NCBI GenBank assembly: GCA_016841725.1 | Contig: JAENYP010000005.1 | Location: 148,368-212,367, forward strand | Direction of reading: 5' to 3' | Origin: Thermincola carboxydiphila | GTDB lineage: Bacteria; Bacillota; Thermincolia; Thermincolales; UBA2595 | DNA length: 64,000 nucleotides | In this document: positions 1-64,000 of the stretch, one piece after another | Layout of the letters: each line of letters starts with the position of its first letter | Position numbering within the stretch: position 1 is the stretch's first letter | Position numbers and translations under genes: made by a program | The notes under the pieces: generated by a model | Seen by the model: the letters and a program-made list of their open reading frames with translations, nothing else | The model's database searches: none | Told to the model about the DNA's origin: nothing

Positions 1-54
1 AATATCGGTATTACCCTCATTCCGGAAACTTCCGTTTATCGCATAAACTTTCAT
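1..54 (-). CDS. N-terminus of NAD(P)H-dependent FMN reductase / flavodoxin-like protein (cut by window edge)
   Basis: Reverse strand reads MKVYAINGSFRNEGNTDI, the typical FMN-binding N-terminus (..INGSxRxxGNT..); purine-rich SD-like sequence just upstream. Confidence 0.5.
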   Translation of the reverse strand, partial: MKVYAINGSFRNEGNTDI

Positions 55-489
55 GATATCTCCCCTCTTTTTTTTGCAGTCTTAACTCTCTCGGTCATTC
101 CTCAGCATCTACGCAGGCTGTATAATCTGAAATGAAACTTATACTATTTCTATTCGCGGAAAAATGCACAACCTCCTTCATTAATTTCCACTCATTTTTC
201 AGGGTAATTTCGCCTGCTCTGCCAGCTATTTGCCGCCCGAAAAACATTTTACATATATGCATAATTGTGATAAAATTAATTTGTAGGAATAATGTATATA
301 TTTGTAGTACGGCAGTTTTGCAAAGCGGGTCATTTCAGACCGCATGCAGGAAATATTGCTAATAATTCAAGGCATAAAAATTAAAACTACGGGAGCATGG
401 CAGGATGGGGTAATATATCAGATTAAAGCACTCCTTTCCGGAGTGTTTTTTGTTTTTTAATATAACTTTTATGAAAGGAAGTGCAAGTC

Positions 490-1662
490 ATGTTTAAAGG
501 AAACAGCAAATTTATCACAGCATTAACAGGCTTATTGTTGATGGGTCTGCTGCTGTCAGGGTGCGGCGGGTCAGCGCCGACATCCGGTGAGAGTCAGGAA
601 ACTTATAAGGTAGGCGCCATTTTTGACGTCTCCGGAAAGGCTTCTTCCCTGGGAATACCGGAACGTGACACTGCCCAAATGGTAGTTGACGAAATAAATG
701 CAAACGGCGGAATCAACGGCCATCCCATTGAACTTATTATTAAAGACAGCAAAAGTAACGAGACAGAAGCTGCCCTGGCTGCCAAAAGCCTGATTCAGGA
801 AGATGTTGCTGCAATTATCGGTTCCAGCAGCAGCGGCACAACAATGGCCATGGTTGAAATGATACAAAATGCTCAGATTCCCCTAATCTCCTGTGCCGCC
901 AGTGTCCGGATCACCGAACCGGTGGCAGACCGGAAATGGGTCTTTAAGGTTGCCCAGAGTGACAGCATTGTGGCTGAAAAAATCACTGATTACCTGAAGG
1001 CCAACGGGATGAGCAAGGTTGCCCTGGCATCGGTTAATGATGCTTACGGCGACAGCGGCCGGACTGAATTTGAAAAGGCTGCAGCAGCAGCCGGGATTAC
1101 AATTGTAGCCAAAGAAAAGTTCGAAACGGCAGACACTATAATGACTTCCCAGTTGACCAATATTAAAAGTCAAAACCCGGATGCCGTAATCTGTTGGGCC
1201 ATCCCACCCGCTGCCTCAAGTTTTACCTCTAACTTCAGCCAGATGGGTATTGATGCACCACTAATCCATAGTTCAGGGGTTGGCAACCAGACATATCTGG
1301 ACCTGGCCGAAAAGGCTGCAGAAGGAACAGTTTTCCCTATTGGCCGCCTGCTTGTTGCCGAACAGCTTGCTGATTCCGACCCGCAGAAGGCTATAACAAA
1401 CGAATATGCCCAAAAATACGAGGATCAATTCGGTCCCAGAAGTACATTCGGAGGCCATGCCTGGGATGCAGTGAAAATAGTGGCCCAAGCCCTGGAAAAA
1501 GCGGGCCCTGACCCTGCAAAAATAAGGGATGAGATTGAAAAAACCAGCTTTACAGGAGTGACCGCTATATTTAACTTTACTCCTGAGGACCACAGCGGTC
1601 TGACCAAAGACTGCCTGGTCATGGTAAAAGTCAGTGATGGAAAATGGGAGCTGGTCAAATAA
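490..1662 (+). CDS. Branched-chain amino-acid ABC transporter substrate-binding lipoprotein
   Basis: Lipobox LLLSGCGG; YKVGAIFDVSGKASSLG..; paralogous to 2301..3488; next to livHMGF. Confidence 0.9.
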   Translation: MFKGNSKFITALTGLLLMGLLLSGCGGSAPTSGESQETYKVGAIFDVSGKASSLGIPERDTAQMVVDEINANGGINGHPIELIIKDSKSNETEAALAAKSLIQEDVAAIIGSSSSGTTMAMVEMIQNAQIPLISCAASVRITEPVADRKWVFKVAQSDSIVAEKITDYLKANGMSKVALASVNDAYGDSGRTEFEKAAAAAGITIVAKEKFETADTIMTSQLTNIKSQNPDAVICWAIPPAASSFTSNFSQMGIDAPLIHSSGVGNQTYLDLAEKAAEGTVFPIGRLLVAEQLADSDPQKAITNEYAQKYEDQFGPRSTFGGHAWDAVKIVAQALEKAGPDPAKIRDEIEKTSFTGVTAIFNFTPEDHSGLTKDCLVMVKVSDGKWELVK

Positions 1663-1694
1663 TTCAAAAAGTTTTGTGATTAACTAAAAAAGTG

Positions 1695-1723
1695 TTTACA
1701 GGGACAGAAGTTTGTGCTATTAT
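1695..1723 (+). promoter_or_regulatory. Candidate sigma-A promoter for the T-box leader
   Basis: TTTACA - 17 bp - TATTAT, about 60 bp upstream of the T-box stem I. Confidence 0.45.
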
Positions 1724-1785
1724 CTTTTTAATATTCAGTCAAAATTGCAATTGGCTGTCAACAAACTTAGACACTCAATGTGAAA

Positions 1786-2180
1786 AGTGATGACGGAGAC
1801 AAGTAAGTTTTCCCGGTTTGTCCAGGGAGGAAGGGCCGTAGACTGCAAGCCTTTCCCTATACCGGTCAGCTGAAATTCCCTCCTGAACTGCAGGTTGAAG
1901 GGAACCCCATCCATTTGTGCGCAAGTTGATGGGTACTCCTGGTAGGCCGTGCCGGCGCTCCACCGTTAACAGGCAGAGGGTATCAGATTCAGTCAGAAGT
2001 CAGAAGTCAGGAGTCAGGAGCCAGTAATCATGAGTTGAGAGTTGGCGGCTGGCAGCCGACCTGGCAGTTGGCAGTTGAATCTCGTACCTGCAATTAGAGA
2101 GGGCTGCACTGCAGCCAATCTGGGTGGTACCGCGTGAAGTATAAACTTCTCGTCCCTGTTAGGACGGGAAGTTTTTTGTT
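1786..2180 (+). promoter_or_regulatory. T-box riboswitch leader (candidate Ile AUC specifier)
   Basis: GTGATGACGGAGAC stem I start; T-box motif TGGGTGGTACCGCG at ~2121; terminator AACTTCTCGTCCctgttaGGACGGGAAGTTTTTT. Specifier guess rests on GAGGGTATCAG. Confidence 0.85.
2144..2180 (+). terminator. T-box intrinsic terminator
   Basis: GC-rich stem followed by T run, immediately after the T-box sequence. Confidence 0.8.
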
Positions 2181-2300
2181 TTTATTGTTACGGGTAAGAA
2201 CGGTTAACCCAATGAGGCGTATGGCAGGACGGAAATCCCGTCACCTGGGGGAAACAGGTGCTTAACTATAAAAACAATAAACTTCGAGGAGTGTGAGACG

Positions 2301-3488
2301 GTGGAACGGTTGATGAAAAAACGCGTTTTCCTGGTAATTGCCCTGATTTTGGGCCTCGTCCTGGCAGGCTGCGGAGGTGCACAGGAAAGTACTGAAAAGA
2401 GCAGTTCTGCAGAAACAAAAGAACCCTATAAAATCGGAGCAATTTTTGACATCTCAGGTCCAGGTTCTTCCCTGGGTGTTCCCGAGCGGGACACGGTGAA
2501 TATGATTGTTGAAAAGGTCAATGAAAATGGCGGCATTGACGGTCATCCCATTGAATTGATAATGCTGGACAACAAAAGTAATGAAACAGAAGCCGCCCTG
2601 GCTGCCAAGAGTCTCATCCAGAAGGATGTCCTGGCCATTATCGGCTGCAGCACCAGCGGCACCACCCTGGCAATGCTTGAGGGAATCCAGCAGGCAGAGA
2701 TTCCCCTCGTTTCAGCTGCTGCCAGTATCCGCATTGTTGAGCCTGTCAATGAACGCAAATGGGTCTTTAAAACCGCCCAGAGCGACAGCCTGGTAGCTGA
2801 AAGGGTAGCTACTTACCTGAAATCCAAGGGGCTCACAAAAATAGCCTTTGCCAGCATGAATAACGCCTTTGGCGACAGCGGCAAGGTAGAGTTCGAAAAA
2901 GCAGCTGCCAAGGAAGGCATCGAAATTTTGGTTATGGAGAAATTTGAGCAAAATGATACTATGATGACATCACAGCTCACCAATATCAAGAAAGCTAACC
3001 CGCAGGCAGTGCTGGCCTGGGCAATCCCGCCTTCAGCTTCCAGCTTCACAACCAGTTTTGATGATTTGGGTCTGACAGTGCCCCTTATCCACAGCCATGG
3101 CATCGGCAATAAAACATTTATTGAACTCGCCGGTGATTCAGCCAACGGTGTGGTCTTCCCGGTCGGTAAGCTCCTGGTGGCCGAAGGTCTCCCGGATGAT
3201 GACCCGCAGAAGCAGGTTCTGGTCGAATACGCGACCGATTTTGAAGCAAAATACGGCCCGCGGAACACCTTTGGCGGTCATGCCTGGGATGCTCTGCAGA
3301 TAGTCCTCAACGCCGTGGAAAAAGCAGGTCCCGACAGGGCCAAAATCAGGGATGAAATAGAGAATACAACCGATTTCGTAGGCATTTCAGGTGTCTTTAA
3401 TATGTCCCCTGAGGACCATAACGGCCTTAGTCTCGACAGCATGGTTATGGTTGAAATCTCAGAAGGCAGCTGGATACCTGCCAAATAA
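2301..3488 (+). CDS. Branched-chain amino-acid ABC transporter substrate-binding lipoprotein
   Basis: Lipobox VLAGCGG; high similarity to 490..1662. Confidence 0.9.
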   Translation: MERLMKKRVFLVIALILGLVLAGCGGAQESTEKSSSAETKEPYKIGAIFDISGPGSSLGVPERDTVNMIVEKVNENGGIDGHPIELIMLDNKSNETEAALAAKSLIQKDVLAIIGCSTSGTTLAMLEGIQQAEIPLVSAAASIRIVEPVNERKWVFKTAQSDSLVAERVATYLKSKGLTKIAFASMNNAFGDSGKVEFEKAAAKEGIEILVMEKFEQNDTMMTSQLTNIKKANPQAVLAWAIPPSASSFTTSFDDLGLTVPLIHSHGIGNKTFIELAGDSANGVVFPVGKLLVAEGLPDDDPQKQVLVEYATDFEAKYGPRNTFGGHAWDALQIVLNAVEKAGPDRAKIRDEIENTTDFVGISGVFNMSPEDHNGLSLDSMVMVEISEGSWIPAK

Positions 3489-3503
3489 CCGGTAACTATG
3501 CAG

Positions 3504-3594
3504 GCTCTCGGAAATGACCGGGAATGAAGTTTAGTGAGCTATTGGACCGATCTTGTACAACACCTCACCAAATTCCACGGTCGTTTCCGGAGCT
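3504..3594. repeat. 91-bp imperfect palindromic element
   Basis: GCTCTCGGAAATGACCGGGAATGAAGTTTAGTGAGCT pairs imperfectly with the reverse complement of ACCTCACCAAATTCCACGGTCGTTTCCGGAGCT; a related copy occurs near 22070-22430. Confidence 0.6.
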
Positions 3595-3677
3595 AATAGT
3601 ACAGGATAATAAGGCACAAAGCCTTGAGCTTAGAGGAAATTTTCCAAGAAACTCAAAACACCTTAAGGGAGGATGAC

Positions 3678-4559
3678 ATGAGCCTATCCAGCGAACTTCT
3701 TCAATACTTGCTCAGCGGCCTGACAATGGGTGGAATCTATGCCCTGGTTGCCTTAGGATTCGTGATAATACATAATGTCACGGGTATCATAAACTTTGCC
3801 CAGGGTGAATTCGTCATGCTGGGGGCCATGTTCATGGTAACCCTCGTCAATGCCGGAGTACCTGCTGCAGGCGCTCTGGTAATTGCAGTTATTCTGGTTA
3901 TGATTGTAGTTGGCCTGATAGAATTCGGGGCTATCAGGACCGCTAAAAAAGCCTCCCCGTTAACACTCGTTATTATCACCATCGGTTTATCAACAGCAAT
4001 AAAGGGTATCGCCCTGCTGATTTGGGGCACAAACCCTTATAAGCTGGAGCCCTTCACCAAAGGCGGCCCCATACATATCGGAGGGGCGACTATTATCCCC
4101 CAGAGCCTTTGGGTAATCGGAACAACCGTACTGGTTCTGGCCCTTACTTTTTTTATCTTTGAATACACATACTGGGGTAAAGCCCTCAGAGCATGTGTGG
4201 TCAACAAGTTTGCCGCGCGGCTCATGGGGATTAACCCCCAGCGAATGTCCCTGCTGGCTTTCGTGTTCAGCGCTGCCCTGGCCGCCCTGGCCGGAATAGT
4301 GATAGCCCCGATAACATATGTCACCTATGATATGGGCCTTATGCTTGGACTTAAGGGCTTTGTCGCTGCAGTCCTGGGAGGTTTAAGCAGTACACCGGGC
4401 GCCGTTATTGGCGGCCTGGCCCTGGGAATCATGGAATCAATGGGAGCAGGATTGTTATCTTCGGGATACAAGGATGGGATTGCGTTTATCATCCTCCTCC
4501 TGGTTCTTTTCCTGAAACCCGGCGGACTCTTCGGGACATCCGGCACTAAACGCGTATAA
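3678..4559 (+). CDS. livH: Branched-chain amino-acid ABC transporter permease LivH
   Basis: LLSGLTMGGIYALVALGFVIIHNVTGIINFAQGEFVMLGAM; start moved to ATG 3678 after SD. Confidence 0.9.
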   Translation: MSLSSELLQYLLSGLTMGGIYALVALGFVIIHNVTGIINFAQGEFVMLGAMFMVTLVNAGVPAAGALVIAVILVMIVVGLIEFGAIRTAKKASPLTLVIITIGLSTAIKGIALLIWGTNPYKLEPFTKGGPIHIGGATIIPQSLWVIGTTVLVLALTFFIFEYTYWGKALRACVVNKFAARLMGINPQRMSLLAFVFSAALAALAGIVIAPITYVTYDMGLMLGLKGFVAAVLGGLSSTPGAVIGGLALGIMESMGAGLLSSGYKDGIAFIILLLVLFLKPGGLFGTSGTKRV

Positions 4560-4569
4560 GGAGGGCCTT

Positions 4570-5583
4570 ATGAAAGACCTTTTAAAACAAAAACGATTGC
4601 GACACGCACTGATACTTTTATTTACTTTGATTATTTTTACTCTCCCCTTTTTGATTACAAATAATTATTACCTCAGCGTCCTGGTTATTATAGGTATTCA
4701 TACCATAGTTGTCGTCGGCCTCTGTCTCCTGATGGGATATGCCGGACAAATATCCCTGGGTCATGCTGCTTTTTACGGACTGGGAGCCTATACCTCCGGG
4801 ATTCTCACCTCAACATATAATGTTTCTCCATGGCTGGCACTGCTTGCCGGAGCTGTGGGGACCGGAATAATAGCTTATTTGATAGGCATTCCGATTTTCA
4901 GACTGAAAGAACACTACCTGGCCCTGGCCACCCTTGGGTTTGGTCTTATCATACATGTTATCCTGATGGAAGAAGTGGAACTGACAGGAGGTCCATCGGG
5001 TCTAAGCAAAGGAATCCCATACCTGTCCATTGGCAGCCTGGTTCTTAATAATGATTTTAAATTTTATTTTCTCGTCTGGATACTGGCCCTGTTAGCTTTG
5101 ATCCTGGCTAACAATGTGGTCCATTCCCGAATCGGTCGTGCCCTAAGGTCAATTCACGGCAGCGAGTTCGCCGCCCAGAGCCTGGGTGTGGATACTGGCA
5201 GGCACAAGCTGCAGGTTTTTGCCCTGAGCGCCGTGTATGCCAGTGTGGCCGGCAGTCTCTATGCCCATTATATTACCTTTATCAGCCCCAGCCCCTTCGG
5301 ACTGATGACCTCGATACAGTTTGTGGTCATGGCAGTTGTAGGAGGCCTTGCCAGCATATGGGGACCGATTTTTGGCGTATCTGTAATCACTATCATGGCA
5401 GAAAGTTTAAAAGAGTTTATGCCTCTTTTAATACCCCAAGCCGGTGGAGAATATGAAATTGTTGTTTACGGAATTATTCTTGTCGTCATTATGATTTTTA
5501 TGCCTGACGGCCTTACAGCAACATTGGTTAAAGCCTATGAAGGCTGGAGATACAGAAAGGAGCGTGCCAATGAAACTCCTTGA
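4570..5583 (+). CDS. livM: Branched-chain amino-acid ABC transporter permease LivM
   Basis: LLMGYAGQISLGHAAFYGLGAY motif; operon position. Confidence 0.9.
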   Translation: MKDLLKQKRLRHALILLFTLIIFTLPFLITNNYYLSVLVIIGIHTIVVVGLCLLMGYAGQISLGHAAFYGLGAYTSGILTSTYNVSPWLALLAGAVGTGIIAYLIGIPIFRLKEHYLALATLGFGLIIHVILMEEVELTGGPSGLSKGIPYLSIGSLVLNNDFKFYFLVWILALLALILANNVVHSRIGRALRSIHGSEFAAQSLGVDTGRHKLQVFALSAVYASVAGSLYAHYITFISPSPFGLMTSIQFVVMAVVGGLASIWGPIFGVSVITIMAESLKEFMPLLIPQAGGEYEIVVYGIILVVIMIFMPDGLTATLVKAYEGWRYRKERANETP

Positions 5584-6334
5584 GGTCACTCAGCTCACCA
5601 AAACCTTTGGCGGCGTCCATGCGGTCAGTGATGTCTCTTTTTCTGTCTCCAAGGGAGAAATTGTTGCTGTCATAGGGCCCAACGGCGCCGGAAAGACAAC
5701 TCTCTTTAACCTGATGACCGGAGTGTATCCCCCAACCCAAGGTAATATTTACTTTAATGATACAGACATTACCTGTCTGCCCACACATAAAGTAGCCTCC
5801 CTGGGAATTGCCCGGACCTTTCAAAACCTCCAGGTTTTTAACAATATGACAGTACTGGAGAATGTTATGGTCGGCCGGCACATCAGGAGCCGTACAGGAC
5901 TTCTGGGAGCAGTTTTCCCGCTATGGCCCGTTCAGGTGGAAGAAAGCAAAATAGTAGAAAGTTCCCTGGAAAAACTGGCCCTGACCGGGCTGGCTGACAA
6001 GGCAATGGAACAGGCCAACAGCCTGCCTTACGGCCAGCAAAAAATGCTGGAAATTGCCCGGGCCATCGCTCTCGAACCGGAACTGCTGCTTCTGGATGAA
6101 CCGGCAGCCGGACTCAACTCCAGTGAGACAAGAGACTTGGTTGATATTATATATACCCTGAGAGACCAGGGGATCACAATTATACTGGTGGAACACGACA
6201 TGGAAACCGTCATGGAAATTACCGACCGGCTGGTAGTGCTCAATTTCGGCAATAAACTTGCCGAAGGCACACCTTATGAGATTCAGAACAACCAGGAAGT
6301 CATTACGGCTTACCTGGGCGAGGAGGGCTTATAA
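5570..6334 (+). CDS. livG: Branched-chain amino-acid ABC transporter ATPase LivG
   Basis: GPNGAGKTTLFNLMTG Walker A; LLLLDEPAAGLN Walker B. Confidence 0.9.
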   Translation: MKLLEVTQLTKTFGGVHAVSDVSFSVSKGEIVAVIGPNGAGKTTLFNLMTGVYPPTQGNIYFNDTDITCLPTHKVASLGIARTFQNLQVFNNMTVLENVMVGRHIRSRTGLLGAVFPLWPVQVEESKIVESSLEKLALTGLADKAMEQANSLPYGQQKMLEIARAIALEPELLLLDEPAAGLNSSETRDLVDIIYTLRDQGITIILVEHDMETVMEITDRLVVLNFGNKLAEGTPYEIQNNQEVITAYLGEEGL

Positions 6335-7056
6335 TGCTGAAGGTTGTCAAAATCGAAACATATCACGGGAGAATCAAGGTTCTAAACAATGTTTCCCTGG
6401 ATGTTGAAAAAGGAGAGATAGTGACCATTATCGGTGCCAACGGAGCCGGCAAAACGACCCTGCTGAGCACCATCGCCGGTATTCACAGGCCTAAGTCAGG
6501 CCAGGTTTACCTGGGAACCATACAGACCAGCTGCATGCCGGTACAGAATGTGGTCAAAGCAGGCATCAGCCTTGTTCCCGAACACAGGGAGGTCTTTGAT
6601 TCCCTTTCCATTATCGACAACTTGAAACTGGGTGCCTATCACCGGTATAAGACCGATAAAAAATCAATTAATGATGACATCGAAAATATTCTTTCCCTCT
6701 TCCCTGCCCTGAGGGGCAGAGAAAGCCAGCTTGCCGGTACATTAAGCGGAGGCGAGCAGCAGATGCTGGCCATTGGCAGGGGTTTGATGGCCAAACCAAA
6801 GGTTCTGCTCCTGGATGAACCGTCACTGGGCCTCGCCCCCCTGGTGGTAAAAGAAATATTTGATATCCTGGTGAACCTGAAAAAGCGCGGCACCACAATC
6901 CTGATGGTTGAGCAGAACGCCAAAGCCGCCCTCAAGGTGGCCGACAGGGCCTATATTATTGAGCGGGGACAGATTTCCCTGGCCGGCAGGGCCCGGGATA
7001 TGCTGCAAGATGCCAGGGTCCAGTCAGCCTACCTGGGTGCCAGGCTGCATGCTTAG
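6334..7056 (+). CDS. livF: Branched-chain amino-acid ABC transporter ATPase LivF
   Basis: GANGAGKTTLLSTIAG; LSGGEQQMLAIGRGLMAKPKVLLLDEPSLGLAP. Confidence 0.9.
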   Translation: MLKVVKIETYHGRIKVLNNVSLDVEKGEIVTIIGANGAGKTTLLSTIAGIHRPKSGQVYLGTIQTSCMPVQNVVKAGISLVPEHREVFDSLSIIDNLKLGAYHRYKTDKKSINDDIENILSLFPALRGRESQLAGTLSGGEQQMLAIGRGLMAKPKVLLLDEPSLGLAPLVVKEIFDILVNLKKRGTTILMVEQNAKAALKVADRAYIIERGQISLAGRARDMLQDARVQSAYLGARLHA

Positions 7057-7175
7057 CCAACGCCCGATACATCGCTGATAAGGGTTAGTGTGTGAAGACG
7101 TAAATCAGCAATTTGATGGCACAGTTTTTGGTGCCGCTGAATATCATAAATTTAAATGAATTAAATATACCACGC

Positions 7176-7582
7176 AAAAGTGATGACAGAGACGAGTAAA
7201 CTGCTTTATGCCATACAGGGAGAAAAGGCCGGTGACTGAGAGCCCTTCCGGTAACAGGCAGTTGAAATTCCCTCCTGAACTGCAGGCTGAAGGGACACCT
7301 GAACAAACTTCAGGCGCTCCTTGTAGGATGTGCCGGCGCTCCACCGTTAACAGGCAGAGGGTATCGGATTCTAGGCAGGAGGCGGGAGCCAGGAGCGGGA
7401 GCCAGGAGCAGGAGGCAGGAGTCAGTAGTCAGTAGTTGAGAATTGGCAACTGGCAGACGGCTTGGCAGTTGGCAGATGAATCTCGTACCTGCAGTATGAA
7501 GTGGGCTGCACCTGCAGCCAATTCGGGTGGTACCGCGGAAAGCTATAAGCTTCTCGTCCCTAAGGGATGAGTGGCTTTTTTT
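7176..7582 (+). promoter_or_regulatory. Second T-box riboswitch leader, paralogous to 1786..2180
   Basis: GTGATGACAGAGACGAG stem I; shared CCGGCGCTCCACCGTTAACAGGCAGAGGGTATCRGATTC; CGGGTGGTACCGCGG; terminator AAGCTTCTCGTCCCtaaGGGATGAGTGGCTTTTTTT. Confidence 0.85.
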
Positions 7583-7639
7583 AATTTCCCGGACACGGTT
7601 TTGGCTGTAAATTATGAATTTCTGAGTTGCCTTCAGGAG

Positions 7640-8446
7640 TCCGGGCTGATCCAGCAGGATGTCCTGGCAATTATCGGGGCCAGCACCAGCGGCTCAACAA
7701 TGGCAATGGTGGAATCCGCGGAAAATGCCGGTGTGCCCCTCATCTCATGTGCAGCCAGCATCAATATCGTGGAACCGCTTGAGGAGCGCAGGTGGGTATT
7801 TAAGACTGCTCAGAGTGACAGCCTGGTGGCCGCCAAAATAGTTGAATACCTTAAGGCCAATGGGATGACCAAAGTGGCTTTTATGAGTGTCAACAGCGCA
7901 TATGGTGACAGCGGCAGGGCAGAATTTGAAAAGGCTGCTGCAGCATCAGGTATTGAAATAGTGGTCCAGGAAAAATTTGAACAGGACGATACCATGATGA
8001 CATCACAGCTTACCAACATCAAGAAAAATGACCCCCAGGCCGTGATTGCCTGGGCCATCCCTCCCGCCGCCTCCAGCCTGACCGCAAACTATAGGCAGAT
8101 GGCTGTTGATGCTCCCTTAATCCACAGCCACGGTATTGGTAACCAGACCTTTATTGACCTGGCAGGCGATGCGGCTGACGGAGTCATCTTCCCCATAGGA
8201 AAGCTGCTGATTGCTGACATCCTCCCGGAAACTGATGCCCAGAAATCAGTACTTACCGGATATGCAGAACAATATGAGGCTAAATACGGCCCGCCAAACC
8301 CCTTTGGCGGATATGCCTGGGATGCTGTGCAACTGGTGGTAAATGCCATCGAAAAAGCCGGTCCTGACAGGGGAAAAATCAGGACTGAGCTTGAGAATAC
8401 CAAAAACTTCGCCGGAGTTACCTTATTGGCAAGTATGCTAAAATAA
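7640..8446 (+). pseudogene. Truncated third branched-chain substrate-binding protein paralog
   Basis: Homology to the other two SBPs starts mid-protein (GLIQQDVLAIIGASTSGSTMAMVE..); no signal peptide/lipobox; C-terminus lost after NFAGVT. Confidence 0.75.
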
Positions 8447-8648
8447 TTGGTAGAAAAATTCATTTATGGTAAGGTAATGGTAAATGCAGAACCACTTATG
8501 CTTACAATGAAACCTCAATGCGGAAATTTTTTTCTTGTTTTAATCAAGAATCCATTTCATCCCATGGGAACTTATAAAACTGAACCCTTTGATTTTGTGG
8601 TAACAGCAACTCCAGATTAACATTAAAATCAGTAGGAGATGTATAACA

Positions 8649-8828
8649 ATGGCTGAATGTTCTTTTTGTGAAAAGACATCGAATGAGTTTTTTCGAAACA
8701 AAAACTGCCGGATTTGCAAAGAATGTGTCATAATCTTTATCAAAAAGGCATTAGAGAAATTGATACTCAAGTACCGGAAGCCTCCCCGTATTGGATTAGC
8801 TTATCAAATATTCAGGCTCGTTATTTAG
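8649..8828 (+). CDS. Small Cys-rich (zinc-ribbon-like) protein, 59 aa
   Basis: MAECSFCEKTSNEFFRNKNCRICKECVIIFIKKALEKLILKYRK..; two CxxC pairs; AGTAGGAGAT upstream; below the ORF-track size cut-off. Confidence 0.4.
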   Translation: MAECSFCEKTSNEFFRNKNCRICKECVIIFIKKALEKLILKYRKPPRIGLAYQIFRLVI

Positions 8829-8975
8829 TGCTGAGGTACGGAATAGACAGGCCTTCTTTGACACAGCATCAATTAAAGGAAAGATTTAAGATGGATGACT
8901 CCCTGCTTAATTCGTTTGAAAAATCTATTATTAAAAAACTATATTCGGTTGGCATTTGATAATTAAACGTACTTC

Positions 8976-10409
8976 CTACCTGCTTATCTCCCAGATTGCG
9001 CCGGATTTGCGTTTTGGCGGACCTCCGGTATCTCCTGTCTGCCCGAAATCAACCACATAGAGCTTACCGGTACAGGGACAGAATCTGGCCTGAATGGGAT
9101 GGACCGGCCCATTTCCGGCTTCACGGGGGTCAAGAATGACCATGAAATCATTAACCTCTCCTGTTTCTATGTTGACCCTGACAACCTTAAAGCCTGCCGG
9201 TTCCAACAGAGGTTCCCCCATATGGTCAATATGGCCGAACAGCGCTATAAAGGCTTCTCCCTGGAATCCAAATTCCGTGCCGGTTGAAAAATCAAACTTG
9301 GCGGGAACTGAATGAGGCTCAACCAATGCCACAGGCCCCTCCGTCAGAGGAGGCTGATTCCTGATCAGGAACTGGGGCTGTGGCCCGTCATCGGGCTTAA
9401 ACCGGGGGTCGGTTACCGGGACCCTGGCATTATAATCAGGCCATCCATACCATTCACCAAAATGGATCTCTTCAAAGGTATCCCAGGCATTGGCCACAGG
9501 CCTGCTGCCGCGCACATCCATCCCGTTATCAGTGGCAAACAGGCTGCCTCCCGGCGCAAACCCCAGGCCAAACGGGTTGCGCACCCCGTCTGCGAAAACC
9601 TTCATCCCGTTCCCATTAGGATTTGCCTGGTAGATTGCCCCTGTACAGAAAGACTGGGATTTAACCATCTGGTCCGGCTTTTTCTGTCCCACCATTTCGT
9701 AGTTCCGGCATGTGAGATCACGAAACCGGGGCCTTTTGCCCAGCCACGTGTTGTCAGGGCCAACAACTCCTGAATTGGTTGCTGTCCCTATCCCGAAGTA
9801 CATCATGCCATCAGGCCCAAACACGATATGACTCAACTGGTGGTCACCACCGGTGGGCAGGTTATTGATTACAGTCTCCCTGGTCCCATCCGTAAAAACC
9901 CTGGTTATCTGACCGGGATATCCTGATTCCGATACATATAAGCTTTCATCATACCAGGTAATTCCCGTAACAGGTGGAAGAAACCCCCGGGTGATTTCAT
10001 CAGCGGAACCATCCGGATAAACTCTCAGCACGCGTGCCGGTCCCGAAACACTGCCGGCCCGGTATCCCGATTCTACCACATACATTTCCCCGATATCACT
10101 GAAGGTAATCCCAGTGGGAAAGGTAAGTTCTGCTGCATATTTCTTTATCCTGTAACCTGTGGGCAGCTCTACTCCAAATTCCAGGTCGACAGCCTGCTTG
10201 CTCCCTTTGCCCTGTGATTTGCCACTGCCCTGTGGTGTGCCTTTACCTCGCGGTATACACACCTCCTGACCGGGAAACAGTTTGGTAGGATCATCTATAT
10301 TAGAGTTTGCCACAATCAGCTCCGCAATTTTGATATTATGCATTCTGGCAATCGATACAATCGTATCACCTTCCCTGACTGTATATAAAAAACCACTGCA
10401 TTTGGCCAT
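8976..10409 (-). CDS. LysM-domain glucose/sorbosone-dehydrogenase-like beta-propeller protein
   Basis: N-terminal LysM (YTVREGDTIVSIARMHNIKIAELIVANSNIDDPTKLFPGQEVCIP); propeller motifs GLGFAPGGSLFATDNGMDVRG. Confidence 0.75.
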   Translation of the reverse strand: MAKCSGFLYTVREGDTIVSIARMHNIKIAELIVANSNIDDPTKLFPGQEVCIPRGKGTPQGSGKSQGKGSKQAVDLEFGVELPTGYRIKKYAAELTFPTGITFSDIGEMYVVESGYRAGSVSGPARVLRVYPDGSADEITRGFLPPVTGITWYDESLYVSESGYPGQITRVFTDGTRETVINNLPTGGDHQLSHIVFGPDGMMYFGIGTATNSGVVGPDNTWLGKRPRFRDLTCRNYEMVGQKKPDQMVKSQSFCTGAIYQANPNGNGMKVFADGVRNPFGLGFAPGGSLFATDNGMDVRGSRPVANAWDTFEEIHFGEWYGWPDYNARVPVTDPRFKPDDGPQPQFLIRNQPPLTEGPVALVEPHSVPAKFDFSTGTEFGFQGEAFIALFGHIDHMGEPLLEPAGFKVVRVNIETGEVNDFMVILDPREAGNGPVHPIQARFCPCTGKLYVVDFGQTGDTGGPPKRKSGAIWEISR

Positions 10410-10536
10410 AGTATATCTCCCCTCTTTACAACTGCTGGTCGCTATCACATATTATGTAAAGATGCCCATCTTTGTGCGTCCGCTAAAAAGCCCTCTGCTT
10501 CAGCTGAAACAGCCAAAGCAGAGGGCGCTTTACTTT

Positions 10537-11877
10537 TTATTTCTTTTCGCTTCCCTTTGTCAAATCAGCAACATATATGTCAACGGCTTCCGGGCCGGTC
10601 TGGCCCCAGTTGCTGTTCCAGGCAGCCAGGGTCATATCCCGGTTAACAAAAATGTGTGTCTCTTGAGTCGGGTCACTTTGAATATTCCTGTGGTGAGCAA
10701 ACCTCCGGGTGCTACCTGAGCCGTCAATTTTAAGGGCATAAATCTCTCCTTCATGAGGATGCCACCCGCCTTTCCCCGGCTGCTCACACCCGGGTTTCCG
10801 GTTCCGGCGGGTTGATACCACGACCCACCCCCTGTTTCCTGAAGCCGCTCCCGATATGTTTACATGGAAACGGCAATCCAGTTTCTGTACAACAGTCTCT
10901 TTCCCATCCGGAACAGTAATCTTGATTATCTCGTTTGGGTTCTGCCGCTGCTTGGAATCAACGCTGGAGACCACGTAAACATGGTTTCCGTCAAGATCAT
11001 GGGCAATTTTCCCCGGGTGGGTAGTGTCAATAAGCCGTCTGACCGGCTTCATAGCAGCTGTGTACAGTCTGGTCCCTTCGAATTCACCGGTTCCCTGCCT
11101 GCCCCAGCCAACAATAACATAATCTCCCTCCGGTGTTACCGTAGCCCATTGAACTTCCCCGGAGGGGTCAGATAATTCCAGTCCCGGTTCTTCCAGCTTG
11201 GTTTTAATATCATAGGTAAATAATTCTTCAGGGCTGCCTTTACTGTCAAGCCCCAAAACGGCTATCCTGGAACCATCTTCACTGAGCCGCCCCTCAGGAG
11301 TAGCTGTTACCCGGGAAAACCGGGTAAAAGAGTGCAGCGCTTTATACTTTTCTGTGATTAAATCTTTGATGTACAGATTATTCCCCTCAAAATAATATAA
11401 AAGGTGTGGGTCCACTGGATGCCACCGGGGAATTATATCACTTTTCATATCATGCAGATATTTATTAAATGTAAAGCCCGGAAGGTCCAGCAGGGTCCAT
11501 CTGCCTTCCCCGTCTTTAATCAGTATATGAGTGCTGTCTGCATTAAAAATATTGGCTGTCAGATAATCCCGGCTTGCACCGTCAGCAGCCCCGGCCGGGC
11601 CTGTCAACCTTAAGATTGTTGTGCCAAATACAGGGTCCTTAAAGGGAATATTGGGTTCCGGCCTGGGAAGGCCAACCTGTTCCCGGACCTGATTATCCCC
11701 CGGCATCCCGCTCAAGCCGGTATAAACCGTACCGGCGACAGGTTCTGCCACAGGATTATGAATTCCCATATTAAGGGAACTACAGCACGGAGGAGGAGCA
11801 ACATTTTTCCCTCCCGCAAAATATACGATAAGTCCTAAAACCATGTATGCTGTTACCACATAAGCCCATTTCTTCAT
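10537..11877 (-). CDS. Membrane-anchored/secreted TolB-like beta-propeller protein
   Basis: N-terminal TM/signal segment; repeated propeller-like blades; no closer family recognised. Confidence 0.55.
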   Translation of the reverse strand: MKKWAYVVTAYMVLGLIVYFAGGKNVAPPPCCSSLNMGIHNPVAEPVAGTVYTGLSGMPGDNQVREQVGLPRPEPNIPFKDPVFGTTILRLTGPAGAADGASRDYLTANIFNADSTHILIKDGEGRWTLLDLPGFTFNKYLHDMKSDIIPRWHPVDPHLLYYFEGNNLYIKDLITEKYKALHSFTRFSRVTATPEGRLSEDGSRIAVLGLDSKGSPEELFTYDIKTKLEEPGLELSDPSGEVQWATVTPEGDYVIVGWGRQGTGEFEGTRLYTAAMKPVRRLIDTTHPGKIAHDLDGNHVYVVSSVDSKQRQNPNEIIKITVPDGKETVVQKLDCRFHVNISGAASGNRGWVVVSTRRNRKPGCEQPGKGGWHPHEGEIYALKIDGSGSTRRFAHHRNIQSDPTQETHIFVNRDMTLAAWNSNWGQTGPEAVDIYVADLTKGSEKK

Positions 11878-11916
11878 TTATTTACACTTCCAAGCATCTT
11901 ATGACATAATTTTGAC

Positions 11917-12092
11917 ACTCCCCATACCTAAAGGAAGGGATTCCTGGGTGATTAAATTTAGTACCCATATTTTTATTATGCCACATATTGACATTTAATA
12001 CAAATAACAAACCTATTGAAAAACATTGAGTTTTTCAATAGGTTGTGCCTTATATCCCATAGCTAAAGCCAGGGGCTTTACGCCACTTTCGG
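11917..12092. mobile_element. Candidate remnant of IS200/IS605-type element ends (no transposase)
   Basis: GACACTCCCCATACCTAAAGGAAGGGATTCCTGGGT and CCATAGCTAAAGCCAGGGGCTTTACGCC resemble IS605/tnpB element end hairpins; perfect 15-bp stem AACCTATTGAAAAAC/GTTTTTCAATAGGTT at 12010-12044. Confidence 0.35.
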
Positions 12093-12401
12093 TAAAAAAT
12101 GCAAATGCAGGTCTCTCTAGCTTCGTTTATTCGGTGGCAGCAGTTTGGGAGTGGTTGTCTCATCAAATATGAACTTCTCTTTTTGGGCCGAACTTCCTTC
12201 CTTGTTGCGGGCAACATTGTCCACAAACTGCTCTGCCTCAACCTCCATTAGTTCTCCCAGTTTATCAGACTTTTCATTCCAGATATCCTTTTCCCTTTTT
12301 GGGCTCAATTCTCTGCACCTCCGGGTTATTTTAATATTAATTTAGCCACCCGGAAGACAAACTATTACCGGTACAGGAGAATATTTTCGGGGAGAACCCT
12401 G

Positions 12402-12839
12402 TTACTTATTTACTTTACTCCTGTGCTCCTGCAAAAACCCGGCCCAGTCGCCGTCTGGAATTATTTCCGCATTTTCCTTCAGCCACCCGGCTTTCGACGG
12501 AGGCCAGAGGAACATGTGTGCCTTTACCTTTTCACCTGTTTCCGGCAGTTCCACATCCCTTATCTCCCGGATAAGGTGGCTCTGGCTTTCAACCCCGGTG
12601 TATTTTTCGATTTCGTCTATTTCAGGAAGAACGGTGGCCATATCCCTAGTCTGAAACATGACACCCTTTATTTCACCTTCACTTTCAAGGACGACCGGAT
12701 AGCCGTCTTCAGGAAGAAAATACATAGTCCCCTTTGCCCTTGCTTTATACAGTGTCGGATTATGGTCCCGAATAAAACGTTCATGGTTTTCCATGCCCGG
12801 AAGTAATGTTCCGTATACAAAAAGATTATCCAAATACAT
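12402..12839 (-). CDS. Gamma-glutamylcyclotransferase-like (AIG2/BtrG fold) protein
   Basis: MYLDNLFVYGTLLPGMENHERF.. with VYGTL motif. Confidence 0.75.
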   Translation of the reverse strand: MYLDNLFVYGTLLPGMENHERFIRDHNPTLYKARAKGTMYFLPEDGYPVVLESEGEIKGVMFQTRDMATVLPEIDEIEKYTGVESQSHLIREIRDVELPETGEKVKAHMFLWPPSKAGWLKENAEIIPDGDWAGFLQEHRSKVNK

Positions 12840-13017
12840 ACAATCACCCTTTCTCCTGTTATGTATGTTATACGGCACTGCCATGTTATATTGTATTCTT
12901 TCTTTGCCAATATTATTTTTCCCTCTTTTACAGAGGCAGGTTTTGGATATACATGAAAATATTTTACTATATCTTCGGGTTGACACAGGGCAGTCAATTT
13001 TCATATAATTAAACTAT

Positions 13018-13031
13018 CGAACACATGTTCG
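13018..13031. promoter_or_regulatory. LexA (SOS) box
   Basis: CGAACACATGTTCG, perfect match to the Gram-positive DinR/LexA core GAAC-N4-GTTC, upstream of the imuB-like gene. Confidence 0.8.
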
Positions 13032-13141
13032 CAGATAGGAAAGTATAAATTTTATCCTATCTGCATAGCGCTAAGCTTCGCCGAAGGCAGGCCAAAGGAG
13101 CTTAGCGAAGCTAAGCCTTTTTAATATGGAGGTTAACCCAA

Positions 13142-14245
13142 ATGAAGATAATTGCACACATCTTCCTTCATGATTTCCGGGGTAATATGTCTGAACTTGC
13201 CTGTAAATGCCATCACCTAAGTCCCAGGGTGGAAACCCCCTGTGAAAACGAGGCTTTTATTGACCTGAGCGGCAAAAAACCTCCCGGGGCACGGGTAATC
13301 AGCGCTTTTGCCGGGACAGTCATCCCTTCCCTGGGGAGTTTTGCCACAATCAGCCTGGCCCCCTGCCGGCTGCTGGCAAAGGCTTTGACAATGGCATATG
13401 TCATCAACCCTCCCAGCCCGGGAAGACTACCGGAAGGGACTTTGACAAAGGGTTACGACAAATTCCGTCTCTGTGTCCTCAAATCTGACACAGCCGGAGA
13501 TTTTGCTTCCCGGCTGCCGGTAGAATTTATGTGGCCATTGGAAAAAAAGGTTATCCAACGCCTGAAAACCCTGGGGCTTAGGACCTTTGCTGAGATCAGC
13601 CGGGTCCCCCTGACAATGCTTTACAGCCCCTTTGGTTCCCTGGCCCCTGTTATTATGGATTACAGCAGGGGTATCGATACATCAAACATACCTTTTTTCA
13701 GCCCTCCCGACAGGATTACATATCACGGCCGCTGTGATTGTTCCGATATCACCGGGCTGGAAGAAATCATCAAACAGGCTGCAGTCCACCTCAGCCTTAA
13801 CCTGCAGGAACGGGGAAAAAGCTATCGCGACCTGTCCCTGGCCATCTTCTCTGAAGATTGCTGCACTGAAACCGTGACCTCTTCCTTTACCAGGGGAAAA
13901 TATGACATCAGTTCGGTATACCATGACTGTATGAATCTCCTGAAAAGACTGCAGGCTGCCGGCCCGGTGACAGAGCTGTCTCTGGCAGCGGGACGGCTCG
14001 CAAACTGTGTGCACAGCCAGATGTCTCTTTTTGAAGACCCCAAAACCCTTAACGGAAGGTATGCAGAGCATCACGAAAAACTGGTCAGGGTCTGTGAAAA
14101 CCTAGCCTCCAGGTACTCCCCCGGAATTATCAGGATGGGCAGCGCCCTTCCCGTAAGCCGCAGGGAACAAATGCTGATGTTTGTTGACCCCCTGCGGAAT
14201 GGCGGTAAAACAGCAAAGGATGATTACAGTGGTAAAATTAATTAA
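13142..14245 (+). CDS. imuB: ImuB-like, probably catalytically inactive Y-family polymerase homolog
   Basis: ENEAFIDLSG at the SxDEAFLDxxG position; LAPCRLLAKAL; LPVEFMWPLEKKVIQRLKTLGLRTFAEISRVP; operon with dnaE2-like gene. Confidence 0.7.
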   Translation: MKIIAHIFLHDFRGNMSELACKCHHLSPRVETPCENEAFIDLSGKKPPGARVISAFAGTVIPSLGSFATISLAPCRLLAKALTMAYVINPPSPGRLPEGTLTKGYDKFRLCVLKSDTAGDFASRLPVEFMWPLEKKVIQRLKTLGLRTFAEISRVPLTMLYSPFGSLAPVIMDYSRGIDTSNIPFFSPPDRITYHGRCDCSDITGLEEIIKQAAVHLSLNLQERGKSYRDLSLAIFSEDCCTETVTSSFTRGKYDISSVYHDCMNLLKRLQAAGPVTELSLAAGRLANCVHSQMSLFEDPKTLNGRYAEHHEKLVRVCENLASRYSPGIIRMGSALPVSRREQMLMFVDPLRNGGKTAKDDYSGKIN

Positions 14246-14477
14246 TAAAAATATCGAAATGGAATATGGCATCAATAATACCCCCCTGGCCTTCCGGATT
14301 AACGGGAAATGGCTTCCGGTCAGCCAGGTTCTTGATATATGGAAAGATACCGGCATATGGTGGGACGGGGAAAGTGAAAAAACCTTCTACAGGGTAAACA
14401 CTCCTGAAGGAAGCCTTTTTGAGCTTTACCGGGACAGTGTCAGCCGGTCATGGTTCCTGTACCGCGTTTATGATTAG
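14220..14477 (+). CDS. Small conserved protein of imuB-dnaE2 operons (DUF6504-like)
   Basis: FYRVNTPEGSLFELYRDSVSRSWFLYRVYD; overlaps the 3' end of imuB-like; start codon uncertain (ORF opens at 14181). Confidence 0.5.
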   Translation: MITVVKLINKNIEMEYGINNTPLAFRINGKWLPVSQVLDIWKDTGIWWDGESEKTFYRVNTPEGSLFELYRDSVSRSWFLYRVYD

Positions 14478-14489
14478 GGAGGCCTCCAT

Positions 14490-17400
14490 ATGAGTTTTGT
14501 CCACCTTCACGTCCACTCCCCGTTTTCTTTTCTCGACGGGGCCGGAAGAATCGAAGAAATGGTAACCTCTGCCAGTGCAGCAGGCATGCCCTCACTGGCT
14601 CTCACAGACCATAACAACCTCTGTGGAGCCATCCTTTTCTCCGGCCTGGCTAAAAAGGCCGGGATTAAACCTATCACCGGTGTTGAAATAACCCTGGGGG
14701 ATGACAGCCACCTTACCCTCCTGGCCAAAAACCCTGATGGCTATACAAACCTCTGCCGTATCCTGAGCGCTGCCCACCTGGGGAATCCACGCCAAACCCC
14801 GCGCACCACTGAGGAAACCCTCAAGGCTTACAGCAGTAATCTGGCGGCCCTGTCAGGCTGCCGCAAAGGCAGGATTCCCCGGCTTATCCTAAAGGGGAAT
14901 TACCGTGTGGCTGAGGAAACGGCCCAAACATTTGCTGATATTTTTGGCAGGGAGAACTTTTTTATTGAAATGCAGCAGGACTTCCTCCCGGGAAGCAGGT
15001 TTCTCAACAGGGCCCTGGATAACCTGGCCTCCCACCGAAGACTGAAAACAGCGGCCACCAATAATGTCCATTATGTTACCAAAGAACAGTTTAAAATTCA
15101 CGACCTGCTGACATGTGTGCGGACCCTGACAAAGCTTGAGGAAATTCACCCCGAACGGCGTCTCAATGCGGAAAATTACCTGAAATCACCTGCTGAAATG
15201 GCCCAGATTTTTGGTGACTATCCACAGGCAGTCACAAATACCCTTGCTATTGCCGAAATGTGCCAACCGGCCCTGGAGACAGGGAACCGGCTGTTTCCCG
15301 CCTTCCCGGACATTCCCCCCGGGGAAACCGCTGCCGGTTACCTCAGGAAACTTACCTTTAAAGGAGCCAGGGAACGCTATCGTTACCTGCCCCGGCAGGT
15401 AACCTCACGCCTGGACCATGAACTTGACATCATCTGCCGCCTGGGGTTTGAGGATTATTTTCTGTTGGTCTGGGATGCCGCCAATTACGCCCGCAGAGAA
15501 AAAATCAGGTATGCCGGGCGGGGTTCAGCCGCAGATTCGGCAGTCGCATACTGCCTGTACATCACGGAGGTTGATTCCATAGCCCGGAACCTCCTTTTTG
15601 AACGTTTCATGAGCCTTGAGCGCGCCCAGACACCGGATATTGACATAGATTTTGATTCCCGCCACCGGGACAGGGTATCAGCATACCTCTATAAAAAATA
15701 CGGCGCCGACCGGGTGGCCACAGTCTGTACCTACAACACCTTCAGGGCCCGTTCTGCCTTCAGGGACCTGGCCAAAGCCATGGATTTCCCGGCCGCTGAA
15801 ATTGACCGCCTGGCCAAAAAGCTGCCTTATATCCAGGCCGACCAGATTGATCTGGCAGTAGAGCGCTTTCCGGAACTCCGGGAAAGCGGAATTGATGCCC
15901 CCGGATTCCGGGATCTCCTGGACTACTGTGCCGCAGTTTCAGGATTCCCCCGGTTCATCGGCACACACCTGGGGGGTATTGTTGTCAGCCGGTGCCCCTT
16001 ATCTGATGTAACACCCCTTCAGGAGGCTGCCAAAGGAATAGTTGTCACCCAGTATGACAAGGAATTTATTGAAGATATAGGACTCGTCAAACTTGACCTG
16101 CTGTCACTGAGGACCATGGCCGCAATTGAAGACACTACCCTGACCATCAGGGAAACCGGCAGCAGCTTTGACTATGAAACAATCCCCCTTGACGATAAGG
16201 CAACCTTTGCAATGCTTAACAAAGGAGAAACTATCGGGGTCTTCCAACTGGAGAGCCCTGCCCAGCGTGCGCTCCAAAGCCGCCTTGGCGCCTCCGAAAT
16301 GGAAGACATTATAGCCAGTGTGGCCATCATCAGGCCAGGACCCATCAAGGGCAATATGGTAGAACCCTTTATTGCCAGGCGTCAGGGAAAAGAGCCGGTG
16401 ACATACCTGCACCCGAAACTTGAACCTATTCTGAAAAAAACCTATGGGGTGGTCCTGTTCCAGGAACAGGTTATTGAAATTGCCACAGCAATTGCCGGTT
16501 TTACTCCCGGGGAAGCCGACCACCTGCGCCGCGTGATGACACACGCCCGCTCCCACCGGGAAATGGCCGGCATCGGAGCAGACTTTATCAAAAAGGCCGC
16601 TGCCAACGGGGTCAGCACAGAAGTTGCGGAAACCATATTCTCATATATTACCGGCTATGCCAGCTACGGTTTCTGTGAGGCCCATGCCGCAGCCTTTGCC
16701 ACCACAGCCTATAAAACAGCATATATTATCAAACATTACCCGGCCCATTTTTTTGCCTCAGTGCTCAGCCACCAGCCCATGGGGTTTTATGACTCCAATA
16801 CCCTGTGTGTGGAGGCACGGAGGAGAGGGGTAACCATTCTCCCCCCTGATATTAATCTGAGCCGGGAGTGTTTCACCGTTGATGCCAATACCATCCGCAT
16901 CTCCCTCAGGCAGATAAAAGGGGTTAAGGATAACTCCCTGGAAAAAATCCTGACAGCCAGAGAAAAGGGTCCCTTCAAGTCTTTTGACGATTTCCTGAAA
17001 CGTGTTCACACAGACAGAAATGTCCTGGAAAACCTGATTTGCTGCGGAGCCTTTGACAGCCTGCACAGTAACCGGAAACAGCTCCTGTGGGCCATTCCGG
17101 CCACCGGCAGCAAAGGAAATACCGGAGAACTCTCCCTCACAGACAATACGGTGACCCTTCCCCCTGTCCCGGACTTTACGCCACAGGAGAAATTCAATAT
17201 GGAGTATGAGATACTTGGCATCGATGTCACCAGCCACTTTATGAGTCATTGGCGCAGCAGGCTGAACCCCAGGGGCTTCCTGAACAGTATGAACCTTGCA
17301 GCAGCCAAAACCGGCAGCCCGGTTAAAGTCGCCGGCCTGCCTGTCCGCCCGCACCGTCCCCCTACCAGGACAGGCAAAATCGCCGCCTTTTTTTCACTGG

Positions 17401-17567
17401 AGGATGAATTCGGTCTGATTGATATAACTGTTTTCGAAAAAACCTACCAGGAGTTCGGGAAACTCCTTTTCACCAGACCTGTCCCTCCACTTCAGGTTTG
17501 GGGTACATTGCAGCAAAGGGGAAACGGGTTCTCCATAATCGCCCGAAAAATATTCCGGTTGCAGTAA
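14490..17567 (+). CDS. dnaE2: Error-prone DNA polymerase III alpha subunit (DnaE2-like)
   Basis: PHP N-terminus FVHLHVHSPFSFLDG; catalytic TPDIDIDFDSRHRDRV; AGRGSAADSAVAYCL; C-terminal OB fold. Confidence 0.85.
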   Translation: MSFVHLHVHSPFSFLDGAGRIEEMVTSASAAGMPSLALTDHNNLCGAILFSGLAKKAGIKPITGVEITLGDDSHLTLLAKNPDGYTNLCRILSAAHLGNPRQTPRTTEETLKAYSSNLAALSGCRKGRIPRLILKGNYRVAEETAQTFADIFGRENFFIEMQQDFLPGSRFLNRALDNLASHRRLKTAATNNVHYVTKEQFKIHDLLTCVRTLTKLEEIHPERRLNAENYLKSPAEMAQIFGDYPQAVTNTLAIAEMCQPALETGNRLFPAFPDIPPGETAAGYLRKLTFKGARERYRYLPRQVTSRLDHELDIICRLGFEDYFLLVWDAANYARREKIRYAGRGSAADSAVAYCLYITEVDSIARNLLFERFMSLERAQTPDIDIDFDSRHRDRVSAYLYKKYGADRVATVCTYNTFRARSAFRDLAKAMDFPAAEIDRLAKKLPYIQADQIDLAVERFPELRESGIDAPGFRDLLDYCAAVSGFPRFIGTHLGGIVVSRCPLSDVTPLQEAAKGIVVTQYDKEFIEDIGLVKLDLLSLRTMAAIEDTTLTIRETGSSFDYETIPLDDKATFAMLNKGETIGVFQLESPAQRALQSRLGASEMEDIIASVAIIRPGPIKGNMVEPFIARRQGKEPVTYLHPKLEPILKKTYGVVLFQEQVIEIATAIAGFTPGEADHLRRVMTHARSHREMAGIGADFIKKAAANGVSTEVAETIFSYITGYASYGFCEAHAAAFATTAYKTAYIIKHYPAHFFASVLSHQPMGFYDSNTLCVEARRRGVTILPPDINLSRECFTVDANTIRISLRQIKGVKDNSLEKILTAREKGPFKSFDDFLKRVHTDRNVLENLICCGAFDSLHSNRKQLLWAIPATGSKGNTGELSLTDNTVTLPPVPDFTPQEKFNMEYEILGIDVTSHFMSHWRSRLNPRGFLNSMNLAAAKTGSPVKVAGLPVRPHRPPTRTGKIAAFFSLEDEFGLIDITVFEKTYQEFGKLLFTRPVPPLQVWGTLQQRGNGFSIIARKIFRLQ

Positions 17568-17719
17568 TTTCCGTTTAACCCCGTTTTTCCACCGTTCACC
17601 CCCAGTTTTCCGCCATTCGCCCGAATGATGTATAAGATAGGGGCACTAAGTGCTACCATTATATGGGGGTGTTGTATGTTTTTGTTTACATAATTGGAAA
17701 AAGGAGGTGAACTATTATC

Positions 17720-17842
17720 AAGGCATTCCCCAAGGCATTTTTGCCAAGCACTTTAGCCCCAAGGCATTTTAGCCAGGCACTTTAGCCCCAAGGCATTTTA
17801 GCCAGGCACTTTAGCCAGGCACTTTAGCCAGGCACTTTAGCC
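17720..17842. repeat. Degenerate tandem repeats, ~13-14 bp (AGGCACTTTAGCC / AAGGCATTTTAGCC)
   Basis: About nine consecutive units between a strong SD-like AAAGGAGGTGA and the downstream gene. Confidence 0.85.
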
Positions 17843-17868
17843 GAACTTATACTTGGGGGGAGTTTTAG

Positions 17869-18513
17869 ATGTCTGAAGAGAAAAACACCGGCGCCATAGC
17901 TGACCCCGGTCCGCTTGGCCTTGCCGGATTTGCAATGACAACCTTTATCCTGAGCATGATTAATGCCAAGCTGGTACCTGCCTCAATACACGCCACATTC
18001 CTGACCCTGGCGCTGTTTTACGGGGGTATCGCCCAGATACTGGCCGGAATGTGGGAATTCAAAAAAAATAACACCTTTGGCGCTACTGCCTTCACCTCAT
18101 ATGGCGCTTTCTGGCTCGCTTTGGCTTCAATTATCCTTTTCGAAGAACTGAACCTGATTAATTTCGGACCTGACAGGAATATTGCCATAGGCCTCTTTCT
18201 GGTGGCCTGGACAATATTTACCTTCTATATGTGGATTGGCTCACTAAAAGTCAATAATGCCCTTGTCTTTGTGTTTACAACATTGCTGATAACATATGTC
18301 CTGCTGGATCTGGCCGAGTTCAAAATAATTTCCAGCAGCGCCCCCGGAGGCCTGATGGGCCTTGTGTGTGCAGCCGGGGCCTGGTATACATCGGCAGCCG
18401 GAATTGTCAACTCCACATATGGCAAGGTTGTGCTCCCTGTTGGCTCCAGGAACGTTAATTCCGCAGCGGTCAAAGTGCCGACAATGAACCTGAAAAAGAA
18501 AGTAAAGGCTTAA
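17869..18513 (+). CDS. Acetate uptake transporter (GPR1/FUN34/YaaH family)
   Basis: ADPGPLGLAGFAMTTFILSM..; LALFYGGIAQILAGMWEFKKNNTFGATAFTSYGAFW. Confidence 0.9.
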   Translation: MSEEKNTGAIADPGPLGLAGFAMTTFILSMINAKLVPASIHATFLTLALFYGGIAQILAGMWEFKKNNTFGATAFTSYGAFWLALASIILFEELNLINFGPDRNIAIGLFLVAWTIFTFYMWIGSLKVNNALVFVFTTLLITYVLLDLAEFKIISSSAPGGLMGLVCAAGAWYTSAAGIVNSTYGKVVLPVGSRNVNSAAVKVPTMNLKKKVKA

Positions 18514-18528
18514 TATATAAACCTGAAT

Positions 18529-18597
18529 AGGGGTAGATGATTCCTCGGGCGGGTAAAAAACTTGCCTTCTGGAAAACATCTGCCCCTTTTGCTGTTT
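18529..18597. repeat. Short (69-bp) copy of modular palindromic element
   Basis: AGGGGTAGATGATTCCTCGGGCGGG...GCCTTCTGGAAAACATCTGCCCCT; ends match 20941..21059 and 41022..41141. Confidence 0.65.
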
Positions 18598-18649
18598 TAT
18601 GCAAATAATTAGATGCTTCACCGCAAATATTAACTGGTAATGATATATG

Positions 18650-19149
18650 GGTGAGGCGATAGAAGTGCTTCCACTCAACAAAAACAACAAAGTCTCAATG
18701 TTAGTGATGTGTGGCGCCTGTGGGATATTCTGGTGGCCAAATATGATACCATAGAAGTAATAAATATCCTGCTCAATTGCGCCCGGGACGCCGGCCTGAA
18801 GTTAGTTGTTAAACATACCTTAAAGGAAGTTGAAAAAGGGGCAAATGAACTGCAGCAGTTGATGTTGGAATACTAGATTCCCCTTCCCCCAAGGCCGCCA
18901 CAGAATGCAAATATCTCTATTAATTTGGAACCTGTAACAGACAAATATATCTATAGCCGTATATTCGATTTGGTAAAACAGCTGCTGCCGCTCATGGCAG
19001 TGGCGTTTATTAACAGCGGTTCGCCGGTTGTCATAAAACTGTTAAAAAACCATATCATACAAACAATGGAACTGATTGATAACTTGTCTGTCTATGGTGA
19101 AGCAAAGGGTTACCTGCAAAAATTACCTATGTATATGCCCATATCCTGA
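18650..19149 (+). pseudogene. DUF3231-like protein, disrupted by frameshift near the start and an in-frame TAG
   Basis: Translation ..SLNVSDVWRLWDILVAKYDTIEVINILLNCARDAGLKLVVKHTLKEVEKGANELQQLMLEY*IPLPPRPP..PVTDKYIYSRIFDLVKQ aligns along the length of 19175..19693. Confidence 0.65.
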
Positions 19150-19174
19150 TGACCAAATCACATGAGGTGACAGT

Positions 19175-19693
19175 ATGAAAATACCCAGTATGTATCAACA
19201 AATTACAGACCTCGTAAAATCTCCGGAACAAAAACAAAAACAAATCAGTGTCAGCGAAGTATGGCATCTGAACAATCATCTAAAAATGAGATATGATGTC
19301 CTGGAAACCACCAATATACTTAAAAACTTTGCGAAAAGCCCGGAACTAGGTTTAATCCTTGATTACGGGATAGAAGTACTGCAGAGTCAGGCTGAAAAAA
19401 TAGAAAAATTAACGGGTGACTACGGGATTCCATTTCCCGCAAGACCGCCTTTTGATAGTAAAACCACTGCTAATGTTGAAATGATTACAGACAGGTATAT
19501 ATTCAGACGCATATCCAGAGGAATTCAAGGCATGATTCATGTCCATGCAATGGCTTTTACGCAAAGTACTATGCCCATGCTGAGGGAACAATTCAAAAGT
19601 TTTCTGCTCCAGGAAGTTGAATTATATGATAAATTTATAGCATATGGCGAAATCAAGGGATTTCTGGAAACACCGCCGCGTTACATGTCATGA
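19175..19693 (+). CDS. DUF3231-like protein
   Basis: Helical protein; ISVSEVWHLNNHLKMRYDVLE...DYGIPFPARPP..; paralog of adjacent pseudogene. Confidence 0.55.
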   Translation: MKIPSMYQQITDLVKSPEQKQKQISVSEVWHLNNHLKMRYDVLETTNILKNFAKSPELGLILDYGIEVLQSQAEKIEKLTGDYGIPFPARPPFDSKTTANVEMITDRYIFRRISRGIQGMIHVHAMAFTQSTMPMLREQFKSFLLQEVELYDKFIAYGEIKGFLETPPRYMS

Positions 19694-19840
19694 TGCTGCC
19701 GGATTTGTTCAGTATCAAAAAAAGCCTGTTCTTCCTTAATTAAAGGAAAAACAGGCTTTATATTTTAACCATTCCCTCCGCCTGACATAAATTATACTAT
19801 GAAGTCCAAAAATTAAATATCTGCAAACAATGATAAGGAG

Positions 19841-20365
19841 TTGATCAGCATGCCCATATGTCCCGGAGGGCAGATCTATGTTATTCAGGCAGGTGATACT
19901 CTATACTTCATCGCGCGTCGTTTTAATATCCCGGTTAATGTTCTTCTGATGGCTAATCCCGGTATCGATCCGTATAACCTGATGATCGGCCAGATTATCT
20001 GTGTACCGGAAACCCCTCCGGTGCCGGAGCCCGGCCCGGAAATTGTGACTCTCAATCCCACTGATATAACCCCCGACTCAAAGGGTGTGGCCTTTATCGA
20101 ATCCGATGCGGTGACCGCTTTTGTAACCAATGTGCCGCAGCCTGATGAACTTCCAGATGGTGAGGTTTATAAGCTATGGGTTAGAGAGTCCGGCAACGGT
20201 CAACAGGTGGTCACCACCATGGAAGAAATTTTTCCCGGTTACTGGGGCGGACGTGTGGAAGTGGATTTTCCCCTGACTACAGGTGTCTCTATCCTGATTA
20301 CTTCTGCGCAGGAGGAAAACACTACAGCTCCGGCAGGTCTCGGGGTTGCTGAAAAAATACTGTAA
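19841..20365 (+). CDS. LysM-domain protein
   Basis: IYVIQAGDTLYFIARRFNIPVNVLLMANPGIDPYNLMIGQIICVP. Confidence 0.85.
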   Translation: MISMPICPGGQIYVIQAGDTLYFIARRFNIPVNVLLMANPGIDPYNLMIGQIICVPETPPVPEPGPEIVTLNPTDITPDSKGVAFIESDAVTAFVTNVPQPDELPDGEVYKLWVRESGNGQQVVTTMEEIFPGYWGGRVEVDFPLTTGVSILITSAQEENTTAPAGLGVAEKIL

Positions 20366-20427
20366 ATCCAGCTTACCCTTGACAGCATCACCCTAAGTAA
20401 TCCGGCACTCCTGAAGCATCTCCCTGA

Positions 20428-20863
20428 CTAATCCGGTATCCCTGACAACATCTCCCTGATCATCCTGGCATTTCGGACAGCCTGTCCCTGGTAATGGTTA
20501 TTGAGACTGACAAAAACGTGCTCTGCTTTTTCGGCCATTTTAATAATCTTGGGTATCCATTCTGCCAGTTCTTCCTTTGAATAAAGATAGTTATACCGTT
20601 CATATGATTCTTTATGATGATACCAATTGGCCGAATTACGCCCATGGAACCTGACATACCCCACCCGGGATGGCAGCCACAGGACGGACAAGCCCTTTTA
20701 GGTCAGGTTCATCCACTGATACAGTAGAGTTTATCTCGGTAAAAGCGAATTCACGGGCATAATATTCCAGCATTTCGCCTTTTTTGATTCCTTCCGGGTA
20801 TACCGGACCAATCCAGTCAGGATAGCTGTAACCGGCAGTGCCTATGTGAATCAAATATCTCAC
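20428..20863 (-). pseudogene. DUF72 (YecE-like) protein with internal deletion/frameshift
   Basis: N-terminus RYLIHIGTAGYSYPDWIGPVYPEG..FTEINSTVS; C-terminus GYVRFHGRNSANWYHHKESYERYNYLYSKEELAEW in another frame; the central region is missing. Confidence 0.7.
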
Positions 20864-20940
20864 CTCAAAAACCAAGGAGAAGTATTCTCCTTGCAGCTTA
20901 TTGACAAACTTCATATTTTTTAGCATTGAATTGTAATATT

Positions 20941-21059
20941 GACAGGGGCAGATGAATTCCTCCGGCGGGCTACATCTCCGCCGGCAGCAGCTCCCGCTTC
21001 GCGGGTCGCTGGCCGGTCGGACGACAGACTCCGCCATCCGGAACACATCTACCCCTGTC
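20941..21059. repeat. 119-bp modular palindromic element, copy A
   Basis: GACAGGGGCAGATGAATTCCTCCGGCGGGC...GACGACAGACTCCGCCATCCGGAACACATCTACCCCTGTC; inverted relative to 41022..41141. Confidence 0.85.
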
Positions 21060-21382
21060 TTATAACATTTTAATCTCAAAATCACTGACTTTGTCAACAG
21101 CCTGCAAGGAGAAGTTTTCTCCCTTGGTCATAATGTAAGGACGACATGAAATTAATAAGGGGCAACCTGTTTGCCCCTTGGGAGGTTACGTTCCTCCGTC
21201 ACGTCAGGGTTTAACCTGTTACCCTTCTACTTATATTATATGAAAACTTCCCTGCTAATACAAGGAAATCAGTAAGGTATTTTGTATACTTGAGATTCCC
21301 CTTCTATAACATCCGAGAGGATTCACCGTGAATATGTCGAAAAAGAGAGGGAAATAACTAATCAGCATAACGGGGTGATAAT

Positions 21383-22081
21383 TTGAATTCCGATACCAGG
21401 ACTGAAACTCTCGTCAAAACAAAAATCGGGGAAGAGGCTTTTGACATCGAACGGGTTTATTTTGTGAAAACCGACCGCAGATCAAACCCGCGCAAAATTG
21501 ACCCCTTCAGGTATTTTGAGGGCAGCCTGCCGGTACTGGTTTCAGCCCCTCACTCGGTGCGGCACATCCGTCACAAGAAAATCAAGCCTTCTGATGAGTT
21601 TACCGGCTCCATAGCGTGTATTCTAAAAAAACTAACGGGCTGCCACAGTCTTGCGGTAACAAAACTTTACGGAGGAGACCCCAATTTTGACGATAAATGT
21701 ATTTATAAAGAGTCAATTAAAAACATCACTGCTGCTAACAAGCCCAAGATAGTTATTGATATTCACGGCGCTTCCAGAGAGCATGATTTTGACATTGACA
21801 TCGGTACCATGAAAGGGAACTCCCTGCTGGGCAAAAGCCGTTATGTCGCGCTGCTCAGGGATTCGCTTGAAAAACACGGCATCAGCACCATTTCGGAAAA
21901 CCGCTTTACAATATCCGGCCAGAACACTGTTACCAGCTATGTTTCCCAACACCTCGGCATTCCGGCGCTCCAACTGGAAATTAATAAACGCTTCCGCGCT
22001 CCGCACCAGAACCCGGAAGATTACTGCCGCATGGTGGCAGCCCTGGCAGAATTTATCCAAAAAATAGGCTCCCGGAAATGA
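21383..22081 (+). CDS. N-formylglutamate amidohydrolase family protein
   Basis: VLVSAPHSVRHIR...IVIDIHGASREHDFDIDIGT; LQLEINKRFR. Confidence 0.65.
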   Translation: MNSDTRTETLVKTKIGEEAFDIERVYFVKTDRRSNPRKIDPFRYFEGSLPVLVSAPHSVRHIRHKKIKPSDEFTGSIACILKKLTGCHSLAVTKLYGGDPNFDDKCIYKESIKNITAANKPKIVIDIHGASREHDFDIDIGTMKGNSLLGKSRYVALLRDSLEKHGISTISENRFTISGQNTVTSYVSQHLGIPALQLEINKRFRAPHQNPEDYCRMVAALAEFIQKIGSRK

Positions 22082-22112
22082 CCGGGAATGAATTATGGTG
22101 AGGTATTGTACC

Positions 22113-22399
22113 GATTTTCCACGCTGACGCCGGAGAAATCTAACCTTGTTCCTGGCGAAGCCACAGACTAAACCGCCAATTCGGCTCTACCCGCAGGGGG
22201 CACGCCGGATCCGTAAAGGCGCTGAAGCGCCTACGGCTCCGCTGCTGCCTCAATGGCGGCTACGCCATCCATACCCGCAAGGGGTAGGCCGGAAGCCGTA
22301 AGCCGCTAAAGCGGCAACGGCTCCGCACTGGCTCCGGTCTGTGGCTTCGCCTAGCGGAACTGCGGTAATATTTCTCACGGCGTCAGCGTAAGGAAAATC
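22113..22399. repeat. 287-bp foldback element with nested hairpins
   Basis: Ends GATTTTCCACGCTGACGCCGGAGAAAT / ATTTCTCACGGCGTCAGCGTAAGGAAAATC; inner perfect 14-bp pair GGCGAAGCCACAGA (22154) / TCTGTGGCTTCGCC (22338). Confidence 0.85.
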
Positions 22400-22594
22400 T
22401 TGTATAATAGCTACCATATTCCAAAGGCGCAGAGCCGTTAACATAAAGGAACTTTTATTTCAGAGAGACTTATAAGAACCTTATTATTTCTGCTAACACT
22501 CTGTTAATCACAGCACTCTGTTGATTAAAACACTCTGTGATTATAGCACTTCATTGACAGTTGAACAATTTTTCATTATATCTGACCTGGGGGT

Positions 22595-22739
22595 GGGAAA
22601 ATGCTTCCTGACAAGGCGCACGGCTGACCGTAACCACAGGCGTACTGGGCCCCCAGGCCCCCATTTTGTTACCGGAACCCCGGCTCCTACGGAGCCGCCG
22701 TTCCGACAAAACGGGGGGCCCCCGGGAAACATTTTCCCC
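22595..22739. repeat. 145-bp foldback element
   Basis: GGGAAAATGCTTCC..GGGCCCCCAGGCCCCCATTTTGTTACCGGAACCCCGGCTCC-TACG-GAGCCGCCGTTCCGACAAAACGGGGGGCCCCCGGGAAACATTTTCCCC. Confidence 0.75.
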
Positions 22740-22828
22740 TGCATGCACAATTCCCTTTTCCCGGCAATTAAATAAGGTGGTCTTATTATCGACCACCTTA
22801 TTATTATTCTATATGAGGCTAAAATGCC

Positions 22829-22936
22829 TTATTTTCCGAAGAGCAAAACAAACAGAAAAATCGTTGAGACTCCAACTGACACAGTACCTATAAGTGCACC
22901 GAGCAGCCTATTGCCAATTGAATACTCGTAACTCAT
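22829..22936 (-). CDS. Small membrane protein, 35 aa
   Basis: MSYEYSIGNRLLGALIGTVSVGVSTIFLFVLLFGK* preceded by AAGGAGGGGGTTAGT; below the ORF-track cut-off. Confidence 0.5.
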   Translation of the reverse strand: MSYEYSIGNRLLGALIGTVSVGVSTIFLFVLLFGK

Positions 22937-23103
22937 ACTAACCCCCTCCTTATTCAGTTTGTATGGATTAAACTTTAATCACACCTTATATATTTCTCTT
23001 CGCAGAAATTTTTTTAAATCCTTCTTAAATTTGTGCTTAAATTTGCATTTTTGTATATTTTGTGTTTTTCTATATTATGTAACACCTTGAAAGGAAGTTG
23101 CCC

Positions 23104-23718
23104 ATGCCAAAGATATTTGTGATTACAAACAGGACTCTTACCAAAGGCAGGCCCCTGGTTTCTGTCATTAGGGAAGCAGCTGCCACAGGAGCAGATGCCG
23201 TTATCCTCCGTGAAAAAGACCTGGCTGTGGCGGAGCTGTATGAACTGGGCGCTGAGATGTCAGCTATTTGTACAGGCACCGAAACAAAACTGATAATCAA
23301 CTCAAGTGTGGAAACCGCAATAGCCTGTAATGCCTCCGGGATCCACCTGGGGACAGGCAGCCTGCCGCTGAAAGTTGTCAGGGCAATGGTCCCTGAAAAA
23401 ATTGTCGGAGTTTCGGTACACAGCACAGCAGAGGCTCTCCAGGCACAGGCTGATGGCGCAGACTATATTTTGGCAGGCCATGTTTTCCCTACCCTTAGTA
23501 AGCCCGGCCTGGCCGGAAGGGGTCTGGACTTTATCAGCTCAGTAAAAGCTTCTGTTAAGATACCGGTAATTGCCATTGGAGGCATAAACCCTGAAAATGT
23601 AGCTGGGGTTATCCAGGCAGGCGCAAATGGTATTGCCGTAATGTCCCTGGTGATGGAGGCAGCCGATATCACCGGGACCATAAAAGCCTTGCGCCGGTCA
23701 ATGCTGTCAGTGCAGTGA
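23104..23718 (+). CDS. thiE: Thiamine-phosphate synthase family protein (ThiE/TenI)
   Basis: AVILREKDL; GIHLGTGSLPL; GADYILAGHVFPTLSKPGLAGRGLDFI; IAIGGINPENV. Confidence 0.8.
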   Translation: MPKIFVITNRTLTKGRPLVSVIREAAATGADAVILREKDLAVAELYELGAEMSAICTGTETKLIINSSVETAIACNASGIHLGTGSLPLKVVRAMVPEKIVGVSVHSTAEALQAQADGADYILAGHVFPTLSKPGLAGRGLDFISSVKASVKIPVIAIGGINPENVAGVIQAGANGIAVMSLVMEAADITGTIKALRRSMLSVQ

Positions 23719-23866
23719 TTGCAGCAACCAAGTCCCACTCACTGGAGCTGCCACCCGGTAGCGACAGGGAGTATTCTGATGACTTCCCGGTTTTTGGCGT
23801 GGCAACCCCTCCCCATTTTTACTCATTCACAAAAGAATAGATATGCGGGAGGAGCCTTAATTATAA

Positions 23867-24568
23867 CTAACAAAATAATCCGGTGACTGCAAAAAAGACT
23901 GCGGCGCTCAATAAAATGCCCCCAGCATACTGGCTAAAATCATGTTTATTCATAGTCAATCTGGCCCAGCCGATAGGGATCAGGATTAAAAAAAGCCACC
24001 AGAACTGCCAGCCATACAGGTAATTCACGGTACTGTATATGAGAGTATTCAGTCCGCCGTGAAAACTTATTTTCCAGTAAATTGTTACCAAAACAAGACT
24101 GAGGGTGGCCAGAAATACTGCGCCGGTAATAATAAACAGTTCCCTGTTCAAAAAAAATGTTATCCCGACAGCAACGGCAAAGGAAACCATGCACTTCAGG
24201 GTGAAGTCAACCCGTTTAATTCTCTGGGTTATATCAACATCAAATTGTTTTCTGATCAATACAAGGTACAAAAAATACCCAAAGGGGATAACAAAAACGA
24301 ATAATAACAGTATAGGAAAATAGACCACTTGTTTGTGTACCGGCAGGCTGACATTCCGGAGCACCAGCCAAACCATCAGCGGCAGCCAGATAAGCGGTTC
24401 GGTTATTCTGGATATTATTTTAGCCGCAAGCAGTGCTCTGCTGTGGCGGGAAGATGCAGTGTCCGGGCTCAAATTCCCCATCCTTTGTTTTTGGCTTGGT
24501 ATTTGCGGTATTTGAAACTTATTTCGCTGTAAACACCACATATCCCTCCTGTTATTATGTACATTCAC
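23867..24568 (-). CDS. Integral membrane PAP2-like phosphatase
   Basis: Multiple TM segments; KISFHGG...GWARLTMNKHDFSQYAGG. Confidence 0.5.
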   Translation of the reverse strand: MNVHNNRRDMWCLQRNKFQIPQIPSQKQRMGNLSPDTASSRHSRALLAAKIISRITEPLIWLPLMVWLVLRNVSLPVHKQVVYFPILLLFVFVIPFGYFLYLVLIRKQFDVDITQRIKRVDFTLKCMVSFAVAVGITFFLNRELFIITGAVFLATLSLVLVTIYWKISFHGGLNTLIYSTVNYLYGWQFWWLFLILIPIGWARLTMNKHDFSQYAGGILLSAAVFFAVTGLFC

Positions 24569-24647
24569 CTGTGTAAAAAAACAGGCCCGCCCTCTTCCAA
24601 AACCCGGAAAAGGGACGGCCTGTTTTCAGCAATCACTTATGGCCCCC

Positions 24648-24965
24648 TTATTTTGACATGTCTGATTCACAGATCGGGCAGGTAAAATCCCACTCCGCCC
24701 AGCATACATTACACATAGTCACGCCACAGTCACAGCTTTTGGCATCTGTGACAGGTGTCTTTTGTTTACAAACCCGGCACCAGTAATAGGCTGTAACAGT
24801 CCACCCGGATTTACGCTGTTCTCTGATAGGTTCTGCGGTCTCACCAAATGATATCTCTTCAGTCTCGACAGGTTTGGTGATAATGTGCAGAGAAGGGCTG
24901 TCAGGCTCTTGAGATGCCTGTCGGTTTTCATCGGTCTGCAGTTTTTGTATTCCCTGTATTTGCAT
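24648..24965 (-). CDS. Small zinc-ribbon protein (paralog of 33483..33764)
   Basis: WCRVCKQKTPVTDAKSCDCGVTMCNVCWAEWDFTCPICES. Confidence 0.65.
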   Translation of the reverse strand: MQIQGIQKLQTDENRQASQEPDSPSLHIITKPVETEEISFGETAEPIREQRKSGWTVTAYYWCRVCKQKTPVTDAKSCDCGVTMCNVCWAEWDFTCPICESDMSK

Positions 24966-25013
24966 ACCGTTTCCTCCTCGTTATTTTTTTACCTTTCAAA
25001 CCATGCTCCTCAC

Positions 25014-25961
25014 TCAGCCGGCCACCCGGGCAATTCCTGCTGCCTGCGGTCTCGGCAGCAAGCCGGCTTTTTCTGCGATTGACGGTACAATTTCCTCCCA
25101 GCCAACAGCCATTATGTGTACTCCACTGACACCCTTGATCTTCCTGATATGCTTTATCTGCTCCACACATATTTCCACAGCCTCGGCCTGCTGATCCTCT
25201 GCATTTTTAAGCCTGGTAACCATTTCATCCGGAACGATCATGCCGGAAACGTTTTTCTGCATATAGGCGGCCACTTTTGCCGATTTGACGGGCATTACCC
25301 CTGCCATTATGTAGGCCCGTTCGTGCAGACCGCGTTCCCTGACCAGTTCCATCCATCTCTCAAAACGCTCCAGGTCAAATATTATCTGTGTCTGGAAAAA
25401 CTGAGCCCCGGCATTGATTTTCTTTTCCATACGATAGACCCTGACTTCAAACGGGTCGGCAAAGGGGTTTGCCACTGCCCCGATAAAGAACCGGGGCTCA
25501 TCTTTTTTAATTGCCTCACCACAGGCAAACACCTTTTCATCTTTCATCCTTTTAACCATCCTGATCAACTGGATGGAATCTACATCAAATACGTTTGCCG
25601 CGGTGGGGTGGTTTCCGAAGGACTGGTGGTCACCTGTTAGACAGAGCATGTTTTTCATACCCAGGCTGTAGGCTCCCAGAAGATCACTCTGGATGGCAAT
25701 CCTGTTCCGGTCCCGGCAGGTCATCTGAATAATCGGTTCCCCGCCGGCCTTAAGGACGTGCATCCCCGCCGCAATACTGGACAGACGCACAATTGCTGTC
25801 TGGTTATCTGTCAGGTTGGTAGCGTCACAATAACCCTTCAGGTGTTCGGCGTGTTTCCTTATCCCTTCGCCATTAGCCGACTTGGGTGGACCGATTTCAC
25901 CGGTAACCACGAACTCACCCTGTTCAAAAAGTGTCTGCAGACGTGATTTATTCTCACTCAC
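25014..25961 (-). CDS. metF: 5,10-methylenetetrahydrofolate reductase MetF
   Basis: FVVTGEIGPPKSANGEGIRKHAEHLKGYCDATNLTDNQTAIVRLSSIAAG; LCLTGDHQSFGNHPTA. Confidence 0.9.
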   Translation of the reverse strand: MSENKSRLQTLFEQGEFVVTGEIGPPKSANGEGIRKHAEHLKGYCDATNLTDNQTAIVRLSSIAAGMHVLKAGGEPIIQMTCRDRNRIAIQSDLLGAYSLGMKNMLCLTGDHQSFGNHPTAANVFDVDSIQLIRMVKRMKDEKVFACGEAIKKDEPRFFIGAVANPFADPFEVRVYRMEKKINAGAQFFQTQIIFDLERFERWMELVRERGLHERAYIMAGVMPVKSAKVAAYMQKNVSGMIVPDEMVTRLKNAEDQQAEAVEICVEQIKHIRKIKGVSGVHIMAVGWEEIVPSIAEKAGLLPRPQAAGIARVAG

Positions 25962-26625
25962 TTATCATCACATCCTCTCTGATCAGTTTGCGCGGCCCGC
26001 CGTCCCTGGCTTTGGACCAGTCTTTCTCCGGCTCAATTTCCATAAGCCAATCCATCCGCCCCAGGGCGGCCATCCGCTTATATATCTGGTCCCAGATACA
26101 ATCAACATCCTTTACCTCGCACTTGCCGTTTTGTGACCCTCCACAGGGCCCGTTTAATATCCTCTTGGAACACCGGGCCACCGGACAGACACCCCCGGTT
26201 TTGTAAAGGATACATTCCCCGCACAATCCGCAGCGTTCTTCCCAAATACCGTGTTTCACCGAACCGCCTGCACTCTTGGTATTTAATGCGGGAATCACCC
26301 ATTTATCAGGGAAACGTTCCGCCACAAACTGGACCCCTACGCCACAGGCCATGGAAATAATGCACTCAGCCTCTTCGGCCAGTTTCTCGATTTGGTCCAG
26401 ATATTCCCACTCACACTGACGGGTTACAGTTTCCTCCAGTGTAATAAGCGGCCGGTCTCCCTGTTTCCGCAGCATCCGGAGAGATGCTGCCAGGACACCT
26501 ACTTCTTTCTCCCCGCCCGCCAAACACACGGTAACACATTCATTACACCCGAGCAGCAGCACTTTATCAAAATTGGCCGTCATTTTGGCAATTTCCTCAA
26601 ATGGTTTTTGTTCGGCAATAATCAC
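25954..26625 (-). CDS. metV: Methylenetetrahydrofolate reductase C-terminal/zinc subunit MetV
   Basis: CNECVTVCLAGGEKEV; CGLCGECILYKTGGVCPVARCSKRILNGPCGGSQNGKCEV. Confidence 0.85.
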   Translation of the reverse strand: MIIAEQKPFEEIAKMTANFDKVLLLGCNECVTVCLAGGEKEVGVLAASLRMLRKQGDRPLITLEETVTRQCEWEYLDQIEKLAEEAECIISMACGVGVQFVAERFPDKWVIPALNTKSAGGSVKHGIWEERCGLCGECILYKTGGVCPVARCSKRILNGPCGGSQNGKCEVKDVDCIWDQIYKRMAALGRMDWLMEIEPEKDWSKARDGGPRKLIREDVMISE

Positions 26626-26643
26626 AGGTCATCACCTCTTTCC

Positions 26644-27108
26644 TTATTGTTGACCGGCAGCTGGTTCAGCTTCACAGTTCAGTTGGCTGGGTTCAACTTT
26701 ACGGTTCAGGGGGCTGGGGCCGAGCTTTTTAATCCGTTCGTGCATTTCATGGGCAATTTCCGCAAACCTCGGGCCCATGGAACCTGACAGGTTATACATC
26801 TCCACCCTGTCGCCGCCGATGCCCACATCATCAAGAATTTTCTTGGCCTGAGCCACCCTCAGCTTGGCCCGGTAGTTGCCTTTCAGGAAGTGACAGTCAC
26901 CTTCCAGGCATCCGGCCACATATACCCCGTCAGCGCCGTCCTCAAAAGCCTGCAGGATAAGCCGGATATCGATCCTACCGGAACAGGGCTGTTCGATCAT
27001 CCTTACTGTCGGAGGGTACTGGAGGCGCATGGAGCCTGCCAGGTCAGCCGCAGAGTATGCGCAGTAATAACAGCAGAAGGCGACTATTTTAGGCTGGAAA
27101 TCACTCAT
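26644..27108 (-). CDS. mvhD: MvhD-type hydrogenase iron-sulfur subunit
   Basis: KIVAFCCYYCAYSAADLAGSMRLQYPPTVRMIEQPCSGRIDIRLILQAFEDGADGVYVAGCLEGDCHFLKGN. Confidence 0.9.
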   Translation of the reverse strand: MSDFQPKIVAFCCYYCAYSAADLAGSMRLQYPPTVRMIEQPCSGRIDIRLILQAFEDGADGVYVAGCLEGDCHFLKGNYRAKLRVAQAKKILDDVGIGGDRVEMYNLSGSMGPRFAEIAHEMHERIKKLGPSPLNRKVEPSQLNCEAEPAAGQQ

Positions 27109-27158
27109 CAAAACACACCCTCTTTCCATTAGTCTTCGTTCCATAAACCATGTCTGCT

Positions 27159-30100
27159 CTAAACCACACCATGTATCTTTTCAATCATCTGGTCATCTTT
27201 ATAATGAAGCAGCTGCAGCGCCTTACCGGGGCATTCCCCTACACACGTGCCACAGCCGTGGCACTGGACCGGGTCTATCTCAGCAACCATATCCCTGTTG
27301 ATTACCGGGACCCCGTAAGGGCAAACCCTGACACAGGTAAGACAGGCCGCACAACGCTCAGGTTTGACCACTGCTGCCACTACCCCTCCAACCATCAGGT
27401 GCGGCTGGGCCAGGATGGTACATGCCCTGGCAACAGCGCCCTGGGCCTGATAAATACTTTCAGCCGCATTTTTGGGTGAATGGGCCAGCCCGCACAGGAA
27501 CAGTCCTGCTGAAGGGAAATCCATGGGCCCCAGCTTGGCGTGGGTCTCCACAAAGAACCCATCCTCATTCCGCGGCACTTTCAGCATCGTTCCCAGAGCA
27601 TCCGAACCCGCGGCAGGGCCGATTCCCGTAGCCAGGGCAACCAGGTCAGGGGTAAGGGGTAAGACATATCCGGAATCAGGGTCATAAACATCTATTTTCA
27701 GGCTGCCGTCCTGCCGGGGGACCACTTCCGGCCTGCCGGCCCCGGTATAATGGACAAAACAGACTCCCATTTCCCTGGCCCGCTTGTAGTACTGTTCATA
27801 GAAACCGTAGGTCCGGATATCCCTGTGCAGGATATAAACCCGGGCAGCAGGGTTCTCCTCCTTGATACGGATGGCGTTCTTCACAGACTGGGTACAGCAG
27901 GTACGGCTGCAGTATTTGAGAACCTCCTCATCACCTGCGGAAGCACACTGGATAAAAACTACCTCTTTTATCTTCCGCGGGTCTGTAATCCCATTACTGA
28001 GGTTAGCCTCAAGATCCCTGACTGTAATAATGCGTTCATTCCTGCCATAGGCATATTTTTCATCAGGAGGGGTTTCCCGGCCTCCGGTGGCCACGATGAC
28101 AACACCGTGTTCAATCCTGAAGGTGTTCCTTACCGGGCTTTCACCGCTTTTACCCTGGGAAACAGTTGCTGTGAAATGCCCCTGATGGCCGCTCAACTCT
28201 TCCAGTTCGGCATTGGTAGATAAGTGAATCAGCGGGTTATCATTGACCCTGGCAATAGTGTTTTTCAGGAATTCCTGCAGGTTCCTCCCCTCAGGAGTAG
28301 TCTGCAGGTATCTCAGGTTACCGCCCAGGTACTCTTCCCGTTCCACCAGGTAAGACTCAAAACCCTGGTCTGCCAGGCTCAGGGCAGCTGTCATCCCTGA
28401 AATACCGCCGCCAAGTATCAGCGCCCTGGGGACAACAGGTACGGGATGCATGTGCAGTTCTTCGTGGGTCTGCACCTTCCTTACAGCCATCCTGACCAGA
28501 TCCTTGGCTTTTTCGGTGGCTTCTGCCGGGAATCCCCGGTGGACCCAGGAACACTGGTCCCTGATATTGGCCATTTCAAACAGGAACTGGTTCAGCCCGG
28601 CATCCCTGAGGGCCTCCCGGAACAGGGGCTGGTGGGTGCGGATGGTACAGGAAGCAACAACCACCCTGTTAAGGCTTTGTTCGCTGATGGTTTTCTTTAT
28701 CAGGTTAACAGTATCCTGAGAACAGGTATAGAGGTTCTCCTCGGCGTAGGCCACATTAGGCAGGCTGCGGGTATATTCCAGGACTGCCGGCACATCTACC
28801 ACTGAGGCAATGTTGATCCCACAGCGGCAGATAAAGACACCGACCCGCGGCTGTTCTCCGCTGACACTTCGCTCCGGAGGGTATTTCTTGGTTCTGACCA
28901 TTTTCCCCCGCGATGGGGCCATATCAATAGCCGCAGATGCCGCGGCAGCGCTGGCATTCATCACTGTTTCGGGAATATCCCGGGGGCCCTGGAAGCCTCC
29001 GGCAACATAGATTCCGCTTTTGGATGACCTGGTCGGATCCAGGGGGTCGGTCCAGGCGAAACCATACTCATTGATTCTGATGCCTGTTGCTCCGGCCAGT
29101 TTTTCCGCATCCGCCGGAGGCCTGACGCCGATTGCCAGGACAACCATCTGAAACTCTTCAGTAACAAGCTCCCCATTTTGCATGTATTTGAGGGAGAGGT
29201 TCCCGGTCTCCGGGTCCTCCTTAACCGATGATATCATTGCCCTCACATAGCGCACACCGGAATTAACCGCAGAATTGACATATTTGTCAAAGTTCTTTCC
29301 ATATGACCTCATATCCAGATAGAAGATGGCAGGTTCAATATTGGCATCGTGTTCTTTGGCAATAATAGCCTCTTTGGTGGAATACATGCAGCAAATGGAG
29401 GAACAGTACTCCGAACCACGCTCACAGTCCCGGGAGCCCACACACTGGATAAAGGCAACCTTTTTAGGGGGTGTATGATCAGAAGGCCTGACAACATGGC
29501 CCTGTGACGGTCCGGTGGAACTGAGCAGCCGTTCAAAGTCCATTGATGTAATCACATTTTTATAATAACCGTATCCGTATTCTCCCCTGAGCCGGGCATC
29601 ATAGAGATCAAAACCGGGGGCCAGAATAACAGAACCGACGGCAACTGTTTCCTCACTCCCTCTGTCTTCGTGGAGAACGGCATTTTTCTTACAGGCCGAG
29701 ACACACTGGAAACACTCACAGCACACACCGCAGTTCAGGCATCTCCCGGCCTCTGCCATGGCCATTTCCGAGGTATATGCCAGGACAACCTCCTGGAAGG
29801 TCTGTTTGCGCTCCGCAATGCCTATCCTGTCAGGAACTATCCGCGCCTTTTTGGGGATATTGACCAGTTCTGCAGGGGATTTGACAGCTTCGGGAAGCCT
29901 TTCCCCTGGGCCTCTGTCCTCCCTGAGGTCACTCCCGTTAATATACCGGTCAATGGATTCGGCAGCCTCTTTCCCTGCCGCCGCGGCTTCTATGAGGGTT
30001 GCCGGTCCGGTAACAGCATCACCGCCGGCAAATACACCGGGAATATTGGTTTCCAGGGTAACCTGGTCAATCCTGATATTCCTTTTGTTCCTGGCAACTG

Positions 30101-31613
30101 AATGATCATGTTCGGCAAAGAATGACTCCGCAGGAGCCTGGCTGACCGCAATAATGATATCATCAAGGCCCAGGATAAATTCCGAACCATTGACCGGAAC
30201 AGGCCGCCTGCGGCCCGAGGCATCCGGTTCTCCCATCTCGTTACGGATGAATTTTACTGTCTCTACCTCGCTGTCGCCCAGTATCTCTACCGGTGACACG
30301 TAAAACATGAAGTTGATGCCCTCTTCCCTGGCTTCGTGGATTTCTTCGGGAAGGGCTGTCATATCTTCCTCGGCACGCCGGTACATTATGGTAACTTCTT
30401 TAGCGCCGAGCCTGAGGGCGGTCCTGGCAGCATCCATGGCCGTATTCCCCCCGCCGACAACCGCTACCCGGCGGCCAATCTTATTTCTTTCACCAAGACT
30501 GACCTCTCTGAGGAAGGCCACACCGTGGTGCACCGACTCTTTATCCTCACCGGGAATACCCAGCCTGTCGGGCTGGTGGGCCCCAATCCCGAGGAATACC
30601 GCCTTGTAGCCCTGGTCAAACAGCATATTTACGGAAAGATCTTTCCCGATAGGGGTATTTGTCCTGATTTCCACACCCTGCTTGGTTATCAGATCGATTT
30701 CAGCATCCACCAGGTGTTTCGGCAGCCTGTATTCAGGGATACCTACCCGCATCATGCCCCCAACAACGGGAAGGGCCTCAAAAACGGTAACCCCGTAGCC
30801 CCTGCGGGCCAGGTGATAGGCACATGCCAGTCCTGCCGGACCGGAACCCACAATAGCTATTTTCTCATCCCGTCCTTCGGCGGTCTCCAGGCTTACTTCA
30901 TCGAGATGGTCAAGCATATAGTGTCCCACAAAACGCTTAATCCGGCTTATCGCCACAGGCTCATCAACCTTACCCCTCTGGCACGCGGCCTCACAGGGGT
31001 GGTGGCAGACCGTGCCGCAGATAATGGGAAACGGTATTTCTTCCCTGATAAGTTCCCAGGCTTCTTTAAACTTGCCCTGGGCAGCGAGGGCTACATAACC
31101 ATGGACATTTATCCCTGAAGGACACGCATTCCGGCACGGTGAGGTCCCGGCCTTTTCAATCAGATACCTGTTGGGGACGGCCTGGGGAAACATCCGGTGA
31201 ACAGCCTTGCGTTCACTTTTCCCCTCATTAAACCGGTCAGGTACGGAAACGGGGCACACCTGTTCACAGTCTCCACATGCCGTACACTCATTTACATCCA
31301 CGTACCGGGGCGCCCCCTTAAGGTTAACCTTGAAGTTTCCGGCCTCTCCCGATACCTTGGTAACATCGGTACAGGTATGTATCTCAATATTCTGGTGATT
31401 CAGGACATCTGTCATCTTGGGCCCCAGAAGGCACATGGAACATTCATTGGTGGGAAATGTCTTGTCAAGCTGGGCCATTTTGCCTCCTATGGAGGGCTGG
31501 TTAGTAACCAGGTGAACCATATAGCCGCCATTGGCCAGGTCCAGAGAAGCCTGCATTCCGGCGATTCCGCCGCCGACCACCATAGAAGCTCCGATAACGT
31601 TTTTCTCTTTCAT
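27159..31613 (-). CDS. hdrA: HdrA-like flavoprotein with inserted GltD-like NAD(P) oxidoreductase and a second HdrA module (1484 aa)
   Basis: VVGGGIAGMQASLDLANGGY; FPTNECSMC; inserted IAIVGSGPAGLACAYHLARRGYGVTVFEALPVVGGMMRVGIPEYRLP; second GVFICRCGINIASVVDV..ALILGGGISGMTAALSLADQG; C-terminal 2[4Fe-4S]. Confidence 0.9.
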   Translation of the reverse strand: MKEKNVIGASMVVGGGIAGMQASLDLANGGYMVHLVTNQPSIGGKMAQLDKTFPTNECSMCLLGPKMTDVLNHQNIEIHTCTDVTKVSGEAGNFKVNLKGAPRYVDVNECTACGDCEQVCPVSVPDRFNEGKSERKAVHRMFPQAVPNRYLIEKAGTSPCRNACPSGINVHGYVALAAQGKFKEAWELIREEIPFPIICGTVCHHPCEAACQRGKVDEPVAISRIKRFVGHYMLDHLDEVSLETAEGRDEKIAIVGSGPAGLACAYHLARRGYGVTVFEALPVVGGMMRVGIPEYRLPKHLVDAEIDLITKQGVEIRTNTPIGKDLSVNMLFDQGYKAVFLGIGAHQPDRLGIPGEDKESVHHGVAFLREVSLGERNKIGRRVAVVGGGNTAMDAARTALRLGAKEVTIMYRRAEEDMTALPEEIHEAREEGINFMFYVSPVEILGDSEVETVKFIRNEMGEPDASGRRRPVPVNGSEFILGLDDIIIAVSQAPAESFFAEHDHSVARNKRNIRIDQVTLETNIPGVFAGGDAVTGPATLIEAAAAGKEAAESIDRYINGSDLREDRGPGERLPEAVKSPAELVNIPKKARIVPDRIGIAERKQTFQEVVLAYTSEMAMAEAGRCLNCGVCCECFQCVSACKKNAVLHEDRGSEETVAVGSVILAPGFDLYDARLRGEYGYGYYKNVITSMDFERLLSSTGPSQGHVVRPSDHTPPKKVAFIQCVGSRDCERGSEYCSSICCMYSTKEAIIAKEHDANIEPAIFYLDMRSYGKNFDKYVNSAVNSGVRYVRAMISSVKEDPETGNLSLKYMQNGELVTEEFQMVVLAIGVRPPADAEKLAGATGIRINEYGFAWTDPLDPTRSSKSGIYVAGGFQGPRDIPETVMNASAAAASAAIDMAPSRGKMVRTKKYPPERSVSGEQPRVGVFICRCGINIASVVDVPAVLEYTRSLPNVAYAEENLYTCSQDTVNLIKKTISEQSLNRVVVASCTIRTHQPLFREALRDAGLNQFLFEMANIRDQCSWVHRGFPAEATEKAKDLVRMAVRKVQTHEELHMHPVPVVPRALILGGGISGMTAALSLADQGFESYLVEREEYLGGNLRYLQTTPEGRNLQEFLKNTIARVNDNPLIHLSTNAELEELSGHQGHFTATVSQGKSGESPVRNTFRIEHGVVIVATGGRETPPDEKYAYGRNERIITVRDLEANLSNGITDPRKIKEVVFIQCASAGDEEVLKYCSRTCCTQSVKNAIRIKEENPAARVYILHRDIRTYGFYEQYYKRAREMGVCFVHYTGAGRPEVVPRQDGSLKIDVYDPDSGYVLPLTPDLVALATGIGPAAGSDALGTMLKVPRNEDGFFVETHAKLGPMDFPSAGLFLCGLAHSPKNAAESIYQAQGAVARACTILAQPHLMVGGVVAAVVKPERCAACLTCVRVCPYGVPVINRDMVAEIDPVQCHGCGTCVGECPGKALQLLHYKDDQMIEKIHGVV

Positions 31614-31633
31614 TAGATCTCACCACCCGTCTT

Positions 31634-32491
31634 TTATATCAATTCACGGCTCTTGAGAACAGGCCTGGGGTCTATGATGTGTTTCCCCAGCCAGCGGTCC
31701 TGGCCGGGGATCCCCATCGCTGTGGCAATCAACTCGGTAAAATAGACGATAGGCATCCCCGGTCCCGTCTGCCTGGTATCAACATTTGCCTGGCACAGCG
31801 GACATGCGGTGACCATGGCTTCAGCCCCGGCTTTACGGGCCTGTTTGACCAGTTCACCTGTCAGGTCGGTAACTACATCAGACCTGGCAATGGCAAAACT
31901 GCCGCCACAGCAGTCCATCTTATAGGACCAGGGCCTGACCTCGGCGCCCAGGATTTCCAGCAGCCGGTCAAGCATCTGTGGCTGCTCCGGGTCATCAAAG
32001 GCCACATCTGCAGCAGGCCTGAGCATGAGACACCCATAATACGGAACCACCTTCAGGCCATTTAAGGGCTGAACGACCCGGCTCCGCAGTTCTGCCTGTA
32101 CTTCTTCCTGTCCAAAAAACTCCAGGAGGTGCATAATCCTGAGTTTACCTTCATACCTTTTTCCCATCACTGAGGCAACCTTGCTGTTTACATCCATAGC
32201 CCCTGAAGAGCCCCGGCTGATAAATCCGTGAGTCTGGCGACAGACATTGTAACACCCGGTACAGGGCACCACCAGGTCCAGACCGGCGCCTTCAGCAAGA
32301 ATAAGGTTTCGTAACGGGAGGGCTTTTGCCAGGAACTCGCTGGTTGAATGGGCGGGAGTAGCGCCACAGCAGTTCCAGTCCGGAACTTCGGCCAGGTCTA
32401 TGTTCATTTCGCGGCACACGGCTTCAGTGGATCTGCCGTAATCAGCTGCAGTCGAGTGTAACGAACACCCCGGATAATAACCTACTTTCAC
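31634..32491 (-). CDS. hdrB: Heterodisulfide reductase subunit B (HdrB)
   Basis: Two CCG-type motifs: DWNCCGATP..PCTGCYNVC and YKMDCCGGSFA..ACPLCQAN. Confidence 0.9.
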   Translation of the reverse strand: MKVGYYPGCSLHSTAADYGRSTEAVCREMNIDLAEVPDWNCCGATPAHSTSEFLAKALPLRNLILAEGAGLDLVVPCTGCYNVCRQTHGFISRGSSGAMDVNSKVASVMGKRYEGKLRIMHLLEFFGQEEVQAELRSRVVQPLNGLKVVPYYGCLMLRPAADVAFDDPEQPQMLDRLLEILGAEVRPWSYKMDCCGGSFAIARSDVVTDLTGELVKQARKAGAEAMVTACPLCQANVDTRQTGPGMPIVYFTELIATAMGIPGQDRWLGKHIIDPRPVLKSRELI

Positions 32492-33057
32492 TTGACCTCC
32501 CCACCTTTCCTGAAAATGGCCTTAACCTGGTCCATGTTTTTGACTCTTTGGGGCAGAAACTTCAGCTTGCCCCGCTTCAGCATCTCGATACCAAGGCCCA
32601 TATCCTCCGTATAGGTGCCGGTCCTGATTTTGTAAAGGCCAATCATTCCCAGGTCATAGAGTCTGCCGGTCATTTTAACTGAATCCATAAATGAGCGGTA
32701 AAAAGCAGGAATCCGTTTCTCCCCGGGCAGCCTGCCCTCTTTGAGCACCATGGCCTTAAGAACATCAATTACTGCCGAGGTGTCTATCCCATTGGGGCAG
32801 CGTGCCTGGCAAGTCTTGCAGGATAAACAGAGCCAGAGGCGATTGCTGTTGAGGACCTTTTCGGCATCTCCCAGCTGGACCATCCTGATCAGGGCGCTGG
32901 TGCTTAGGTCTGCCACGGTTCCCACCGGACATCCGGAAGAACACTTCTTACACTGGTAACAACGGCTGACCGGTTGTTGACTTTCTTTTTCAATAAGCCT
33001 CAGGAAATCCCCTGAAGGCTGAAATACTGTGCTTTCGGCCAAATTGCTGCCTTCCAT
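32488..33057 (-). CDS. hdrC: Heterodisulfide reductase subunit C (HdrC)
   Basis: RCYQCKKCSSGCPVG..LCLSCKTCQARCPNGIDTSAVIDVL; overlaps hdrB. Confidence 0.9.
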   Translation of the reverse strand: MEGSNLAESTVFQPSGDFLRLIEKESQQPVSRCYQCKKCSSGCPVGTVADLSTSALIRMVQLGDAEKVLNSNRLWLCLSCKTCQARCPNGIDTSAVIDVLKAMVLKEGRLPGEKRIPAFYRSFMDSVKMTGRLYDLGMIGLYKIRTGTYTEDMGLGIEMLKRGKLKFLPQRVKNMDQVKAIFRKGGEVK

Positions 33058-33482
33058 GTTGGCCCTCCTCTCTTTTCCCTTTTGCCATATAGTTAATGCA
33101 AATACCTTGCCAAAAAGATAATTATCTTACCGATATTCCCAGAATACTTCTGCCAGGGTAATATTTACATGTTGTGGTATCTGAATTAGTGGATTTCTAT
33201 TAAAAAAGCTAAATTTAACCGTAAATTTTTTTCAACGGTCAATACTGCAGCTGTCCCATACTGTTTCACGCTGTATCACAAACGTCCGGGCTTGTGTCAA
33301 TGTTGTATCACATATGTCTCACTTTTGTTTCACTGTGTCAGGTGTCTCAAAGGGTCTGATTAAATCAAAAAACACCGGCCTGTTAAAACCAGTGTTTTTG
33401 GTCAGATATCTTTTTTTCCTGCGGGTATTTCTGTCATATGATCCCCCCTTAGTCCCGGCAGGGGCCTGGTTATTTTGGGATA

Positions 33483-33764
33483 TCATCCCACTGCAGCGTC
33501 ACATATCGGGCACGTTGCCTCCCATTCTTCCCAGCAGGTGATACACATGATCATACCACAATCACACGTTCTGGTCTCAGCAGCCGGAGTCTTTTCCTTG
33601 CAGGTCCGGCACCAGAAATGGGTAGTGGCAAATTCCGTATAACTGCGCCCGGATCCCGTAACTACCACTGTCTTTTTAACCAGTTTAAGGTTTTTCTTTT
33701 GCTCCTCTAAAGGCTCAAAATGTGCAGGGTCATCGATTAAATAAGTATCTCTCAGTACACACAT
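33483..33764 (-). CDS. Small zinc-ribbon protein (paralog of 24648..24965)
   Basis: FWCRTCKEKTPAAETRTCDCGMIMCITCWEEWEATCPICD. Confidence 0.65.
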   Translation of the reverse strand: MCVLRDTYLIDDPAHFEPLEEQKKNLKLVKKTVVVTGSGRSYTEFATTHFWCRTCKEKTPAAETRTCDCGMIMCITCWEEWEATCPICDAAVG

Positions 33765-33868
33765 GTTAAATCCCCCTTTTTTTGGTTTTTATTTTTGTTT
33801 TTTCCATTTGCCCTTTTATACATGCAAAAACAATGCCAGATTAAAAACGAGGGGGACAGGCTGTACCT

Positions 33869-35635
33869 CTACACATCAAACAATTCACTCCACCGCTCAG
33901 AAACCTTCCTGACAATATCTTCCCGGGGAATAAGTTCTGCGGGATACTGGGGTTTCATCCGGGCATCAATTATAACAGGTCCCTCATACCTGATTTTGTT
34001 GTTTCTCACCTTATAATCAGCATATATATCCCATGCCGGGTCAAAACGGGTAAAGACTGTCCACAGGAACCCGGTCTGATCCATAATTCCGGCGGCATCG
34101 TCAACCAGGACCACAAGGGGCCACTCTTCCAGCCGGGTGCGGGAATTTTTCACCAACTCTTCCGCCAGGCCCGGTGCATCTTCAAAAGACCTGCCTGATA
34201 TCATCAGGCATCCCCTGCAGTATGGCCTGACCACATCGATGCCCTGAAGCTGTCCCCCGGTATATTCCCCGGGAATTTCCCGCACCGGTTCACCCAGGCC
34301 CAGCATAATGGCCTTGCTTCCCCGGTTAAAACGGCGCCCCGTATAATCAAGAGTATCCATGGCCGTGTCATCAATTATAATCAGGTCACGAGCCGGGTTA
34401 AAACGTCTCAGGATATTTTCCAGCAGGCTGGGGAAATCTTTAAGGTCGAGTACCACATCGGTTACCATGAGGAATTTGGTCAGGGTCAGCTGGCCTTCAC
34501 CAAGTATCCTGAAGGCATGACCCAGCGCTTCCCGGAAATAACTCTCCCTGACAACAGCAGCCGCCAGGGAATGAACCCCGGCCTCGCCATAGGCCCAGAG
34601 GGATTTTACCCCTGGCATCAGGACAGGAAACATGGGTGCCAGCAGGTCCTGCATCCATTCTGCGATATAATAATCCTCCTGCCGCGGTTTCCCCACCACT
34701 GTGGCCGGGTAAATGGCATCCCGGCGGTGATAGACCTGTTTGACATTAAATACCGGAAAATCGTGGGTCAATGAATAATAACCGTAATGGTCCCCAAAAG
34801 GCCCTTCCGGTTTCCGTTCATGGGGAGGAACCTCCCCACAGATGGCAAACTCGGCCTCGGCTATCAATCTATGGGCATGTCCCTCCACTTCAGCCATATC
34901 CATTTTTTCTCCCATCAGGAAGGAAGTATAAATCAGCTCCGGCAGGGGTTCGGGCAGGGCCGTAATAGCCGCTATGATCAAGGCCGGAGGTCCTCCCAGG
35001 AACAGGGTTACCGGAAGCGGCCGGTTCAGCTTTTCCGCTTCATGGTAATGGAACCCGCCTCCCTTATGTATCTGCCAGTGCATCCCGGTCTGGTTTTTGG
35101 AAAATATCTGAATCCGGTACATTCCCAGATTATGTTCCCCGTGTTGAGGGTGTTCGGTATAGACCAGAGGCAGGGTAACAAAGGGGCCCCCATCGTCCTG
35201 CCAGCTTGTGAGTACCGGAAGTTCCCCAAGGTTTACTTCGGCCTGCTTCTCCTGCAGAACCGGAGCCTTATCGCGGCTAACCCGGTTAAGGCCGCTCTTG
35301 GCAATACTTAAAAGCCAGTCACGTTCCCCCCAGAGGTTTTTCAGCTTCGGGGGCAGCAGCCTGTCCATTGCCCCTGATACCTTTTTCAGGATTTCCTGCG
35401 GCTTTGGCCCCATGGCCAGTTCCACTCTATGGCGGGTACCGAAAAGATTAGTAACAACAGGGAACCTGCTGCCCCTGACATTTGTAAACAGCAATGCCGG
35501 GCCTTCCTCCTCTATGACCCTGCGGTGAATCTCTGCAAGCTCCAGATGTGGGTCAACCTCGGCATTTACTTCAATAATTTGTTTTTCCCTTTTAAGTGTT
35601 TCCAGAAAACTCCTCAGATTATTGTGCATTATCAT
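33869..35635 (-). CDS. UbiD family decarboxylase
   Basis: LRSFLETLKREKQIIEVNAEVDPHLELAEIHRRV; GGPPALIIAA; KPEGPFGDHYGYYS. Confidence 0.85.
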   Translation of the reverse strand: MIMHNNLRSFLETLKREKQIIEVNAEVDPHLELAEIHRRVIEEEGPALLFTNVRGSRFPVVTNLFGTRHRVELAMGPKPQEILKKVSGAMDRLLPPKLKNLWGERDWLLSIAKSGLNRVSRDKAPVLQEKQAEVNLGELPVLTSWQDDGGPFVTLPLVYTEHPQHGEHNLGMYRIQIFSKNQTGMHWQIHKGGGFHYHEAEKLNRPLPVTLFLGGPPALIIAAITALPEPLPELIYTSFLMGEKMDMAEVEGHAHRLIAEAEFAICGEVPPHERKPEGPFGDHYGYYSLTHDFPVFNVKQVYHRRDAIYPATVVGKPRQEDYYIAEWMQDLLAPMFPVLMPGVKSLWAYGEAGVHSLAAAVVRESYFREALGHAFRILGEGQLTLTKFLMVTDVVLDLKDFPSLLENILRRFNPARDLIIIDDTAMDTLDYTGRRFNRGSKAIMLGLGEPVREIPGEYTGGQLQGIDVVRPYCRGCLMISGRSFEDAPGLAEELVKNSRTRLEEWPLVVLVDDAAGIMDQTGFLWTVFTRFDPAWDIYADYKVRNNKIRYEGPVIIDARMKPQYPAELIPREDIVRKVSERWSELFDV

Positions 35636-36053
35636 TCTCCTCATCAGCAGTCGGGCCGTCCTGTGCTTCGGAAAGTTCGCCGATTTGTTCCATCAGCAAT
35701 CTGGAAGCAGCCAGGCTGTTTTCCACCAGTGTCCGGAGCTCCCTTTCCTCAGCCCTGTCAATATGAATCCCGGCAGTAACAGCCACTGTCCTGCCGGTTT
35801 CCCTGGAAATCATCTCAGCAACCGGCACAGCAACTTCGGTGTCTTTATGCCCCGGTACCGGCAGCACCCAGGTATCACAGGAGAACTTCTCACCACCAAG
35901 GCTCCTGCGGGGCACACTTAAAGCAACCCCGCCGATGTGAGGCTTTTCACCCCCGGTAATTGTAATCGAAATACCGTCACCGGTAACCACTGACAATATT
36001 TCAATCCTGTACCTTCCTTCCCCGTACGTCACTTTAACTTCCTCAGGATACAT
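35619..36053 (-). CDS. LpdD-like accessory protein of UbiD-type decarboxylase
   Basis: SITITGGEKPHIGGVALSVPR; overlaps the UbiD gene start. Confidence 0.55.
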   Translation of the reverse strand: MYPEEVKVTYGEGRYRIEILSVVTGDGISITITGGEKPHIGGVALSVPRRSLGGEKFSCDTWVLPVPGHKDTEVAVPVAEMISRETGRTVAVTAGIHIDRAEERELRTLVENSLAASRLLMEQIGELSEAQDGPTADEENDNAQ

Positions 36054-36237
36054 ATAATCACCCCAGCCTTCCATATATATGTGATTATTCCCCGGAAAGA
36101 TTCTACAAATTTATTATTATCCCTGCAAAAATTTATTATCTAAAGTATTTTTTGAATTTCCCGATAAGAAAAATATACCAATTAGTAATCCGCAAAATGG
36201 AATTAGCGGAAAGGTAAACTCAGGGAGGAGTAATGTT

Positions 36238-37323
36238 ATGAAAATTGCCAACAGCAGTATCGCCATGTTCAGCAGCCGCACTTACAGTGAAACATATGAA
36301 CGAAGTGAGAGCCTGAGGGTCTGGGTCGGCAGCCGGAGTCCCCGCAGCCCTCAATCCTTAATGGGAGCAAGAAATGCCTCTGCCCAGGCAGCGCTCCCCT
36401 CCGCTCCGGATACTGTGGACATCTCGGCTCAGGCAAAAGCGGCGGGGTCCGTAGAAGGCAGCGGCAGCCCCGAAGACCTGCTGTCTGAAGAAGATAAACT
36501 CAAGGTCTCACTTATCGAAAAACTAATTGAAATGATGACAGGTAAAAAAATAAAAATAAAGGTGCCCTGTCTTTCAGGGGAATGTCAGGACCAAAACAGC
36601 GCCGGCCCACAAAATCCAGCTCCCCGTGCTGAGCAGTCCCCTGCAGGGACTCAGGGCTGGGGGATGGTATATGAATCCCATGAAAAGTACCAGGAAACAG
36701 AGGCAACATCATTTTCAGCTGCCGGAGTGATAAATACCACAGACGGCAGGGAAATAGCTTTCTCGGTTGATTTAGCTATGAGCAGGTCCTTTATGCAGGA
36801 ACAAAATATCAGTATCCGTGCCGGTGATGCCGAAAAAATTGACCCCCTGATAATTAATTTCAGCGGGACAGCTGCGGAGCTGACCAATACAAAGTTTAGT
36901 TTTGACCTGGATGCAGACGGCACTGATGATCAGGTTTCCTTTGTGAGGTCCGGGAGCGGCTTCCTGGCGCTTGACCGCAATAATGACGGTATCATCAACA
37001 ATGGCCGGGAACTCTTCGGACCCGAAACCGGTAACGGTTTTCTGGAATTGGCCGCTTATGATGAGGATGGCAGCGGGTGGATAGATGAGAATGACTCTGT
37101 TTTTGAGAAACTCCGCATCTGGACCAAGGATACGGCAGGAAAGGATACCCTGTTTGCTCTGGGTGAAAAAGGCATTGGCGCTCTGTATCTCGGTAACATT
37201 GAAACCCTTTTTGCCGTAAAAAACCAAAGTAATGAAACACTGGGCCAGGTCAGCAGGACAGGGTTGTTTGTAAAAGAAAACAGCACCGTGGGAACTGTCC
37301 AGCAGGTTGATTTAACTGTATAG
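36238..37323 (+). CDS. EF-hand/dockerin-like Ca2+-binding protein of unknown function
   Basis: DLDADGTDDQ, DRNNDGIINNGRELFGPETGNGF, DEDGSGWIDEND motifs. Confidence 0.6.
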   Translation: MKIANSSIAMFSSRTYSETYERSESLRVWVGSRSPRSPQSLMGARNASAQAALPSAPDTVDISAQAKAAGSVEGSGSPEDLLSEEDKLKVSLIEKLIEMMTGKKIKIKVPCLSGECQDQNSAGPQNPAPRAEQSPAGTQGWGMVYESHEKYQETEATSFSAAGVINTTDGREIAFSVDLAMSRSFMQEQNISIRAGDAEKIDPLIINFSGTAAELTNTKFSFDLDADGTDDQVSFVRSGSGFLALDRNNDGIINNGRELFGPETGNGFLELAAYDEDGSGWIDENDSVFEKLRIWTKDTAGKDTLFALGEKGIGALYLGNIETLFAVKNQSNETLGQVSRTGLFVKENSTVGTVQQVDLTV

Positions 37324-37329
37324 TATGCT

Positions 37330-39420
37330 CTAATCATCAATCCGGAAGCGCTCATTGGCCACTTCTATGAAAGGCCGTGACCGGTGCATTCCGGATGATA
37401 CGAACTCCCCTTCAACCACCTTAATACTATATTTATCCATCTTCCGGTAAAGAGTACTTCTTGATATTTTCAGGTCCTTGGCAGCATTTGTCAGATTGCC
37501 GTCATTGTTTTTGATGGCCTCGAGGATATCGGTTCTGCCGGCCTTCCTGCCGCTTTTTCTGACCACAACATCACTATTGGCCTTTGTTTCAGCCTGTTCC
37601 GCTTCTTGTGCGGCGCTGACCAGATGAATCCGGGTATCTGACAGCACTTCATCAGGCAGGCAGTCAGGGGTGATATTTTCCCCTGAAGCGATATGAACAG
37701 CACGCTCAATTACGTTCTCCAACTGCCTGATGTTCCCGGGCCAATGATACCTTTGGAGATAATCAAGGGTTTCCGGAGGGATTACCACGGCATTTTTGCC
37801 CAGCCTGGCATTAACCTTTTCCACAAAAAAACCGGTCAGGGGAAGGATATCATCCTTGCGGTTCCTCAGGGAAACCATGTTAATTGTAAGCACATTCAGC
37901 CTGTAAAACAGGTCTGACCTAAAGGCCCCTTTCTCCACTTGACGCTGCAGGTCTTTATTAGTAGCAGCAATCACCCTGACATCAACCGGGATAACCTGGT
38001 CTCCGCCGATTCTTACCACAGCCTTTTCCTGTAAAACCCGGAGCAGGTTAGCCTGAAGTTCAAGGGGCATTTCCCCGATTTCGTCAAGGAACAGTGTCCC
38101 CCCGTCAGCCAGTTCGAATTTGCCCGGGCTACCGCCCCGTTTTGCGCCGGTAAATGCCCCCTCGTTATATCCGAACAGTTCGCTCCCTATCAACTCACGG
38201 GGCAGGGCAGCACAGTTTATGGCAACAAACGGCCCTTTCGCTCTGGAGGTGGCATTATGGATGGCCTGGGCAAAGACCTCCTTGCCGGTCCCGCTTTCAC
38301 CCAAAAGCATCACATTAGAAGAGCTTCCGGCAGCCGTCCGGGCCATCTCCACTGTCTTCAGGTAAGCGGCATTCCTCCCTATTAGGTCATCAAAGGTAAA
38401 TCTGGCCCTGGCCCCTGCCATACGTGTTACCAGCTGCTTAACTGCCCGGATTTCCCTGACAATCGTAACAACTCCGACAATTTTTTGCTGGGGATTCCGG
38501 ATTGGGCGGCAGGTCATGGTACAGTGTACCTTGCCCCTCTTGGTATCTGCCTGGAACTCTTCATCGGTGCAGATATCTCCTTTCTGCAGAGCCTTTAAAA
38601 TGGGGTTGTGATATCCCAAAAGTTCATTAATCGAAGAATGAATTACCGAATCCGGGTTGATTTTTAACAAAGCTGCAGCAGCCTTATTTATTTTGGTCAC
38701 CCGTGCTTTTTCATCAACAGCTATCAGCCCATCGGAAATTGATTCCACGATAGCATTCTGATAGCGATTGACAACCAGCAGGTTTTCCAGGACTTTATTC
38801 ACCTTTAATTGACCTTCAATAGAATCAATAGCGGCAACAACCATCCCGAGGGTATGTGAATGGACTTTCTCAAAAGTACCGGTCATACTCAGCGCCCCCG
38901 CCAACTGCCCGGAATGCCCGTAAATGGGACCGGAAGAACAGGTCCAGGGGTGAAGGGCCTTGATGTAGTGCTCAGTTGCAAAAACCTGTATAGGGCGTCC
39001 CTGCTTGAGGGCTAACCCTGTTGCATTTGTGCCGGATACTGCTTCATTGAGGCTTGCTCCGGCCACCAGACGGTTCCGGGATGCAAGGGCTACAGTCTCC
39101 CGGTCGCCAAGGCTCTGCAGGATTATGCCATCACGGTCAGTCAGGGCCACAATAAATCCGGAACCTTCAACAAAGGAGAACAGGTTCTTCATGATTGGGA
39201 AAGATATTTCAAGCAGCTCCCGGTTCGCTTCGCGGCGCTGTTCCAACTCAGCTGCCTCAGCCAAAAAGGGTATGGTTTCAAGACAGTTATCAATACCCAT
39301 GCTCCGGCTGCGGCGCCACGAATCTTCAATTTCCCGGCGGACCCAGTTTTTGTTCACATGTCCCTGTTCCACAAATTCTGTCCAGGCTTTCAGCATTTGT
39401 TCTTTCCTGTCATGGACCGG
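37330..39420 (-). CDS. Sigma54-dependent Fis-family regulator (GAF-PAS-AAA+-HTH, AcoR-like)
   Basis: [37 protein letters not shown]-terminal Fis-like HTH. Confidence 0.9.
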
Positions 39421-39692
39421 CATTCCCTTCACTCCTTTCCTTTAATAATATCTGAAACTGTTTGCTATTTGTAATCACAAACAACAAGACCGGCCATAGA
39501 TGACCGGTCTGTGAAATACCCTGTTTGTAATGTTTTCCTGCCCTCAAATAACATAAAAACCTCCTACTTTCCGGTTGGGTTTGAGGTATCAAGGAATCTT
39601 TACTTTCATTATATCCTATCATGCATTTTTTGTAAACTAAAACCGGGCCCACCGGGAACCTGTCAGACCTGAATCACCCCATAGGCAGCCGG

Positions 39693-40331
39693 TTATCCGG
39701 GAGCTTCCTCATAAAGATACCTGTACCAGGAATAATTTCTTAATACCTTTTTGACATACTCTCTGGTCTCACTAAAGGGTATCTGGTCAACACTTGCATG
39801 TTCACCGGTCCATAGGCCTTTATCCAGCCATTCCCTGACATTTCCCCTGCCCCCGTTATAAGCTGCAACTACCAGTATTTTATTGCCTTTAAATTCTGTA
39901 TTTAGGTTGCTGATATACCAGGACCCTATCCTGATATTGAGCTCGGGATTATAAAGGTCGTCTGGTTTGAATTCCCTGAGATTCATCTGTTGCGCTGCCC
40001 AGGCTCCTGTTTCGGGCATTATCTGCATTATTCCCCTGGCTCCCATGGGGGACTCGGCTGATGGCACAAAATTGCTTTCAGTCTTGATAATAGCAGCAAC
40101 CAAATAAGGATCTATATTGTTTTTTGCTGCCTGGGAAAAAACCAGTTCTTTATAAGGCAGCGGATAAAACACCCGCCAAAATGATTTGCTGCTCAACATA
40201 GCCACGACCGCAATCAGCAATAGCAACCAGATAATTCTGCCACGTCTAATTTTTCGTTTTCTCAACTGTTTCCACCCCGGGTTTCCCGAAACGCCTTTCC
40301 CATAATTCTGCCACAGCTTTTCTGGTATCAT
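39693..40331 (-). CDS. Lytic transglycosylase (Slt family)
   Basis: VAAIIKTESNFVPSAESPMGARGIMQIMPETGAWAAQ; true start probably downstream (overlaps coaE). Confidence 0.85.
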   Translation of the reverse strand: MIPEKLWQNYGKGVSGNPGWKQLRKRKIRRGRIIWLLLLIAVVAMLSSKSFWRVFYPLPYKELVFSQAAKNNIDPYLVAAIIKTESNFVPSAESPMGARGIMQIMPETGAWAAQQMNLREFKPDDLYNPELNIRIGSWYISNLNTEFKGNKILVVAAYNGGRGNVREWLDKGLWTGEHASVDQIPFSETREYVKKVLRNYSWYRYLYEEAPG

Positions 40332-40887
40332 GCCTGTCTCCAGAGTTATCTATGACAATGCCGGCATACTTCTTTTTTTCCTCTGCAGGCATCTGGCTTT
40401 TTATCCTCCCAAGCGCTTGTTCCCTGGTCAGCCGGTCACGCTCCATCAGGCGCCTTACCCGCACTTCATGAGGGATATCGACCACCCAGACCTCATCTAC
40501 CAAGCGGTGCATTCCTGCCTCAATAAGGAGCGGGGCATCAATAACCATGACCTCGTTTCCATTTACCGAGCCGGCACGGAATAAATTTATTTTGCCGATT
40601 ACTTCTTTTTCTATGATGGGATGCACAATATTATTCAATTTTTTCAACAATCCAGGGCTGGCAAAAACCATATTCCCTAGTGCTTTGCGGTTAACAGTCC
40701 CGTCAGGGTTTAAAACAGCATCTCCAAATTCGGTCCGGAGTTTATTCCAGCCTTCTGTCCCCGGTTCAACAACTTCCCGGGCCACCACATCAGCATCGAT
40801 TAATACCGCTCCCTTTTCTTTAAGGACCTCAGCAACCAGGCTCTTACCGCTGGCTATGCTCCCCGTAAGACCAATAACAGTCATCAT
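40246..40887 (-). CDS. coaE: Dephospho-CoA kinase
   Basis: MTVIGLTGSIASGKSLVAEVLKEKGAVLIDADVVAREVV. Confidence 0.9.
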   Translation of the reverse strand: MMTVIGLTGSIASGKSLVAEVLKEKGAVLIDADVVAREVVEPGTEGWNKLRTEFGDAVLNPDGTVNRKALGNMVFASPGLLKKLNNIVHPIIEKEVIGKINLFRAGSVNGNEVMVIDAPLLIEAGMHRLVDEVWVVDIPHEVRVRRLMERDRLTREQALGRIKSQMPAEEKKKYAGIVIDNSGDRHDTRKAVAELWERRFGKPGVETVEKTKN

Positions 40888-41021
40888 GACTCTCCTTATT
40901 TTTGTGAACAGTTTTCCCGAAAAGCTTTTTATACAAAAAGCCCATCCTCTATAAAATATACTTTTCCTCCGGACATTAATCAAGTATTAATTTTTATTTT
41001 TGGTTTTTAAAATGTAATTAA

Positions 41022-41141
41022 GACAGGGGTAGATGTGTTCCGGAAGGCGGAGTCTGTCGTCAACCGGTCCACAACCCGCTTTAGCGGTTGTGGGTAACCG
41101 GTTGAGACGTTGCCCGCCGGAGGAATACATCTACCCCTATC
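41022..41141. repeat. 120-bp modular palindromic element, copy B
   Basis: GACAGGGGTAGATGTGTTCCGGAAGGCGGAGTCTGTCGTC...GCCCGCCGGAGGAATACATCTACCCCTATC; flanking AAAATGTAA/TTACATTTT extends the palindrome. Confidence 0.85.
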
Positions 41142-41152
41142 AATCTTACATT

Positions 41153-41821
41153 TTATATCTTCATTACCCTGGCCACACCAAGCATTATCAATACCCATCC
41201 GGGTAATACCGCGGCCCGGTTACCCAGCCAATTAACGGCATAACGCCTCCCCAGAATTACTCCCAGGCTTACCATCAGGAATTTGACAATCCCTACTATT
41301 AAAGGAGTTAATAGAGGGGTAAAACCCGTCATAGCCGCACCAAAGCCGGCGCCAATAGCATCCATGGCTAAGGCCAATCCCAGGAGCAGCGCTTCCTTGA
41401 CACTGATAAACCCTGATTTGTCAAAATCAGCAACTGTGGGTTCCCGCATTATCTTAATTACCAGGCCAAAGGCCTCTATTTTAAAGTCCAGTATGGTCTG
41501 GCACTCAGGATTGTGTTCCCCAACACTCTTCTCCCCGGGTTTGATATGGGATCCCTTTTTTGACCAGGTCTGCAGCAGAATCCAAAGCCCCACCAGTATC
41601 AGGATTGATGCCCCGATTATTTCCGCCATTTCTGCAGATATATACTGTGACACAAAATGGCCGAATAACATTGTCAGCCCTATGGCTGTAGATGATGTCA
41701 GACTGATTACCACCAGCGACAATACGGGAATCCTGATCTTCCTCATGCCGTAAGAGATTCCTACACCGAATCCGTCCAGGCTCAAAGCTGTTGCGAAGGC
41801 AATAATGGATAACAGTTCCAC
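41153..41821 (-). CDS. ytaF: Sporulation membrane protein YtaF-like (MntP-like fold)
   Basis: IIAFATALSLDGFGVGISYGMRKIRIP; ALLLGLALAMDAIGAGFGAAMTG. Confidence 0.8.
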   Translation of the reverse strand: MELLSIIAFATALSLDGFGVGISYGMRKIRIPVLSLVVISLTSSTAIGLTMLFGHFVSQYISAEMAEIIGASILILVGLWILLQTWSKKGSHIKPGEKSVGEHNPECQTILDFKIEAFGLVIKIMREPTVADFDKSGFISVKEALLLGLALAMDAIGAGFGAAMTGFTPLLTPLIVGIVKFLMVSLGVILGRRYAVNWLGNRAAVLPGWVLIMLGVARVMKI

Positions 41822-41953
41822 TATATCGGTCCTCCCCCCTCCTGATTCCTTGCTCCTTGGCCTTACAATGTAATATATGGGAGGGGTTCCCCTTATGTGC
41901 CTGTCTGCCATTCAGGGAGCTAGTCCGGGACCGGTACAGCAAAAAGCGCTTAT

Positions 41954-42781
41954 TTAGATTTTTTGGCACTTGGGGCAATAATGAGCGCTGCGGCCCCTGA
42001 TCACAACTCTTTGTATTTCCGTGCCGCATTTTGTACAGGGCTGTCTGTCACGCCCGTAAACCCTGAGATTATTCTGGTTGTTCCCTTTATTGCCGTCACC
42101 GTCAATATAGTCTTTGATGGAAGTGCCCTTGTTATCTATACCCTCAATAAGGACTTCCCTGATTGCATTAAACAGCATTGAGGCCTCCCTGGGGCTGAGG
42201 TTGGCGGCAACCTTCTCCGGATTCACCCTGGCCCGGAACAGGGCCTCATCAGCATAAATGTTGCCAATTCCTGCGATAAATTCCTGTTCCAGGAGAAGGG
42301 GCTTAATCTTGACCCTTCTGTTGCGCAAGCCCTTTTTGAAAAACTCCCTGGTAAAATCATCACTTAAAGGCTCCACACCCAGGTTCTTCAGGCTGGAAAG
42401 GTTCTCCAGATCTTTAGCGGGCAAAAACTGCACCTTGCCAAACTGGCGCTGGTCAACAAATCTTAAGTCATATTTGTCACTCAGGTGGAAAATCACATGA
42501 GTGTGTTTTACCCGTTCCTGTTCTGCGGAACAGTAGAGGAGTTGTCCTGTCATTCTGAGGTGGACAACCATAACAAGGCCGCCGGACAGCTGTATGATCA
42601 GGTATTTGCCCCTGCGGTTGATGCCGGTTATTTTTTTGCCTTTTAATTTCTCATCAAACTCACCCGGGTCGATGCCCTTAAGAATCTTTTCGAGAAAAAT
42701 TTCGATGCCTGTAAAGGTTTTGCCCTTTATTTTATCTTCCAGGGACCTTCGTATAGTCTCCACTTCCGGTAATTCTGGCAT
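41954..42781 (-). CDS. mutM: Formamidopyrimidine-DNA glycosylase
   Basis: MPELPEVETIRRSL; C-terminal zinc finger CTKCGTEIQRVVIRGRSAHYCPKCQ. Confidence 0.95.
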   Translation of the reverse strand: MPELPEVETIRRSLEDKIKGKTFTGIEIFLEKILKGIDPGEFDEKLKGKKITGINRRGKYLIIQLSGGLVMVVHLRMTGQLLYCSAEQERVKHTHVIFHLSDKYDLRFVDQRQFGKVQFLPAKDLENLSSLKNLGVEPLSDDFTREFFKKGLRNRRVKIKPLLLEQEFIAGIGNIYADEALFRARVNPEKVAANLSPREASMLFNAIREVLIEGIDNKGTSIKDYIDGDGNKGNNQNNLRVYGRDRQPCTKCGTEIQRVVIRGRSAHYCPKCQKI

Positions 42782-42870
42782 AAGGTAGTAACCTCCCCAT
42801 ATTAGTTAACATAACATGAATTCCTCTCTCTATTATAACAAATTGTCCCCCAAACTTTAATTGTTAAATG

Positions 42871-45573
42871 TTAGGCATTTTTAATCTTTTCCATATCAAA
42901 CCAACTGGGGCCTTGTTTCATATCCACAACCAGCGGGACCTCCAGCTCTACAGCATTTTCCATGCAATCCCTGATTAGTGGGACAGCCTTCTCCATCTCC
43001 TCTTCAGGCACTTCAAAAATCAACTCATCATGAACCTGCAGCAGCATTTTAGTCTTCAGGCCTTCCCGCTCCAGGCATTCCGCCACCCTGACCATGGCCA
43101 GCTTAATGATATCAGCAGCGCTGCCCTGAATCGGGGTATTCATGGCTGCCCGTTCCCCGAACGCCCTGACATTATGGTTGCGGCTTTTCAGGTCAGGAAT
43201 GTACCTGCGCCGCTCCAGGATAGTGGTCACATACCCATTTTCCCGTGCCTCAACCACTATATTTTTCATGAATTCCCTGATGCCGGGATAACGGTCCAGA
43301 TAACCGTCTATATATTCTCTGGCCTGCTGTCTGGTTATCCTGATATTCCTTGCCAGGCCGAACTCACTGATCCCGTACACAATTCCAAAGTTAACAGCCT
43401 TGGCGCCATCCCTCATTTCCCTGGTAACCTTATCTTCAGGAACACCGAAAACCTCGGAAGCAGTATGGGTATGGATATCCTGTCCTTCTCTGAAGGCCCT
43501 GATGAAATTGGCATCACCGGAAATATGTGCCAGTACCCTTAATTCTATCTGTGAGTAGTCGGCGGCCAGAAGCCGGTGTCCCGGTTCAGAAGGCACAAAG
43601 GCCTTTCTGATCCGCCTGCCTTCTTCCATCCGAATCGGGATGTTCTGGAGGTTTGGTTCAGCGCTGCTGAGCCTGCCTGTTGCTGTAACCGCCTGGTTAA
43701 AGGTTGTATGCAGCCTGCCGGTGCGGGGATTAATCAGGCCGCTGAGACCGTCCACATAAGTTGATTTAAGTTTGGCAAGCTGTCTGAACTCAAGGATTTT
43801 TTCCGCTATCCCGTGTTCCGCTGCCAGCCTTTCCAGTACCTCTACATCAGTCGAGTAACCGGTTTTAGTTTTTTTGACTGCCGGGAGTCCCATTTTTTCA
43901 AAAAGGATGTAGCCCAGCTGTTTTGGTGAATTTATGTTAAATTCCTCTCCGGAAAGCCCATATATCTCTGTACTGATGTTTTCCAGCTTATCCGCCAGTT
44001 CTGCCGACATTTCCGTGAGGCGCTCCCGGTCTACCCTGACCCCGGTTATCTCCATGTCTGCCAGTATTCTGGTAAGGGGCAGCTCAACACTATAATACAG
44101 TTCTTCCAGGCCGTCATCAGCCAGTTTTTGTGCCAATACCTTCTGCAGTTCCATAATGACAGCCGCACTCGATCCGGCTCCGGCAGCTCCGGCAGTTCCG
44201 GCGCTTTCATCGCCGGCAGCAAGCTCCCTCCCCAGGTATTCTGCGCTCAAATCAGCCAGGTCCTGGTGACGTCCTGTTGGGTTCAGGAGGTAGGCAGCCA
44301 GCAGCGTGTCCTGGGCAACAGACCCCCACCTGATGCCGTATCTATCCAGGGCTACCATAAGCCGTTTCCCGTCATGACAGTACTTTTTCACCCCAGCTCT
44401 GGACCCTGCCAGAGACGCCAATGGAGATATATTTGCCTCTTCTCTGAATAACTCGGCCTGTCCCTCCCCGACCCCGGTTACATATGCCGCAGCGCCGGGT
44501 TCCACACTCCAGCTGAATCCTGTCAGTTCAGCGAGCATCGGGTCAGGATTGCTGAGTTCATAAGATATGCTTATTTCTCCTTTATCAAGGTCAGCTGCCA
44601 GCCTGTCCAGGCCTTCCTGCAGCGGCAGCACCGTACATTCATATTTCACCTGGCAGGCCGGTTGTGCCTGTCCGGACTCGGCTGGGGCCAGTCCGGCAGC
44701 CTTCATTCTTTCGGTAAAGGAATTAATCAGGGTTTTAAACTCCATTTTCTGTAACAGTGGCATCAGTTTTTCGTAATCCGGTTCCTCCAGATAACACTCC
44801 ATTAAGTCAAGTTCAAAGGGAACATCCCTGACAATGGTAGCCAGTTCCCTGCTTAGGAAAGCCAGTTCACGATTTTCCGTCAGCTTTTCCCGCATTTTGG
44901 GGGTGAGGTCACCCAGGTTTTCATAAACCTTTTCCATGCTGCCATACGTGTTTATCAGCTTGAGAGCTGTCTTCTCACCGATTCCGGGTACACCTGGAAT
45001 ATTATCTGAGGAATCACCCATAAGTCCCTTCACATCTATCATCTGTTCCGGAGTCAGGCCATACCTCTCCTTTACCCTGCCGGTATCATAAAGCTCGGTC
45101 TCCGAAATCCCCTTCCGGGTAAGCATTACCGAGGTCGCCGGTGATATAAGCTGCAGGGCATCCCGGTCCCCGGTCACAATGACACTCATATATCCCTCTT
45201 CCTCGGCCCTCTTGGTTATTGTACCTATCAGGTCGTCGGCCTCATAACCCTCCAGCTCATAGGTCGGTATATTCATCGCCTTTAGTATATCCTTCACATA
45301 GGCAAACTGGGGTCTCAGTTCGTCAGGAGTGGCTTTCCGGGTGCCCTTATATTGGTCAAATTTTTCATTCCTGAAGGTTACCTTCCCTTTATCAAAGGCA
45401 ACCGCAATACAACCCGGTTTTTCATCACTGAGAACCTTCATCAGCATATTCATAAAACCATAAACCGCATTGGTGTACTCCCCTTCACTGCTGGTTAACA
45501 GCGGTATCGCATAAAATGCCCTGTAAATGAGGCTGTTCCCATCCAAAATCATCAACCTGGTTTTATCTTTCAT
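42871..45573 (-). CDS. polA: DNA polymerase I
   Basis: 5'-nuclease domain plus polymerase motifs LLAADYSQIELRVLAHIS, LLQVHDELIFEVP. Confidence 0.95.
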   Translation of the reverse strand: MKDKTRLMILDGNSLIYRAFYAIPLLTSSEGEYTNAVYGFMNMLMKVLSDEKPGCIAVAFDKGKVTFRNEKFDQYKGTRKATPDELRPQFAYVKDILKAMNIPTYELEGYEADDLIGTITKRAEEEGYMSVIVTGDRDALQLISPATSVMLTRKGISETELYDTGRVKERYGLTPEQMIDVKGLMGDSSDNIPGVPGIGEKTALKLINTYGSMEKVYENLGDLTPKMREKLTENRELAFLSRELATIVRDVPFELDLMECYLEEPDYEKLMPLLQKMEFKTLINSFTERMKAAGLAPAESGQAQPACQVKYECTVLPLQEGLDRLAADLDKGEISISYELSNPDPMLAELTGFSWSVEPGAAAYVTGVGEGQAELFREEANISPLASLAGSRAGVKKYCHDGKRLMVALDRYGIRWGSVAQDTLLAAYLLNPTGRHQDLADLSAEYLGRELAAGDESAGTAGAAGAGSSAAVIMELQKVLAQKLADDGLEELYYSVELPLTRILADMEITGVRVDRERLTEMSAELADKLENISTEIYGLSGEEFNINSPKQLGYILFEKMGLPAVKKTKTGYSTDVEVLERLAAEHGIAEKILEFRQLAKLKSTYVDGLSGLINPRTGRLHTTFNQAVTATGRLSSAEPNLQNIPIRMEEGRRIRKAFVPSEPGHRLLAADYSQIELRVLAHISGDANFIRAFREGQDIHTHTASEVFGVPEDKVTREMRDGAKAVNFGIVYGISEFGLARNIRITRQQAREYIDGYLDRYPGIREFMKNIVVEARENGYVTTILERRRYIPDLKSRNHNVRAFGERAAMNTPIQGSAADIIKLAMVRVAECLEREGLKTKMLLQVHDELIFEVPEEEMEKAVPLIRDCMENAVELEVPLVVDMKQGPSWFDMEKIKNA

Positions 45574-45670
45574 TATGTTTCCTCCCATGGGCGTGAACCC
45601 GCCATAATTTTATAGTATTTTCACCGTAATATGGGAAAATACCTGCAACACAGCCCGGGAAATAAGCATA

Positions 45671-45726
45671 ATATTATGGCGGGGTACTTGCACCGGAGAA
45701 TTCCCGGCAGCGCCCCGCCATAATAT
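45671..45726. repeat. Perfect 14-bp inverted repeat (hairpin)
   Basis: ATATTATGGCGGGG (45671-45684) / CCCCGCCATAATAT (45713-45726), 28-bp spacer. Confidence 0.8.
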
Positions 45727-45785
45727 TTACCGCAAAATCCACGATTTACCGGTCTGAAACTTCCACTTATCGGCCTTTCGCAAGC

Positions 45786-47504
45786 CTATGGTTCAGCTCT
45801 CCTGATACGGAAATAGTAAATTACACCGCCAATCCCGGCAATAATCAGCGCTATCGGGAGAAGCCACCCGGCTGCGCTTTTCTCCGGAACCGGCTCAGCC
45901 TCTGCAGGCGCTGCTTCTCTGATATCAAGCCTGATCAGGGAAAATTGGCCGGATTCATTAAGAGTGTTTAACTTGCCCTGAATTAGTTCAATCTCATCCC
46001 TGACCCGTGCCAGTTCCTTTTCAAGAGTCAACGCCTCATCAAGGGATTTCGCCTTATCTACCAGCCCCAGCAGGCGCTCTTCCTCATTCCGGAGGTTATC
46101 CATCCTGGACTGGGACTCATCAATCTCTGTAGACATATCCCTGTCGGAAACCTGCTTCCCGGTAACCTTCCCGAGGGCTTCAATCTTGCCCAGCATTTCG
46201 TTAAAGCTGTTTGCCGGAACCCTGATAACAAATCCGGCATTAACCAACCCTCCTGTAAGGCTGGTGGAACTTTCCACAGAACCGTTGAACCGGTCCACAA
46301 GCCCTGTCAGCTTTGGTTCAAACTCCTCATAATTACTGACTTCTATACTTAGGAAACCATCTTTAGCGGCCTCCTGGTCGATTTCTCCTTTTATGCCATT
46401 GTTGGACAAAGCCGCATCCTCGGAAACACTAACAGATTTTTCGCTGTTTTCACTGGCACCTGAATCGTAATTTGGAGTTATTAATACACTTCCTGCACTT
46501 TCTTCAGGCGATTCAGGATAAGCCTCTGAAGTTGTGGTTCCCGCTTCCGGAGTCTCCATGGCTGTAATCAATACTTCTGAACTCTTCATGAAGGGCTGCT
46601 GCGGTTGAGTCGTAATGCTATCCTGTGAAGCGCCTTCCTGATAGCTTTTCCTTAAAACTGTTGTCTCCGGATCAGCAGGCCCCTGGGCGATGGCTCCGGC
46701 ATCAGCAGCCCCCAAACCGCCGCTCCCGGAATCTGCGTTCTCCGGAACGGCAGCAGAGTAATTGATGGAATTTCCGGCAGTCTGGTCAGGCGCAGGGGCA
46801 GCAGGTCCCCCGCCTTTTCCCTCAGGCGCCAGGGCTTTTCTCAGGGTTTCATCTGCTGGCGCTCCTGCAATAAACCCTTCATTCTGTTCGGCCTGCGGGT
46901 TCCCGGCAGTAGAAGATGCCGTGTCTGATTCTCCGGCAGGAATTTCCTGATCACCGGCAGCGCTTTTAACAGAATCAGTGGCAGAAGCCTTCGGGCTGCC
47001 GCCAAAATCATTCAGCCGCATATCAGCCATACTGTTTTCTTTACCCTTTTGAGGAGCAGATTCCAGCGCTGCCCGGTCTGTACCGGATTCCGTTTTTTGT
47101 TCCAGGGCCAGGTCATATGACGCACTTTTGGGCAGCATCCCCGACTGCAGGAGGTTATAAATCCCTGAACTCAGCCCCAGACCGATAATTATAAACGAAG
47201 CTGCCAGGTACTTTCCAGGTCCTGAGATCCAGCGGCGGGCTTTTTGGGTCCAAAAGAGATTTTTAATACTGCCGGCAGGCAGCGGCTCTTTCTCCAGTTT
47301 TCCCCTTAAATCTTGGCGAAAACCTTCCGGAGGCCTGATTTCACCAAGGGAATGGAGCAGCCTGATGGTCTCCTGTAAGTCAGCCAAATCCCGGGAGCAC
47401 TCGCTGCAGTTCCTGAGATGCTCTTTGACTGATATGTTTTCATTAGTATCCAGGACACCATCAATGTATGCCGATAACAATTCTCTGATTTCACTGCACT
47501 GCAT
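45786..47504 (-). CDS. Zinc-finger anti-sigma factor with DUF4349-like C-terminus
   Basis: CSEIRELLSAYIDGVLDTNENISVKEHLRNCSECSRDL; C-terminal coiled coil and TM. Confidence 0.75.
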   Translation of the reverse strand: MQCSEIRELLSAYIDGVLDTNENISVKEHLRNCSECSRDLADLQETIRLLHSLGEIRPPEGFRQDLRGKLEKEPLPAGSIKNLFWTQKARRWISGPGKYLAASFIIIGLGLSSGIYNLLQSGMLPKSASYDLALEQKTESGTDRAALESAPQKGKENSMADMRLNDFGGSPKASATDSVKSAAGDQEIPAGESDTASSTAGNPQAEQNEGFIAGAPADETLRKALAPEGKGGGPAAPAPDQTAGNSINYSAAVPENADSGSGGLGAADAGAIAQGPADPETTVLRKSYQEGASQDSITTQPQQPFMKSSEVLITAMETPEAGTTTSEAYPESPEESAGSVLITPNYDSGASENSEKSVSVSEDAALSNNGIKGEIDQEAAKDGFLSIEVSNYEEFEPKLTGLVDRFNGSVESSTSLTGGLVNAGFVIRVPANSFNEMLGKIEALGKVTGKQVSDRDMSTEIDESQSRMDNLRNEEERLLGLVDKAKSLDEALTLEKELARVRDEIELIQGKLNTLNESGQFSLIRLDIREAAPAEAEPVPEKSAAGWLLPIALIIAGIGGVIYYFRIRRAEP

Positions 47505-47508
47505 CTCC

Positions 47509-48111
47509 CTACCCCCTCTCAATGGCCTCCACATGAGTCCCTGTAAATAAATCCCTGCGTTCCAGCAGCTTTTCCTTTAATGCATTACGTGCCCTGTTGA
47601 GCCTTGACTTAACGGTCCCCAGAGAACATTCCAGGAAAAAAGATATTTCTTCATAGGAGTAACCCTGGATATCCCTCATAATGACAATGGTCCGGTAATC
47701 CTCCGCTAAAGAGTTTAGCACCTCCTGAACTTCATCCTGCAGCTCTTTACGGAGAATCATTTCCTCAATAGGTCTGCACTTGGTTTCCACTGCAGGGGCC
47801 CTGCCATTTTCAATCATCTCATCCATAGATACCGTTGTATGTCTTGCCCGGCGACGCAATTCATCCTTACACACATTTGTCACCACCCTGTACAACCAGG
47901 TAGAGAAGGAACTCTCTCCCCGAAAACTGTTGATAGACCGGTATACTCTGATAAGTGCCTCCTGAGCCATGTCGCTTGCATCATTATAATTACCAAAATA
48001 ACGATATGCTATGGTATACACCTTGGTTTCGTAATTTGAAATCAGTTGTTCAAAAGCATCAATGTTGCCTTGTTTTATTTTTTCTATAAGCGCTTCATCG
48101 CTTATGTTCAC
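47509..48111 (-). CDS. ECF-type RNA polymerase sigma factor
   Basis: YRYFGNYNDASDMAQEALIRVYRSINSFRGESSFSTWLYRVVTNVCKDELRRR; region 4 YSYEEISFFLECSLGTVKSRLNRAR. Confidence 0.9.
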   Translation of the reverse strand: MNISDEALIEKIKQGNIDAFEQLISNYETKVYTIAYRYFGNYNDASDMAQEALIRVYRSINSFRGESSFSTWLYRVVTNVCKDELRRRARHTTVSMDEMIENGRAPAVETKCRPIEEMILRKELQDEVQEVLNSLAEDYRTIVIMRDIQGYSYEEISFFLECSLGTVKSRLNRARNALKEKLLERRDLFTGTHVEAIERG

Positions 48112-48326
48112 CCGGTCATCCCCTCCTACCCGAGGTTCTAAACTATTGACGAAACCGAATACATAAAGGTTCCGGTCCGTGGTTCAATTAGTTACACTAA
48201 TTCCCCGTCAGCCCTGAAAACACCTTCAATATATAAGAGGCAAAGGGTGGAAAACACAAAAAACTCCGGTCAGGAAATGCGATCCCACCGGAGTTTCTAC
48301 TCTGTTTGAACATGCAATTTTGGGAT

Positions 48327-49115
48327 TTAGTGTGATTCTGCTGAACCCCCGAGGTATCCTGCAGCCAATCCTTCATTAACATGAAGGACACCCTTGTTGA
48401 GGTCTTTCATTGAATAACTGTCATCAATAACAGGCAGCTTGTCGGCCTGTTCCTGGCTAGTAACAACCATCCCTGCCGGAACATACCTTCCGTCAGCTAC
48501 CACAACACCGTTTAGAAGCCGGGCGCCGGGCTCAACAACACAGTTACTGCCAACCCTGGCCTTAAATACGAGAGCCTGCATACCGATAAAGGTGTTGTCA
48601 CCAACCGCTGCAGGTCCATGGACTTGGGACTGGTGTGCCAGGGAAACGTGGCTGCCTACATAAACAGCATATTTTTGTCCGTTAACTTCATACATGTTGT
48701 TTTCCACAGGTTCGCCGTTTTCTTCTGTTTCAAGGCCGTGAAGCACCACTCCATCCTGAATGTTGGAATTACTGCCGACAAAAATCGGCTGTCCTTCATC
48801 ACCGCGTACAGATGCCATCGGAGCGACATATACGTTGTCACCAAGCTGAACATTGCCGATTACCGACGCCATAGGGTCAACAAAGGTACTGGCGCTGATC
48901 TGCGGGGTATCTACCTCTTTATTGAAGCTTGTGGCTACATTTGCTTTAATGTTGCCCGTTTCTGCCACTTTACTTTCGGCGGCAGTATTATCGGTTGCAG
49001 GATTAGGATTAGTATTAGTACTTGTCTGCTGTGCGCCACATCCGGCAGTAACCAGAACGGCCATAATCAGCAGGGCAAATATGATTTTGGGCATGACTCT
49101 CCCCATCTTATACAC
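48327..49115 (-). CDS. Cam-type gamma-class carbonic anhydrase, predicted lipoprotein
   Basis: Lipobox VTAGCGA; HGLETEENGEPVENNMYEVNGQKYAVYVGSHVSLAHQSQVHGPAAVGDNTFIGMQALVF. Confidence 0.85.
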   Translation of the reverse strand: MYKMGRVMPKIIFALLIMAVLVTAGCGAQQTSTNTNPNPATDNTAAESKVAETGNIKANVATSFNKEVDTPQISASTFVDPMASVIGNVQLGDNVYVAPMASVRGDEGQPIFVGSNSNIQDGVVLHGLETEENGEPVENNMYEVNGQKYAVYVGSHVSLAHQSQVHGPAAVGDNTFIGMQALVFKARVGSNCVVEPGARLLNGVVVADGRYVPAGMVVTSQEQADKLPVIDDSYSMKDLNKGVLHVNEGLAAGYLGGSAESH

Positions 49116-49361
49116 ACAAATACCCCCCTATTCAATTTTAATAAAAAAGCCTTTCAGAGCCCGGGCCTCCTGGGGCTTTAAAACATGTTTGAGTTTTCTG
49201 AAACTTCACGCTGATAACATTTTATTATATATTTTGTTAGCTGTCAATATTTAACATTTTTAGAATTTTGCTCTTAATTATGGAAGAGAAAAGTTCCATT
49301 TGACTTTAAACTTTAACTTTGATAGAATAATTTATGCAACTTTAGTTGTACTCTATTACAT

Positions 49362-49444
49362 GCCGAAGTGGCGGAATTGGCAGACGCACACGATTCAAAA
49401 TCGTGCGGGAAACCATGAGGGTTCGAGTCCCTCCTTCGGCACCA
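49362..49444 (+). tRNA. tRNA-Leu (anticodon CAA), 3' CCA encoded
   Basis: GCCGAAG acceptor pairs with CTTCGGC; anticodon arm CACGA-TTCAAAA-TCGTG; T arm GAGGGTTCGAGTCCCTC. Confidence 0.95.
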
Positions 49445-49462
49445 TAAAACCCTTAGAGCATC

Positions 49463-49509
49463 AACGGTTTGTGCGGTATTGCCGAAGTAGCCCGCAGAAC
49501 CGTTTTTTT
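49463..49509 (+). terminator. Rho-independent terminator downstream of tRNA-Leu
   Basis: ACGGTTTGTGCGG...CCGCAGAACCGTTTTTTT. Confidence 0.7.
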
Positions 49510-49601
49510 GTGCAAATCGTGTGTGTCTGAGAAATACCCCTTACACCGCACGATTCCCTCCTTTGCTATGAGCCAGAAATCTGCGAAGGAGGTTTTGTTT
49601 T

Positions 49602-50546
49602 GTGGCAAAAGAGAAGGTTCTGCGTTTGCGGAAGGAAGTGACCGAGTCTTGGCAGGAGGTGCTGGAACAGTACCTATGGTTTAAACAGGCGGAGGGGCTG
49701 AGAGAGGCCACTGTCCGGGGCCACCGGGATGTTGTCCGGCTATTCCATACCCGCTACCCTGAGGCCTGGGAGAACCCCAAAAAGGCCGTCCTGGCGTTCA
49801 TGGCAGAGGACATAAAGGCCTCGACTTACAACATCAGGCTCTCCTATCTGAAGGCATTCTTTGACTGGTGTGTGGCTGAAGGGATTCACACCGACAACCC
49901 GATGACCAGATTAAAAAAACGGAAGGCTGAGGGCCGGGTGGTCAATCTAACCCTCGATGACCTGAAGGCATTGATTGAACTGCCAGACACCAAGACATTT
50001 GCCGGGCTGAGGGATTATGCAGTCATCTTGCTGACCCTGGATACGGGCATCAGACCCAAGGAGGCATTCTCACTGCTGGTTGATGACTTCAATTTCCGCT
50101 CATCCGAAGTATATGTCCGTAGTGAGGTGGCTAAGACAAAAGTGTCCAGGAGCCTGCCATTTTCCCCTGTAACGGCCAAGGTGGTCAGGGAATTGATACA
50201 GACCAGGCATCCAGGTTGGAATAGCAGTGTCCCTGTCTTCTGTTCCACAGAGGGGACAACCTTGAACCGCCATACCTGGGGTGACCGTCTGGAGATGTAC
50301 TGTAAGAGGTTGGGGATTAATATACGGCCCTATGACCTCCGTCACGCATTTGCCCTCCAGTTCCTCCGTAATGGTGGTCATGCCTTGGCACTGCAACGGA
50401 CTCTGGGCCATACAGACCTGAGCATGACAAAAAGATATGTTGCCCTGACCCAGCAGGACATAAAGGAGCAACATGCACTGGCATCACCGTTGAATGTATT
50501 GCTGCCTCAAAGGAATAGGGTCAGGAATGTAAAGCAGGGGCCATAA
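49602..50546 (+). CDS. int: Tyrosine-type site-specific integrase
   Basis: SAM-like N-domain; catalytic LDTGIRPKEA, LRHAFALQFLRNG, LQRTLGHTDLSMTKRYVAL. Confidence 0.9.
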   Translation: MAKEKVLRLRKEVTESWQEVLEQYLWFKQAEGLREATVRGHRDVVRLFHTRYPEAWENPKKAVLAFMAEDIKASTYNIRLSYLKAFFDWCVAEGIHTDNPMTRLKKRKAEGRVVNLTLDDLKALIELPDTKTFAGLRDYAVILLTLDTGIRPKEAFSLLVDDFNFRSSEVYVRSEVAKTKVSRSLPFSPVTAKVVRELIQTRHPGWNSSVPVFCSTEGTTLNRHTWGDRLEMYCKRLGINIRPYDLRHAFALQFLRNGGHALALQRTLGHTDLSMTKRYVALTQQDIKEQHALASPLNVLLPQRNRVRNVKQGP

Positions 50547-50811
50547 AAGGCCCCCTTCTCTTTTTCCTTTATACTTGTCCTATAAAGCCACCGCTCCGCC
50601 ATTATCAAGCAATAGTCAGTAATTCTCGCTTGCAGTGGTTTTAAAAGTAAATCTCAGTAGCGCACCTTTGCTAAAAATGTTCAAGCATTAATCCCTCATG
50701 ACTACTCATAAACACTAAAACATCTTGACTTGCTAATTGCGATGTCACCATATTATTCGGGTGAACAATAGCACACAAGGTACGGTAAAAAAAGAGCACA
50801 TACAAGTGCTC

Positions 50812-51084
50812 TCATTCGCGCCTATCATTGGGAACAACCTCATAAATACTAGTGGATAGTGCCTTGGCCAGTTTAAGTAACGTGATATAGGAAGGATTTC
50901 TTTGCCCAAGTTCAAGCTGACTTACGTATGTTCTATGTAAGTCTGCCTTAAAGCTTAGAGCTTCCTGAGAATAGCCTTTCTGCTCTCTTAAGCTCCTTAT
51001 GTGTCTGCCGAGTTTTTTAAGCTCTTCAAGGTATATATCTTCCACCAGCAACACCGTTCCCTTAGCGTAGGGTTTATTTTCCAT
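50812..51084 (-). CDS. XRE-family HTH repressor
   Basis: LGRHIRSLREQKGYSQEALSFKADLHRTYVSQLELGQRNPSYITLLKLAKAL; start moved to MENKPYAKG. Confidence 0.8.
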   Translation of the reverse strand: MENKPYAKGTVLLVEDIYLEELKKLGRHIRSLREQKGYSQEALSFKADLHRTYVSQLELGQRNPSYITLLKLAKALSTSIYEVVPNDRRE

Positions 51085-51117
51085 AAAGATTATATTATAA
51101 TAAACCCGAGTGGTCTT

Positions 51118-51131
51118 CAGACGATAGTCTG
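51118..51131. promoter_or_regulatory. Candidate operator palindrome CAGACGATAGTCTG
   Basis: CAGAC/GTCTG between divergent XRE repressor and excisionase-like gene, near a TATAAT-like minus-strand sequence. Confidence 0.4.
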
Positions 51132-51167
51132 CAAGCAACTACACTATATTTAAGGAGAGTGGTACTT

Positions 51168-51461
51168 ATGGATGCCCACACAGTTACCATTAGCCCTTCT
51201 AGGCGGCAGTTGCACAAAGAGATAAGCAGACTGCAGCGAGCAAATGACCTCCTCGAAGAAAACTACCAACTGAGACATGAACTCGACTCTCTCAAGGCAG
51301 AATTAGAGCGGTGTAATTTTCCTTGGGTGCTTAAAGTCAAACACGTCAAGGAGATAATGAACATTAGCAAAGAGAAAGCCTATGAGCTTGTCACAGAACC
51401 GGGATTCCCTGTTCTGTGGGTAGGTAGGGAGGCACAAATTCCAAGGCAGTCATTCTTCTAA
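51168..51461 (+). CDS. Excisionase-like HTH protein with N-terminal coiled coil
   Basis: VKHVKEIMNISKEKAYELVTEPGFPVLWVGREAQIPRQSFF. Confidence 0.55.
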   Translation: MDAHTVTISPSRRQLHKEISRLQRANDLLEENYQLRHELDSLKAELERCNFPWVLKVKHVKEIMNISKEKAYELVTEPGFPVLWVGREAQIPRQSFF

Positions 51462-51529
51462 TGGCTGCATACCTGTGGAGGAAGGTTTAAATTTAACGAC
51501 AATCTTATTGACTGACAGGAGGATACATA

Positions 51530-52213
51530 ATGAAGCCTATTGACCTTGTTGAAGTCAGGAACGAATGCCAAGGCCGAAAGCTAAACGAGATAGTACAGTA
51601 TCATATAAACAGAGCGAATCTAACAAAGTTAGAGCTTTGTTTCGAAGACACAAAGGACCGCCTTTCCCTAACAGGCCAAGATATAGCTAAAAAAATGACC
51701 CAGTTGTATAGTATGTTAGCTGCTACCAGCGATTTATGGCATGATGACTGTTCCACTATCTTTGACCATGTAACCGATAAAGCTAGAGAAATGTTTGACT
51801 CTATGGGGGAAGAGCCTGATGATGAAGACATTTACAACGTTTGGATGGCTACAGTACTTCATTTGACCATTTTAGCTTACATGTACGGAAATGTTAGAAA
51901 AGTGGCCGGAATTAAGAAACACATAAAACTACCCCTTACAAAGTTCATGGCGGGCATAGCAATCGGCCTCCTTGACGAATCGTGGCTCATGACCCTGGGC
52001 TCCATTTTAGGTTGGGGGATAGTATTTTGCGCCTATGTCTCTATCCTTGAGCGTGACAGGTTACGGAACTTTGTTGCAGATTCTATAGAAACTGGCAGGC
52101 GTGTATGGGGCCTGCCACCTGTTATGGGCTTCTATGTTATCGAATTCTGGGCGGCTGTTATTGGCGTAATACCTATTGTAGCCGTTACCCGTATAATCAG
52201 GGCAATCTTCTGA
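51530..52213 (+). CDS. Hypothetical protein with hydrophobic C-terminal half
   Basis: Intact 227-aa ORF with SD; hydrophobic segments near the C-terminus; no family recognised. Confidence 0.6.
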   Translation: MKPIDLVEVRNECQGRKLNEIVQYHINRANLTKLELCFEDTKDRLSLTGQDIAKKMTQLYSMLAATSDLWHDDCSTIFDHVTDKAREMFDSMGEEPDDEDIYNVWMATVLHLTILAYMYGNVRKVAGIKKHIKLPLTKFMAGIAIGLLDESWLMTLGSILGWGIVFCAYVSILERDRLRNFVADSIETGRRVWGLPPVMGFYVIEFWAAVIGVIPIVAVTRIIRAIF

Positions 52214-52218
52214 TTATA

Positions 52219-52815
52219 TCAGGCGAGCTTCCGTAACTTTAGCGTTTCCTGAACTGCCTTATACACCTGTTCCTCAACTACCTTACAGTTGAGGAATATT
52301 TTTTGGTAGGTTTGCCAGTGCATCCCCTTGGGCTTACAGGGGAAGCTGACCCCCACGATAAGTTCGCCGCCTAATTTCCGCTTTATCCTATGTATTCTGG
52401 ACAGCAACCTAGATATTTTATTCTGGCGTTGGCTATGGTAAACTAATCTATGGCAGTGTCTGCACCGGAAAAGGCCATTTTTCAAGTACAGTTTTCCTGC
52501 CCGTGTACCACAACCGGGGCAGATAAACCATGGTCGGCTTCCATAAGTGCAGGTACTGTGGGACAATAAAACTGAGTCATTCACCTCTCTGGTGATACTA
52601 CCCACGATTACAGTGTATTTCAAGTCTAATCTACCTGTGCAAGAGCAGATAAGGATACTGGCATCCTCCTCTGGAATGCTATACCAATGCCAACTGTAGC
52701 ATAACCCAGGTTGAAGAAGAGACTGACGATTAAGCTCGTTAATGTCAATGCTTAGGCATTCCTCAGTTAGAGTCTTTGTGGACAACCTCCACCTGCCTGA
52801 ACCGTAACCACCCAT
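52219..52815 (-). CDS. Zinc-ribbon hypothetical protein common in mobile elements
   Basis: GGYGSGRW N-terminus; CPGCGTRAGKLYLKNGLFRCRHCHRLVYHSQRQ. Confidence 0.6.
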   Translation of the reverse strand: MGGYGSGRWRLSTKTLTEECLSIDINELNRQSLLQPGLCYSWHWYSIPEEDASILICSCTGRLDLKYTVIVGSITREVNDSVLLSHSTCTYGSRPWFICPGCGTRAGKLYLKNGLFRCRHCHRLVYHSQRQNKISRLLSRIHRIKRKLGGELIVGVSFPCKPKGMHWQTYQKIFLNCKVVEEQVYKAVQETLKLRKLA

Positions 52816-53169
52816 AATACCACCTCCTGTAGTTTTATCGAAATCGTCTGGAAATTGGGCCTAATCACACTGCTATATCAGCCTAGCTAGAATGCCAAGG
52901 ATGGTTCCGTTTTTCCCTTTTCCCGTCCCAGTTTTCAAATAGCCCTGAACCCTTGATACACTTGGCTTGGAGGAAAATATGTCCCGGTTTCGGGGATACT
53001 CCACATATAGCTCAAAGTATATTACCTATGACTATTGCCAAAGACTTTACTCCCTATAGGTAAACATCATGAAAACCGGAACACATCTCCTGCAAGCCTT
53101 GCCCCGCAAGGGTTCGGGCGTACCCAGTTTTTTTGAAGATAAGCCAAAACCGGGTCACCCTAAGTAATA

Positions 53170-55302
53170 TTACGGTCTTAACCCAATCCCTGACCACAAT
53201 CGTGGCCCGGAGCGTTCTTTTATTTCATGGACCTTCGGCTGCAATTCCTGGACTCTTCTGTAAAATTTGTTCCTCCCGAGAGAAGTATAGCCCTCATCAT
53301 CACACCAATCCCCATATTCATCATAGAGCCGGGCCTTGCCGCAAACCGCATAATCTTCAACCACGCACTTGTCTTCAACGAAGGCAAGTACCGAGTCCGA
53401 TTCCCTTCTATACTGGGCTAAAGCTTCTTGGCTTGACTGGTTCTGAGAAAAATTACCCTTCTGGAATAGTTGCTTTAACCCCGCCAGGGCAAGGTTCAAA
53501 AGGCCGGAAAGTTCCTCAGGGGTAACAAGCTTGTCAATCAATCCGGCATCTGCGTTTTTGCCATGCTCAAACCTGTTGTTGAACGGAATCACCGTAATTC
53601 GCCGATAAAAGGCTTGAGACACATCATTAACTTGCGGCAATTGGTTCGCCGAAAAAATCAGCCGTGCAAATGGCCTGAATTCAAAGGGGTCTTGCCCCTT
53701 GCGCTCGGCATTTACATAGTCTCCAGAGACAATCATTTTGAAGGTTGAAATATCCTGAATAGCCTTGGCGGGAAGGTCGGCACAAGTGTTTATTAACTTC
53801 CCCTGCAACCCCGCCAGTTTAAACCTATGTTCGCATAAGTCCTGAAATGATATATTGGCTACGTTCTGGCGACCAATGAAGGAGTTTAAAAGGTCAATAA
53901 GTTTCGATTTCCCATTGCCACCCGTTCCGGTCAAAAGAAACGCCCTCTCAAATTTAGCGGTCGGGAGCAAACAGTAGCCGAAAATTTCGAACACCAAGTC
54001 TATACAGTCATGTGGCAGTACCTCCTCTATGAAGTCCAAAACTTTATCTGCCTTGGCAGTGGGGTCGTAGACAACGGGGACTTGGATTGTGCTAAGCCTT
54101 TCCGGCGTGTGAGGTCTAAGTTCCCCGCTTTGCCAATCAAGAAGGCCATTGCGTAGGTTGATTACCCTATCATCAGGGTTAACCAAGGAAGTGTCAGCCA
54201 CACGCATCTTTTCAATGTAATAAGCTACCTCCTCTACCCTTGCCCGACGGTATTCTGTATCAAGTAAGGATATACTGGACCGCTCTACCACCTGTCTACC
54301 CTGTGGCAAATAAACACCATTTTTATACACCCAAAGGGTATGTCCATCAGAAAATAAACTTTCCTCTGTTAATACATCTTCGGCAAGGAGTTTCGGCACA
54401 AATGTACCCCCATCGAAGTACTTCTCTCTTACCGTAGGAGAAAACTTTCCTGAAATAACCTGACCCGTACCGCCTTCAATGACGGTCAACTCCGCACTAG
54501 CGGGGTTCCAATAGGGAGTTGCCTCAACAAGTGCCAATAATTCATCTTTAGAGTGACCTATAGCTACCCAATCAGATACATCCCCCTTTTCGGTTAACCC
54601 AGGAAGGGGTAACACCTTTACTGTCTGAGCTATGGGATGCAAGGCAAGGGCTACCTCTTGGGCATGTTCGTGCCCTGTTTTATCATTATCAGGGAGAATA
54701 ACCACGTTGGCACCTTCAAAACATCTGTTGTAGCCGACATCCTTAGGCCAACCACCAGCTCCACCTTCCTTAGTAGTAGCCTTTAAGCCCAGGGCGCTCA
54801 ATGTGTTGGCATCTTTTTCCCCTTCTACAACAAAGACAACTTCGGAGTCTTTGTCCATTTTGAGAATCTCTGGGAGATTATAGGGGACGCGTCTAACCCC
54901 CTGCATCTTGTTTATCCATCCACCCTTTCCATCGGGGCGTTGCTGGTAAAACCCCTTGGGGAAAGTACGACATACTCTGTATAGAACCTCACCGTCTTCG
55001 CTTAAATACTGATAACTCGCTACCACCTCCCTTCGTTTAGCAAGACTTGAATTGCTTTTCTTGAAGGGTGATTCCACCATGAGCCTTTTAGCAAAGTCAT
55101 TTATGCCACCACTGCCACAACCAGCATGGCATATCCAAGTTCCCTTCTCAGCATTGACGCTAAAAGAGGGATTGCGGTCATCATGGAATGGGCATCGGGT
55201 TTGCCCCTGGTTACCTCTCCATTTAATGGCTGAAGAAAGCACTGTGGAAAACCAGTCTTTAATCTCTGCAGGGTTTATGGTATGATAAGCTTGTAGTCCC
55301 AT
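53170..55302 (-). CDS. Phage/plasmid primase-helicase (P4/D5 family; CHC2 zinc finger, Toprim, SF3 helicase)
   Basis: CPFHDDRNPSFSVNAEKGTWICHAGC; VFVVEGEKDANTL; LLTGTGGNGKSKLIDLL; start ATG 55302 after SD AGGAGG. Confidence 0.9.
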   Translation of the reverse strand: MGLQAYHTINPAEIKDWFSTVLSSAIKWRGNQGQTRCPFHDDRNPSFSVNAEKGTWICHAGCGSGGINDFAKRLMVESPFKKSNSSLAKRREVVASYQYLSEDGEVLYRVCRTFPKGFYQQRPDGKGGWINKMQGVRRVPYNLPEILKMDKDSEVVFVVEGEKDANTLSALGLKATTKEGGAGGWPKDVGYNRCFEGANVVILPDNDKTGHEHAQEVALALHPIAQTVKVLPLPGLTEKGDVSDWVAIGHSKDELLALVEATPYWNPASAELTVIEGGTGQVISGKFSPTVREKYFDGGTFVPKLLAEDVLTEESLFSDGHTLWVYKNGVYLPQGRQVVERSSISLLDTEYRRARVEEVAYYIEKMRVADTSLVNPDDRVINLRNGLLDWQSGELRPHTPERLSTIQVPVVYDPTAKADKVLDFIEEVLPHDCIDLVFEIFGYCLLPTAKFERAFLLTGTGGNGKSKLIDLLNSFIGRQNVANISFQDLCEHRFKLAGLQGKLINTCADLPAKAIQDISTFKMIVSGDYVNAERKGQDPFEFRPFARLIFSANQLPQVNDVSQAFYRRITVIPFNNRFEHGKNADAGLIDKLVTPEELSGLLNLALAGLKQLFQKGNFSQNQSSQEALAQYRRESDSVLAFVEDKCVVEDYAVCGKARLYDEYGDWCDDEGYTSLGRNKFYRRVQELQPKVHEIKERSGPRLWSGIGLRP

Positions 55303-55373
55303 ATGTTTGCCTCCTAGCTTAATTGAATGGGGGTATTTCGAGTTCCTCGGTTCCAGAGCCGAGGGATTTTTGT

Positions 55374-55589
55374 TTAAGCCACTGTCAGCTCCCTGGGCCA
55401 TCCGTTTTCCCTGAATAATTCGTTTTCGGACATCCCCAGCAGTTGAGACAATTGACGGCGTATTTTAGGCCAGGGTTTGCGGTAGAGTCCCTCAATTTGT
55501 GAAACAGAGCTGCTTGTGATACCCAATTGCCGAGCAATCTCTGCCTGGCTAAGTCCGGCCTGCCTCCTTTTGAATTCCAGGATTGTCAT
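55374..55589 (-). CDS. XRE-family HTH protein
   Basis: MTILEFKRRQAGLSQAEIARQLGITSSSVSQIEG. Confidence 0.75.
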   Translation of the reverse strand: MTILEFKRRQAGLSQAEIARQLGITSSSVSQIEGLYRKPWPKIRRQLSQLLGMSENELFRENGWPRELTVA

Positions 55590-55618
55590 TAATGTCACCC
55601 CTTTTCTGATATTGGCAT

Positions 55619-55636
55619 TGGCAATTGCTGTTGCCA
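55619..55636. promoter_or_regulatory. Candidate operator TGGCAATTGCTGTTGCCA
   Basis: TGGCAA/TTGCCA inverted repeat between divergent XRE gene and 55671 ORF. Confidence 0.35.
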
Positions 55637-55670
55637 CAAAACATATTGCACGAAAGGAACTTGGGAGCAA

Positions 55671-56900
55671 ATGTTAGACAAGTTAACATCCGGTCTCGAA
55701 CTGGTAAAAAACATGACCCCAGAACACAAAAAAAAGACTGCCCATGGATGGGAAGCCATTACTTTGGCACCTGACCGGTATCTTTTGCGTGGTCATAGTC
55801 TCTCTATTGCGTTTTATAAGCAGTCGATTCCCGCCATGATTCTGCCATGTGTCTTGGATGCTATAAACAACGGTACTCTTGGCAAACCCGAGGATTGGCC
55901 TTATGAATACCATGCACAGGTGAGCATGTGGACTGCGTGCTTATACTTCATACTGTTAAATAAAGGGCTTGACCAGGAAGAAGCAGAAGCCTTCATTTCT
56001 GAGCTTGCTAATATTCCATGGGAAGAGTTGTCACAATGGGCAAGAGATATACTGACAGAAGTTCCTCAGTCCAAGAGTGGGATGTTCAATTTCCTCATTA
56101 AGGCCACCGGAGATGAGTTACAGGTAAGGAAGCTACTTGATGAGTCTCAGCTAGACCGGAAGAAATTACGGCAAGTCTTCCAACGAAGCGGAGGTACTGG
56201 AAGTATTATATGTCTCTCCTGCATGACCAGGGATGACACCGTTTTGGCTCAAATGTGCCTGTTGGCATGGCGACAAGGTAAGAAAGACGAGGAACTACTT
56301 CGCTTTGTCCACCGATATATAAGAAAGGTAACAAGTGATGACGTTGCTATGACTGTTGTATCGCACCTTATTGAAAAATGGGAGACTCCTCTTTACCCCG
56401 GAAGTTTTAACAACTTCATACGGAAATGTATCCACGGAGTCAGCAAAAACGAACAGGGTAGTGATATTGCCAGCAGTGAGGCCGTTGAAGCAAAAGAGGC
56501 CCTGAACTATAGCCCTAAAAAGAGGAAGCAAGCCAGATTTTATTGTGACAGGTACACAGTGGCCCAAGCCTCTGGTATAATTGGATGTTCTACCAGATGG
56601 TTGTATAACCAAATAAACGCAGGTAACCTTCCCAATGCAGAAGTGAATATTGAACGGCACATTACCGAACAGGAAACAATTGAAAAGCGTTCTTACAGCA
56701 TTAATGATGATTGCCTTAGAGATGCCATAAATCTGTACCGCAAGGCAACCGACTCCACTCGGGCGGAATTGGTGAAGTATGTTGCCCGCAAAAGGGCTAT
56801 AGGGATTAGGGGCGCACAGAAGTGGATAAAAACAAGAGAAGACCAAGGGAAGTCACTGCAGGAAATAGCGATAGAAGCAGGTCTTGACCCTTGTTCGTAA
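55671..56900 (+). CDS. Hypothetical protein, 409 aa, with HTH-like segment
   Basis: Intact ORF; RYTVAQASGIIGCSTRWLYNQINAGNLPNAEV resembles an HTH; divergent from XRE gene. Confidence 0.6.
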   Translation: MLDKLTSGLELVKNMTPEHKKKTAHGWEAITLAPDRYLLRGHSLSIAFYKQSIPAMILPCVLDAINNGTLGKPEDWPYEYHAQVSMWTACLYFILLNKGLDQEEAEAFISELANIPWEELSQWARDILTEVPQSKSGMFNFLIKATGDELQVRKLLDESQLDRKKLRQVFQRSGGTGSIICLSCMTRDDTVLAQMCLLAWRQGKKDEELLRFVHRYIRKVTSDDVAMTVVSHLIEKWETPLYPGSFNNFIRKCIHGVSKNEQGSDIASSEAVEAKEALNYSPKKRKQARFYCDRYTVAQASGIIGCSTRWLYNQINAGNLPNAEVNIERHITEQETIEKRSYSINDDCLRDAINLYRKATDSTRAELVKYVARKRAIGIRGAQKWIKTREDQGKSLQEIAIEAGLDPCS

Positions 56901-57386
56901 ATCATCCAATGTGAAGACGGCTAGGGAACCCATATACCCGCTAGGTGAACTCAAAACTACCATACCCCCTACCCCCTAAACCTACAACTGTCGAGATAAC
57001 TCCGAATACTTGGGTCCTATACCTCGACTAAGCACCTCACATTAGTTACGGCTGATGTTCAACCTAGACCCCAGCAACCAGCTGTAGTTATTAAGAAGCC
57101 CAAAAGGCCGTTAGGACACTGTTGCCCCACAAACCAACCTTGACCCTTCATTGGCAGTCCTACAGCCTGTGATGGCTGATTGACAGCTTTATAGGGACAT
57201 GGCCAGTAGGTCAGCTTTGTCATTGAAGGTTAGGACATTAGCACACTGGGGTTGACAAGTATTTCCTCGGCAGGTAGAATAGGACATGAAACACACACGA
57301 TTTCGCCACCGGAATAAACTGGAAATACTGAATCGTGTGTGCCTGGCGATATAGCAAAAGTGGGGAATCCAGTAACGGTGCGGGTT

Positions 57387-57466
57387 GTGGCGGAATTGGC
57401 AGACGCACACGATTCAAAATCGTGCGGGAAACCATGAGGGTTCGAGTCCCTCCTTCGGCACCATAA
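57387..57466 (+). pseudogene. tRNA-Leu remnant (attachment-site copy) lacking the 5' acceptor strand
   Basis: Identical to tRNA positions 7 onward; the upstream CGGGTT cannot pair with CTTCGGC. Confidence 0.9.
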
Positions 57467-57620
57467 AACCCTTGATATATAAGGCTTCAGGAGATTTCTC
57501 CCCTGAAGCCTTTTTATTTGTATTTGGACTAACATGTAAGATCCCTTAACAGATTATGCTCATCTTTTTTCGTCCAGGCAGGCTGTCATTCTGAAGCTCA
57601 CCGGGTTTTCCTTGGATCAT

Positions 57621-58406
57621 TTAATCTCTCTTCCACAAATCAGATATCTTTACTCCCGGATGATGGTAGCGCTTCCGGCCAATAGTTTTCTTTTTGTATT
57701 GTATGGCTTCCCTGGGACACCATTGAATACAGGACAGGCACATCTCACAGTTGCCACACCACTGCAAACGGCCATCCACCAAACTAATATTGGCCCGCGG
57801 GCACAGGCGTACACATTGACCACAGTTATTACACCGTTCGGAATCAACCCAAAAGGACTTGTCGCCGGTGGGAAAACCTTTAAGAGAAAGTTTATAAATC
57901 AGGCCAAGGATGAAATTCGCCAACGCCGACCCCTGTTCCAGTGGCATGGTTTTGCGCCCCCTGATCACATCCAGGATGCCGGGCAGCCGTTCTTCTTTTT
58001 GTACAAACATGGTGACCTGTTTTTCTTCGGGCGGGGCTTCATTCCATAAAATATAGTTGCTTGGCTGTAATACGGCAAAACCGGCCTTCAATTCCACTCC
58101 CCGGCCCTTCAGCAGACCAGCCAGCTGTGGCAGTGTTCCCGCTGGTTGGCCCCCACAGGTAACAATAGCAAAAACATATTCATCACCTTTAAATTTGAGC
58201 CTACTGACAAAGTCCATGATAATTCTGGGAACTCCCCACGCATATACCGGAAACAAAAACCCCACCGTATCGGCCTTTATATCTATAAACTCTGCAGAAA
58301 CAGAAGGAATAGACACCAGTTCCGTGTTATCCAGGTTTAAAGCTATATCCCTAGCCATTTGCAGGGAATTACCTGTTCCGGAAAAATAGAATAGTTGAGT
58401 ACTCAT
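57621..58406 (-). CDS. EFR1-type flavodoxin/ferredoxin protein
   Basis: MSTQLFYFSGTGNSLQMARDIA; CNNCGQCVRLCPRANISL..CGNCEMCLSCIQWCPREAIQY. Confidence 0.85.
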   Translation of the reverse strand: MSTQLFYFSGTGNSLQMARDIALNLDNTELVSIPSVSAEFIDIKADTVGFLFPVYAWGVPRIIMDFVSRLKFKGDEYVFAIVTCGGQPAGTLPQLAGLLKGRGVELKAGFAVLQPSNYILWNEAPPEEKQVTMFVQKEERLPGILDVIRGRKTMPLEQGSALANFILGLIYKLSLKGFPTGDKSFWVDSERCNNCGQCVRLCPRANISLVDGRLQWCGNCEMCLSCIQWCPREAIQYKKKTIGRKRYHHPGVKISDLWKRD

Positions 58407-58803
58407 GGTTTTGGCCTCCAAGCTTCCTGATACTTTTGGAAAATTAATCAATACGGGCAAATACAGAGTTGACCCGGTTTTTGAGGGGTTTTATGAAATT
58501 AGAAAAGACTCGCATTAGTGGGTCTCCTAATATGGATAATGGGAAGTTTATTTGTGGCATATTATTGATTAGTAAAAAGATTAGAATAGGAATTGGAAAA
58601 TGAAAGCACTAATTAGATGAGTATCAAGTGGATAGTACTATAGCTCCTAACCTCGAATGCCATTCGCAACTCGCTCATTATACCCAGTCATAATTAGTAA
58701 AACCGAGGCCCAAAAACAAAAACCGGACCTCAACCAGTACCTTGATGTGAAAAAAACATTAAATTATAGTGAATTCTAGATCGGTTCCAGCGTTGGCTCA
58801 GCA

Positions 58804-61800
58804 TTAATTTTCGTTAATCCAAATTTGCTCCTGATCAGTCAGTTTCGCACCTAGTCCCGGTGCAATTGTTTTAAAAATGCCTTGGGCCATTCTATGTGGT
58901 GGAAGTTGTAATGCTTGCTCCAATTCTAATTCCACCATGGCCGGAGCTCGGAACCGAAATCTTGCGGCTTTAAACTTCTCACTCCAAAAGGTTGATACAA
59001 AAGGAATTACAATTAATCGATATAATGATTTTAATGAACTCAGCTGGTTATACAACAACGGGAAAACTGATATTTGAAGCTTTATAGCGTGTTCCGGAAT
59101 CGCCAATAAAGAAGCTCCTAAATAACAAAGACTCTTTAGTCCCAACTCCAGGTCGTTATTATATTCGTTACCTTTATCAAGAATCTCCTTCCAACTAACT
59201 TCATGTACAAATACCACTTCCACAACGTTAGCAGCTCCAGTCCAAAGACTCGAACTGACTGCTTTTATACTTACTTGATGAAGTAGATCAATTACGGTTT
59301 TCGCGAGAGTCCTACATCTCTCAGGATCTACATATTTCAAAGTAGCTAACCTTAGAAAGATTGGAATTACGCTGAAAAATACAGCATTTGATTCTACATT
59401 AATCCAATTATCATTTGGTTTTGAGCCAAGTATGCTGTTAATATCAAGCTTTTCGCCAGGCTGGTTACCAGATTTCGTTTCCAATTTTAATGCTTGAAAA
59501 GTAGCTCCAATATCTAATGAAAGACTAACTACTTCTAGAAACCGGTTTTCAACAATTAAATGAGGTAATGCCTCTAAACCTGTAGAAATTAAAAGTGCTA
59601 TTTCACTGTCACATCCATGGGACATTTCCAACGCACGTAACCCCCACCTGGGTACTTGTTCGTATTCCCCAATAGCCTCCGCGTATTTTGATATGTGAGT
59701 AGCTACCATCCAGTCTTTGTTTTCATTATAAAAAGTTGCGGCTTCAGCTGAAAAATTCAAGAATATTCCTCTTTGTGGAGCAGCGTACTCTTCACCGTTA
59801 CCAATAGTTTGCGGGGGCCTACCCTGGCAAGCCAAAGAAGTAAGGTATCCCGAGACGTGACCAAAAACAACGAATAAACTTTTCCAGTCAGTAGAGTCTT
59901 CCTTACAATTTATTAACCGTTCTGTCGCTTCAACCCAAGGCTGAAAAGCTTTGCGGATACCATCTTTTAACCATAGACTTAAAGCATGCTCCCCAAGTGC
60001 TTTAACAAGTGTTGTTTCTGGTACAACTTCATTACTTCTAGCTAATTCCACAGCTAGTTCAGTATAGACAGTCGACTGAATACAATCTTCCGGACCTACT
60101 AATTTACTTAAGTACAACAACACCTGTATACGTTCTAATACGTATGAATCGGTATCACATTTTAAAGCATCTAAAAGCCACTTTGTAGCGTCCTTTGGTT
60201 TATTTGCATAGGCCAACTGTAGTCCAACAGCCTCTTTTATTACAAACTGAACTGTTTGATCCGCCGAAGCTAATGTTAGAGACTCCGTGGCCAATTCAAG
60301 TGCACGGTCTATATCTTTGATATACTCGCCATATACAATTATTTGGGCTCGAATTGAGCAGGCCCAAAGTAATTCTAGCCCTATCGCCTCAGCTCTAACC
60401 GATAATTCATTAGTTACCTCAGCTATACTTCTCCAGTTCTGTTTGGGTACCGGTTTTCGAGCTTCTTTCAACCAGAGGGTATTGCTCACCATCATACAGC
60501 CTTCTACAGCAATGAGACTATTAAAAGCTTCTTCTCGCTGTTCTGGAACTAGTTGTTCTATTGTGGACATCCAATTGCGAAGGTGATTTTGTGTATTTAT
60601 CCCGACTAAGCTAATCCAAATTGTGGATGACAAAGGTATTGGAAATTCCTCGTTTAAAACTTTTTCTGCCCCTAACTTAAGGGCCTTTAATAGGTATCCG
60701 TTGGCTCTGTCAGGATCAATTCCGGCTCGAAGCAATCCACATAAAATAGCCGCAGATAAAACTCCAAACGATTCTTCATTGGTTGCTTCTTCCATAAGAC
60801 GATCGAGTTCATTCAACAAGGCTTCTGTATTTTTGCCGAGTTTCTCACATGCAGCAATCTGAGTAGCCCTTAAAAACAGCTTTGTATCCAGTTCCATTCC
60901 ATCGGGTAAAGGGATACCATACCATAAATCAGTTAACCCATAATCTAGAACTTTTTTATCTTCACTTCTAATTGAATTAAAAGCTATAGCTAATATCTGC
61001 CCTGCTTTATTGAATTGCTTGGCTGAGCAAAAATGGCTTACTGTTTTCATGATATCAACTGGGCCTAACTGACCCTTACCAATTATTGACTCTCCCAGTT
61101 CATTATGTACGTTTATTTGAGTATCAGCTGTCAAATTACCACTACCAAGATGATTCAATAATGGTGAGATAATATAAGTATCTGGACTATCTTGCTGAAC
61201 CCATAGTCCCAGCACTGAACTAATCTTCTCAAAAGGATGCTGAATAGATGGGTTAACATTGCTTATTATCGAAACATCGCTATCCCTAAACGTGCTTCCT
61301 ACTAAATTTAATCTATATAATAAGTCGCGGCTGTCAGGTTCATGAACAGTTGCCATTAACCAGGCTTGAGTTTGCGAAAATAATTCATCTGCATGTTCCC
61401 CACTTATAAGTCCCCTAAATGTAGCTTCAGAAAATACCCATTCAGTAGAAGCAAAATATCGTATAACAGCGGCAATTAATGAGGGATGCCCTCTCGTCAC
61501 TGACCTTATAAACTCAAGTCTTGCCTCAGTGAGGAAGTTTTGCGGGGAATTGTTAACTTTAAATAATTCTGAAATCTCTTCGTCGGAAAACCTTGGAGTA
61601 TCGATTTTTGCGAGTTGGTCTCCCAAAATAGTTTTGAATTGTACATTAAAAGGATGGGAGCTGGTAGATAAAATTTTAATATTATTTATTGAACACGCTT
61701 TGGCAAGCATGGCTAATTTTTCGTTAAGTGAATCGCCATCTAGTATCCGGGGTAAATCATCCAACACCAGAATGTCTCCTGAATCCAATTTTGAACATAT

Positions 61801-63078
61801 ATAATTAGCCCAACTTTGATATGAAGCAAACGGTGCTGATCCAACCAGAACAGTTAAAGCTGAATCAATACTAGCACTTGTTTGTAAAGAATTTAACCCG
61901 CGTAACCTTATCCATGCTTTACAAACACCCAAACTTTCACTCATTAAAAAAGCCAATAAAGTCTTTCCACATGCAATGTCTCCATGTATTCCAATCCATG
62001 TTTTACTGCGATTAGCCGTTATTAAGTCGCAAACTGTCTGTTGCCTCTTTATTAAATTATTAGGGACGAGAGGCAAGTCTATAAATGGAGTTTGGATAGA
62101 GTGACTAATAGTAGCATCCATACCGACTTGGCTTGCCAGTTGACAGACTTTATTATCCAGTTGCGCTACAACCTGCTGTTGACTACTAAGAGTTTGCTCA
62201 ATATTTATTACTCTATCTTCCAGTTTAGTTAATAACACTTTTAATTTAACTCTTATGGATTCCTCTATTTGATCTATTGAAGTTGCTAGATTTATTTTTA
62301 GGTCATCAGAAGATAAACGCTTTATCCCTGAATTAGATAACAATCTAAAAACGCTGATAAATAATTTATAATATTGTAACTCAGCAACATCTACTGAGGC
62401 TGCATAACCTTCATCGATTAGTTTTTGCTGAGTTTGCCTTTCAAGGTTTACAGGTGATGGATTTAATGTACTCCACTCTACCTTCGAAATAAAATCGAAA
62501 AGGTCATCTTCAGTTGCTGTAGTAATAAAATTACGCCAAACCTCCCAGGAATCCTTATTGAATTTAGCTGGCCTGAGTGCCTCCTCGAGAATGCTCTTCA
62601 ATCCTCTAAGTAGTTCTGGTCTATCGTCTTCACCAATGGTCCCATTCCTTAGTTGATCCCACGCTGTAAGAGCGGAAATTTTTTTTAAAGATAATGGGGC
62701 ATTCCTTTCCTTGCCGACCTTTGAGTTTGTTACATATCTAAAAGTTAAATTTAAACCAGGATTGTTATGCAGGTGTTCATAATATGAAGCCAGGGCATTG
62801 ATTGCCTCAGATGATCGTAAGGTTAAATTCGTATCACGGTGTTTCACTTGTTCAAGTATTCTTTGTTGCTCTTCTTGTGAACCGCTAAGTGCTAAATGAA
62901 CTAAATCTATATCTTCTCCTCTTTCAAGTTCCAATACTTCTCCGGGGTTAAGTTGTAACCAGCGGTCAATAATAAGATCAACTTGATAAACATATCCTCT
63001 AATTGTCGCCCAGGCATCCCGCTCTCGAGGTGGATTAAATTGAGGTGTTGTCATTTGTTTCTCCCCCAGGTTACTCAA
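58804..63078 (-). CDS. Cap4/DUF4297-like nuclease + STAND NTPase + helical-repeat protein (candidate Avs-like antiviral protein)
   Basis: N-terminal RGYVYQ..LELERGEDIDLV..ILEQVKH (PD-(D/E)xK-like); Walker A GIHGDIACGKT (~aa 363-373); Walker B DILVLDDLP; GxP-type TRGHPSLIAA; long helical C-terminus. Confidence 0.75.
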   Translation of the reverse strand: MSNLGEKQMTTPQFNPPRERDAWATIRGYVYQVDLIIDRWLQLNPGEVLELERGEDIDLVHLALSGSQEEQQRILEQVKHRDTNLTLRSSEAINALASYYEHLHNNPGLNLTFRYVTNSKVGKERNAPLSLKKISALTAWDQLRNGTIGEDDRPELLRGLKSILEEALRPAKFNKDSWEVWRNFITTATEDDLFDFISKVEWSTLNPSPVNLERQTQQKLIDEGYAASVDVAELQYYKLFISVFRLLSNSGIKRLSSDDLKINLATSIDQIEESIRVKLKVLLTKLEDRVINIEQTLSSQQQVVAQLDNKVCQLASQVGMDATISHSIQTPFIDLPLVPNNLIKRQQTVCDLITANRSKTWIGIHGDIACGKTLLAFLMSESLGVCKAWIRLRGLNSLQTSASIDSALTVLVGSAPFASYQSWANYICSKLDSGDILVLDDLPRILDGDSLNEKLAMLAKACSINNIKILSTSSHPFNVQFKTILGDQLAKIDTPRFSDEEISELFKVNNSPQNFLTEARLEFIRSVTRGHPSLIAAVIRYFASTEWVFSEATFRGLISGEHADELFSQTQAWLMATVHEPDSRDLLYRLNLVGSTFRDSDVSIISNVNPSIQHPFEKISSVLGLWVQQDSPDTYIISPLLNHLGSGNLTADTQINVHNELGESIIGKGQLGPVDIMKTVSHFCSAKQFNKAGQILAIAFNSIRSEDKKVLDYGLTDLWYGIPLPDGMELDTKLFLRATQIAACEKLGKNTEALLNELDRLMEEATNEESFGVLSAAILCGLLRAGIDPDRANGYLLKALKLGAEKVLNEEFPIPLSSTIWISLVGINTQNHLRNWMSTIEQLVPEQREEAFNSLIAVEGCMMVSNTLWLKEARKPVPKQNWRSIAEVTNELSVRAEAIGLELLWACSIRAQIIVYGEYIKDIDRALELATESLTLASADQTVQFVIKEAVGLQLAYANKPKDATKWLLDALKCDTDSYVLERIQVLLYLSKLVGPEDCIQSTVYTELAVELARSNEVVPETTLVKALGEHALSLWLKDGIRKAFQPWVEATERLINCKEDSTDWKSLFVVFGHVSGYLTSLACQGRPPQTIGNGEEYAAPQRGIFLNFSAEAATFYNENKDWMVATHISKYAEAIGEYEQVPRWGLRALEMSHGCDSEIALLISTGLEALPHLIVENRFLEVVSLSLDIGATFQALKLETKSGNQPGEKLDINSILGSKPNDNWINVESNAVFFSVIPIFLRLATLKYVDPERCRTLAKTVIDLLHQVSIKAVSSSLWTGAANVVEVVFVHEVSWKEILDKGNEYNNDLELGLKSLCYLGASLLAIPEHAIKLQISVFPLLYNQLSSLKSLYRLIVIPFVSTFWSEKFKAARFRFRAPAMVELELEQALQLPPHRMAQGIFKTIAPGLGAKLTDQEQIWINEN

Positions 63079-63258
63079 CAGTCTGATTCTCTCTTAGAAT
63101 CTTAAATACAAACCTTAACATAGACATTAATTATTTCTTACAATCATAATTGTTAAATTATAACACACTTCTTAACTTCTTCAAAGATAGTGGAAATTCA
63201 CACTTCCCCTAATAGACATCTTGGCCGTTTATGGATAATGTGCAGTTCACAACGTTTG

Positions 63259-63981
63259 CTAATCAGTAACATCTAGGAGAAAACCATATCTGCCATCGTT
63301 TTCTTCTTTTGTAAAGTGAATAATATTAGTATTCTTATAATCTATATCAGGGATTTCGTTTTCAATCACAATTGTTTGTATACCATCCTGATTATTAACT
63401 ATATTTTCAACAAGAGCATTACGTATAGTTTCTGACGGCTTTTTGGTTTCCTTTTCCTTGAGGGAGAGAATAGGAGAATCTAACACCAAGAAATCAGGAG
63501 AGTACTTTGCTTTACTATGCATATACCTTGATAATACGATTGCCACCACAGAATTGAAATAAGCATTATACCCCTTACCATTGGAACTTTTCTTTTTCCC
63601 ATTTATTACGATATCCATATCTGCCTTGTCAAATATCACTGAAAGCAAGTTGTCATATTTGCAATTTTCAAGAAAAGATTTAATGTCATTACTAAACTTA
63701 GAAATAAAATCATAATTAAGGTGCTCTTTTACTTTAAACTTCAGCTTGCTTTCTTCGTCAATCTCATTTTCAATCATATCAGCTGTCTTTTGATCAGCGA
63801 TTCGTTTGAGAATAGCTATTTCATTCTGGCGTTCAATTGCCGCTTTATAGGCAGTCAGTTTTTCCTTCAATGAAGAAAGTTGTGGCTTTAATTCTTTTTC
63901 AACAAGATATTCAGAAGATTTCTTTTTTGTCATCAGTATTTCAATTGTGAATGATAATATAAAAGTGTACCACTTCAGCAC
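63259..63981 (-). CDS. C-terminal part of ABC/SMC-type ATPase (frame open to window edge)
   Basis: Coiled coil, then SSNGKGYNAYFNSVVAIVLSRYM (signature-like) and PDFLVLDSPILSL (Walker B-like); no Walker A in window; no stop between 63981 and 64000 in frame. Confidence 0.5.
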   Translation of the reverse strand: MLKWYTFILSFTIEILMTKKKSSEYLVEKELKPQLSSLKEKLTAYKAAIERQNEIAILKRIADQKTADMIENEIDEESKLKFKVKEHLNYDFISKFSNDIKSFLENCKYDNLLSVIFDKADMDIVINGKKKSSNGKGYNAYFNSVVAIVLSRYMHSKAKYSPDFLVLDSPILSLKEKETKKPSETIRNALVENIVNNQDGIQTIVIENEIPDIDYKNTNIIHFTKEENDGRYGFLLDVTD

Positions 63982-64000
63982 CTTTTGACAGTGAATTAGT

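What the first reader, a model, noticed from the sequence alone, without database searches (positions are those of the whole stretch)
58804..63078. Candidate Avs-like antiviral protein: Cap4-like nuclease fused to STAND NTPase and helical-repeat sensor
Directly seen: one 1424-aa ORF whose N-terminus has RGYVYQ..ERGEDID..EQVKH, a central P-loop NTPase (GIHGDIACGKT, DILVLDDLP, TRGHPSL GxP-like motif) and about 800 aa of helical repeats. Established knowledge: antiviral STAND NTPases (Avs/AVAST) have N-terminal effector nuclease, STAND ATPase and C-terminal TPR-like sensor, and Cap4/DUF4297 nucleases are used as effectors. Inference: this is a defence protein beyond a tRNA integration hotspot, possibly in a divergent Avs clade, because I do not recognise the sensor region.
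Basis: partly seen in the sequence, partly recalled or inferred. Interest (0 to 1): 0.8.

Follow-up and report, generated by a model that had tools for sequence, protein, structure and literature searches.

The report
Single-gene Avs-like bacterial immune receptor
This is a large bacterial protein that joins a DNA-cutting part, an ATP-driven switch and a long repeat-built sensor, and it most likely detects phage infection and then destroys DNA; its build is already known from antiviral Avs proteins, but it belongs to a rare, apparently undescribed branch.

Summary
Window 58804-63078 (-) is one intact gene of 1424 codons, probably 1416 from the ATG at 63054. It encodes a Cap4/DUF4297-type nuclease domain, a STAND-type NTPase and about 770 residues of helical, TPR-like sensor. 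The whole length is conserved in Chlorogloeopsis (39% identity) and Deinococcus (28%). Priestia keeps switch and sensor but has an unrelated N-terminus, and Aulosira has lost the nuclease. More distant proteobacterial plasmid relatives share the architecture, with the sensor diverging fastest; five sit beside Gabija, Qat, CBASS or Lamassu genes. No Avs model of PADLOC or NCBIfam matches. It is a tempting partner, but the close relatives lack LmuB, LmuB's own relatives end complete LmuA-LmuC-LmuB operons, and this copy is broken at a repeated element. So it is a defence-island neighbour. Best reading: a stand-alone, Avs-like abortive-infection receptor, a new member of a known kind. The trigger is unknown. 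Structure prediction was poor because only two sequences could be aligned.

The parts
58804..63054 (-). Cap4-STAND-TPR receptor gene (ATG start at 63054, 1416 aa; alternative TTG start at 63078, 1424 aa)
   Evidence: ORF; 39% identity over full length to Chlorogloeopsis protein L013:9992-14215
62209..63024 (-). N-terminal Cap4/DUF4297-type nuclease domain (aa 19-290)
   Evidence: PADLOC LmuA 3e-15 over aa 19-290 and DUF4297 1.7e-6; NCBIfam DUF4297_antiphage 1.6e-5, far below its cut-off; PDB DUF4297 8xav 8e-6 by family profile
62842..62925 (-). Putative PD-(D/E)xK-type active site E52..D56..E76-Q77-V78-K79
   Evidence: Conserved in relatives; aligns with the same segment of DUF4297 8xav
61129..62079 (-). 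STAND-type AAA+ NTPase with winged-helix-like end (aa 334-650)
   Evidence: Family profile hits PH0952 STAND-TPR sensor, Apaf-1 and AAA+ ATPases; relatives hit AAA_16, NB-ARC and nSTAND Pfam models weakly
61960..61983 (-). Walker A GDIACGKT (aa 366-373)
   Evidence: Kept in all relatives that have the STAND domain
61756..61770 (-). Walker B LVLDD (aa 437-441)
   Evidence: Conserved
61477..61491 (-). GxP-like motif GHPSL (aa 530-534)
   Evidence: GHPxL conserved in most relatives
58807..61128 (-). C-terminal helical, TPR-like sensor (aa 651-1424)
   Evidence: Collinear with proteobacterial relatives over 728 columns, hhalign 98.4%, E 1e-14; TPR-like helices in model, pLDDT 70-89 in the best part
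63157..63184 (-). Promoter-like site TTGAAG-16-TATAAT with TG before -10, between LmuB remnant and the receptor gene
   Evidence: Consensus scan; total number of sites hardly above shuffles, so weak evidence
58722..58738 (-). Terminator-like hairpin plus T-run just after the stop codon
   Evidence: Consensus scan; not above chance in number
63259..63945 (-). C-terminal half of a Lamassu LmuB (Rad50/SMC-like) gene: remnant neighbour, not judged part of the system
   Evidence: PADLOC LmuB PDLC03867 2.8e-67, profile positions 371-605 of 605
63946..64000 (.). Repeated element end at the contig end: 55 bases identical to the first 55 bases of two other contigs

Best explanation
A stand-alone Avs-like antiphage receptor. 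In the resting state the TPR-like C-terminal sensor and the STAND NTPase hold the protein inactive. A phage component binds the sensor, ATP-bound STAND domains oligomerise, and the N-terminal Cap4-type nuclease domains are brought together and cut double-stranded DNA, stopping phage multiplication at the cost of the cell (abortive infection). Shown here: the three-part architecture, conserved motifs, exchange or loss of the effector in relatives, fastest divergence in the sensor, and defence-island context. Inferred from Avs and DUF4297 work: oligomerisation, DNA cleavage, cell death and a phage-protein trigger.
For: Nuclease domain: LmuA 3e-15, DUF4297 1.7e-6; family profile hits the PDB DUF4297 nuclease, an enzyme shown to degrade dsDNA and act by abortive infection (PMC11291478). 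NTPase: Walker A, Walker B and GHPxL motifs conserved; profile hits PH0952 STAND and Apaf-1. Modularity: Priestia keeps switch and sensor but has an unrelated 190-aa N-terminus; Aulosira lacks the nuclease. Sensor diverges fastest: window against proteobacterial relatives about 20-25% identity in nuclease and switch but 12-16% in the sensor. Neighbours of relatives: Lamassu, Qat, Gabija twice, CBASS. Low-GC, probably acquired segment, 0.33-0.42 against 0.45-0.48. Avs architecture and mechanism from PMC12931631.
Against: No direct functional evidence. No curated Avs model matches. Structure models are poor (pLDDT 43 and 54). No phage-encoded relative or trigger was found. The window protein's own single-sequence Pfam scan gives no STAND or nuclease family. 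Three relatives have R in place of the QxK lysine, so not every member need be an active nuclease.
Confidence: 0.77

Rival explanations
1. It is the LmuA effector of a variant Lamassu system: the Cap4-STAND-TPR protein is controlled by the LmuB encoded just upstream.
For: Best profile match of the N-terminus is LmuA; an LmuB C-terminal half lies 180-200 bp upstream on the same strand; an Agrobacterium relative has a Sir2-containing Lamassu-like operon directly downstream.
Against: The full-length relatives in Chlorogloeopsis and Deinococcus, and Priestia, have no LmuB nearby. LmuB relatives sit last in LmuA-LmuC-LmuB operons with their own LmuA and no STAND gene. The window LmuB lacks its N-terminal half, is broken at a repeated element, and no other half or other LmuA is in the assembly. 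In the Agrobacterium locus the gene order differs. Other relatives neighbour Gabija, Qat or CBASS instead.
Confidence: 0.06
2. A STAND protein with a non-defence role, such as a MalT-like regulator, with a nuclease-like domain kept as a DNA-binding module.
For: STAND-TPR proteins such as MalT are regulators (PMC10427625, title and abstract); three relatives have R instead of K in the QxK motif.
Against: The window, Chlorogloeopsis and Deinococcus keep the complete motif. No C-terminal DNA-binding domain was found. Relatives sit among defence systems on plasmids.
Confidence: 0.05
3. A nuclease answering to a nucleotide second messenger (CBASS Cap4-like) rather than to a phage protein.
For: The same nuclease family serves as a CBASS effector (PMC10586767); one relative lies near a CBASS cyclase.
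Against: No SAVED or other nucleotide-sensor match and no cyclase match among the neighbouring proteins scanned in the window; the CBASS in the relative's locus has its own annotated effector.
Confidence: 0.03
4. A recently acquired but decaying defence gene that no longer works.
For: The adjacent LmuB is a broken remnant; the Aulosira homologue has lost its nuclease.
Against: The frame is intact and all motifs are kept; a ribosome-binding site and a promoter-like site precede it.
Confidence: 0.09

Closest known systems
Avs/AVAST antiviral STAND NTPases (Avs1-Avs4, nuclease effectors)
   Same: N-terminal nuclease, central STAND NTPase, long C-terminal sensor in one polypeptide; found with other defence genes. 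Avs3 also carries a Cap4 domain (PMC11291478).
   Different: No match to curated Avs models at E<=1; recognition of terminase, portal or any other trigger is untested; the sensor has no named family.
DUF4297 nuclease of DUF4297-HerA
   Same: N-terminal nuclease domain family, with the E..D..QxK segment aligned.
   Different: No HerA among the neighbouring genes scanned; the switch is a fused STAND NTPase.
Lamassu LmuA (Cap4 type)
   Same: LmuA is the best-scoring PADLOC model for aa 19-290.
   Different: LmuA effectors work with LmuB and usually LmuC (PMC10586767); this protein has its own NTPase and sensor, and its relatives occur without LmuB.
PH0952 STAND-TPR sensor (PDB 6mfv) and Apaf-1
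   Same: STAND NTPase followed by a repeat domain; weak profile hits and a Foldseek hit to 6mfv.
   Different: Very distant; no nuclease domain is matched in them.

Membership tests
Avs/AVAST (general architecture) | N-terminal effector enzyme domain | tested here: met
   LmuA/DUF4297 nuclease profile matches
Avs/AVAST (general architecture) | Central STAND NTPase with Walker A, Walker B and downstream winged-helix region | tested here: met
   Conserved motifs across relatives and profile hits to STAND and AAA+ proteins; not confirmed by a confident structure
Avs/AVAST (general architecture) | Long C-terminal repeat sensor | tested here: met
   Weak TPR models in relatives; helical model with TPR Foldseek hits, low confidence
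Avs1-Avs5 (named types) | Sequence match to curated Avs models | tested here: not met
   No Avs model at E<=1 in PADLOC or NCBIfam. That these libraries hold Avs models is my own knowledge; no positive control was run
Avs1-Avs5 (named types) | Activation by a phage protein and oligomerisation | not testable with these tools
   Needs co-expression and phage assays
Lamassu | Intact LmuB (Rad50/SMC-like) partner | tested here: not met
   Only the C-terminal half is present; broken at a repeated element
Lamassu | LmuB co-encoded in relatives of the candidate LmuA | tested here: not met
   Absent in Chlorogloeopsis, Deinococcus, Priestia; one Agrobacterium locus has a complete operon with its own Sir2 effector
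DUF4297-HerA | HerA ATPase partner gene next to it | tested here: inconclusive
   None among the scanned window neighbours, but the contig ends within LmuB
CBASS Cap4 | Nucleotide-sensor domain and a cyclase gene | tested here: not met
   No SAVED match in the protein and no cyclase match in scanned neighbours

The most novel reading that the evidence does not exclude
The proteins of the window, Chlorogloeopsis, Deinococcus and Priestia form a separate type of antiviral STAND receptor, outside Avs1-Avs5, whose fast-diverging TPR-like sensor recognises a phage component not yet known as an Avs trigger, and whose effector can be exchanged (Cap4 for an unknown 190-aa module in Priestia).
Probability: 0.35. 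Interest if true: 0.6.

Novelty: new member of a known kind. Interest (0 to 1): 0.42.

Why it matters
Antiviral STAND proteins are relatives in design of animal and plant NLR immune receptors. A rare clade spread over cyanobacteria, Deinococcus, Priestia (Bacillota) and the window's host, with one switch-plus-sensor and exchangeable effectors, gives a compact set in which to look for a new phage trigger. The work also warns that the neighbouring LmuB and the LmuA-like N-terminus could lead an annotation pipeline to call this a Lamassu system.

Tried and rejected
Single-sequence Pfam and PDB scans of the window protein gave only chance hits. The first genome contigs and viral-contig scans with the single protein found nothing; the alignment found one relative, Chlorogloeopsis. 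Searches of 398 genomes of the window's phylum and 386 of the Chlorogloeopsis phylum gave only the known members plus short weak TPR or NTPase matches. The mad8 matches are short and cover only NTPase segments: rejected. AlphaFold2 with a two-sequence alignment gave poor models; the Foldseek lists (ORC, RuvB, Apaf-1, plant NLRs for the switch; LGN, Ski3, PH0952 for the sensor) agree with STAND plus TPR but carry little weight. The Lamassu reading was taken seriously because of LmuB and dropped after checking relatives of both genes. A direct profile comparison with known Avs proteins was not possible because no Avs sequence was in hand.

Full report
Observation. The ORF at 58804-63078 on the minus strand is real: 1424 aa from a TTG codon. 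Its stop-free frame of 1429 codons compares with a maximum of 193 in 200 base shuffles. An ATG at 63054 is preceded by GGGGGAG at a normal distance, so the product is probably 1416 aa. Residue numbers below follow the 1424-aa frame. The gene lies in a segment with G+C of 0.33-0.42, against 0.45-0.48 further left. It is about 1.3 kb beyond an 8-kb integrated element bounded by an exact 87-bp direct repeat that contains most of a tRNA-Leu (49368-49454 and 57387-57473). The gene is therefore outside that element.

Nuclease domain. Residues 19-290 match the PADLOC LmuA model (3.2e-15) and the DUF4297 model (1.7e-6), and NCBIfam DUF4297_antiphage below its cut-off. A profile of eight relatives hits the solved DUF4297 nuclease 8xav (8e-6), aligning the E..D..QxK segment. 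That enzyme degrades dsDNA, needs its PD-(D/E)xK motif and acts by abortive infection (PMC11291478). In the window the candidates are E52, D56, Q77 and K79. Three relatives (L009, L049, L012) have R instead of K.

Switch. Walker A (GDIACGKT), Walker B (LVLDD), GHPxL and the downstream winged-helix-like region are conserved across relatives. Relatives hit AAA_16, NB-ARC and nSTAND models weakly, and family profiles hit the PH0952 STAND-TPR protein and Apaf-1 among AAA+ ATPases.

Sensor. Residues 651-1424 match no named family in the window protein. Relatives show weak TPR models. The predicted model is all-helical, with pLDDT 70-89 in its best part and poor elsewhere; Foldseek returns TPR solenoids and the PH0952 STAND-TPR protein. 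These structure results are only supportive, because two-sequence alignments gave mean pLDDT 43 and 54.

Relatives. Full-length relatives are in Chlorogloeopsis fritschii (L013, 39%) and a Deinococcus plasmid (L007, 28%). A Priestia plasmid protein (L008) keeps switch and sensor (25%) but its first ~190 aa are unrelated and match nothing. Aulosira plasmid6 (L006) is nearly identical to the Chlorogloeopsis locus but a deletion has removed parB and the nuclease domain. The window, Chlorogloeopsis, Deinococcus and Priestia proteins group apart from nine proteobacterial plasmid proteins with 100/100 support on the switch. The proteobacterial proteins share the architecture; the sensors are collinear over 728 columns (hhalign 98.4%) but only 12-16% identical to the window, against about 20-25% for nuclease and switch. 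A fast-changing sensor is what recognition of varied phage components would produce (inference). No relative was found in phages or viral contigs. The family is rare: in samples of 398 and 386 genomes only the source genomes carried full-length copies.

Neighbourhoods. Among the plasmid relatives, L049 and L050 lie beside Gabija genes, L048 beside Qat, L051 beside a CBASS cyclase, and L009 directly upstream of a Lamassu-like operon. This supports a defence role. It is a small set of plasmids and two of the proteins (L009, L049) are close relatives of each other.

The LmuB next door. It matches LmuB at 2.8e-67 over profile positions 371-605. The contig ends here. Its last 55 bases are identical to the first 55 bases of two other contigs, as expected where an assembly stops at a repeated mobile element. 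No N-terminal half of LmuB and no second LmuA were found in the assembly. Four LmuB relatives that I examined end LmuA-LmuC-LmuB operons (one annotation splits and one fuses genes of the operon), and none has a STAND gene next to it. The close relatives of the STAND protein lack LmuB. I conclude that the LmuB is the broken tail of a separate Lamassu operon and a defence-island neighbour. I cannot exclude that an intact copy lies in an assembly gap.

Mechanism. By analogy with Avs proteins, whose nuclease effectors cut host and phage DNA after recognition of terminase, portal or another phage protein (PMC12931631), I infer: phage component binds the sensor, STAND domains oligomerise with ATP, Cap4 domains are activated, DNA is cut and the infected cell dies. 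Only the anatomy and context are shown here.

Classification. It has the build of an Avs protein; Avs3 also carries a Cap4 domain (PMC11291478). It cannot be filed under Avs1-Avs5: no curated model matches, although no positive control was run and the trigger is unknown. It is not a Lamassu LmuA by the partner criterion. I rate it a new member of a known kind, possibly a separate clade.

Noticed in passing
window 49368-57473: About 8-kb integrated element bounded by exact 87-bp direct repeats covering most of tRNA-Leu(caa), with a tyrosine integrase, XRE-type regulators and a D5-type primase-helicase and no capsid gene seen: looks like a phage satellite or small integrative element.
   Followed up: partly
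window 63259-64000: LmuB gene truncated to its C-terminal half at a repeated element that also begins contigs C6 and C32.
   Followed up: yes
L006:6473-6522 compared with L013:8526-9992: Two near-identical cyanobacterial plasmid loci differ by a deletion that removes parB and the nuclease domain of the receptor, leaving switch and sensor.
   Followed up: partly
L008:7431-8030: Priestia homologue carries an unrelated, unrecognised N-terminal module of about 190 aa in place of the Cap4 nuclease.
   Followed up: partly
L009, L012, L049 (receptor genes): The QxK motif reads QVR in these relatives, so the nuclease may be altered or inactive.
   Followed up: no
L009, L048, L049: Three Agrobacterium plasmids carry the receptor near the same integrase and RHE_PE00001 gene but with different defence cargo (Lamassu-like, Qat, Gabija): an apparent defence hotspot.
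   Followed up: no
L052:7956-9800: A Burkholderia protein of 614 aa has the same N-terminal nuclease-like domain but no STAND motifs.
   Followed up: no
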